NCBI GenBank assembly: GCA_035295165.1
Contig: DATGJN010000110.1
Span: 1-39,425 of the forward strand
Direction of reading: 5' to 3'
Length of the DNA stretch: 39,425 nt
Origin: a bacterium
GTDB lineage: Bacteria; Sysuimicrobiota; Sysuimicrobiia; Sysuimicrobiales; Segetimicrobiaceae
This document shows, one piece after another, positions 1 to 39,425 of this stretch. The stretch's first letter is position 1, and every line of letters begins with the position of its first letter. The position numbers and the translations under genes are program-made. The notes under the pieces were generated by a model, which was not told where the DNA came from, did not search any database, and saw only the letters and a list, made by a program, of their open reading frames with translations.

Positions 1-1
1 C

Positions 2-187
2 GGCAACTCAGGCGGCAAGTCCGGTAGCGGCAACTCGGGCGGCAAGTCCGGTAGCGGCAACTCGGGTGGCAAGTCCGGTAGCGGGAACCAGGGCGGCAAC
101 GGCGGCGGCAACTCAGGCGGCAAGTCCGGTAGCGGCAACTCGGGTGGCAAATCCGGCAGCGGCAACTCGGGTGGCAAGTCCGGTAGC
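2..187 (+). repeat. 27-bp coding tandem repeats
   Basis: Units of 27 bp encoding GNSGGKSGS lie at 2-28, 29-55, 56-82, 107-133, 134-160 and 161-187. A 24-bp divergent spacer unit sits at 83-106. Copies differ by only a few bases, mostly synonymous (ggc/ggt, tca/tcg, aag/aaa), which suggests expansion under coding selection. The array may continue beyond the left edge of the window. Confidence 0.85.
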
Positions 188-289
188 GGCAAGTCGGGTA
201 ACGGCAGCCAGGGCGGTAACTCTGGAAACGGCCAGGGTGGCAACTCTGGGAACGGTCAGGGTGGCGGCAACTCGGGTGGCCGGAGCTAA
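2..289 (+). CDS. Glycine-rich repeat protein, C-terminal part (5' truncated by window edge)
   Basis: The plus-strand frame starting at base 2 is open from the window edge to a TAA at 287-289 and gives 95 residues of almost pure Gly, Ser, Asn, Lys and Gln. The unit GNSGGKSGS occurs six times, in two blocks of three split by GNQGGNGG. A looser Gly/Asn/Gln tail follows and the protein ends in GGRS. The repeated lysines make the tail basic. No start codon lies in the window, so the N-terminus and any signal peptide or domain are unseen. The codons keep the glycine reading, although alternate frames also stay open because of the repeat. Such tails occur on secreted, surface or nucleic-acid-binding proteins; I cannot assign a function. 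An HD-GYP gene follows 38 bases downstream on the same strand. Confidence 0.6.
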   Translation, partial: GNSGGKSGSGNSGGKSGSGNSGGKSGSGNQGGNGGGNSGGKSGSGNSGGKSGSGNSGGKSGSGKSGNGSQGGNSGNGQGGNSGNGQGGGNSGGRS

Positions 290-327
290 GTGCGGCCAGC
301 GTCCCACCAAGGAGCGGAGGCGGTCCA

Positions 328-1542
328 ATGGCTGTAGCACCCGCTTGGGGGTTCGGCAAGACGTCACAGACGCCGTCGCGAAGCGTCGCGGAAGCCTGGG
401 GGATCGGGAGGGGTCCACGCGCCACGCCCCGTAACGAGAGCCGCGTCGCGCCCCCAGATGTCGCGGCCGAGCGCGTGCTCCCGTCGAACTCAACCGGTGA
501 ATGGGGTGGCTTCGTACGGCTCCTCGTGTGCTTCGCACTGACCGTAGCCATCGAAATGGGGACAATCCCCGTTACCGGTTCCGTGATTGCGTGGCTACCG
601 CCGTTCCTCGTGGCATACGTCGTCCTTCTCACCGTCGCGCCACAAATGGTGCCCGCACTGCGCAAGCCAGATCTCATCATCGTGCTGGACATCGTTGTGA
701 TTACGTTCATCGTCATGATGTCCGGAGATCTCGGGAGCCCGTTCCTCTACCTCTACTATCTCGCCATCCTCGAAGCGGCGGCTCGGATGGACCTCAAACA
801 GGCTTTCGCCGCGGCGACAGCCACGGCGGCGACGATCGCCCTGCTGTGGACCTGGATGGGACAGGGGAGCCCTCTTGGTCCGAACGGGGTCCACATCGGC
901 GCGTTTGTCGGAGGTGGCTTCTTTCTGGCGCTGTACTTCGGCACGCTCATTCAGGAAGGCCGTACGTCGGCGCGACTCGCGCGTGCCTATGACACGACGT
1001 TAGAGGGATGGTCCCGCGCGCTCGACCTCCGGGACGAAGAAACGGAGGGCCATACCCGCCGCGTTGCCGAACTCACGCTTCGCCTGGGCCGCACCCTGGG
1101 ACTATCCAAACCCGATCTTGTGCAACTGTGGCGAGGAGCGCTCCTCCACGACATCGGCAAGATGGGTATCCCCGATGCCATCCTCCACAAACCGGGCCCC
1201 TTGACGGAGCATGAGACGGCCGTGATGCGCCATCACCCGGTGTATGCGTACGAACTTCTCGCCCCGATCGAGTACTTGCGGCCGGCGCTCGACGTTCCCT
1301 ACGGTCACCACGAAAAGTGGGACGGAACAGGATACCCCCGAGGTCTCAAGGGCGAGCAGATCCCGCTTGCCGCAAGGATCTTCGCCGTCGTGGACGTGTG
1401 GGACGCGCTTCGCTGGGATCGGTGGTACCGCTCCGCTTGGACCCTTGAGCAAACCCGGCAGTACCTCCGGGAGCAGACCGGCACACACTTCGACCCGCAC
1501 ATCGTGGACGTATTTCTCCGTATGGTTGAAGACACGCAGTGA
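328..1542 (+). CDS. Membrane-anchored HD-GYP domain phosphodiesterase
   Basis: Predicted cyclic-di-GMP phosphodiesterase, 404 aa. Residues 1-60 are polar and low in complexity. Residues about 62-210 hold several hydrophobic segments, so the protein should sit in the inner membrane. The HD-GYP domain covers about 225-400: H242 in GHTRR, the HDIGK motif at 274-278, IPDAIL, HH at 302-303, HHE at 327-329, DGTGYP at 332-337 and D356. All metal-ligand motifs of the family are present, so it is probably active; whether it cleaves c-di-GMP or another nucleotide cannot be read from sequence. The ATG at 328 is preceded by GGAGCGGAGG with a 7-base gap, which fixes the start. No GGDEF or EAL partner is in the window, and the N-terminal membrane region is not a sensor domain I can name. 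Confidence 0.9.
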   Translation: MAVAPAWGFGKTSQTPSRSVAEAWGIGRGPRATPRNESRVAPPDVAAERVLPSNSTGEWGGFVRLLVCFALTVAIEMGTIPVTGSVIAWLPPFLVAYVVLLTVAPQMVPALRKPDLIIVLDIVVITFIVMMSGDLGSPFLYLYYLAILEAAARMDLKQAFAAATATAATIALLWTWMGQGSPLGPNGVHIGAFVGGGFFLALYFGTLIQEGRTSARLARAYDTTLEGWSRALDLRDEETEGHTRRVAELTLRLGRTLGLSKPDLVQLWRGALLHDIGKMGIPDAILHKPGPLTEHETAVMRHHPVYAYELLAPIEYLRPALDVPYGHHEKWDGTGYPRGLKGEQIPLAARIFAVVDVWDALRWDRWYRSAWTLEQTRQYLREQTGTHFDPHIVDVFLRMVEDTQ

Positions 1543-1561
1543 CAACGGGTGCTCCGCGAGG

Positions 1562-1582
1562 CGCCGCGAGAAGCTCGCGGTG
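1562..1582. terminator. Hairpin between convergent genes
   Basis: CGCCGCGAG and CTCGCGGTG form a 9-bp stem (one G-U pair) around an AAG loop, in the 58-base gap between the ends of the HD-GYP gene and plsC. No T-run follows on either strand, so it is a terminator candidate by position only. Confidence 0.4.
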
Positions 1583-1600
1583 ACTCCCTGAGGGTACCAC

Positions 1601-2212
1601 TCACGCGAGGAGCGCGGCGAGCGCCGACATGTAGCGGCGCCCCAACAAATTAATCTCCTCCCGTCCCGCCTTCGCCCCGTTGCCGTCGACGCCGGCGACC
1701 GGGATGTGCTCGCCGATCCGCACCCGGATCGTGCCGCGTCGAAGCCGGTGTGCCCCGCGGGGGAGCACCTCGTCCGTGCCGGTGATGGCGACCGGCAACA
1801 GGGCTGCGCCCGTGCGGAGCGCGAGCAGCGCGGCACCGGGTTCGGGCGGGCGAAGCTCCCGGCCAAACGCGCGGGTGCCCTCCGGGAACATCACCAGGAC
1901 CCCCCCGTCGGCGAGAATCTTGAGCGCCGTGCGTAGGGCCTGTCGATCGGCCTCCCCCCGGCGCACGGGAAACGCGCCGCACGCGCTGATCCACCAGCGC
2001 ACACCGGGCACCCGGAACAGCTCCTGCTTTGCCATGAACGTGACGCGGCGGCGCAGCGCCGAGCCGACGACGAGGGGGTCCAGATCGCTGCGGTGGTTGC
2101 TGACGACGATCACCGGACCCATCGCGGGCTCGTGTTCCCGCCCGTCCACGCGGAACCCGAACCACCACCGCAGCACGGCGCGGGTAATCATCCTGGACAG
2201 GCTATAGACCAC
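1601..2212 (-). CDS. plsC: 1-acyl-sn-glycerol-3-phosphate acyltransferase (PlsC family)
   Basis: Acylates lysophosphatidate to phosphatidate in phospholipid synthesis at the membrane. 203 aa, the normal size for a short PlsC. The acyltransferase motifs are clear: NHRSDLD at 39-45 (catalytic H and D), an F-R-V-P-G segment near 66-70, and FPEGTR at 109-114 for phosphate binding. The GTG start at 2212 lies inside the last codons of cmk (11-base overlap), so translation is probably coupled to cmk; an in-frame ATG seven codons later is an alternative. The cmk-plsC order is common in Firmicutes-like genomes, where it is often followed by lytB or rpsA; here the operon ends at plsC. Confidence 0.9.
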   Translation of the reverse strand: MVYSLSRMITRAVLRWWFGFRVDGREHEPAMGPVIVVSNHRSDLDPLVVGSALRRRVTFMAKQELFRVPGVRWWISACGAFPVRRGEADRQALRTALKILADGGVLVMFPEGTRAFGRELRPPEPGAALLALRTGAALLPVAITGTDEVLPRGAHRLRRGTIRVRIGEHIPVAGVDGNGAKAGREEINLLGRRYMSALAALLA

Positions 2213-2888
2213 GAACGCGCTCCGCGAGTGCGAAGATGCGGTCCACGACCTGCTCGACGCTCAGATCAGTGCTGTCGATCACGACGGCGTCCGGCGCCAC
2301 CCGCAACGGCCCCACCGTGCGCGTGGTCGCCGCCCGGTCGTCCTCGTGCGCGATCCGGCGGACGTCCTCAATCGAGACCATCTCTCCGGCCGCCGCCATC
2401 TCCGCCTGCCGGCGGCGCGCCCGGGCATCGAGCGAGGCGGTGAGATACACTTTGACCTGCGCACCCGGGAGAATCACCGATCCGATGTCGCGTCCATCCA
2501 TGACCACTCCCCCGGACGTGCCGAGCGCGCGCTGGAGGTCCCCTAGCACGGCGCGCACCTCCGGAACGCCGGCGACCTTTCCGACGACCCGGTTCACCGC
2601 CACGGTCCGAAGATCGTCGGTGACGTCCTCACCGTCCACGGTGACTTGGGTGCTCCCATCGGACCCGGTCTCGACGCCGAGGCCGATCTCACGGGCCACG
2701 GTGGCGAGCGCCGCGGGGTCGTCCATAGAAACGCCGCGGCGGAGGGCCGCAACCGCCACTGCGCGGTACATCGCTCCGGTGTCCACGTATCGAAAGCCGA
2801 GGCGCCGCGCCACCTCGCGCGCCACGGTGCTCTTGCCAGATCCCATCGGGCCGTCGATCGCCACCGCGATCTCGGAGCTCGTCGCCAC
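2202..2888 (-). CDS. cmk: Cytidylate kinase
   Basis: Phosphorylates CMP and dCMP to the diphosphates. 228 aa when started at the GTG at 2888, typical of bacterial Cmk. The P-loop GPMGSGKST lies at about 13-21, followed by the VDTGAMYRA substrate-binding motif and MDGRDIGS near the middle, all characteristic of Cmk. The frame stays open upstream to 3158, but that extension is arginine-rich, unlike the family, and overlaps the divergent glycosyltransferase, so I reject it. No strong Shine-Dalgarno sequence precedes the GTG. It is the first gene of a two-gene unit with plsC and shares its upstream region with the plus-strand glycosyltransferase gene. Confidence 0.92.
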   Translation of the reverse strand: MATSSEIAVAIDGPMGSGKSTVAREVARRLGFRYVDTGAMYRAVAVAALRRGVSMDDPAALATVAREIGLGVETGSDGSTQVTVDGEDVTDDLRTVAVNRVVGKVAGVPEVRAVLGDLQRALGTSGGVVMDGRDIGSVILPGAQVKVYLTASLDARARRRQAEMAAAGEMVSIEDVRRIAHEDDRAATTRTVGPLRVAPDAVVIDSTDLSVEQVVDRIFALAERVRGL

Positions 2889-2939
2889 GGATTGTCGAAT
2901 TCGGGGTCGGCGCGGATCGCTCCTACAGAATGCGCGACG

Positions 2940-2969
2940 TTGACGCGTGCCGGCGCATTCCGTTACGAT
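2940..2969 (+). promoter_or_regulatory. Candidate promoter of the GT39 gene, near-leaderless
   Basis: TTGACG (2940-2945) and TACGAT (2964-2969) are separated by 18 bases. Transcription would begin about 7-9 bases downstream, at or just before the ATG at 2978. No Shine-Dalgarno of useful spacing is present, which fits a leaderless or very short-leader mRNA. Confidence 0.45.
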
Positions 2970-2977
2970 CGTACAGG

Positions 2978-4456
2978 ATGCCCCGCCTGCCCCGCCCTGT
3001 GCTCGTCGGTCTCCTGGCGCTGCTCGCCCTCCGCCTGGTGATCGCTGCCGCACTCCCGCTTGGCGACGACGAAGCGTATTACTGGGACTGGTCCCGACAC
3101 CTCGCCCCAGGTTACGTCGACCACCCGCCAGCGATCGCGCTGCTGATCTGGGCCGCACGACACTTGACCGCGAACCCAGGCCTCGCGGTCCACGGGGTCG
3201 CGGCGGTGCTATCGTTCGTCACGTCACTGGCCGTGTACGCCCTGGCGCGCGATGTGCTCGGCCGGCCGGAGGCGGCCGCCTGGGCAGTCGTTGTGTTCAA
3301 CGTCGTGCCCGTCTTCGCCGGCGGTGCGGTGCTCGCGGCACCCGACGCGCCACTCGGGCTGTGCTGGGTGCTTGCGTTGCTCTGGGCGTGGCGGGCCGTG
3401 CATCGGCCTGGGCGGGCGGTGTGGGCCGCGGCCGGCTTGTGGACGGGGCTCGCCCTGCAGAGCAAGTACACGGCCGTGTTCCTTCCCCTGTCCATCGGGG
3501 CGTGGCTCGCCCTCCACCCCACCCATCGCCGCTGGTGGCGGCACTGGGAGCCATACGGGGCGCTAGCGCTCGCGGTCGCCGTTTTCGCCCCGGTCGTGTG
3601 GTGGAACGCCGCGCACCACTGGATCTCGTTTGCGATCGACGTCGGCCGGCCAGGCTGGTCGGGTCGCGGCAACTTCCCGACGTTCGTCGGGTTGGAGCTC
3701 GTTTACCTCGGACCGCTCATGCTCCCCGCGCTGCTTTGGGCACTCGCGGTGGCCGCGCGGCGTGGCCTCGCCGGAGACGACGCGTGGCTGTTTCTGGCCG
3801 CGGCAGGCATCCCGGTCATTGTCACCATGTTCGCGGTCAGCGTGTTCGGCGAGGCGAAGGGGCACTGGGCGGCCCCCGGATACGTAACCGCGACGATCGC
3901 GCTTGCGGGCCTCGCGACGGAACGGCCGTGGCGGGTCCGGCGCGCGGCATGGCGCGGCACCGCCGTCGCCGTGCTCGTCTCCACGCTACTGATCACCGCG
4001 TTGATCTATGCGATCCCGGCGATCGGTCCGGCCCTCCTGCCGCCTCACCTGGATCCCACCGTGGACTACGTGGGATGGCCGGCGGCCAGCCGTGAGATCG
4101 TCGCGGCCGGTGCCCGCGGCGCCCGCGGTCCCTACTTTATCACCAGCGACCGCTATCAAGTGATGGCGCAGTTCGATCTCTACACGAACGACCGATACAC
4201 GACCACCACCATCACTGGCGAAGATCAGTACGGCGTCTGGGCGGCGTGGCCGGCGCTTCGCGGACAAGACGGCCTGTTCGTCACCGACGGACGGTACGCG
4301 ATCCAGGTGGACCTGCGAGAGGGGTGTCGCGCGCTCGAACCTGCGCCGCCGGTACCGGTGAGTCGAGGCGGAACCGTCGTGCGCACCCTCGGGTTGGTGT
4401 GGTGCCGCGGATTTCTCGGGCACCCCATCCCGCCGCTCCACCTACGCACGCGCTAG
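2978..4456 (+). CDS. GT39/ArnT-like membrane glycosyltransferase
   Basis: Probable polyprenyl-phosphate-sugar-dependent glycosyltransferase, acting on the outer face of the cytoplasmic membrane. About 492 aa from the ATG at 2978. The first hydrophobic helix is followed by the acidic pair in GDDEAYYWDW (residues 29-38), then HLAPGYVDHPP, the conserved first periplasmic loop of the PMT_2/GT39 family (ArnT, bacterial protein mannosyltransferases). About ten further hydrophobic segments follow up to about residue 360, then a soluble C-terminal domain of about 130 residues. An upstream ATG at 2930 would add 16 residues but would swallow the promoter-like element and give a charged start, so I prefer 2978. 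Donor and acceptor are unknown. The gene is divergent from cmk and convergent with the PspC gene. Confidence 0.85.
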   Translation: MPRLPRPVLVGLLALLALRLVIAAALPLGDDEAYYWDWSRHLAPGYVDHPPAIALLIWAARHLTANPGLAVHGVAAVLSFVTSLAVYALARDVLGRPEAAAWAVVVFNVVPVFAGGAVLAAPDAPLGLCWVLALLWAWRAVHRPGRAVWAAAGLWTGLALQSKYTAVFLPLSIGAWLALHPTHRRWWRHWEPYGALALAVAVFAPVVWWNAAHHWISFAIDVGRPGWSGRGNFPTFVGLELVYLGPLMLPALLWALAVAARRGLAGDDAWLFLAAAGIPVIVTMFAVSVFGEAKGHWAAPGYVTATIALAGLATERPWRVRRAAWRGTAVAVLVSTLLITALIYAIPAIGPALLPPHLDPTVDYVGWPAASREIVAAGARGARGPYFITSDRYQVMAQFDLYTNDRYTTTTITGEDQYGVWAAWPALRGQDGLFVTDGRYAIQVDLREGCRALEPAPPVPVSRGGTVVRTLGLVWCRGFLGHPIPPLHLRTR

Positions 4457-4481
4457 CGGTCGCGACGCCAACCTCGAGTGC

Positions 4482-4931
4482 TCAGTCCCGCCGAGAACCC
4501 GATCGCAGCAGCAGGAGCACCAGACCGCCGAGGATGAGCACCACCGGGAACACCTGATCCTGGACGATGGGAAGGAAGAGCCGCAGGTTTCGAAGCAGCA
4601 GATAGACGCCGCCCAACACGAGCAGCCAGCCGAGCATGCGGAGCCGCCGGTCGTCCCCCCGCTCGCTCGGGGGTGGGGCCGCGCCGGGGACGTCCGGACG
4701 TTCTGGCAGCGGCGCCTCCGGGACGATCAGCACCGTCACGAGGTACAGCAACACCCCGAGACCGTTCCAGGCCGCCAGCAGCACAAATCCCAACCGGATC
4801 GGGTTGCTGTCCACTGCGAAGTACCGCCCGAGCCCGCCACAGACCCCGGCGATCCAGTAGTCCTCACGCGACCGGTAGAGCTTCCGCCCCACTCGTCCAC
4901 CGCCCGGCCCGACGACCTCTGCGAAGCGCAC
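4482..4931 (-). CDS. PspC domain membrane protein
   Basis: 149 aa. Residues about 17-65 form a PspC domain: KLYRSREDYWIAGVCGGLG, then a conserved N-P-I-R segment and a transmembrane helix ending LIVPEAPLPE. Two more hydrophobic stretches near 98-112 and 124-143 suggest a duplicated membrane C-terminus, as in PspC/LiaF-like envelope-stress proteins. Start choice is unsure: the GTG at 4931 has no clear ribosome site, and a second GTG at 4892 would begin the protein just before KLYRS, as many PspC proteins do. It follows the carboxypeptidase gene after 38 bases and may be in its operon, in keeping with a role at the envelope. The exact function is unknown. Confidence 0.8.
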   Translation of the reverse strand: MRFAEVVGPGGGRVGRKLYRSREDYWIAGVCGGLGRYFAVDSNPIRLGFVLLAAWNGLGVLLYLVTVLIVPEAPLPERPDVPGAAPPPSERGDDRRLRMLGWLLVLGGVYLLLRNLRLFLPIVQDQVFPVVLILGGLVLLLLRSGSRRD

Positions 4932-4969
4932 GGCTGGAGCGGAGCCGAACCCGTGCGGCTACTCCACCC

Positions 4970-6337
4970 TTAGAGCACCGCCGCCGCACCGACGACGTGC
5001 TGAACCACGACACCCATCCAGTGGAGCACATCCTCGAGATCCGTGCGCGCCGACAAGCTACGGGCCGCGACGAGCGGCGCGGACTGCAGCAACCGGCCCT
5101 CCTCGTAGAAGTCGACCTCGCCCACGCGGGCGCCGCGGCGGATCGGCAGCGTGAGGTGTCGATCGACGACCACCCGTCGTACCGGTTCCGTCTCCCCGCT
5201 CACAACGCCGTACACGGGCGCGGGCACAACTCCCAGGAGGAGGCCGTCCCCTCCGCGCACTTGGATCGCCGCCATTTCCTCCCCAGCGCGCGCGAGTTCG
5301 ATCGAACGGTAGTGGTCAAATCCGTACGACAGCAACCGCTGCGCGTCCCCCCACATGTCCCCGCTATGCAGGAGCACGGCGATGAGCCGCCAGCCGTTTC
5401 GAGTCGCGGACGCCACCAGCGTCTCGCCGGACATGTCCACGTACCCGGTCTTCACGCCGTCCGCACCCGCATACCGCGAGAGCAGCCGGTTGTGGTTCCA
5501 GAGGACGTGTGCGGGCCCGATCGGCGGCTGAAATCTCCACTCGCGAGTCCGGACGATGTCTTCGAACGTTGGGTTCTGCATCGCAACGCGCGTGATCAGC
5601 GCGAGGTCGTACGCGGTCGTGTAGTGGTTCGGATCGTAGAGACCGTGTGGCGAAGTGAAATGGGTTTGCCGCGCCCCCAGGCGCTTCGCCTCCGCGTTCA
5701 TGCGGGCAACAAACGCGGGCACGGACCCTGCGACCCCTTCTGCGACCGCGAGGGCGACGTCGTTGCCGGACTGGAGCATCAGGCCGTACAAGAGATCGTG
5801 CAGCGAGATCTTAGCCCCCTGCGGCAGCCCGACGACGGACCCGACACGGAACTTGGCCACCTCCGGGCTGATCGTGATCATCGAGTCGAGCGGCATGCTC
5901 TCCAGTGCAACGAGCGCCGTCAGCACCTTCGTCGTACTGGCCGGGGGCCACACGAGGTGCGGATTCCGGCTGTACAGCACCTCACCGGTCCGGGCGTCCA
6001 TCAGCAACGCGGCGGTCGCGGTGACGCGAACCGGCGCAACTACCGGAGCCTCCCGACGGTACTGCGCCATCAGCCACGGCTTCGCCGCGATTGTCGCGGC
6101 CGCGCCGCCGACGGGTCGCGGGGTCCCGGCCGCAGTCGCCCGCACGGTCCCGCCTGGGGTCGCATGCGCCGTCCTCCCCGGGATCGCCCGCACGGTCCCG
6201 CCTCGGGTCGCGTGCACCGTCCTCCCCGGGATCGCCCGCGCGGTCCCGCTGAGCGCTAGCGGGAGCACGAGCAACCCGGCGCACAGCGCCGCGAGGCCCC
6301 TAGGACGCAGGATCGGGAAGCGACGGCTGGCGATCAT
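4970..6337 (-). CDS. dacF: D-alanyl-D-alanine carboxypeptidase (S11, DacF/PBP5 type) with repeat linker
   Basis: Removes the terminal D-Ala from peptidoglycan stem peptides outside the membrane. 455 aa. Residues 1-35 are a signal peptide (RR, hydrophobic core, ending GTARA). Residues 32-70 are a low-complexity linker made of two 16-residue repeats (RAIPGRT core). The peptidase domain begins near 105 with active-site S134-TT-K137, SGN at 190-192 and KTG at 296-298, all intact. A beta-rich PBP5-type C-terminal domain (about 330-410) follows, and the end is amphipathic, typical of a membrane anchor. The ATG at 6337 overlaps scpB by 38 bases; a later start would lose the signal peptide. The scpA-scpB-dac order is well known in Firmicutes-like genomes. 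Confidence 0.92.
   Translation of the reverse strand: MIASRRFPILRPRGLAALCAGLLVLPLALSGTARAIPGRTVHATRGGTVRAIPGRTAHATPGGTVRATAAGTPRPVGGAAATIAAKPWLMAQYRREAPVVAPVRVTATAALLMDARTGEVLYSRNPHLVWPPASTTKVLTALVALESMPLDSMITISPEVAKFRVGSVVGLPQGAKISLHDLLYGLMLQSGNDVALAVAEGVAGSVPAFVARMNAEAKRLGARQTHFTSPHGLYDPNHYTTAYDLALITRVAMQNPTFEDIVRTREWRFQPPIGPAHVLWNHNRLLSRYAGADGVKTGYVDMSGETLVASATRNGWRLIAVLLHSGDMWGDAQRLLSYGFDHYRSIELARAGEEMAAIQVRGGDGLLLGVVPAPVYGVVSGETEPVRRVVVDRHLTLPIRRGARVGEVDFYEEGRLLQSAPLVAARSLSARTDLEDVLHWMGVVVQHVVGAAAVL
6141..6249 (-). repeat. 48-bp tandem repeat (about 2.3 copies) inside the carboxypeptidase gene
   Basis: Units at 6141-6188 and 6189-6236 match at all but four positions, and a partial third copy runs to about 6249. 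Each unit encodes 16 residues with the core RAIPGRT between the signal peptide and the catalytic domain. The unit length is a multiple of three, so copy-number change would keep the frame. Confidence 0.85.
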
Positions 6338-6956
6338 TGGCGGAAAGCGACGGAAGCGCTCCGAGATCCTTCAGTCCGAAGTACCGTAGAAACCCTTCGG
6401 TGCTGCCGTACAGAATCGGTCGGCCCGGGCCGGGGCGGCGCCCGACCTCGCGGATCAACCGCCGATCTTGCAGCTTCGTCAGGTGATACGCTGAGTGCAC
6501 GCCGCGGACTGCATCGATCTCGGCGCGCGTGACCGGCTGCCGGTACGCAACGATCGCCAGCACCTCGAGGGTCGCGCGGGTGAGCGGCTCCAGTTCGCTC
6601 ATGCGGAGCATCCGCTGCACGTAGGGGCCGTATTCCGGACGGGTGCACAACTGATAGCCGCCGGCGACCTCCTGGATCTGCAGCCCCCGCCCTCCGTACT
6701 CGACCTGCAGCGCCGCGAGGGTGGCGCGGATCTCGTCCTCGCCAACGTCCAAGACCTTGCGGAGTTCCCCGACCCGTGCCGGTCCGCCCTTCGTCAGCAG
6801 CAGGCACTCGATCGCGTTGCGGACCTCCGTGTTGCCCTCGCGGCTCGGCCGCAACACCTCATTCCGCGCTTCCGGCCGCGCCGTATCGAGCGCCACGCGC
6901 CCGTCTCCACCGCGGGGTATCGCGGTGCCGTTGTCCCACGATTCTCCGTCGCTCAT
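6300..6956 (-). CDS. scpB: Segregation and condensation protein B
   Basis: Subunit of the SMC-ScpA-ScpB condensin complex, which compacts and segregates the chromosome. 218 aa. The first 45 residues are a polar extension. Two winged-helix domains follow: the first from VRNAIECLLLTKGGP to about 115, the second with LEVLAIVAYRQPVTRAEID and GRPILYGST, the signature end of ScpB, then FLRYFGLKDLGALP. The ATG at 6956 overlaps the scpA stop as ATGA, so the two are translationally coupled and likely made in matched amounts. The C-terminal tail overlaps the start of the carboxypeptidase gene. Confidence 0.93.
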   Translation of the reverse strand: MSDGESWDNGTAIPRGGDGRVALDTARPEARNEVLRPSREGNTEVRNAIECLLLTKGGPARVGELRKVLDVGEDEIRATLAALQVEYGGRGLQIQEVAGGYQLCTRPEYGPYVQRMLRMSELEPLTRATLEVLAIVAYRQPVTRAEIDAVRGVHSAYHLTKLQDRRLIREVGRRPGPGRPILYGSTEGFLRYFGLKDLGALPSLSANDRQPSLPDPAS

Positions 6957-7684
6957 GACTCCTCCACCACCAGCATGACTTCGATCTCCGCGAACGCCTG
7001 GGCCTGCCGGGCACGAATGCGCCGCTGCTTAATCAGTTCTAACAGGGCAAGGAACGTCACGATCACCTCGAGGCGGCTCGCGCCTGCCCGGAAGAACCGC
7101 CCGAAGCCCAATGCGCCGCCCGCCAGCCGGAGCATCTGCACGACGGCGTCCATCTTCTCCCCGACCGTGAAGCGCTCGCCGGCGATCTCGCCGGGGAGGT
7201 TGACGGCGCGTTCCAACACCTGCGCAAACGCGGTGAACAGGTCGCGAAGGGTGACGCCTTCGAGCAGGACGTCGCCGTCCGGCTCGCGCGCATCCGCGGG
7301 CCGTGCGAACACGCGGCTCTGGAGATCCTCCAGTACCCGAAGCGCCTGGGCGGCATCGCGAAACTGGAGATATTCCGCCATCTGCGCGCCGAGCCGTTCT
7401 CCAAGGTCGGAGGCTCCGGTTTCCTCGACGGCGGGGGGCGTATCGGCGGGGGGCGCCTTCGGGACCAGCGTGCGGGCCTTCAAGTCGGTCAAGACCGCGA
7501 GATGGACGAGCGTCTCGGACGCGTCGTCCAGGTCGTGGTGGGCGCGGACACGAGCCAAAAACTCCTCGGCGATCTCACGCAGTGGCACCCTCTGCAGATC
7601 TACCTGACCGCGATAGGCCAAGCTGACAAGGAGATCCAGGGGGCCTTCAAACGCGGCGCACTGCACCTGATAGACCACGACCAT
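6953..7684 (-). CDS. scpA: Segregation and condensation protein A
   Basis: The kleisin that bridges the SMC heads and binds ScpB. 243 aa. The N-terminal FEGPLDLLVSLA (12-23) is the family signature. The middle (about 95-170) is a variable linker, and the C-terminus (about 175-243) is a winged-helix domain ending AFAEIEVMLV. The ATG at 7684 touches GGAGG with no spacer, while a GTG two codons later (7678) has a six-base gap and may be the true start. The gene is first in scpA-scpB-dac-pspC. A gap of 160 bases separates it from the M50 protease gene upstream. Confidence 0.93.
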   Translation of the reverse strand: MVVVYQVQCAAFEGPLDLLVSLAYRGQVDLQRVPLREIAEEFLARVRAHHDLDDASETLVHLAVLTDLKARTLVPKAPPADTPPAVEETGASDLGERLGAQMAEYLQFRDAAQALRVLEDLQSRVFARPADAREPDGDVLLEGVTLRDLFTAFAQVLERAVNLPGEIAGERFTVGEKMDAVVQMLRLAGGALGFGRFFRAGASRLEVIVTFLALLELIKQRRIRARQAQAFAEIEVMLVVEES

Positions 7685-7786
7685 CCTCCGACCGCTGCTG
7701 CGACTAAGATGCTCCGATGCTGCTACGTCTACGGCCCCTCACGGTGCTCGCGCTCTCTTCTCCGTCTCCCTCGGGGTTCCTGCTCC

Positions 7787-7812
7787 CTCGCGCGGGTTCT
7801 TTCGACCGCGAG
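7787..7812. other. Imperfect hairpin in the M50-scpA gap
   Basis: The 160-base gap 7685-7844 holds no gene. CTCGCGCGGGT (7787-7797) and ACCGCGAG (7805-7812) can pair around a TCTTTCG loop with a two-base bulge. It has no T-run. It could end the lysA-M50 transcript or belong to the scpA leader; nothing else stands out. Confidence 0.3.
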
Positions 7813-7844
7813 CGCGCCGCGGGGACCGTGCCTCCCGGATGGCA

Positions 7845-8468
7845 CTACGGCCCCGCGAAGCCCCCGGTGCTAACCGCGTACAACCACCGCGCCGCGGGCA
7901 ACATCACCCGCCCCACGACGCCGGTGTATAGCAGGAGCATCAGCACGATCACCCCGTACTGTTGAAACTGCGCATACGCGTAGGCCTGCTGCGCCGGCAG
8001 CACCGCCGCCAGGATGCGCGACCCGTCCAGCGGGGGGATCGGGATGAGGTTGAAGATCGCCAGGATCACGTTGATCCACGCTACGAGCGCCAGCACCTCC
8101 AGCAGCAGCGTCGAGTCGGCGGGCACGACCATCCGGCCGAGCACGCCGACGAGAAACGCCACCGTGATGTTGGCCAGGGGCCCCGCAAGCGCCACTTGGA
8201 GCATCCCCTGCCGCGGGTTCTGAAAATTCGCGGCGTTAACCGGCACGGGCTTGGCCCAGCCGAACCCGAACAACACGAAGAACAGCGTCCCCAGAATATC
8301 CAGGTGCACCAACGGGTTGAGGCTCAACCGCCCCAGGTGACGGGCGGTCGGATCGCCGAGGCGGTCGGCGACGAAGGCATGGGCGAATTCGTGGCACGTC
8401 GTCGCTACGATGACCGCCCCGAGGGTCATCGCGAGCACGAGCGGGTGTGTCGCCAATCCGGTGAGCAT
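7845..8468 (-). CDS. Site-2 protease family metalloprotease (M50, YwhC/SpoIVFB-like)
   Basis: Intramembrane zinc metalloprotease, 207 aa, with about six hydrophobic helices. The zinc motif HEFAH lies at 26-30, followed by a conserved NPLVHLD-G turn (51-60). The second metal motif is NLIPIPPLDGSRI, with the aspartate at 148. The protein lacks the PDZ domain of RseP-type enzymes, which places it in the compact M50B group whose physiological substrates are mostly unknown. The ATG at 8468 follows lysA by 14 bases, so the two are co-transcribed. This lysA/M50/scpA neighbourhood recurs in Gram-positive-type genomes, often with trpS between; no trpS is present here. Confidence 0.88.
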   Translation of the reverse strand: MLTGLATHPLVLAMTLGAVIVATTCHEFAHAFVADRLGDPTARHLGRLSLNPLVHLDILGTLFFVLFGFGWAKPVPVNAANFQNPRQGMLQVALAGPLANITVAFLVGVLGRMVVPADSTLLLEVLALVAWINVILAIFNLIPIPPLDGSRILAAVLPAQQAYAYAQFQQYGVIVLMLLLYTGVVGRVMLPAARWLYAVSTGGFAGP

Positions 8469-8482
8469 CGACGCGGGGGGCG

Positions 8483-9811
8483 CTATGCGGGCGGAACGTC
8501 CCGCGCCAGCACGTCGTCGATCGTTTCCCGCGCCACGACCACGCGCGCGCGGCCGCCGCGCACGAACACCACCGCGGGACGCGGATAGCGATTGTAGTTG
8601 CTGGCCATCGAAAAATTGTACGCGCCCGTGCTGAACACCGCGAGCAGATCGCCGGCGCGGGGTTCCGGCAGCCGGGCGTCCCAGATCAACACGTCGCCCG
8701 ACTCGCAGCAGCGGCCGGCGATCGTCACGGTCGCCGCGCGGGGTTCGTCGAGACGCTCGGCAAGTACGCTATGATACCGCGCCTGGTAGAGCGCCTGGCG
8801 CGGGTTTTCGTACATCCCTCCGTCGACCGACACGTACGTGCGCACCCCGCGGATCGGCTTGATTGCGCCGACCGTGTACAGCGTCAGGCCCATGTCGCCG
8901 ACGATCGAACGTCCCGGCTCGATGAGCAGCCGCGGCAGCGGGAGCCCGTGCTGCTTCGCGCCCCGCCGCACGACCGCCGTCACCGCCTCGACAAACGTCG
9001 GAACCGCGAGCGGATGGTCCTCGGGCAGGTAGCGCACGCCCGGCCCGCCGCCGAGGTCGAGATCCTCGACCACGACCTTGCGGTCTCGCGCCATCCACGC
9101 GGCAAACTCGACCATCGCCTGGGCCGCCTGCACGAACGGATCGAGGTCAAAGATCTGCGACCCGATGTGACAGTGAATGCCGCGCAGACGCACCCCCGCT
9201 ATGTCGAGGGTCCGCGCCACGGCATCGCGCGCGGTCCCGTCCAGCATCCCGAACCCAAATTTGCTGTCCACGCCGCCCGTCTGGATCGCCTCGTGGGTAT
9301 GTGGCTCGATCCCCGGCGTAAGGCGCAGGAGCACGTCGGCGGTCCGCCCCGTCTCCCGCGTCAGCGCGTCGAGCAGTTCCAGATCGTAGAAGTTGTCCAC
9401 CACGATCCGACCGACCCCCGTGTCGAGCGCGTCCCGCATCTCCTCGGACGTCTTGTTGTTCCCGTGCACCAGGAGGTGCGAAGCGGGGACACCGGCGCGG
9501 AGGGCCGTGGCCAACTCCCCAGAGGACACCACGTCCAGGTAAAGCGCCTCGTCGTAGGCCAGCCGACACATCGCCATGCAGCAAAACGCCTTGCTTGCGT
9601 ACACGACCTGCGGGTTCGGGTAGTGCGCCCGGGCCGCGTCGACGTAGGCCCGGCACCGCTCGCGAATCCGGTCTTCGTCCATGACGTACAACGGAGTCCC
9701 GAACTCGCTGGCGAGCTGGGACGCGGGAACGCCGCCGATGTGGAGCTTGCCTCCTCGCGCCTCGCCGAGGAGCACCTGCTGCCGTTCATCGACCGCCGGT
9801 CTCGTGTCCAC
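8483..9811 (-). CDS. lysA: Diaminopimelate decarboxylase
   Basis: PLP enzyme that converts meso-diaminopimelate to L-lysine, the last step of lysine synthesis. 442 aa. The PLP lysine is K74 in YASKAF. HCHIGSQ at 213-219 and GGGPG at 254-258 bind the cofactor phosphate, and RCCESGD near the C-terminus supplies the active-site cysteine of the partner subunit. All are the LysA forms rather than those of arginine or ornithine decarboxylases. The start is a GTG at 9811 behind a G-rich stretch. The protein has about 20 more N-terminal residues than short homologues, so a later start is possible. It is the first gene of lysA-M50 and is divergent from the thiolase gene. Confidence 0.93.
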   Translation of the reverse strand: MDTRPAVDERQQVLLGEARGGKLHIGGVPASQLASEFGTPLYVMDEDRIRERCRAYVDAARAHYPNPQVVYASKAFCCMAMCRLAYDEALYLDVVSSGELATALRAGVPASHLLVHGNNKTSEEMRDALDTGVGRIVVDNFYDLELLDALTRETGRTADVLLRLTPGIEPHTHEAIQTGGVDSKFGFGMLDGTARDAVARTLDIAGVRLRGIHCHIGSQIFDLDPFVQAAQAMVEFAAWMARDRKVVVEDLDLGGGPGVRYLPEDHPLAVPTFVEAVTAVVRRGAKQHGLPLPRLLIEPGRSIVGDMGLTLYTVGAIKPIRGVRTYVSVDGGMYENPRQALYQARYHSVLAERLDEPRAATVTIAGRCCESGDVLIWDARLPEPRAGDLLAVFSTGAYNFSMASNYNRYPRPAVVFVRGGRARVVVARETIDDVLARDVPPA

Positions 9812-9871
9812 CCGCCGCCACCCCCCGGAGATACGAGCGCGCCGGCCAGGAGACCCCGGGCCGGCAGTGCC

Positions 9872-9900
9872 ACGATAGCACGGCGGGGGGCCCGGTGCAA
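9872..9900 (-). promoter_or_regulatory. Candidate lysA promoter
   Basis: On the minus strand TTGCAC (9900-9895) and TATCGT (9877-9872) are spaced by 17 bases, with TG one base before the -10 box. Transcription would start about 55 bases before the lysA GTG. No riboswitch-like lysine leader fits in that space. Confidence 0.4.
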
Positions 9901-10007
9901 CTGCGCCCGGCGGGGCCCGCGGCCGCGGCGATACCTCGCGGCGCCGCTCCGGCGCGGCGCACAGGGAATTTCTTTCGGCCCGTCCAACGTACGTCGCAAG
10001 GGAGGCG

Positions 10008-11222
10008 ATGATGATGCGCGAGACCGTGATCCTTAGTGCGGCGCGGACGCCGATCGGACGGTTCCAGGGTGGACTTTCGTCCGTCCCCGCGCCGCGGCTG
10101 GGTAGCGTCGCCGTCGCGGAGGCCGTCCGCCGCGCGCGGGTGCCCGCCGACCAGGTGGACGAGGTCTATATGGGGATCATTCTCACCGCCGGCCTGGGGC
10201 AGGCCCCGGCCCGACAGGCGGCGATCTATGCGGGACTGCCGAACACGGTACCGGCGACGACAATCAACAAGATGTGCGGCTCCGGGCTCAAGGCGGTGAT
10301 GCTGAGCGCGCAGGCCATCCAGGCCGGCGACGCGGAGATCATCGCCGCCGGCGGCATGGAGAACATGAGCGCGGCGCCCCACTTGCTCGACCGCGCGCGG
10401 AGCGGATATCGGCTCGGACACGGAACGCTCGTCGACTCGATGATCCGCGACGGCCTGTGGGACGCGTTTACGGACCAGCACATGGGGAACTGCGCGGAGT
10501 TGCTCGCGCGCGAGTACCACATCTCGCGTAGCGATCAGGACGCCTTCGCGGAGCGCTCATACACGCGGGCGCTCGCCGCGATGGACGCCGGGGAGTTCGC
10601 GCGGGAGATCGCGCCGGTCGAGGTCTCGAACGGACGCGGTCCGGCCGCACGTGTGGTCGAGGACGAGGAGCCGCGTCGGTTCGCGCCCGACAAGATGCGC
10701 GCGCTGCGCCCGGCGTTTGAGGAAGGCGGCACGGTCACCGTCGGAAACGCCTCGTCGATCAGCGATGGCGCCGCCGCGGTGGTCGTGGCGTCCGCGGACG
10801 CGGCGCGGCGCCTCGGAGCCCGCCCGATCGCCCGCATCGTCGGTCAGGCGGTTTCCGCCACCGCGCCGGAGTGGTTCACGATCGCGCCGGCGGCGGCGAT
10901 CGAGAAACTCCTCGCGAAGATCGGGTGGACGAAGGACGACGTGGACCTGTACGAGATCAACGAGGCGTACGCCGCAGTCGTGCTCGCGGTCGCGCACAAG
11001 GTCGGCATCGACTTGGACCGCGTGAACGTCCGCGGCGGCGCCGTGGCGCTCGGGCATCCGGTCGGCGCGAGCGGCGCGCGGATCCTGACCACCCTCCTGC
11101 ACGCGATGGAGGAGCGGGACGCACGCCGCGGAATCGCCGCGGTCTGCCTCGGCGGCGGAGAAGCGGTCAGCCTGGCGGTGGAACGGGTGCCGCGGGCTGG
11201 TGCCCCTGCGCCGAGTTTTTGA
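10008..11222 (+). CDS. Acetyl-CoA acetyltransferase (thiolase)
   Basis: Thiolase of the AtoB/PhaA/FadA superfamily, 404 aa. It interconverts two acetyl-CoA and acetoacetyl-CoA, or cleaves 3-ketoacyl-CoA. The nucleophile is C90 in NKMCGSGLKAV, with H350 in GGAVALGHPVGASG and C380 in CLGGGEA, so the triad is complete. Three consecutive ATGs (10008, 10011, 10014) follow AAGGGAGG; spacing favours the second or third, so up to two N-terminal residues are uncertain. It is the only plus-strand member of the acyl-CoA gene set in this window and lies about 2.5 kb from the mutase block. Biosynthetic versus degradative direction cannot be settled from sequence. Confidence 0.92.
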   Translation: MMMRETVILSAARTPIGRFQGGLSSVPAPRLGSVAVAEAVRRARVPADQVDEVYMGIILTAGLGQAPARQAAIYAGLPNTVPATTINKMCGSGLKAVMLSAQAIQAGDAEIIAAGGMENMSAAPHLLDRARSGYRLGHGTLVDSMIRDGLWDAFTDQHMGNCAELLAREYHISRSDQDAFAERSYTRALAAMDAGEFAREIAPVEVSNGRGPAARVVEDEEPRRFAPDKMRALRPAFEEGGTVTVGNASSISDGAAAVVVASADAARRLGARPIARIVGQAVSATAPEWFTIAPAAAIEKLLAKIGWTKDDVDLYEINEAYAAVVLAVAHKVGIDLDRVNVRGGAVALGHPVGASGARILTTLLHAMEERDARRGIAAVCLGGGEAVSLAVERVPRAGAPAPSF

Positions 11223-11294
11223 CTGCGCATCACCCCGGGTTAACGTTGCCGTGGTACGCTCCGGCCGAACCTAGACGGACGCGGAGGCGGCGAC

Positions 11295-11621
11295 ATGTGG
11301 TCGATCCATCCCGACCAAGAGTGGGCCGCGGTGATCCTGTTCGTCGCGGCGTTGGCGGTCGTGCTCGCGCTCCAGTTCTGGCTTGTCGCGTCTGGTCGAC
11401 TTCGCATGCCCTACGATCTCCTCGACTCGGACGCGGGCATGTGGATCAGCGACGACGATCATCCCTGGCCGCTCTCGAGTCTCGCGCCACCCGGGGATCT
11501 GCGCGCGGCGGCGGAGCCACGGGCCCCGGGGCGGTCGGAGTTGCCCGGACCCGCGCGCCTGCGCCGAGACGGCCCACCCCGTCATCCTGGGGGCGACGGA
11601 TCGAGCAAGGACGCCGCATAG
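11295..11621 (+). CDS. Small single-pass membrane protein, unknown
   Basis: 108 aa. Residues about 10-32 form one transmembrane helix (AAVILFVAALAVVLALQFW). The rest is a cytoplasmic-looking tail rich in Pro, Arg, Gly and Asp, ending SSKDAA. GCGGAGG lies 8 bases before the ATG, which makes it a believable gene in spite of its size. It follows the thiolase by 72 bases on the same strand and ends 62 bases from the convergent trmI. I recognise no family. Confidence 0.6.
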   Translation: MWSIHPDQEWAAVILFVAALAVVLALQFWLVASGRLRMPYDLLDSDAGMWISDDDHPWPLSSLAPPGDLRAAAEPRAPGRSELPGPARLRRDGPPRHPGGDGSSKDAA

Positions 11622-11683
11622 CCGCCGGAATCGGCGCCGCCGGCGCAGGAGCAGGTGGAACCGTCGCCTGAGTTGGCGCGGCG

Positions 11684-12589
11684 CTACGTCGCCGCGTTGT
11701 CCGGATCGTCGGACGCGTCCACGCGTTCGGACCCGGCCCCGACATCGGGGCCATCGACCGGCTCGGACCCAACCGGGGTATCGAGCACGTCGGCGGCCGC
11801 CATCGACTGGACGCGGCGTGCCACGATCAAGAAGGCCGTGTGTGCCACCATGCGATGCGCCGGGCGCACGCTGCGGCCGTCGATGTTCCACGGGCGCAGC
11901 AAGACCTCGACCACCTCGACGAGCGCGAACGCGCCGGATGCCCGCAACACCTCGACCGTGCGCGCGCCCTGGAGGATCGTCGGGACGTACGCGAGCAGGA
12001 TCCCGCCGGGCACGAGTGCCTCGGCCGCCTGGGGCACGACGCGCCACGGCTCCGGTACGTCGAGCACGATCCGATCGAGCGGCCGGTCGTCGGGCAGGAT
12101 CGCTTCGTACACATCCTGGTGCCGCGTGATGAGCGTGTCGGCCGCCCCGAGGTACCGGTGGATGTTCCGTTCCGCCGTGCGGGCGAAGTCGTCACGGATC
12201 TCGTAGGACACCACGCGCCCCACCGGTCCCACGGCGCGCAGCAACGCCATCGTCAGCGCCCCCGAGCCCGTGCCCGCCTCGAGCACGCGGGCACCGGGGA
12301 AGACGTCCGCGAGCATCAGGATGGCACCGAGGTCCTTCGGGTAGATGACCTGCGCGCCACGCGGCATCTCGAGCACGAACTCGGCAAGCGTCGGGCGGAT
12401 GACGAGGAACCGCTCCCCCCGCGTGGACCTCACCGTCCCGCCCTCGTCCCCGCCCAGCAGTTCATCGTGGGCGATTTTGCCGCCGCGCATATCGCTCGCG
12501 CCGCCCGCCTTGAGCGTGATCATATAGCGCCGCCCACGGCGGTCGATCAGGACGATGGGGTCCCCGTCGCGCAGGGCGCCGGACGGCAC
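11684..12589 (-). CDS. trmI: tRNA (adenine-58-N1)-methyltransferase
   Basis: SAM-dependent enzyme that makes m1A58 in the T-loop of tRNA. 301 aa from a GTG at 12589, 14 bases after the ttuA stop. An N-terminal beta domain (about 8-65) is followed by YPKDLGAI, the SAM-binding motif EAGTGSG (104-110), an acidic post-strand residue in SYEIRDDF, and DVPEPW (177-182), the catalytic-loop form typical of TrmI. The last 40 residues are an acidic, Asp/Gly/Pro-rich tail not usual in the family. The frame is open further upstream into ttuA, but that stretch does not resemble the family. It sits directly behind ttuB and ttuA, whose product modifies U54 in the same loop. Confidence 0.88.
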   Translation of the reverse strand: MPSGALRDGDPIVLIDRRGRRYMITLKAGGASDMRGGKIAHDELLGGDEGGTVRSTRGERFLVIRPTLAEFVLEMPRGAQVIYPKDLGAILMLADVFPGARVLEAGTGSGALTMALLRAVGPVGRVVSYEIRDDFARTAERNIHRYLGAADTLITRHQDVYEAILPDDRPLDRIVLDVPEPWRVVPQAAEALVPGGILLAYVPTILQGARTVEVLRASGAFALVEVVEVLLRPWNIDGRSVRPAHRMVAHTAFLIVARRVQSMAAADVLDTPVGSEPVDGPDVGAGSERVDASDDPDNAAT

Positions 12590-12603
12590 GGTCGAGGGTC
12601 TCG

Positions 12604-13599
12604 CTACTCCCCCGCCGGAGGCGCGGGGACCGCGGGCTGGAGAGGATCCGTTGCGGGCGCGTCCTGCGGGGGAACCGAGGCGGCCGCGCGGCGAACGCGC
12701 ATCCGTTCGGCCGCCCGCTCCGTCATCCGGCAGAACGCGCACACTTCGGCGGTGGTCGGCTGGCCGCAGTGGATGCAATCCCGGAGGACCGCGGTGTCCT
12801 GAGCGGCGACCAGGGGTCTGCCGCGCTCGAGAAAGCCCCAGTACAGGCTCTGCTTCGTGCCGGGCGCCGCCTGCTCAAGCAGGTTCAGCGCCTCCTTGTA
12901 CAGGAGGCTCTTCGCGCCGACGCTGTTCGGGCACTCCTCGACGATGTAGTCGATGCCCCGGATGATCGCGTGGGCCGCCGCCTCGCGCTCGGCGATCCGG
13001 TACAGCGGCTTCACCTTGCGGGCCAGCCGCGGGTGCGTGCTCGGCAGCACGGGCGCCTGACGGGCCAGGTACTCGGTCTGCCAGTGCAGCAGGTTCCCAA
13101 ACAGCACCGCCGCCTCGTCGTCGAGATTGTGGCCGGTCGCGACCACGGTGAAGCCACGATCCACGGCCACGCGGTTGAAGAGATACCGTTTGCTGAGCCC
13201 GCACGCGGAGCAGCTGACGCGCCGGGTCGCCCGGGCAAACTCCTCGACGCTCATGCCATAGTCCTGGGGGATGTCCGCGACGAGCAGCTCCGCGCCCTGG
13301 GCGTCGGCGTAGGCCACCGTCTTACGATACGACTCCTGGGAGTAGTCCCCGATGCCGAGGTTGATGTAGAGCCCGGTCGCCGTGTAGCCCAACCGGCGGA
13401 GCACGTCCCAAAGCGCGAGGCTGTCCTTCCCGCCCGACACCGCCACCAGCACCCGGTCGTCGCGCGTGAACATCCGCTCGCCCTCGATCGCCCGCTCCAC
13501 CTGACGGTCGAAGAACTCGATGAAGTGCTCGTTGCAGAACGCGGTGTGGTGCCGGCGCACCTCCACGGACGCGTCGCCCCGGCAACGCTGACAGCGCAT
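12604..13599 (-). CDS. ttuA: tRNA-5-methyluridine-54 2-sulfurtransferase
   Basis: Thiolates ribothymidine 54 of tRNA (m5s2U54), a heat-stabilising modification. 331 aa. An N-terminal zinc finger (C3, C6, H18/C22/H25 region) precedes the PP-loop SGGKDS at 55-60, which adenylates the base. C130 and C133 (SCSAC) and C223 (EECP) correspond to the three [4Fe-4S] ligands of TtuA. A second zinc finger is C275-C278 and C287-C290. The two zinc fingers and the cysteine spacing separate TtuA from TtcA. The C-terminus adds about 40 Ala/Pro-rich residues. Its ATG overlaps the ttuB stop as TGATG, with GGGGGAG in the end of ttuB serving as ribosome site. Confidence 0.9.
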   Translation of the reverse strand: MRCQRCRGDASVEVRRHHTAFCNEHFIEFFDRQVERAIEGERMFTRDDRVLVAVSGGKDSLALWDVLRRLGYTATGLYINLGIGDYSQESYRKTVAYADAQGAELLVADIPQDYGMSVEEFARATRRVSCSACGLSKRYLFNRVAVDRGFTVVATGHNLDDEAAVLFGNLLHWQTEYLARQAPVLPSTHPRLARKVKPLYRIAEREAAAHAIIRGIDYIVEECPNSVGAKSLLYKEALNLLEQAAPGTKQSLYWGFLERGRPLVAAQDTAVLRDCIHCGQPTTAEVCAFCRMTERAAERMRVRRAAASVPPQDAPATDPLQPAVPAPPAGE

Positions 13600-13799
13600 C
13601 AGGCGGCTCCCCCGGACACGACGGGGCGCAGCTCGATCGTATCGTCGTCCGAGACCTGCGCGTCGTGCGTCAGGAGCTGCGCGCCGCGGATCACCAGGAC
13701 CGACTCGGGATTGACGCCGAGCTCGAGGAGCACCTCCCGGACCCGACGGCGTCCGGCGACCTCCACCTCGCGCTTCTGGTGCCGGATCAACACCTTCAC
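13599..13799 (-). CDS. ttuB: Ubiquitin-like sulfur carrier protein (TtuB/ThiS/MoaD fold)
   Basis: Sulfur donor for TtuA; also a possible protein modifier, as in Thermus. 66 aa with a beta-grasp pattern: [13 protein letters not shown], a helix with [19 protein letters not shown], and [13 protein letters not shown]. The Gly-Gly that is normally the very C-terminus and becomes the thiocarboxylate is followed here by Ala-Ala and a TGA. The start is a GTG that overlaps the stop of the B12-binding gene by GTGA. Position directly before ttuA supports TtuB over ThiS or MoaD. The activating enzyme TtuC is not in the window. Confidence 0.85.
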
Positions 13800-14209
13800 G
13801 CGGTCACGCCCCTCGGCTTGACGTTGTTGCGCACCCAGGTCACGATCTGCTCGAGTGACGTCCCGGGCGTGAAGACGGCGGCGATGCCCGCGGCGTGGAG
13901 ACCCGGGATGTCGGCATCGGGGATGATGCCGCCGGCGAAGACCTTGACGTCCGTTCCCCCCTGCGCCTGAAGCAACCCGATGATTCTGGGCAACAGCACG
14001 TTGTGGGCGCCCGATAGGATACTCAACCCGATCGCGTCCACGTCCTCCTGGATCGCGGCCGAGGCGATCATCTCGGGCGTCTGGTGCAGCCCGGTGTAGA
14101 TCACCTCGAACCCGGCGTCCCGAAGTGCGCGGGCGACGATCTTCGCGCCGCGGTCGTGCCCATCGAGGCCCGGTTTGGCCACCAGAATCCTGATCTTCGA
14201 TGCAGTCAT
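13796..14209 (-). CDS. icmB: Cobalamin-binding small subunit of acyl-CoA mutase (IcmB type)
   Basis: 137 aa B12-binding domain. It carries DGHDRG (base-off D-x-H-x-x-G signature) near residue 15, LSILSGAH (the S-x-L motif) and a GG in FAGGIIP, in the order of the mutase C-terminal domain. It supplies adenosylcobalamin to the separate large subunit, and the split arrangement and 137-residue length match IcmB of isobutyryl-CoA mutase. The ATG at 14209 is chosen because a promoter -10 box ends six bases before it. The frame extends to 14272 without family likeness. It lies 108 bases downstream of the large subunit with its own promoter and leads the ttuB-ttuA-trmI string through a 4-base overlap. 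Confidence 0.88.
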
Positions 14210-14215
14210 ACTGTC

Positions 14216-14245
14216 ATTATCCCACAGGGCGCGCGGGACGGACAA
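14216..14245 (-). promoter_or_regulatory. Leaderless promoter of the icmB-ttuB-ttuA-trmI unit
   Basis: On the minus strand TTGTCC (14245-14240) and GATAAT (14221-14216) are 18 bases apart. Six bases (GACAGT) separate the -10 box from the ATG, so the expected start site is the A of the ATG itself. No Shine-Dalgarno precedes the gene, in agreement with a leaderless mRNA. Confidence 0.6.
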
Positions 14246-14317
14246 GACACGGCCGCGGCGCGGTCCCGGCAAGGGGCGGCGCCGCCACCCGGAGACGGTG
14301 TCGGGTCCGCGGCAACC

Positions 14318-15994
<1,677 letters not shown>

Positions 15995-16089
15995 CACGTC
16001 CTCCCCGCGTCCCTGCCATCCATCCCTGACAGCGTAGCACGAACTGGGCCGCCGGAGCACGCCGGCGCGGCCCGAGCCTGTGGGCCGCT

Positions 16090-17127
16090 CTACCCCGGGG
16101 TGCCGGCCTTGAGCCGGCGCACCTCCTCGGTGAGCAGCGGCACGATCTGGAACAGATCGCCGACGAGCCCGTACGACGCGATTTGGAAGATCGGTGCCTG
16201 CGGATCCCGGTTGATCGCCACGATGCAGCGTGCTCCCGACATCCCGGCTTGGTGCTGCGGGGCGCCGGAGATGCCGCACGCGATGTAGAGCTGGGGGTTC
16301 ACGGTCTTCCCGGTCTGACCGATCTCGTAGTCGTGCGGCACCCATCCCGAGTCCACGGGTGGCCGGCTCGACCCCACGGCCGCCCCGAGCGCGGCCGCCA
16401 GTGCGCCGAGCAGCGCGAAGTGTTCGGGGCCCTTGAGCCCGCGCCCCCCGGAGACGATGATGTCCGCCTCGGTCAGCGGCACGGTCTCGCGCGCGACCGT
16501 GCGGACCTCCACGACCCGCGTCCGCACGGTCGCGGGGTCGACCGCCACGGGCACGGACACGACCTCGGCGCTCCGCGCCGGATCGACTGGCACCGGGGTC
16601 ATGACGTTCGGGAGCACCACCGCGATCCGAAGCCCCTCGGCGCGGAACCCCACGCGCGCGATCGCTTTGCGCGTCATCACTGGGCGCGTCGCGACGATCC
16701 GCCCGTCTTCAAGATCGACCGTCCCACAGTCGCTCACGATGCCGGCGCCGGTCCGCGCGGCGAGGCGCGGCGCGAGATCCCGGCCCCACGCGCTGCTCCC
16801 GATCAGCAACAGCGCCGGGTGCGCATCCGTCAGCATCGGCGCCACGACCGCCGTGTACGCGTCGGTCGTGTAGCGTTCCAGCACCGCCGCGTCCGCAAGC
16901 AGGACTCGATCGGCGCCGTGTACCGCGAGGTCGCCGGCGATCCCGCCGATGCCGCTGCCGAGCGCCACCGCGACGACCCGGCCGCCGAGCGCGTCCGCGA
17001 GCTGCCGCGCCTTCCCGAGGAGCTCGTAGGTCATCTTGCGGAGCAGCAGCCCGCCTCCCGTGGGAGACCGGTCGTCGGCGTACTCCGCCAGGACCCAGAT
17101 GTCGCGGCCCGCCGTGTCCGCGCTCAC
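16090..17127 (-). CDS. etfA: Electron transfer flavoprotein, alpha subunit
   Basis: FAD-binding partner of EtfB; takes electrons from acyl-CoA dehydrogenases to the quinone pool. 345 aa. The N-terminal half is a Rossmann-like domain. The C-terminal FAD domain has [37 protein letters not shown] and [12 protein letters not shown], all standard EtfA motifs. The start is a GTG that overlaps the etfB stop by four bases (GTGA). It lies downstream of acd and etfB on one strand, and 95 bases before icmA, so it probably serves the neighbouring dehydrogenase. Confidence 0.94.
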
Positions 17128-17903
17128 AGGACCTTGGCCTCCTCGTGCAACACGCGGACGAGCTCCTTGACGGCTGGCCCGGGCTCGCCCTCGATGATGC
17201 GGCCGGCCTGCCGCTTCGGAGGCGGCGTGAGCCCGAGCACCTCGACTCGGGAGCCGCCGGCCGAGTCCGCCGTGAGGCCGAGGTCCGCGAGCGTCTTCGC
17301 CGTAACCGGCGTCCGCTTCGCCTTCATAATCCCCGGCAGCGACGGGTACCGCGGCTCGTTGATGTTGCGCTCCACGGTCACCACCGCGGGCAGCGCGACC
17401 TCCAGCACCTCGACGGCGCCCTCGACCTCGCGGTGCGCGGTGGCCCGCCCGTCGCCCAATTCCAACGTGGTGACCGCGGTCGCCTGCGGCAGGCCGAGAT
17501 ACTCCGCGAGCGCCGACCCCACGACCGAGGCGTTATCGTCGGTGGCGAGTTTGCCGCACAACACGAGATCGTGGGGCAGTGGCGCGATCGCCGCCGCAAG
17601 CACACGGGCCACCCCGAGGTGGTCGAGCCCGCCGAGCGCCGGATCCTGCACGTGGATCGCGTGATCCGCGCCCATCGCGAGCGCGGCCCGCAGGGCCTCG
17701 ACGGCGCGGGCCGGGCCGGCGGTCACCACCGTGACGGTCCCCCCCGCCCGCTCCTTGATGCGGAGCGCCTCCTCGACCGCGTGTTCATCGTAGTAGTTCA
17801 TGACGAAGTTGAGGCCGGACTCCTCGACGCCGCGTCCGTCGCCCCGGATGCGGATCGGGGCTTCGGTGTCCGGGACGTGTTTCACGCACACGACGACGTC
17901 CAT
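17124..17903 (-). CDS. etfB: Electron transfer flavoprotein, beta subunit
   Basis: Binds AMP and docks to acyl-CoA dehydrogenase together with EtfA. 259 aa. The N-terminus VVVCVKHVPDTEAPIRI is typical, followed by NYYDEHAVEEALRIKE and, near the C-terminus, KRTPVTAKTLADLGL. GGAG lies 11 bases before the ATG at 17903. A short spacer with a strong hairpin separates it from acd. Nothing clearly marks it as a bifurcating ETF, so a simple role in acyl-CoA oxidation is the default. Confidence 0.94.
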   Translation of the reverse strand: MDVVVCVKHVPDTEAPIRIRGDGRGVEESGLNFVMNYYDEHAVEEALRIKERAGGTVTVVTAGPARAVEALRAALAMGADHAIHVQDPALGGLDHLGVARVLAAAIAPLPHDLVLCGKLATDDNASVVGSALAEYLGLPQATAVTTLELGDGRATAHREVEGAVEVLEVALPAVVTVERNINEPRYPSLPGIMKAKRTPVTAKTLADLGLTADSAGGSRVEVLGLTPPPKRQAGRIIEGEPGPAVKELVRVLHEEAKVL

Positions 17904-17934
17904 CGGTTCGACGCTCCTTCTTCGTGCCGTGGAT

Positions 17935-17955
17935 ACCCGCGGGCGCGCCGCGGGT
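17935..17955. terminator. GC hairpin overlapping the acd stop codon
   Basis: ACCCGCGG (17935-17942) and CCGCGGGT (17948-17955) form a perfect 8-bp stem with a 5-base loop, in the 51-base gap between acd and etfB. The stem includes the first base of the acd TAA on the minus strand. With no T-run it may be a processing or stability element rather than a terminator. Confidence 0.4.
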
Positions 17956-19100
17956 TACTGGTCGCCGAGGAGATGCCGGGCGATCACCATGCGCTGGATC
18001 TCCGACGTGCCTTCATAGATCTCCGTGATCTTGGCGTCGCGCATGTGCCGCTCCACCGGGTAGTCCTGAATGTAGCCGTAGCCGCCGTAGATCTGCACCG
18101 CCTGCGTCGCCGCCCACATCGCCGTCTCCGACGCGAACAGCTTGGCCATCGAGGCCTCGCTCGTGTGCCGGCGCCCCTGATCCCGGACCCACGCGGCCCG
18201 GTACGTCAGCAGTCGGCCGGCCTGGATCCGGGTCGCCATGTCCGCAAGCTTAAACTGGGTTGCCTGGAACTCCGCAATCGGCCGGTCAAACTGCCGGCGC
18301 TCCTTCGCGTACGCGACCGAGTCCTCGAGCGCGGCGCGCGCGATCCCGAGCGCCTGAGCCGCAATGCCGATCCGGCCGCCGTCGAGGGTCGCCATCGCCA
18401 CCCGGAAGCCCCGGTCGCGTTCGCCGAGGAGGCGGTCCTTCGGCAGGCGGCAGTCTTGCAGCACGATTTCGCACGTACTGCTGGCGTGAATCCCCAACTT
18501 GTGCTCGATCTTGCCGACCGACAACCCAGGATCGCCCTTCTCCGCGATGAACGCGCTGATGCCGCGGCTGCGGGCCTCCTCGCCGGTCCTAGCATAGACG
18601 ATCAGCACCTCGGCCTCGACGCCGTTCGTCACGAAGATCTTGGTCCCGTTAAGGACCCACGTGTCCCCGTCGGCGCGCGCGGCCGTCCGCAGCGCGCCCG
18701 CGTCGGACCCGGCCGTCGGCTCGGTCAGGCAGTAGCATCCCAGCCGGCGGCCGCGCGCAAGATCGGGCAGGTACCGTCGCTTCTGCGCCTCGGAGCCGAA
18801 CGCGAGGATCGGGTAGCAGTCGAGCGAGTTTTGCACCGAGAGCACCGCGGCAAGCGCGGCCTCCGCGCGGGCAATCTCCTCGATCACGATCGCGTACGAG
18901 ATCGTGTCCATCCCGCCGCCGCCGTAGGTCTCCGGGACGAACACGCCCGTCAGCCCGAGGTCGCCCAGTTCCCGGATCAGTTCAGGAGGGTACCGGCCGG
19001 CGCGATCGAGATCCGCCGCGAGCGGCAGCAACCGCGACGTCGCCCATTCGCGCACCGTGGACTGGACGAGACGGTGCTCCTCGCCGAGGTCGAACTCCAC
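17955..19100 (-). CDS. Acyl-CoA dehydrogenase (short-chain type)
   Basis: FAD enzyme that oxidises acyl-CoA to trans-2-enoyl-CoA and reduces ETF. 381 aa, the usual length. CYCLTEPTAGSDAG and WVLNGTKIFVTNG are the first family signature. RRQFDRPIAEFQATQFKLADM and QIYGGYGYIQDYPVERHMRDAK form the second, and the catalytic glutamate lies in EIYEGTSEIQ near the C-terminus. The glutamate position is that of short- and medium-chain enzymes, not isovaleryl-CoA dehydrogenase. The start is a GTG at 19100 behind AGGTGA; the open frame runs further upstream into the DUF1684 gene without likeness. Between hbd and etfBA, butyryl-CoA is the likely substrate. Confidence 0.92.
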   Translation of the reverse strand: MEFDLGEEHRLVQSTVREWATSRLLPLAADLDRAGRYPPELIRELGDLGLTGVFVPETYGGGGMDTISYAIVIEEIARAEAALAAVLSVQNSLDCYPILAFGSEAQKRRYLPDLARGRRLGCYCLTEPTAGSDAGALRTAARADGDTWVLNGTKIFVTNGVEAEVLIVYARTGEEARSRGISAFIAEKGDPGLSVGKIEHKLGIHASSTCEIVLQDCRLPKDRLLGERDRGFRVAMATLDGGRIGIAAQALGIARAALEDSVAYAKERRQFDRPIAEFQATQFKLADMATRIQAGRLLTYRAAWVRDQGRRHTSEASMAKLFASETAMWAATQAVQIYGGYGYIQDYPVERHMRDAKITEIYEGTSEIQRMVIARHLLGDQ

Positions 19101-19104
19101 GCAA

Positions 19105-19788
19105 TCACCTCGAACGGGTATTCGTCCGCGGCCGGGAGCGGTCCTGCGCGCGGCGCACCGCCCCATGCAACGGCGGGTCGGTCGACATCCGTTCTCCCGC
19201 GCGCACCGGCACGCCGAGCCAGTTGGCCGCAGGCGGTAACGGACAGCTCCACCGCGGGTCGTACGCGCACGACGGGTTGTACGCGAAGTTGAAGTCGAGC
19301 ACGAGCCGGTCGCCCCGGGATCCGAGGTCCGCGCCCTTGACCGTATCCAGCACGTAGCGGCCGGCGCCGTAGCTCTCCCGGCCGCTCGTCGCGTCTCGGA
19401 ACGGCAGCAGCACCCCGCCGCCGTATCCCTCCACCCAGTACAGGTCAAGCGTGAAGATCCGGCCGCGCAGCGTGAACGACGCCGCGGCAAACCGGGTCAT
19501 CGAAAACGCGCGGCCGTCGGCATCCGCGAGCTCGACCGGCGCCGGCGCGCGGCGACGAACCGCGGCGAGCACGCGCGCCTGCGGGTCGTACGGAAAGTAG
19601 GACAGGCCGGCGAACCGCCGGCGGGCCCCCGGCGGCAGCGGCGTTTGGGGATGCGCGGCGAACAGCGCGTCGCGGACCGCGCACCAGCGCCGCCAGGCCG
19701 CCCGCACGTCGCGGGCCGCACGCACCTCACGATACATGTCGACGATCCGGCGTTTCCAGTCGAGGAGATCGAGGTGCGGATCCGCCAC
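19105..19788 (-). CDS. DUF1684 family protein
   Basis: 227 aa protein of unknown biochemical role. It matches the DUF1684 pattern: DLLDWKRRIVDMYREVRA at the start, a RFAGLSYFPYDPQARV segment, then DLYWVEGYGGGVLLPFRDAT, VLDTVKGADLG, VLDFNFAYNPSCAYDPRW and a proline-rich end with VPVRAGER. No signal peptide or membrane helix is seen. The GTG start at 19788 follows hbd by 18 bases, and the stop is four bases before the acd start, so it is embedded in the acyl-CoA operon. That suggests, but does not show, a role in fatty-acid or acyl-CoA metabolism. Confidence 0.85.
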   Translation of the reverse strand: MADPHLDLLDWKRRIVDMYREVRAARDVRAAWRRWCAVRDALFAAHPQTPLPPGARRRFAGLSYFPYDPQARVLAAVRRRAPAPVELADADGRAFSMTRFAAASFTLRGRIFTLDLYWVEGYGGGVLLPFRDATSGRESYGAGRYVLDTVKGADLGSRGDRLVLDFNFAYNPSCAYDPRWSCPLPPAANWLGVPVRAGERMSTDPPLHGAVRRAQDRSRPRTNTRSR

Positions 19789-19806
19789 AGGGCTCGCCGA
19801 CAGGCC

Positions 19807-20664
19807 CTACGCCTTCGTGTAGTCGTAGAACCCCCGGCCTGCCTTCCGCCCGTGCAGGCCGGCGAGCACCATCTTGCGCATGAGCGGCGGGGCAGCGTAC
19901 CGTCCGTCTTTGAACTCGGCAAACATCGCCTCGGCAATGTAGTAGGTCGTGTCGATGCCGACGAAGTCCAGCAGCGTAAGCGGCCCCATCGGATGGTTCA
20001 GGCCGAGCGTGACCGCGGTATCGATGTCCTCCTTGCTGGCCACGCCCAACTCCAGGGCCCGGATCGCATCGAGCAGGTACGGCACGAGGAGCAGGTTGAC
20101 GATGAACCCGGGGTAGTCCTTGCACGCCACGACCGTCTTCCCGAGCCGCTCTGCGAACGCGCGGGCGGCCACAAGCGTCTCGTCGGCCGTGCGCAGCCCC
20201 CGCACCATCTCCACCGGCTTCATGACCGGCACGGGGTTGAAAAAGTGGAGGCCCAGAAAGCGCCCCGGCCGTCGCGTCACGGACGCCATCTCCGTGATGC
20301 TGAGGGAACTGGTGTTGCTCGCGAACACCGTGGACGCCGGGCAGATGCCGTCGAGTTCCCGGTACAGCGCCTTCTTCTCGTCCATGTTCTCGATGATCGC
20401 CTCGCAGACGATATCGCACTCCGCGAGATCGGCGAGCCGGGTCGTCCCGCGAATGCGGCCGCGAGCCGTGTCGCGGTCGGCCGCGCTCAGCTTGCCGCGC
20501 TCCACGCCGCGCGCCATCGACCGATCGATCCGCCCCAGGCCGGTTCCAAGCGCCTCGTCGGATACCTCGCGCACGAGCACCGACAGGCCGGCGCGCGCCG
20601 CGACCTCCGCAATGCCCGAGCCCATCAGGCCGCACCCGACCACGCCCACGGTCCGAAACGTCAT
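19807..20664 (-). CDS. hbd: 3-hydroxybutyryl-CoA dehydrogenase
   Basis: NAD(P)-dependent oxidation of 3-hydroxyacyl-CoA to 3-ketoacyl-CoA, or the reverse. 285 aa, single-domain Hbd/PaaH form without a fused hydratase. The Rossmann motif VGVVGCGLMGSGIAE is at 6-20, with SNTSSLSI and the catalytic histidine in HFFNPVPVMK, then NHPMGPLTLLDFVGID and a typical GRKAGRGFYDY end. GGAGG precedes the ATG at 20664 by six bases; the longer open frame upstream overlaps pdp and is not coding. It supplies the third step of the butyryl-CoA cycle; no enoyl-CoA hydratase is found in the window. Confidence 0.94.
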   Translation of the reverse strand: MTFRTVGVVGCGLMGSGIAEVAARAGLSVLVREVSDEALGTGLGRIDRSMARGVERGKLSAADRDTARGRIRGTTRLADLAECDIVCEAIIENMDEKKALYRELDGICPASTVFASNTSSLSITEMASVTRRPGRFLGLHFFNPVPVMKPVEMVRGLRTADETLVAARAFAERLGKTVVACKDYPGFIVNLLLVPYLLDAIRALELGVASKEDIDTAVTLGLNHPMGPLTLLDFVGIDTTYYIAEAMFAEFKDGRYAAPPLMRKMVLAGLHGRKAGRGFYDYTKA

Positions 20665-20674
20665 GCCATCCTCC

Positions 20675-21994
20675 TCACCCGATCGTCTCGATGACGAGCG
20701 GCCCGGCCGCGAACGTCCCGACCCCGATCCGGTACGCGGCCGCGACCATCGGCGCGGCCCGGTCCAGCCGCCCGCGGTCCGATGTGTGGAGCACCGCGAG
20801 CGGTTCGCCGCGGCGCACCGGATTCCCCACCTTCCGCTCCAGCACGAGGCCGGCCGCGGGGTCGATCCGGTCGCCCGCCCTCGCCCGCCCGGCGCCGAGC
20901 GCGATCGCCGCGTTGCCCAGCATCTCGGCATCGATCCCCTCGACCACGCCGTCGCCAGGTGCCGGCACCGCCTCGGCAACCGGCGCACGCGGGAGCCGCC
21001 CTGGGTCCTCCACCGCGGCGGCGTCGCCGCCCTGCGCGGCGACCATCTCGGCGAATGTCCGCGCGGCATCCCCGGATGCGACCCGCTCCGCGAGCAGCGC
21101 CCGCGCCTGCGCCGAGTCGGCTGTGATCCCCCCCAGCACCGCCATCTGCGCCCCCAGCGACAGGCACAGCTCCCGCAGATCCTCGGGGCCCTCGTTCCGC
21201 AGGGCGTGCACGGCCTCCGCGACTTCGAGCGCGTTCCCGATCGCCCGGCCGAGGGGCTGGTCCATGCGGGTCAGCACGGCGACGGTGTGCCGGCCTGCGG
21301 CGCGCCCGATCGCGACCATCGCGCGGCCGAGGGCGCGGGCGTCCTCGAGCGCCTTCATGAACGCACCGCTACCCACCTTGACGTCGAGCACGATCGCACT
21401 GCTCCCCGCGGCGATCTTCTTGCTCATGACGCTCGACGCGATCAACGGTACACTGTCGACCGTCGCCGTGAGGTCCCGCAGCGCATAGAGGCGCTTGTCG
21501 GCCGGCACCAGGCGGGCCGATTGGCTCACGATCGCGCAGCCGACGCGATTGACCTGGGCGATCAGATCGGCCGGGGACCGTTCCGCGCGAAAACCGGGGA
21601 TCGCCTCGAGTTTGTCGATCGTCCCGCCGGTGTGTCCGAGCGCGCGGCCGGAGAGCTTGGCGACGCGCACGCCCGCACTCGCGACCAGCGGTACTACGAC
21701 GAGCGACGTCTTGTCCCCCACGCCGCCCGTGCTGTGCTTGTCCACCGTCCGGCCCCGAATCCCGCTGAGATCGAGGGTCTCGCCGCTCTCGACCATGGCC
21801 GTCGTGAGCGCGGCGGTCTCCCGCTCGCTCATCCCGCGGAGGCACACGGCCATCAGCAGCGCCGCCATCTGCGCGTCCGACACGTCGTCGTGCAGATAGC
21901 CCGCCACGAACCCGGCGATCGCCTCCGGCGCCAACTCGACGCCGTCCCGCTTCGCCTTGATGACATCGTAGGGTCTCAACCCGCTCGGCTCCAT
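20675..21994 (-). CDS. pdp: Pyrimidine-nucleoside phosphorylase
   Basis: Phosphorolysis of uridine and thymidine to base plus (deoxy)ribose-1-phosphate. 439 aa, as for dimeric Pdp/DeoA. The signature KHSTGGVGDKTS is at 86-97. GRALGHTGGTIDKLEAIPGF follows, then an alpha/beta domain and a C-terminal barrel with GVVEGIDAEMLGNAA. The ATG at 21994 has only a weak ribosome site. It begins the strand run of acyl-CoA genes with a 10-base gap to hbd. With punA and deoB 3 kb away, it completes nucleoside salvage to ribose-5-phosphate. Confidence 0.93.
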   Translation of the reverse strand: MEPSGLRPYDVIKAKRDGVELAPEAIAGFVAGYLHDDVSDAQMAALLMAVCLRGMSERETAALTTAMVESGETLDLSGIRGRTVDKHSTGGVGDKTSLVVVPLVASAGVRVAKLSGRALGHTGGTIDKLEAIPGFRAERSPADLIAQVNRVGCAIVSQSARLVPADKRLYALRDLTATVDSVPLIASSVMSKKIAAGSSAIVLDVKVGSGAFMKALEDARALGRAMVAIGRAAGRHTVAVLTRMDQPLGRAIGNALEVAEAVHALRNEGPEDLRELCLSLGAQMAVLGGITADSAQARALLAERVASGDAARTFAEMVAAQGGDAAAVEDPGRLPRAPVAEAVPAPGDGVVEGIDAEMLGNAAIALGAGRARAGDRIDPAAGLVLERKVGNPVRRGEPLAVLHTSDRGRLDRAAPMVAAAYRIGVGTFAAGPLVIETIG

Positions 21995-22300
21995 CCCGTC
22001 GCTGTGTTTACCCAGGCCCGCAACAAACCCTGCCGCCTGCGCCTGCCGGGACCTTCAGCGTCGCGCCGTGCCAAGAGAGCGGGCCCAGGTGAGTGCGCCC
22101 GTCACCCCTCGTCTGACGAGGGGACCCACCCGAGAGGCGCCGCGGGTGACGATGAGCCTACCGCGCGGAGGGCTCGGGAGGACGTGTCGCTGGTTGCCGT
22201 GATGACCGTGGTCGCGCGCCGCGCCGGTGCGGCGGCAACAAAATGGCCGTCGTCCGGGTCTGTGCTGACCCCGGGGCGCGTCGCTGAGCAGGACCCTGGA
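21995..22300 (-). other. 306-base gap upstream of pdp with a foldable core
   Basis: No gene is supported here. The core at 22101-22149 holds, on the minus strand, GTC, a hairpin ACCCG-CGGCGCCTCT-CGGGT, a perfect 8-bp hairpin CCCCTCGT-CAG-ACGAGGGG, and a closing TGAC. This compact two-hairpin element sits about 110 bases before the pdp start. No T-run follows, so it is not a classic terminator, and I recognise no known riboswitch. The rest is unremarkable GC-rich sequence without a clear promoter. Confidence 0.35.
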
Positions 22301-23074
22301 TCACGAGAACGCAAGCTGCTGGCGGAGAGCCCTGACGATGCGCGTGTAGAGCAGCATCGCGGTCATCGTCCACGACACGCCCAGCAGTCCGGCGGCCAAC
22401 ACGAGGTACAGAAGACCGTCCTGCGCGCGCGGATTCGGTCGGAACCAGAACACCTGAAAGCCTGGCACCGCCGCCACCAGTACCGCCAGCGCAGGCACCT
22501 GGGCGGCGGCACACAACAACCCTGTGGCCGACCACGATCGCCCGGAGGCCGCGGCGACCCCGCTGACCACCCCGAGCAGCCCCGTGAACAAGGCAAACAC
22601 GAGCCCTCTCCGTGGCGCGAACGTCTCCGCGATCACGAACGTGGCGGCCAGGTACGCGAGGATGCCCCACCGGCGGTCGAGGCTCACGGCGAGCATGATA
22701 GGAAGGCCACCGAGCCAGTAGACCAACCATCCCAGGCCCGGCAACCTGCTCCCGACGAGCGACAGCAGCACCGCCATGCCAGTCAGCATCCCATTCAGCG
22801 CGACCGCGCGGGCGGGCGTATTCCGCACGCGCGCGACCCTGGGCAGCGGACGGCGCCAGAGACCTGGGACGTTGCGCGCGATGCGGAGCGCGTTCCATCC
22901 AAGCGTCGCGGCGACGACGGCGATCGGCAGCCACTCCGCGGCCACTCCGGTCGGGCCACCGGCACGGATCAGGACCGCCCGAAGGACGACCGCGACGAAG
23001 ACGAGACTGCCGGAAACGAGCAGCCGTCTGGTGACGCCGCGTTGGGGCGGACGAGATCCTCCATCCCGCACCAT
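22301..23074 (-). CDS. Polytopic membrane protein, unknown (possibly DUF2232/ECF-S-like)
   Basis: 257 aa with about eight hydrophobic segments near 17-36, 47-63, 92-110, 114-131, 136-150, 157-176, 181-203 and 221-245, and an arginine-rich loop at 63-90. The central stretch resembles integral membrane families such as DUF2232/YybS or ECF transporter S components, but no diagnostic motif settles it. The ATG at 23074 is one base after the stop of the hydrolase gene, so the two are cotranscribed. No energising ATPase genes are nearby. Confidence 0.65.
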   Translation of the reverse strand: MVRDGGSRPPQRGVTRRLLVSGSLVFVAVVLRAVLIRAGGPTGVAAEWLPIAVVAATLGWNALRIARNVPGLWRRPLPRVARVRNTPARAVALNGMLTGMAVLLSLVGSRLPGLGWLVYWLGGLPIMLAVSLDRRWGILAYLAATFVIAETFAPRRGLVFALFTGLLGVVSGVAAASGRSWSATGLLCAAAQVPALAVLVAAVPGFQVFWFRPNPRAQDGLLYLVLAAGLLGVSWTMTAMLLYTRIVRALRQQLAFS

Positions 23075-23075
23075 G

Positions 23076-23933
23076 TCAGCGTCCGCTGTCCCGCGCCGAG
23101 TCCGGCCCCGGTCGCCGACCGGAGTCGACGAACGTGAGAAAATCTAGCACCGCGCGGTTGAACGCCTCGGGTTCCTCGAGATTGATGGTGTGCCCGGTGT
23201 CCGGGAGCACCAGCAGGCGCGCGCCCGGGATCGTCCGCTTGAGGAAGAACCCAGGCTTAAGACACGGTTCGTCTTCGTCGCCGTTCACGATCAGGGTGGG
23301 GACCGCGAGACGCCGGAGCGCCTCCTCGGACGCGTAGAGCGGCGGACGGCGCGCCATCACGCCGCGGAGGGTCCGGACGCTGCCGGACCCAGAGTGCCCC
23401 ACAAAGGCATCGCGAAACTCCTGCCAGCCCCGCGGGTCTTTTTTTAGAAAGGGTACGCGCGTCGGCCCTTGCGCATACTCGGCAGCGAACGCCGCCATGC
23501 CGTCCTGCTCGATCTTGTGAGCGCGGGCTTCGGAGTCGCGCCGGAACCCATCCGGATCGTCCGACCCGGATCCGCATCCGGCGACCACGAGCGAGCGCGC
23601 CGCTTCCGGATGACGAAGGCCGAAATGCAGTACCGCGGAGCCGCCCATCGAGAGCCCGCACAAGTGCGCCTGGGCGATCCCCAGATGGCGAAGCAACCCG
23701 TGGAGATCGGCGACCGCGATGTCCTGCGAGTACGCCGCCGGGTCCTCCGGGACGCCGGACGGAGGGTAGCCGCGGGCGCAGTACGTGACGACCCGGTAGC
23801 GCCGCGCGAAGAATCGCACCTGGGGATCCCAACTGCGGCCGTCGCCCGCGAATTCATGGACGAAGATGAGCGGAAATCCTTCGCCGGTCATCGTGTAGTG
23901 GAGCCGCACTCCTTCGACGCACGCTTCCGGCAT
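23076..23933 (-). CDS. Alpha/beta hydrolase
   Basis: 285 aa serine hydrolase of the alpha/beta fold, similar in layout to 3-oxoadipate enol-lactonase and related esterases. VHEFAGDGRSW forms the oxyanion region, the nucleophile is S95 in GLSMGG, the acid lies in VNGDEDEP, and the histidine is in DTGHTINLEEPEAFN. All catalytic parts are present. GGAGG eight bases before the ATG at 23933 fixes the start. It lies alone with the membrane protein gene, so the substrate is unknown. A run of seven T on the plus strand near 23440 is simply two lysine codons in this gene. Confidence 0.87.
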   Translation of the reverse strand: MPEACVEGVRLHYTMTGEGFPLIFVHEFAGDGRSWDPQVRFFARRYRVVTYCARGYPPSGVPEDPAAYSQDIAVADLHGLLRHLGIAQAHLCGLSMGGSAVLHFGLRHPEAARSLVVAGCGSGSDDPDGFRRDSEARAHKIEQDGMAAFAAEYAQGPTRVPFLKKDPRGWQEFRDAFVGHSGSGSVRTLRGVMARRPPLYASEEALRRLAVPTLIVNGDEDEPCLKPGFFLKRTIPGARLLVLPDTGHTINLEEPEAFNRAVLDFLTFVDSGRRPGPDSARDSGR

Positions 23934-24266
23934 CGCCGCCTCCTTCCCCGTGAGCCGACGCTTGTCGCGCCGGAGAACGCTCCGCCAGCTCCCGCTCAGC
24001 CTACTCCCAGCATCCGCTCGACCGGTCCCACCGGAGCGTCCGGCCACGTCGGTCGGGCACTCACCGGAATCTCCGTCTCAACGTCTCGTGATATTGGAGG
24101 GCCCCACCGGTTTCCTCCAACCCGGGCACCGGACGAGGCCGTGCTGCGGGCTATCCTTCTCGAAAACGCCAACACCGCATCGGCCGGACCGGCGGCCGAT
24201 CTCTCAGACACCTCGCGCGGCGCGACTGCCGTACTGCCCGCGCCGTTTGCCGCTCCGGCAAGGAGC
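23934..24266. other. 333-base gap between the hydrolase and punA
   Basis: I see no gene with a convincing ribosome site or family likeness. An inverted repeat TTGGAGG (24094-24100) and CCTCCAA (24114-24120) around a 13-base spacer is the only clear structure. Some AT-richer sequence lies near 24148-24170. The promoter of the hydrolase operon should be here, but I cannot point to one with confidence. Confidence 0.35.
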
Positions 24267-25130
24267 TCAATCCGTGCGCGGTTCAGCCGGCGGCCCGGGA
24301 AGCTCGCGCACGATCCGGCACACGAGCCGTACGAACCGGGGACCGAGTTCGCCGGCGACGGCGAGGACCTCCGCGTGAGTTACCGGACCGGCGGACGCTC
24401 CGCCCCGCGCGAGGGCGTTCGTGATCGCGGCGAGTCCCAGCACGCGCAGCCCGATGTGCCGCGCGACGATCACCTCGGCCACCGTCGACATACCGACCGC
24501 GTCGGCGCCCCACCGCGCGAGCATCTCCACCTCCGCCGGCGTCTCGTACGACGGCCCGAGCACGCCGACGTACACGCCCTCGCGAAGCGTGACCTGTTCG
24601 GCCCGTGCGCCGGCGACGGCGCTCTCCCGGAGCGCGGGATGGTACGCCCGCGACATATCGGGGAACCGAGGTCCGAGCGCCGCGTCGTTCGGGCCGACCA
24701 GGGGATTCGTGCCGGTGAAGTTGATGTGATCGGTGATCAGCATGAGGTCGCCGGCGCGGAAGGACGGGTTCAGGCCGCCCGCGGCGTTCGTGACGATGAG
24801 CGTGTGAACGCCGAGCGCGTGGAGCACGCGCACAGGGAACGTTACCCCCTCCGCCGTGTGACCCTCGTAGAGGTGCGCCCGACCTTGCAGCGCGGCGACG
24901 CGGCGCCCCTCGAGGCGCCCCAGGATCAGCCGGCCACGGTGCCCTTCCGCGGTCGGGACGGGGAAGTGCGGGATCGCATCGTAGGAGACCGTGGCCTCTG
25001 CATCCACGACGTCGGCCAGACCGCCGAGGCCGCTGCCGAGCACAATCCCGACTTCCGGAACGAACCGGCCGCCGCCCGGGTGCGTGCGCACCGCAGCCAC
25101 CGCCTCGCCGATCCGGTCACGCAGACTCAC
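24267..25130 (-). CDS. punA: Purine-nucleoside phosphorylase (PNP-I, trimeric type)
   Basis: Phosphorolysis of inosine and guanosine to base plus ribose-1-phosphate. 287 aa. Motifs of the trimeric PunA/XapA group are present: [10 protein letters not shown] (29-38), the phosphate-binding [27 protein letters not shown] and the [12 protein letters not shown] block. The start is a GTG at 25130, overlapping the deoB stop as GTGA, so DeoB and PunA are co-translated and catalyse successive steps. The C-terminus ends in a short Pro-rich tail. Confidence 0.94.
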
Positions 25131-26311
25131 GCGCCGAGCACCTCACCGAGTACGCTCGTGCCCGCACGCGGCGCCGGCGCGCCGAGGGCGTCTGCGACGG
25201 TCGCGCCCACGTCCGCGAACGTCGGTCGCACGCCGAGGTCGACGCCGCCCTGCACGCGCGGCCCGGCGACAAGCAGCGGCGCGTGTTCGCGCGAATGGTC
25301 GGTGCTGGGCGTGGTGGGGTCGTTGCCGTGGTCGGCGGTCAGGATCAACAGATCGCGACCGCCGAGACCCTCGACGATGGGTGTCAGGCCGACGTCGATC
25401 CGCTCGAGGTCGGCTCCGTAACCGCGGGGATCATTGCGGTGGCCGTACAGCGTGTCCAGGTCCACCAGGTTCGTGAAGATCAACCCCTTCGACACCGTCG
25501 CCAGCGCGCGTCGCGTCTGCGCCAGGCCATCCGCGTCGTCGTGAGTGTGCACGGCCTCGGTGATGCCGCGCCCGGTGAACAGGTCCGCGATCTTGCCAAT
25601 CCCGACCACCGGCGCGCCGGCGTCGTGGAGCCGGTCCAGCACGGTCGGCTCGGGCGGCGGCACCGAAAAGTCCCGCCGCCGGTCCGTCCGCACAAACCGC
25701 CCCGGTTCGCCGACGAACGGCCGGGCGATCACCCGGCTCACCGCGTGCGGCCCGACCAGCACCTCGTCCCGCGCGATGTGGCAGTAGCGATACAAATCGT
25801 CGACCGGGACCACGGTCTCGTGCGCGGCGATCTGGAAGACGCTGTCGGCGGAGGTGTAGACGATGGGGCAGCCCGTCCGGAGGTGCGCCTCGCCGAGCTC
25901 CGCGATGATCGCCGTGCCGGACGCCGGTCGGTTCCCGAGGACGCGCCGGCCGATACGAGCCTCGAACGCCGCGATCACGTCGCGCGGAAACCCGTGGGGG
26001 TACGTCGGAAAGGGGCGAACGAGCGGGACGCCCATCAGCTCCCAGTGTCCCGTCGTGCTGTCCTTGCCCGCGGCCGTCTCGACCATCTTGCCGAACGCGC
26101 CGGCCGGCGCGGGGTCTGGCGGCACCCCCTCGACCGGCACGATCCTCCCGAGGCCGAGGCGGCCCATCGCAGGGAGCCGAAGCCCTCCGCAGGCCGCCGC
26201 GGTGTGGGAGAGCGTGCTCGAGCCGGCGTCGCCATACCGGTCCGCGTCCGGCAGCGCGCCGACCCCGCAGCCGTCGAGGACGATGACGATCGCGCGGTCA
26301 AACGGCGGCAT
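25127..26311 (-). CDS. deoB: Phosphopentomutase
   Basis: Interconverts (deoxy)ribose-1-phosphate and -5-phosphate, linking nucleoside breakdown to the pentose phosphate pathway. 394 aa, alkaline phosphatase superfamily. The first metal site is [13 protein letters not shown] (D13). The phosphorylated threonine is T87 in [11 protein letters not shown], and the C-terminal metal sites are in [14 protein letters not shown] and [11 protein letters not shown]. All are as in the Bacillus enzyme. The ATG at 26311 follows a 65-base gap after the nudix gene. Confidence 0.95.
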
Positions 26312-26376
26312 CCCAGGTCAGCGCTCCCGGCGCTGCCGCGCGGGCGCATGCGGGCTCGGAACCGGCCACACGCCTC

Positions 26377-26910
26377 CTATCGCGGGATACCCAACCGGTC
26401 GCACGCGGCCTGGAGCCCGATGATCGACTTGGCGTCGCACACCTCCCCGGAGGAGACGAGGCGACGCGCATCCGCGAGCGGATGCGGCTCGACGCGCAGG
26501 TCCTCTTCTTCCCGATCCGTCGGACGCGGGCTCAGCTCGCGCGCAAGATAGACATACAGTTCCTCGGTCATCACGCCCGGCGACGGATAGAACGACAACA
26601 GCCGGTCCCACTGTGCGGCCGCGCAGCCGACCTCCTCGGCCAGCTCGCGCCGGGCGCACACGTCCGCCGGCTCCCCGGGTTCGATCGTGCCGGCGGGCAC
26701 CTCCAGCAGCTCCCGGCCAACGGCGTGCCGGAACTGCCGCACCAGCAGCACGTCGCCGGACGCCGTCACCGGGACGATCGCGACCGCGCCCCGGTGCTCC
26801 ACGATCTCGGCCACCATCCGGCGGCCGCTTGGCAATTCGATCTCGTCCAGCCGGACTCCGATCACCTGACCGTCGAACACCCGGCGGCTTCCGACGAGGC
26901 GAAGCGTCAC
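26377..26910 (-). CDS. nudF: NUDIX hydrolase, ADP-ribose pyrophosphatase type
   Basis: Probably hydrolyses ADP-ribose to AMP and ribose-5-phosphate. 177 aa. The Nudix box is complete: GTIEPGE (74-80), REL (88-90) and EEVG (92-95). The upstream RQFRHAVGRELLEVPAG is the signature of the NudF/ADP-ribose branch. The GTG start at 26910 overlaps the ilvE stop by four bases, with a G-rich stretch just before it. Location ahead of deoB and punA fits a pentose phosphate recovery role. The frame is open upstream through ilvE but only in shadow. Confidence 0.9.
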   Translation of the reverse strand: MTLRLVGSRRVFDGQVIGVRLDEIELPSGRRMVAEIVEHRGAVAIVPVTASGDVLLVRQFRHAVGRELLEVPAGTIEPGEPADVCARRELAEEVGCAAAQWDRLLSFYPSPGVMTEELYVYLARELSPRPTDREEEDLRVEPHPLADARRLVSSGEVCDAKSIIGLQAACDRLGIPR

Positions 26911-27809
26911 TCCCCCGCGGGAGCGCCCGATGTCGCGTACACGGGCGTGCCCTCGCGCGCCGCCAGCTCGCGGAACGCCTTGAGGATGCGGTGGGTGATC
27001 GGGCCGGGTTTGCCCGTGCCGATCGTGCGGCCGTCGACCTGGACGACCGGCCCGAGCTCGGCGCCGGTCCCGGTCAGGAAGCACTCGTCCGCCGTGTACA
27101 CGTCGTGGAGCGACATGACGTGCTCCGCAGCCGGGATGTGCATCTCCAGGCACAGATCGAGCACGGTCTGCCGCGTCACGCCCTGCAGGATCCCGAGGTG
27201 CACCGGCGGCGTAAGCACGCGGCCGCGCCGGACCACGAAGATATTGTCGGCCGTGCACTCGGCGACGTGCCCGTGGGTCGTCAGCATCAACCCTTCGTCC
27301 GCCCCCGCCAGGTTCGCCTCGAGCCGCCCCATGATGTTGCTCAGGTAGTTGCACGTCTTGATCCGCGGGTTCAGCACATCGAGCGGCCGCATCCGGGTGG
27401 ACGTTGTGACCAACTTGAGGCCGTTCTGATAGGCGGCCTCGGGGTAGAGCTGGATCGTGTCGACGATGATCACGACCGTCGGGACCGGACACTTGCGCGG
27501 GTCGATCCCGAGGTCACCCCGGCCGCGCGAGATCACCGGCCGGATGTACGCGTCGCGCAGGCCGCTACGGCGGACGGTGTCGAGGATCGCCTCCGCCATC
27601 GCCTCGCGGGTCATCGGGATCTTCAACTGCAGCGTGTGCGCCGACTCGAACAGCCGGTCCACGTGCTCCTGGAGCTTGAAGATGCGGCCGTGGTATACCC
27701 GGATCCCCTCGAAGACGCCGTCCCCGTACAGAAATCCGTGATCATACACGGACACGGTCGCCTGGTCCTTGGGCACAAACCGGCCGTCTACGTAGGCCTC
27801 GATGGCCAT
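26907..27809 (-). CDS. ilvE: Branched-chain amino acid aminotransferase (fold IV)
   Basis: PLP transaminase for the last step of valine, leucine and isoleucine synthesis, or the first of their breakdown. 300 aa. YDHGFLYGDGVFEGIRVY (22-39) is the fold-IV opening. The PLP lysine is K151 in NPRIKTCNYLSN, and AECTADNIFVV (183-193) is the cofactor motif. YVDGRF at the start favours IlvE over D-amino acid transaminase, though some fold-IV relatives look alike. GGGAGGGGATC precedes the ATG at 27809. A valine-side product could feed the isobutyryl-CoA mutase. Confidence 0.88.
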   Translation of the reverse strand: MAIEAYVDGRFVPKDQATVSVYDHGFLYGDGVFEGIRVYHGRIFKLQEHVDRLFESAHTLQLKIPMTREAMAEAILDTVRRSGLRDAYIRPVISRGRGDLGIDPRKCPVPTVVIIVDTIQLYPEAAYQNGLKLVTTSTRMRPLDVLNPRIKTCNYLSNIMGRLEANLAGADEGLMLTTHGHVAECTADNIFVVRRGRVLTPPVHLGILQGVTRQTVLDLCLEMHIPAAEHVMSLHDVYTADECFLTGTGAELGPVVQVDGRTIGTGKPGPITHRILKAFRELAAREGTPVYATSGAPAGE

Positions 27810-27827
27810 CCCCGATCCCCTCCCACC

Positions 27828-27844
27828 CCGCGGCCTCGCCGCGG
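27828..27844. other. Small GC hairpin in the ilvE leader
   Basis: CCGCGGC-CTC-GCCGCGG forms a 7-bp stem in the 103-base gap between pyrG and ilvE, about 20 bases before the ilvE ribosome site. It has no T-run. No leucine-attenuator or T-box signature is visible in this gap. Confidence 0.3.
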
Positions 27845-27912
27845 CATCTGCGTACCTGTATGTGCCGTGCTTCGCGGCCTTTCAGACGGCCTCCTCTCGC
27901 CCGGCCGCGCCG

Positions 27913-29646
27913 CTAGGTCCCTCCGGACACGCGCTCCTCCTCGGGGCCCGGTGAACCGGCGGCGGCGCCGAGGGGATCGGCGGACGCGGCCGCCGGCTCG
28001 TCCCGCCGCGCGTCATCCGCGACCGCGCGGGCGTGCCGCAGCGCCGCGGCGACGAAGTCCCGGTACAGGGGATGCGGCCGGTTTGGCCGGGACCGATACT
28101 CCGCGTGGAACTGTGTGCCGAGGAACCACGGATGATCCGCAAGCTCCACGATCTCCACGAGATTCCGCTCCGGGTACAACCCCGTGACCCTGAGCCCGTG
28201 GCGCGTCAACACGGCGAGATAGTCGTTGTTGACCTCGAACCGGTGCCGGTGGCGTTCCTGCACGTCGTCGACGCCGTACGCGCGGTGCGCGAGTGAGCCC
28301 GGCGCGAGCCGGCACGGGTACAGGCCGAGCCGCATCGTGCCGCCCTTGTCGGTGACCGCCTGTTGTTCCGGCAGGAGGTGGATCACCGGGTGCGGCGTGC
28401 CGGGATCCACCTCGGTCGTGTTGGCGCCGTCCAACCCGCAGACGTGCCGCGCGAACTCGACGACCGCCCACTGCATGCCGTAGCAGACGCCGAAAAACGG
28501 CACGCGCTGCTCACGGGCGTAGCGAACCGCCTTGACCTTCCCCTCGACCCCGCGCGCGCCGAACCCGGGGCACACGAGCACCCCGTCGCATTCCTGGAGC
28601 CGGGCGGCGACCACGGACGCGTCGAGCCCCTCGAGTTCCTCGGAGTCCAGCTTCACGATCCGCACGCGGCAGCCGGCGGCGATCCCGCCGTGCCGCAGCG
28701 CCTCTTCGATGCTGACATACGAGTCCTCGTTCCCCATGTACTTACCGACCAGGGCGATCCGGATCGTCGCCTCCGGGTGCAGGAGCCGGTCCACCATTCG
28801 GCGCCACTCCGAAAGGTCGGGCGGACGGACCGGAAGGTGGAGGCACCGCTCGGCCTGCCGGGCCAGCCCTTCCTCTTCGAGGATGAGCGGGACCTCATAG
28901 ATGCTCGGCGCGTCGATCGCCTGGATCACCGCGTCGGGTTCGACGTCGCAGAACAGCGCGAGTTTCTCGCGCACGCCGCGGCCGAGCGGACGCTCGGTCC
29001 GGCAGACGATCACGTCGGGGTGGATGCCGATGCTCCGCAGTTCCTTGACACTGTGCTGCGTCGGCTTCGTCTTCAACTCACCCGCGCCGCGCAGGTACGG
29101 GATCAGCGAGACGTGGATGTACATGACGTTCCCTTCCCCCATCTGCCGACGGAACTGCCGGATCGCCTCGAGAAACGGCAGGCTCTCGATGTCACCGACG
29201 GTCCCGCCCACCTCGACGATGATGATCTCCGCGGTCGCTTCGCGGGCGACGCGCGTGATCTCGTCGCGGATCTCGTTCGTCACGTGCGGGATCACCTGCA
29301 CGGTGCCCCCAAGGTACTCGCCCCGGCGCTCCCGCGCGATCACCGTGCCGTAGATCTTTCCCGTCGTGGTGTTGTTGTCCCGGCACAGGTTCTGGTCGAT
29401 GTAGCGCTCGTAGTGACCCAGGTCCATGTCCGTCTCCGCACCGTCGTCGGTGACGAACACCTCGCCGTGCTGGAACGGGTTCATCGTCCCGGCGTCCACG
29501 TTCACGTAGGGGTCGAACTTGAGGAGCGTCACGCGCCAGCCCCGGCTCTTGAGCAGTCGCCCGAGCGACGCCGAGGTGATGCCCTTGCCCAGTGCGGACG
29601 TCACGCCTCCAGTCACGAAGATGTACTTGGTCGCCTGCTGCGTCAT
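27913..29646 (-). CDS. pyrG: CTP synthase
   Basis: Amidates UTP to CTP with glutamine or ammonia. 577 aa with a 35-residue Ala/Pro/Glu-rich C-terminal tail beyond the usual end. The synthetase domain is standard: [14 protein letters not shown] (10-23), [26 protein letters not shown]. The glutaminase triad is C388 (GVCYGMQ), H514 and E516 (QFHAE). The loop that normally reads V-PGGFG is here VCPGFG at 358-363, so one glycine of the usual pair is proline. GGGAGGGG lies about 10 bases before the ATG. It follows nadK by 40 bases in the long operon. Confidence 0.95.
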
Positions 29647-29686
29647 CGGCTGCGTCCCCTCCCCCCCCGCCGGCGCGGGTTGCGCA

Positions 29687-30565
29687 TCATCGCTCGCCCC
29701 ACAACAGCTTCGTCCGAAGCACCGTGTAGAAGCCCTCCCGCCCGAGCCGGATCAACCGCGTCCGGTGCGGCGACCGCGCGGCGCGGACCTCGTCGTCGGC
29801 CTCGAGCGGAAACCCCTTCTGTCCATCCACGGTGAGCATCGCAGGAGGGGGCGGCGCGCCGACGGGATCCACGCGCACGACGACGGTGTCGCTGGCGGAG
29901 ATCACGACAGGGCGCGCGTTGAGGGTGTGCGCGCAGATCGGCGTGAGCACCATCACGTCCACCGCTGGGTGGACGATGGGGCCTCCCGCGGAGAGAGAGT
30001 AGGCGGTCGACCCCGTGGGCGTCGCCACGATCAGCCCATCGGCGAGATGCGTCGCCAGGAGCTCGTTGTTCACAAACGTCCTGAGGCGCAGCACGCGCGC
30101 GTATCCGCTCTTCGTCACCACGATGTCGTTGAGCGCCAACACCTCGTGGACGGCGTGCCCCGCGCGCAGCACTTCCGCGCGCAGCATCATGCGCTCGTCC
30201 AGGTGGTAGTCGCCCGCGAGCAGCCGGTGGAGCGCCTCCTCGACATCCGCGTCGTTGACCTCGGCGAGAAAGCCGAACCCCCCGAGGTTCACGCCGAGGA
30301 TCGGGATCCCGCGCGGCCCCGCCTGGCGCGCCGCGCTGAGAATCGTCCCATCGCCGCCGAACACCACGAGGACGTCCACGCGGGCGGCGAGCTCGCCTTC
30401 GGGCACGCCGAGCGCCGGGCACTCCAGCCCGGTGGCGCTCTCCTCGTTCACCACGACGGCGACGCGCCGCGCTTCGAGCACGGCCACCGCCTCGCGCGCG
30501 AGTCGGGCCACCTCGCGGTTGGCAGCGAGCTTCTGCGGATTGACGAGGAGCCCGATCGTCGTCAT
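29687..30565 (-). CDS. nadK: NAD kinase
   Basis: ATP- or polyphosphate-dependent NAD to NADP phosphorylation. 292 aa. GGDGT at 70-74 is the nucleotide-binding and catalytic motif. [25 protein letters not shown] and [17 protein letters not shown] are the other conserved blocks. The ATG at 30565 overlaps the tlyA stop as ATGA, so the larger frame reaching into tlyA is not used. The tlyA-nadK pair is a common neighbourhood in Gram-positive-like bacteria, usually followed by recN, which is absent here. Confidence 0.94.
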
Positions 30566-31434
30566 CCCCGCCCCCGGTCCGCCGGTGTTGCGGGCGTACG
30601 ACGGCCGGCCGAGCTCGGCCGGCCGAGCCGCGCGTGGGCGTCGGCCACCACCGCGTCGATGTCGACCGGCGCCGACGGCTGGGCGGCGCGCAGGTGCACC
30701 AGGTACTCGATGTTGCCGGCCGGGCCGGTCACCGGCGACGGCGTCGCGTCGACGGCTACGAGCCCGTGTCCCTGCGCGGCCTCGAGTACGTCGCGCAAGA
30801 CGGATGCGTGCACCGCCGGATCGCGCACGACGCCTCCACGTCCGACCTGCGCCCGTCCGGCCTCGAACTGGGGCTTCACGAGCGCGATTACGTCGGCGCC
30901 GGGGCGGAGGAGCCGCGCGATCGCCCCCCACACGAGCCGCAGGCTGATGAACGCCAGGTCCACGGTCACGAGATCGCACGGACCGCCGACCTGGTGGGGC
31001 TCGAGGTAGCGGGCGTTGACCTCGTCGAGGACGGTCACGCGGGGATCGGTCCTGAGGCGCCACGCCAGCTGGCCGCGGCCGACGTCCACCGCGTAGACGT
31101 GTGCGGCGCCGTGCCGCAACAGGCAGTCGGTGAATCCGCCGGTGCTCGCCCCGAGATCCACGGCCGTTCGTCCGTCCACGCCCACCCCAAACGTCGTCAA
31201 CGCGTGGACGAGCTTGAGCCCGCCACGGCTCGCGTACTCGCGCCCCGGTCCGTGCAGGACCACGCGGGCCGCCGCTCCCACGCGCCGCCCCGGTTTGTCC
31301 ACGCGCTGGCCATCCACGGTCACCGCGCCGGCCATGATCACGGCCTGCGCCTCTTCTCGGCTCGCCGCGTGCCCGTGCGCGACGAGCCACTGGTCGAGCC
31401 GGCTTCCCGACACCGCCACGGCGCGCGCGCTCAT
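30562..31434 (-). CDS. tlyA: TlyA family rRNA methyltransferase
   Basis: Predicted 2'-O-methyltransferase of 16S/23S rRNA cytidines. 290 aa. An S4 RNA-binding domain (SRLDQWLVAHGHAASREEAQ, 10-30, to about 60) is followed by an FtsJ-like fold with YASRGGLKL (68-75, with the catalytic lysine), the SAM motif VDLGASTGGFTDCLL (92-106) and LVKPQFEAGR. This two-domain form is typical of TlyA. The ATG at 31434 overlaps the ispA stop (ATGA). Whether it methylates both subunits cannot be told from sequence. Confidence 0.92.
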   Translation of the reverse strand: MSARAVAVSGSRLDQWLVAHGHAASREEAQAVIMAGAVTVDGQRVDKPGRRVGAAARVVLHGPGREYASRGGLKLVHALTTFGVGVDGRTAVDLGASTGGFTDCLLRHGAAHVYAVDVGRGQLAWRLRTDPRVTVLDEVNARYLEPHQVGGPCDLVTVDLAFISLRLVWGAIARLLRPGADVIALVKPQFEAGRAQVGRGGVVRDPAVHASVLRDVLEAAQGHGLVAVDATPSPVTGPAGNIEYLVHLRAAQPSAPVDIDAVVADAHARLGRPSSAGRRTPATPADRGRG

Positions 31435-32345
31435 CGCTCCCGGGACAACAGGAACAACGCGAGATCCCGCAGGCGATCGCCCCGCGCGCCGACGGGCGCG
31501 AGCGAGTCGACCGCGCGGCGGGTTGCGTCCTCGGCGAGCGTCCGCGACCGCTCCAACCCGAAGACCGACGGGAACGTCACCTTGGCGAGCGATGCGTCGC
31601 TGCCGGTCTCCTTGCCGAGCTTCACCTGCTCCCCGACGACGTCCAGGATGTCGTCGACGATCTGGAACGCGAGCCCCACGTGCTCCCCGTAGCGGTCCAA
31701 CACATCCAGCGTGTCCTGGTCGGCGCCGCCGAGGATGCCGCCGATCCGGACGCACGCGCGGATCAGCGAGCCGGTTTTGAGCCGGTGAATCCGTCGCACT
31801 GCGGCCTCGTCGAGGGGCCCGCCGACCGCGAGCAAATCCAGGACCTGGCCGCCCACCATCCCGGCGGTCCCAATCCCCTGCGTCACCTCCCCGATCGCGC
31901 GGAGGACGCGGTCCGGCGCGCACCCCGGTACCTCGGCGTTGCGCACGAGCAACTCGAACGCAAGCGCGTGCAGCGCGTCGCCCGCCAGCACCGCCATCGC
32001 TTCCCCGAACAGCACGTGGCACGTTGGCCGACCGCGGCGGGTCGGCGAGTTGTCCATCGCGGGGAGATCGTCGTGGATCAGGGAGTAGGTGTGAATCAGC
32101 TCGACCGCACACGCCGACGGCATGACGTCATCGGGGGGCGCCCCGGCCACGCCGGCGCCGGCGATGACGAGAATGGGCCGCAGTCGCTTGCCTCCGGCGA
32201 ACACGCTGTGGCGCATCGCTCGGTGCACGGTTTCGGGGGAGGTGTCGGCCGAAGGGAGACACCGATCCAGCGCGTCCTCGACGAGCCGGCCGTGCTCGGC
32301 GAGGTACGTTTCAATATCGGCCGGGCGGCGTGACGTTCCTTTCAT
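31431..32345 (-). CDS. ispA: Short-chain polyprenyl diphosphate synthase (farnesyl/geranylgeranyl)
   Basis: Condenses IPP with allylic diphosphates. 304 aa, the size of IspA. GGKRLRP at 51-57, the first aspartate-rich motif in HDDLPAMDN (91-99) and the second, DDILD (231-235), are intact, and KTGSLI binds IPP. The ATG at 32345 is preceded by AGGTGAGA, better than the GTG two codons upstream. Residues before the first aspartate motif (HTYSLI) fit FPP or GGPP length. The product supports quinone and undecaprenyl synthesis. Confidence 0.92.
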   Translation of the reverse strand: MKGTSRRPADIETYLAEHGRLVEDALDRCLPSADTSPETVHRAMRHSVFAGGKRLRPILVIAGAGVAGAPPDDVMPSACAVELIHTYSLIHDDLPAMDNSPTRRGRPTCHVLFGEAMAVLAGDALHALAFELLVRNAEVPGCAPDRVLRAIGEVTQGIGTAGMVGGQVLDLLAVGGPLDEAAVRRIHRLKTGSLIRACVRIGGILGGADQDTLDVLDRYGEHVGLAFQIVDDILDVVGEQVKLGKETGSDASLAKVTFPSVFGLERSRTLAEDATRRAVDSLAPVGARGDRLRDLALFLLSRER

Positions 32346-32351
32346 TCTCAC

Positions 32352-32636
32352 CTAACGGATACAAAACTCCCGCGTGCCCGGGACGACGCTTGCGCCGTCC
32401 GACGCGTCGGTCCACTCCGCTTGGACGTCGCGCACCCACGCACCCGCGGGCCCTTGGCGCAACGTGGACACCAGGGACTCCAGCGCGCGCCGACCGCCCT
32501 CCGCGAATACTTCCACGCGACCGTCCGGCAGGTTGCGGACGTAGCCATCGAGCCCGAGACGCCGGGCTGCGTGCTGCGTGAAATACCGAAACCCCACGCC
32601 CTGTACCCGTCCCGAGACGAACGCGCGGACATGCAT
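32352..32636 (-). CDS. acyP: Acylphosphatase
   Basis: Hydrolyses acyl phosphates such as carbamoyl or 1,3-bisphosphoglycerate phosphate. 94 aa. The family signature [13 protein letters not shown] carries the catalytic R17, and N35 in GYVRNLPDG is the second catalytic residue. The C-terminal GTREFCIR matches the F-x-I-x end of the family. The ATG at 32636 lies 16 bases after the nusB stop; a longer frame upstream does not match. The gene occupies the place between nusB and ispA where xseA/xseB often sit. Confidence 0.92.
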
Positions 32637-32652
32637 CGCCGGAATTCCCGAT

Positions 32653-33075
32653 TCACACGTCGGCCGCCTGTTCCACCAGCGGGGGCAGACCGGACCGCAC
32701 AACCTTGCCAAGCAACCCGTTCACGAAGCGGCCGGACTCCTCGGTGCTGTACCGCTTCGCCAGTTCGACGGCCTCGTTGATCACGACGCCGACGGGTGTG
32801 CCGGAGGTTTCGAGCTCGAAGATCGCCATGCGGAGAATGTTTCGGTCGACCGTCGCCATGCGCTCCAGCGTCCAGTGCTCGGCCACAAGCGCGATCAGCG
32901 CATCGATCGCCGTGAGGTGCGCGCGGGTGCCCCGGGCCAGGGTCACGATCAGGCTCCAGTCGTCGGGCGGCCACTCCTGGCCACGGGCCGACGCGAGCGC
33001 CTCTTCGAGCGACAGCTTCCCGAGATCCATCTGGAACAGGACCCCGAGCGCCGCCTCCCGTGCCCGCCGCCGCAT
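32653..33075 (-). CDS. nusB: Transcription antitermination protein NusB
   Basis: Binds boxA RNA with ribosomal protein S10 to promote rRNA antitermination. 140 aa, all-helical. [19 protein letters not shown] at the start, [14 protein letters not shown] in the middle and [29 protein letters not shown] near the end are the conserved NusB blocks. The ATG at 33075 has TTGGTGA just before it; a GTG two codons upstream is possible. It opens a ten-gene operon down to punA and is preceded by its own promoter and a structured leader. Confidence 0.93.
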
Positions 33076-33089
33076 CGTCACCAATCCAG

Positions 33090-33192
33090 AGAGGGCGTTC
33101 CAAACAAATTGACCACCGCAACGGTGGTCAGATTTGTTGCCGGGAGATCCGCACGGCGCACCGCTGCCGCCCACGCTCCCGAGTTGCCCTCT
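33090..33192 (-). promoter_or_regulatory. Candidate structured RNA leader of the nusB operon
   Basis: Minus-strand leader of about 120 nt between the promoter and nusB. P1 pairs AGAGGGC (33192-33186) with GCCCTCT (33096-33090), closing the element. P2 pairs CGGGAG with CTCCCG and can hold an inner GGCG/CGCC stem. P3 is a 16-bp hairpin: AACAAAT, one bulged C, TGACCACCG, loop TTG, CGGTGGTCAATTTGTT (33138-33103). The SD-like GGTGA lies just after P1. It matches no riboswitch, T-box or ribosomal-protein leader that I know. The central TGACCACCG palindrome could also be a DNA operator. Confidence 0.5.
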
Positions 33193-33196
33193 AGCA

Positions 33197-34144
33197 CTAT
33201 CGTATTATACCCGGTCCCACCGCGGCAAGCAACTCCCGCACGCGATCCACGTCGGCCCGAATCTGCCGCACCAACGCGTCGCCCCCGGGAAACGTGCGCT
33301 CTTCTCGGATCTGCTGGACGAACGACAGCGTGATCTCCTGTCCGCACAGATCTCCGTCAAACCCCAGCAGATGCGTCTCGACGGCGACCGCGCCGCCGCC
33401 GAACGTGGGCCGACGGCCCACGTTTGTCGCGCCGCCGTAGCGGCGCCCTCCGGCATCGACGACCGTGGCGTACACACCGAGCCCGGGCAACACCTTTCTC
33501 GCGGGCGGCAGCAGGTTCGCGGTGGGAACCCCGATCGTCCGCCCGCGCCCGTCGCCCCTGACCACGGGACCACGCAGACTGTACCAGCGGCCAAGCAGGC
33601 GGGTGGCCTCGTCCACCAGGCCCTCCCGCAGCGCGCTCCGGACACGGCTGCTGCTCACCGGCTCGCCACTGACCAACACCGCCGGGACGAGATGGACCGC
33701 TACTCCCGTGGCGGACCCCCACGCGGCGAGGCGTGCCGCCGTCCCCTCACGGCGATAGCCGAACGTGTACGACGACCCAGCGACGATCTCCCGTGCCCGC
33801 AGTCGCTCCGCGAGGATCTCGTCGAGCCACGCCTGTGCGGAGATGCGGGAGAATTCGAGGTTGAACGGCAACACCACGGTCGTGTCCGCCCCGGCCTCCG
33901 CGAGCAACGCCAGCCGCTCATCCAACGTCGTCAGCAGCACCGGGTCGCTGCTGGGGCGCAGCACCTCAACCGGGTGCGGATCGAAGGTCACGGCAACCGC
34001 GGTCCCCCCAATCGCCCGAGCGCGGGCGACGGCGGCGCCGATCACCTGGCGGTGCCCGAGGTGGATCCCGTCGAAGGTGCCGAGCGCGAGCACCGGGGAC
34101 GCAAGATCGACGGGAACCTCAGCGAGGCCGCGCGCGGTGCGCAA
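33197..34144 (-). CDS. ribF: Bifunctional riboflavin kinase / FAD synthetase
   Basis: Makes FMN from riboflavin and FAD from FMN. 315 aa. GTFDGIHLGH at 22-31 is the nucleotidyltransferase motif; SSSRVR (about 164-169) ends that domain. The kinase domain from about 180 has VVRGDGRGRTIGVPTANL. The start is a TTG at 34144: it overlaps truB by 26 bases, has GGAGGGAGGAG four bases upstream, and the resulting N-terminus (RTARGLAEVP) matches the family. The last codons (Gly-Ile-Ile-Arg) contain the nusB -10 box. FAD supply suits the neighbouring flavoprotein genes but is housekeeping. Confidence 0.93.
   Translation of the reverse strand: MRTARGLAEVPVDLASPVLALGTFDGIHLGHRQVIGAAVARARAIGGTAVAVTFDPHPVEVLRPSSDPVLLTTLDERLALLAEAGADTTVVLPFNLEFSRISAQAWLDEILAERLRAREIVAGSSYTFGYRREGTAARLAAWGSATGVAVHLVPAVLVSGEPVSSSRVRSALREGLVDEATRLLGRWYSLRGPVVRGDGRGRTIGVPTANLLPPARKVLPGLGVYATVVDAGGRRYGGATNVGRRPTFGGGAVAVETHLLGFDGDLCGQEITLSFVQQIREERTFPGGDALVRQIRADVDRVRELLAAVGPGIIR
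33204..33232 (-). promoter_or_regulatory. Promoter inside the ribF 3' end, reading into nusB
   Basis: On the minus strand a perfect TATAAT (33209-33204) lies 17 bases after TTGCTT (33232-33227). TATAAT is conspicuous in this GC-rich sequence. The expected start site is near 33196, about 120 bases before the nusB ATG, so the nusB operon has its own transcript separate from infB-ribF. Confidence 0.6.
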
Positions 34145-35066
34145 CCGCTCCTCCCTCCGGTCCGCCGAGCACCTTGAACGGGCGGAGCACCCCCTCCTCG
34201 ACCCGCGCCAGTGCGATCAGCGCGCCTCGCCGGCTGCGCAGACGCACGGGGCTGTCCTCCGAGACCCGCACATCGCCGAGCTTCCATACCGGCACGGGAT
34301 GACCGTGAAGCACGTCCGACACGCTCCGGTCCGGCAGATCGACCGCGGGAAGGTGCGACACGGCCCGGTCCATCGGATGGACGACATCCGCGAGGGCCCC
34401 CCGCGCGGCCAGCGCCGCGAGTTCGTCGAGTGTCACGGCGTCTTCCAACTCGAACTGCCCCGCACGGGTCCGGACCATGAAGTGGGCGTAGCCGCCGACG
34501 CCGAGCGCCTCCCCGATGTCGGCGCACAGCTTCCGGATGTAGGTGCCCTTGCCGCACGACACGTGCAGCAGCACGGTGCGCCCGTCCGGAGATGCGTCAA
34601 GCACGTCGATGCGGTAGATCGAGACCTGGCGCGCCTCGCGGTCCACCACCTCGCCCTTGCGCGCGAGCCGATACAAGCGCGTGCCCTCGTGGTGGATCGC
34701 CGACACCATCGGCGGCACCTGCTGGATCTCTCCCGTGAACCGGCGCAGGACGGCATCCAGCTCCGCCCGCGGCACGGCCCGCGCCGCGGCGGCAAGATCC
34801 GGAGGCGGCAGCGGCGCCCCATACGCGTCTCCGGAGTCGGTGCTCATGCCGAGCCGCAGCTCCACGCGGTACTCCTTGTCCGCGTCCGTGAGAAATTCAC
34901 TGAGGCGGGTCGCGCGGCCGAGACAACACACTAGCACGCCGGCCGCGCCCGGGTCGAGCGTACCGGTGTGCCCCACGCGGCGAAGCCCGACGAGCCGCCG
35001 CACGACGTCGACGACGTCGTGGGAGGTCATCCCGGGCGGCTTGAGCACGCAGAGGACGCCGTCCAT
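34119..35066 (-). CDS. truB: tRNA pseudouridine-55 synthase
   Basis: Isomerises U55 in the tRNA T-loop to pseudouridine. 315 aa. The catalytic aspartate is D38 in GHTGTLDPGAAGVL. KEYRVELRLGMSTDSGD, PPMVSAIHHEGTRLYRLAR and SCGKGTYIRKLCADIGEALG are the other conserved TruB motifs. The C-terminus is PUA-like. The ATG at 35066 follows nrnA by 12 bases. With TtuA (U54) and TrmI (A58), this window encodes three enzymes for the same tRNA loop. Confidence 0.95.
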   Translation of the reverse strand: MDGVLCVLKPPGMTSHDVVDVVRRLVGLRRVGHTGTLDPGAAGVLVCCLGRATRLSEFLTDADKEYRVELRLGMSTDSGDAYGAPLPPPDLAAAARAVPRAELDAVLRRFTGEIQQVPPMVSAIHHEGTRLYRLARKGEVVDREARQVSIYRIDVLDASPDGRTVLLHVSCGKGTYIRKLCADIGEALGVGGYAHFMVRTRAGQFELEDAVTLDELAALAARGALADVVHPMDRAVSHLPAVDLPDRSVSDVLHGHPVPVWKLGDVRVSEDSPVRLRSRRGALIALARVEEGVLRPFKVLGGPEGGAVAHRARPR

Positions 35067-35078
35067 CGATGCCCGTGC

Positions 35079-36053
35079 CTAGCTCGCCGCGGCGGCGCCG
35101 AGTTCCCGGCGCACGACCTCGAGGGTCTGCCGGATCACGTCGTCGAGGGGACCCCGGCCGGTGAAACCGGCGGCCGCGGCGTGTCCGCCCCCGCCGAGCG
35201 CCTCGGCGACCACGTGCGCCCGGACGGCGCCCCGCGCCCGCAGGCTGACCCGAACCCCGTCCGCCTCTTCCTTGAAGAGCGCAGCAACATCGACGCCGGC
35301 CATCTCCCGCAGCGTCCCGACGATGCCTTCGGACTCCTCCATCGTCGCGCCGGACTCTTGCAGCATCTGCTGGGTCACCACCGTCCACGCCACGCGCCCG
35401 TCCGCCGACACCTGGAGCCGGCTGAGCGCCATCCCGAGCAGGCGCAGCGTGGTCGCCGGCCGGTTCTCGTACACTTGAGCGTACACCTCGGCGGGGCTGG
35501 CCCCCTGGGCGACGAGATCCGCGGCGATCGTGAGCGTCCGCGCGGTCACGGCCGCGTAGCGGAAACTTCCGGTATCGGTCACGAGTGCCGTGAGCAGGCA
35601 GGTCGCCGTGCCCAAGTCAGGGGGCGCCGCGAGCGCCTGGACGATCGGGTGCACGAGCTCGGCGACCGCCGCGGCCGTGGCGTCGTAGTAGATGATATTG
35701 CCGTATCCGGCGTTGCTGAGGTGGTGGTCGATGTTCACCCATAGCGGGATACCGGCGGCCCTGGCCGCCAGCGCGCCTGCGCGATCGGGCGTGCTGCACT
35801 CCATAAACACGACCGCATCGTAGGTCGCGTCGTCCGGCAGCTCCTGCCGGATGCGGTCGATCCCCGGGAGAAACCGGTAGGTCCCGGGCACGCCGTCGGC
35901 GCTGCCGACCGTCGCCTCCTGCCCGCGTCCCCACAGCGTGCGGGCGAGCGCGAGCGTCGACCCGAGGCAGTCGCCGTCCGGCGAGACGTGGTTCAGCAAC
36001 AGGACGTGCCGTCGGCCCAGAAGCGCCTCGGCGATGCGTTCGGCCGGCGTCAC
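35079..36053 (-). CDS. nrnA: DHH phosphoesterase, NrnA-type nanoRNase/pAp phosphatase
   Basis: Degrades very short RNA oligonucleotides and 3'-phosphoadenosine 5'-phosphate. 324 aa. Metal motifs: HVSPDGD (22-28), the aspartate in MECSTPDRAG, DHH (109-111) and TDTGSFRY (159-166). The DHHA1 domain ends with GGGGHAAAAG (287-296). The start is a GTG at 36053, overlapping the rbfA stop by GTGA; the long open frame upstream runs through rbfA and is not real. The rbfA-nrnA-truB order is standard for this operon. Confidence 0.93.
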   Translation of the reverse strand: MTPAERIAEALLGRRHVLLLNHVSPDGDCLGSTLALARTLWGRGQEATVGSADGVPGTYRFLPGIDRIRQELPDDATYDAVVFMECSTPDRAGALAARAAGIPLWVNIDHHLSNAGYGNIIYYDATAAAVAELVHPIVQALAAPPDLGTATCLLTALVTDTGSFRYAAVTARTLTIAADLVAQGASPAEVYAQVYENRPATTLRLLGMALSRLQVSADGRVAWTVVTQQMLQESGATMEESEGIVGTLREMAGVDVAALFKEEADGVRVSLRARGAVRAHVVAEALGGGGHAAAAGFTGRGPLDDVIRQTLEVVRRELGAAAAS

Positions 36054-36415
36054 GGCGTCTCCGGGTCCTTCGGGGCGGTCACCTGCCGGAGCAGCCGCTC
36101 CACGCGGGCACCGCGCTCGATCGACTCGTCCATGCGAAAGTGCACCTGCGGGAAGTGGCGCAGGCGGATGCGCCGCGCGAGCTCGGTCCGCATGAACCCC
36201 TGCGCGCTTGCGAGGCCGGCCATTGTACGCGTCTTTGCCTCGGCGTCCCCGAGCACGCTGACAAAGATCTTCGCATGGCGCAGGTCCGCGCTCAACTCGA
36301 CGTCTGTGACCGATACGAACCCGATCCTGGGGTCCTTCATCTGCCGCTGTAGGATGATGCTTGTCTCCACCTTGAAGAGCTCCCGCAACCGGGCGATCCG
36401 CGAAGATGACGTCAT
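36050..36415 (-). CDS. rbfA: 30S ribosome-binding factor A
   Basis: Assists late 30S maturation near the 16S rRNA 5' helix. 121 aa, KH-like fold. SRIARLRELFKVETSIIL, KDPRIGFVSVTDVELSADLRHAKIFVSVLG and LRHFPQVHFRMDESIERGARVERLL are the conserved blocks. The ATG at 36415 is six bases after the ylxP stop. Nothing is unusual about it. Confidence 0.95.
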   Translation of the reverse strand: MTSSSRIARLRELFKVETSIILQRQMKDPRIGFVSVTDVELSADLRHAKIFVSVLGDAEAKTRTMAGLASAQGFMRTELARRIRLRHFPQVHFRMDESIERGARVERLLRQVTAPKDPETP

Positions 36416-36421
36416 CGGATC

Positions 36422-36703
36422 TCACCGCATCTCGACGTGGTAATCCAGAAGCACCAACTCACCGTGCCGCTCGATTACGCCGGCGACATGGGCCAGCACC
36501 TCGTCCGCGTGCCTGGTATCCGTGCTGATGTACGCCACCGCGATCCCCGCGCGACGCCACGAGTCCTGGTGGGCAACCTCCGCCGCCGCGACGTGAAACC
36601 GGTGGTGCAGGCGGTCCAGCAGCGAACGCACAATCCGTCGCTTGTCCTTGATGCTCTGCGTCCCGGGAAGGCTGCACTCGACATGCAGCACGCCGACGAC
36701 CAT
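36422..36703 (-). CDS. ylxP: DUF503 / YlxP family protein
   Basis: 93 aa small protein found between infB and rbfA in Gram-positive-type bacteria; its molecular role is poorly defined. VGVLHVECSLPGTQSIKDKRRIVRSLLDRLHHRFHVAAAEV is the strongly conserved half, and the C-terminus (VIERHGELVLLDYHVEMR) also fits. The ATG at 36703 follows an AAAAAGGGG stretch. Upstream, CCCCCCC-AAAAA-GGGG after the infB stop could form a small hairpin or weaken the ribosome site. Confidence 0.9.
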   Translation of the reverse strand: MVVGVLHVECSLPGTQSIKDKRRIVRSLLDRLHHRFHVAAAEVAHQDSWRRAGIAVAYISTDTRHADEVLAHVAGVIERHGELVLLDYHVEMR

Positions 36704-36734
36704 CAGCGCCAGCCCCTTTTTGGGGGGGACCAGG

Positions 36735-39251
36735 TCAGGCGGGTTTCGCCTCCATGGCGAACACTTCGATGACGTCCTTTTCCTTGATGTCGGCGAACCG
36801 CTCGAGGCCGATGCCGCACTCGAAGTCGGCGGCGACCTCACGCACGTCTTCCTTGAACCGCCGCAGGGAGCCGATCACACCCTCGTGCACCACGACGCCG
36901 TCGCGGATGACGCGCGCTTTGGCGCCGCGGGTGATCCGTCCGGACGTGACGTACGATCCCGCGATCACACCGACGCGGCTGATCGAGAACACGCGTCGCA
37001 CCTCGGCGCGCCCGATCACCACCTCGACCTCCTCCGGCGTGATCAGGCCGCTCGCAAGCTTCTTCACGTCGTCGAGCACCTCGTAGATCACCCGGTACAG
37101 ACGGACGTCGGCCCCTTCGGTCTCGGCGAGGCGCCGCACCGCGGGTTCCGGACGCACGTTGAAGCCGATCACCGTCGCGTGACTGGCCGCGGCCAGCATG
37201 ACGTCGGACTCGGTGACGTTCCCGACCGCGGCGTGGAGGATCGTGATCACGACCTCGCGCGTGGTCACGCGCTCCAGCGCCCCGACGAGCGCCTCCACAG
37301 ACCCTTGCACGTCGCCTTTGATGATCAGCCGCAGCTCTTTCCGCTCGGTGGCGGTGCCGGTCTCCTTGGAGATCTCCTCCACGCTCAACTGCCGGATGCG
37401 CACCTGCTCCGTCGCCCGGCGCCGTTCGCGGCGCTCCTCGGCCACGGCTTTCGCGATCCGCTCGTTCGTGACGACCTCGAGGAGGTCGCCCGCCGCCGGC
37501 ACCTCGCTCAACCCGGTGATCTCGACCGGCACGCTCGGCCCGGCTTCGGTCCGGCGGGCGCCGGCGGCGTCGGTCATCGCCCGGAGGCGCCCGTACGTCT
37601 CGCCGACCACGACCGCGTGGCCGCTGTGCAGCGTACCGTCCTGCACGAGCACCGTGGCCACCGGCCCGCGCCCCTTGTCCAACCGCGCTTCGATCACGGT
37701 GCCCCGCGCCGGCCGGTCCGGGGTCGCCCGGAAGTCGCGCAGTTCCGCCACGAGCAGGATCATCTCGAGCAGGGTGTCGATGCCCGTGCTCTGGCGCGCC
37801 GACACCGGGACCGTGATCGTGTCGCCGCCCCAGTCCTCGGGCACGAGGCCGAGGTCGGACAGCCCCTGTTTCACGCGGTCCGGGTTGGCCTGGGGCAGAT
37901 CGATCTTGTTGATCGCCACGATGATCGGCACCCGGGCCGCCTTCGCGTGGTTGATCGCCTCGATGGTCTGCGGCATCACGCCGTCGTCGGCGGCGACCAC
38001 GAGCACCGCAATGTCGGTCACCTGCGCGCCCCGCGCGCGGAGCGCAGTGAACGCCTCGTGACCGGGCGTGTCAAGGAACGTGATCTGCTTCCCGTTCACC
38101 TGGACGGTGTAGGCGCCGATGTGCTGCGTGATGCCGCCGAACTCCTGCGCGGCGACCGAGGTCTTGCGGATCGCGTCGAGCAGGCTCGTCTTGCCGTGAT
38201 CGACGTGCCCCATCACGGTCACGACCGGCGGACGCGGATCGCGGCCCTTCTCCTGCGGAGAGGCCTCCGGCACCTCGAGCGTCGCCGCCACTTCCTGGAC
38301 CTGCACGACCTCAGGCGCCTTGACGGCAAAGTTGAACGCCGCCACGACCTTGCCGGCGACCTCGAGTGGGATCATGTGGTTCACGCCGGCCATCACGCCC
38401 GCCTCGACGAGCCGCTTCACGAGCTCATTGACGCTCACGCCCATTCGGGCGGCCAACTCGCCGACCTGAATCGGTCCGTCCAGCTCCAGGTATCGCACTG
38501 GAGCCGGGGCCGAGGGCTGCGGCGTCGGCACCGGCGCCGGCTGTGGACGAGGCGCCTCAACCGGCTTCGGGGGTTCGACAGGCTTCGCCGTCTCAGCCGG
38601 CGGCAGCGGCGCCGGAGCCTCCTGCGCCGGCCGCGGAGCGGCTTCCGCCGTCCCGGAGGCGTAGCGCGGGGCTTTGCGGACGTCCGCGAACCGCACGGTC
38701 GGCTTGTCCTTCACCGGCCCCGCCGGCGATGGGGCTGCGGCCTGCGCGGGAGCCGGCGCGTGCGCGGCCGCCCGATCCTTGGCCGGAAGACGCCCCTCGG
38801 CGGCGACCGGTTTCTTCACGTCGGGCTTCCGCGTGACGGGCCGGTCGTCGGGGCGCGTCGGCGCCTTGGCGGCCGGTTTTGCGATCGCGGCGTCCGCGGG
38901 CAGTTCCGGCGCCTCCGGCGGAGGCGGTGGGGTCTCGACGCGCTGCGCCCGGATCACGCGAACGCCCTTGATCTCCGAGCCATACTTCTGCTGGAGAAAC
39001 GCGCTCTGCTTGATCTTCTCTTCGTCGACGGGCTTCGCCGGACCCCGTGGCACCTCAGGCGCCGCGGCGGAAACAGGTGAGCCGGCCGGTGACGGGGCAT
39101 CCGAGGACACGCCGCCCTTGCGCAGCCGGGCGACGGTATCGTCCTCGAGCACGCTCATGTGGTTGCGGACCGGAACCTTCATGGCCTCCAGCCGCTCAAT
39201 TAGCTCTCTGCTGGTCAGCCCCAGCTCTCTGGCCAGCTCATGGACCTTCAC
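36735..39251 (-). CDS. infB: Translation initiation factor IF-2
   Basis: GTPase that brings fMet-tRNA to the 30S P-site. 838 aa. An IF2_N domain (1-47) is followed by a Pro/Ala/Lys-rich linker to about 250 and a second IF2_N domain (about 254-305). The G domain has GHVDHGKTS (348-356), DTPGH (394-398) and NKID (448-451), then the beta-barrel and IF2-C domains. All GTPase motifs are normal; the long linker is typical of GC-rich species. The GTG at 39251 has GGAGGG seven bases upstream. It heads the ylxP-rbfA-nrnA-truB-ribF genes. Confidence 0.96.
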
Positions 39252-39266
39252 GACGATCCCTCCGTT

Positions 39267-39425
39267 TCACGCCTGTTCAGACCTATCGGAGTGTGCGCCG
39301 CCGAGCGCGGCGTGCCCCGTGGTGCCCGGCTCGGCGCGCCCGGCCTCCTGCACTTGTCGCAGCGAGACCCGGCGCACGACCGGGGCACGCGGCGCCTCGT
39401 CCCGAACCGCCGCCTCCCGCAGGGC
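39267..39425 (-). CDS. C-terminal end of the gene upstream of infB (truncated)
   Basis: The minus-strand frame entering from the right edge is open for 52 codons and ends with TGA, 15 bases before the infB GTG; that spacer holds the infB ribosome site. The visible residues (ALREAAVRDEAPRAPVVRRVSL..., then a Gly/Ala/His-rich tail) carry no motif I recognise. By position ylxR (DUF448), an L7Ae-like protein or nusA would be expected; this could be a variable tail of one of these. Confidence 0.55.
   Translation of the reverse strand, partial: ALREAAVRDEAPRAPVVRRVSLRQVQEAGRAEPGTTGHAALGGAHSDRSEQA

Follow-up and report, generated by a model that had tools for sequence, protein, structure and literature searches.

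What does the RNA ahead of nusB do in an uncultured soil bacterium, and how would it control the genes that follow? NusB is an rRNA antitermination factor, and its gene is the first of a presumed operon (Table 1) in the window, i.e., the whole 39,425-base stretch of DNA that was analyzed. Before this operon lies a conserved, unlisted leader of ~120 bases. The host probably belongs to the phylum CSP1-3/Sysuimicrobiota, which is described in PMC11604079.

The initial annotation had placed the start of a structured regulatory leader at a TATAAT box on the minus strand. This box was found at 33209-33204, and a conserved leader running from that promoter into the nusB operon was supported by the relatives. 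The reading that we favor, and consider moderately probable from sequence comparison, is that the leader acts as a ribosome-gated, pyrBI-type transcription attenuator on a leaderless mRNA and is translationally coupled to nusB.

Table 1. Features of the nusB leader and operon in window coordinates
Feature	Position	Strand	Basis or remark
nusB, first gene of the operon	32653..33075	(-)	Pfam PF01029 NusB, E = 1.9e-33
Rest of the presumed operon: acyP, ispA, tlyA, nadK, pyrG	27913..32636	(-)	Pfam (acyP, ispA); order kept in relatives (tblastn)
Leader promoter, -10 box TATAAT	33204..33209	(-)	Sequence; inside the 3' end of ribF
Short ORF, GTG 33197-33195 to TGA 33080-33078, 39 codons	33078..33197	(-)	Translation; predicted leaderless start at +1
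P3 hairpin TGACCACCG-TTG-CGGTGGTCA, terminator-like stem inside the short ORF	33110..33130	(-)	Conservation and folding
T-rich run TTTGTTT after P3	33102..33108	(-)	T enrichment in leaders with P3
Overlapping junction GTGACGATG: TGA stop of the short ORF with GTG and ATG nusB start candidates	33073..33081	(-)	Sequence

The leader was compared over 43 genomes of the order, including the 12 of the home family (f1). A NusB protein search retrieved nusB from 41 of the 43 genomes, and its upstream region was readable for 40. The leader was present in all f1 (12/12) and f2 (10/10) genomes, in the one f5 genome (1/1), and in nine of 10 f6 genomes; in the same comparison of 40 upstream regions, it was absent from f4 and f7. 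In f4 (L130 and L131), a -10-like TACAAT or TAGAAT is found only 9 bases before the nusB ATG, and the sequence suggests that nusB of this family has little or no 5' UTR. RibF, TruB, AcyP, and IspA were confirmed by Pfam, and the genes that we take to be tlyA, nadK, and pyrG were named by sequence recognition without a profile. The gene upstream of the leader is ribF in f1; outside f1, the upstream frame ends like what is presumably elongation factor P (C-terminus read by eye). As the upstream gene is ribF in f1 and another one elsewhere, the leader stays with nusB.

A second copy of the leader module was found in genome G003, where ispA has left the nusB operon and is preceded, on another contig, by this copy (L069/L100, G003:C248:42971-43042, minus strand). 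The copy consists of TATAATACCACA-ATG, a 46-codon ORF, P3 with two changes, and a T-run. The replacement of GTG by ATG is in keeping with a start codon more than with an invariant RNA motif. Judging by this ispA copy, the leader module is portable.

At the 5' end of the leader, TATAATACNNT[AG]GTGC was kept in 12/12 family genomes, and TATAATACNNTRNTG occurs a single time in the 4.8-Mb home genome. With one mismatch allowed, searches for the promoter motif and for the 5' motif GTGCNGGRCCACCCACG gave chance levels only; exact copies of GTGCNGGRCCACCCACG numbered seven, every one at nusB. The -10 box is followed by six bases and GTG in all 12 family leaders and also in leaders of f2, f5, and f6, where the spacing was fixed by one search pattern and the other sequences were read by eye. 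This is the spacing of a leaderless mRNA, with the start codon at +1 and 6-7 bases past the -10 box, and the transcript would thus begin at the GUG start codon or one base before it. TATAAT-N6-RTG was enriched across the family, with 143 sites versus 42 when the spacer was 11 bases and 19 when the pattern was reversed (each count being a sum over separate family searches), as expected if leaderless genes are common in the family, with which the enrichment is consistent. The ribF stop codon TAG shares one base with the GTG (TAGTG, 33195-33199), and read-through transcripts could, given this overlap, hand ribosomes from ribF to the short ORF and on to nusB.

The GTG opens a short ORF that spans the leader down to the nusB start and was missed by the initial annotation. 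What had been taken there for an SD-like GGTGA is the TGA stop of this ORF, and it overlaps a GTG at which nusB might start. Outside genus g2, 24 of 26 leaders had the first stop of the GTG frame within -30 to +10 of the nusB start; the other two frames reached the nusB start in 0/31 and 2/31 leaders. The end point of the GTG frame was kept despite widely differing leader lengths, and the longer leader of G024 carries an open 89-codon frame down to a GTGA junction. Junctions in the relatives read ATGA, GTGA, or TGATG, or have the stop a few bases upstream of the nusB start. Exceptions were G040, in which a tandem duplication of the P3 tail moves the short-ORF frame into nusB itself, and G015 (f5), in which the ORF stops past P3, 81 bases before nusB. 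The G040 duplication (L139) covers about 33 bases, including the P3 tail.

No constraint on the peptide was observed for the short ORF: substitutions were spread evenly over the codon positions (48/45/43), and the synonymous share in the GTG frame was no higher than in the wrong frames. A conserved functional small protein was rejected for the lack of codon-position bias in the substitutions. As the frame and stop are kept while substitutions are even, the frame and end point, not the peptide, appear to be selected.

A further conserved element is the P3 hairpin. TGACCACCG-N3-CGGTGGTCA forms, as the initial annotation had noted, a perfect palindrome (21 bases, 33130-33110), and the pattern TGACCACCN{3,8}GGTGGTCA has P3 as its sole match in the home genome. 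The hairpin has 16 pairs, a TTG loop, and the core GACCACC/GGTGGTC. It was present in 12/12 family genomes and in 27/32 leaders of the order. The exact palindrome occurs once per family genome, always before nusB, and G003 has the extra copy with two mismatches. The layout common to the 12 family leaders is TATAATACNNT[AG]GTGC, ~60 variable bases, and CTGACCACC-N5/6-GGTGGTCA-[AG]T[TC][TC]G[TC]TT. A GTDB-wide scan for P3 plus its tail retrieved six family members and three unrelated records. Palindromes found in G026 and G042 were rejected as leader copies, as they lie among unrelated genes.

P3 alone folds at -15 kcal/mol here and at -15 to -17 kcal/mol over the 12 genomes, and a terminator scan picks it up. 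In the ten bases past its 3' arm, the share of T was 62%, compared with a background of 12% in the first 60 leader bases, and a T-rich tail was present in all leaders with P3. The element thus has the make-up of an intrinsic (Rho-independent) terminator, a G+C-rich hairpin with a T-rich run directly after it, and transcription would presumably terminate there. The reading frame of P3 relative to the GTG varies between groups, so that P3 is kept as nucleic acid, not as peptide. Its second pair is A-U, G-U, or G-C, depending on the family. The short ORF runs into or through the hairpin in genera g1, g3, and g4 of f1, in f2, in f5, and in the f6 leaders that carry P3.

The comparison of relatives establishes that the GTG frame, its stop/start junction with nusB, P3, and the T-run are kept, as are the distances between them. 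We infer that initiation is leaderless, that transcription terminates at P3, that translation is coupled to nusB, and which way the control runs. The attenuator would work as follows. RNA polymerase would start at the GUG or one base before it, and ribosomes would load directly at the 5' end and translate a short ORF whose peptide sequence is free to vary. P3 with its U-rich run, when free, would be an intrinsic terminator; a closely following ribosome would cover or unwind P3, and transcription would continue. In genus g2, the ribosome would stop on the 5' arm of P3 or just before it. Elsewhere, the ribosome would end at the ATGA/GTGA junction and pass to nusB by translational coupling. With slow ribosome loading, P3 would fold, and the nusB-acyP-ispA-tlyA-nadK-pyrG operon would be cut off.

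Terminators located towards the end of an ORF are repressed by ribosomes in E. coli; within the first 100 bp, this repression is poor unless the polymerase pauses (PMC4824070). Gating would therefore need a close first ribosome or a pause, and as P3 lies at the edge of this first-100-bp range, read-through would be sensitive to the loading speed of the first ribosome. A more tentative extension, which we hold to be rather unlikely but not negligible, is a leaderless-specific ribosome sensor: since the short ORF could be started only by ribosomes loading on a bare 5' end, the attenuator might report ribosome supply without a ligand or regulatory codons and set the expression of NusB and TlyA accordingly, as well as that of the operon's genes for isoprenoids, NAD, and CTP.

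The strongest competitor, which we regard as rather unlikely but not negligible, is that the leader serves coupling only: the short ORF would bring ribosomes from the leaderless 5' end to a nusB without a good ribosome-binding site, and P3 would be a pause or mRNA-stability hairpin. It is favored by the stop/start junction, which in the sequence comparison is the best-kept feature of the leader, and by three f6 leaders (G020, G026, and G041) in which the short ORF is kept without P3, so that the ORF and the hairpin are separable. The T-run of f1 (TTTGTTT) is also weak; because it is short and interrupted, P3 in this family may act as a pause site or terminate only weakly. Yet the tail in f2 is a full terminator run (GTTTCTTTTTT), and P3 with its T-run is placed at a near-constant distance from the GTG, at 62-74 bases, in f1, f2, f5, and f6. 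Genus g2 also speaks against coupling only, since its ORF ends at P3, whereby coupling is lost and P3 is kept: the GTG frame stops at the UGA within CUGACC at the base of P3 in three genomes and 5-6 bases before P3 in two.

A protein or other trans-acting factor that recognizes the P3 RNA stem and controls termination or translation, with the short ORF as incidental, is less probable again, and we consider it improbable. The P3 arms vary very little over 30 sequences, a near-invariance that, on these alignments, exceeds the need of a plain terminator, and each family genome has one P3 site. However, the loop varies freely in both sequence and length, there is no candidate factor, and conservation of the ORF frame would be left unexplained. 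In f2 and f6 leaders (e.g., L136, L115, and L127), the first codons GTGCTGGACCACCCACG repeat the 5' arm of P3 and can pair with the 3' arm; this 5' end could act as a competitor for the 3' arm. In G023, this pairing is altered on both sides (GACCACCG/CGGTGGTC), and the local 5' arm is lost. The 3' arm contains GGTGGTCAG, a 9-mer of 16S helix 12 in most of the order (e.g., L059 and L061). Mimicry of, or pairing with, 16S was rejected because the G029 and G035 leaders keep GACCACC while their 16S has GACGATC; the match is not maintained and was judged coincidental. The family 16S genes used here were located by pattern search, as a 16S covariance-model search gave none.

The absence of boxA also argues against such a factor. 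Autoregulation by Nus factors acts through boxA in suhB and, as predicted, in ribH-nusB (PMC5725501), and the element studied here similarly lies ahead of a Nus factor gene. In four family members, the boxA of the rRNA leaders is CCTTGAAAACTGCATAGTGG or closely similar to it, whereas the best boxA match in the nusB leader was at shuffle level, and thus, unlike in the known cases, the leader gives no evidence for NusB/E binding. NusB binding at TTTGTTT as a boxA was rejected against the boxA read from these four rRNA leaders. In the rRNA leaders of the order (L049-L067), a strongly conserved boxA-like stretch (approximately CCTTGAAAACYGNATAGTGGYAAGG) lies shortly downstream of the rRNA promoter.

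The initial annotation had offered, as an alternative, a DNA operator, i.e., a palindrome binding a dimeric repressor downstream of the promoter. The palindrome is perfect and its half-sites are conserved; however, the half-sites are separated by 4, 5, 6, 11, or 12 bases across families (5 versus 6 within two genera) and not by a fixed spacing, the promoter lies 32 bases away in the ispA copy versus 62-74 elsewhere, and the element always lies within the predicted transcript with the T-run after it, on the transcript strand only. An operator is therefore very unlikely.

The structure outside P3 was evaluated by folding. As had been annotated, the minimum free energy structure of 33200-33070 has all three helices, including a P1 of 7 bp (AGAGGGC 33192-33186/GCCCTCT 33096-33090). 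This 131-base stretch folds better than its shuffles (z = -3.7), mostly due to P3; when only the sequence outside P3 was shuffled, z was -1.7 here and -1.7 to +0.8 over the 12 genomes, and P1 and P2 are therefore near chance. The proposed folded P1-P2-P3 regulatory RNA did not hold up: of the pairs expected to be conserved and to covary in relatives, P3 is kept, with slight formal covariation, and P1 and P2 are not, the sequence around them diverging freely. The initial annotation had also reckoned with relatives keeping only the P3 palindrome, which is half the case, as P3 is kept, yet together with the promoter, GTG frame, T-run, and stop/start junction. Its statement that the leader fits no known class was borne out, as nothing in the window reached the Rfam gathering score and the matches obtained on relaxing E to 10 were at chance level. 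A ligand-binding riboswitch or multi-helix autoregulatory leader built from P1, P2, and P3, although the home sequence folds well into three helices and the P1/P2 pairing recurs within the genus, is scarcely credible, given the chance-level structure outside P3 over 12 genomes, the lack of an Rfam match, and the unconserved sequence between the GTG and P3.

Leader-ORF attenuators and leaderless short ORFs are already known kinds. In E. coli pyrBI, the terminator lies inside the 135-bp leader ORF pyrL (Roland et al. 1988, as described in PMC4824070). The nusB leader likewise has a short ORF with a putative intrinsic terminator towards its end, and in pyrBI termination is prevented by a ribosome that closely trails the polymerase. 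Unlike pyrL, the ORF here is predicted to be leaderless, precedes nusB, and has a stop overlapping the next gene; the likeness rests on the layout, not on nucleotide sensing. Leaderless short-ORF attenuators of mycobacteria, in which the ORF at the 5' end of the operon mRNA controls the downstream gene, encode polycysteine regulatory codons (Canestrari et al. 2020, cited in PMC13236596); the nusB leader shares the position of such an ORF, but has neither a conserved peptide nor an evident codon run. Amino-acid operon leader peptides (trp, his, and ilv type, e.g., ilvB1, PMC13236596) also combine a leader ORF with a terminator; in contrast to these, no regulatory codon run and no conserved antiterminator were found in the nusB leader, and the terminator-like stem lies inside the ORF, not after it. 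In the literature searched, no such attenuator was described before nusB, nor one with only the frame and end point conserved.

If this attenuator reading is true, translation would gate the expression of a core factor of rRNA transcription in an uncultured phylum. The leader would also offer a naturally occurring ORF in which selection acts on the frame and end point, not on the peptide, and could be a clean system for studying the speed of ribosome loading on leaderless mRNA relative to the polymerase. ORFs of this kind, overlooked by gene finders, would be detectable via frame conservation alone.
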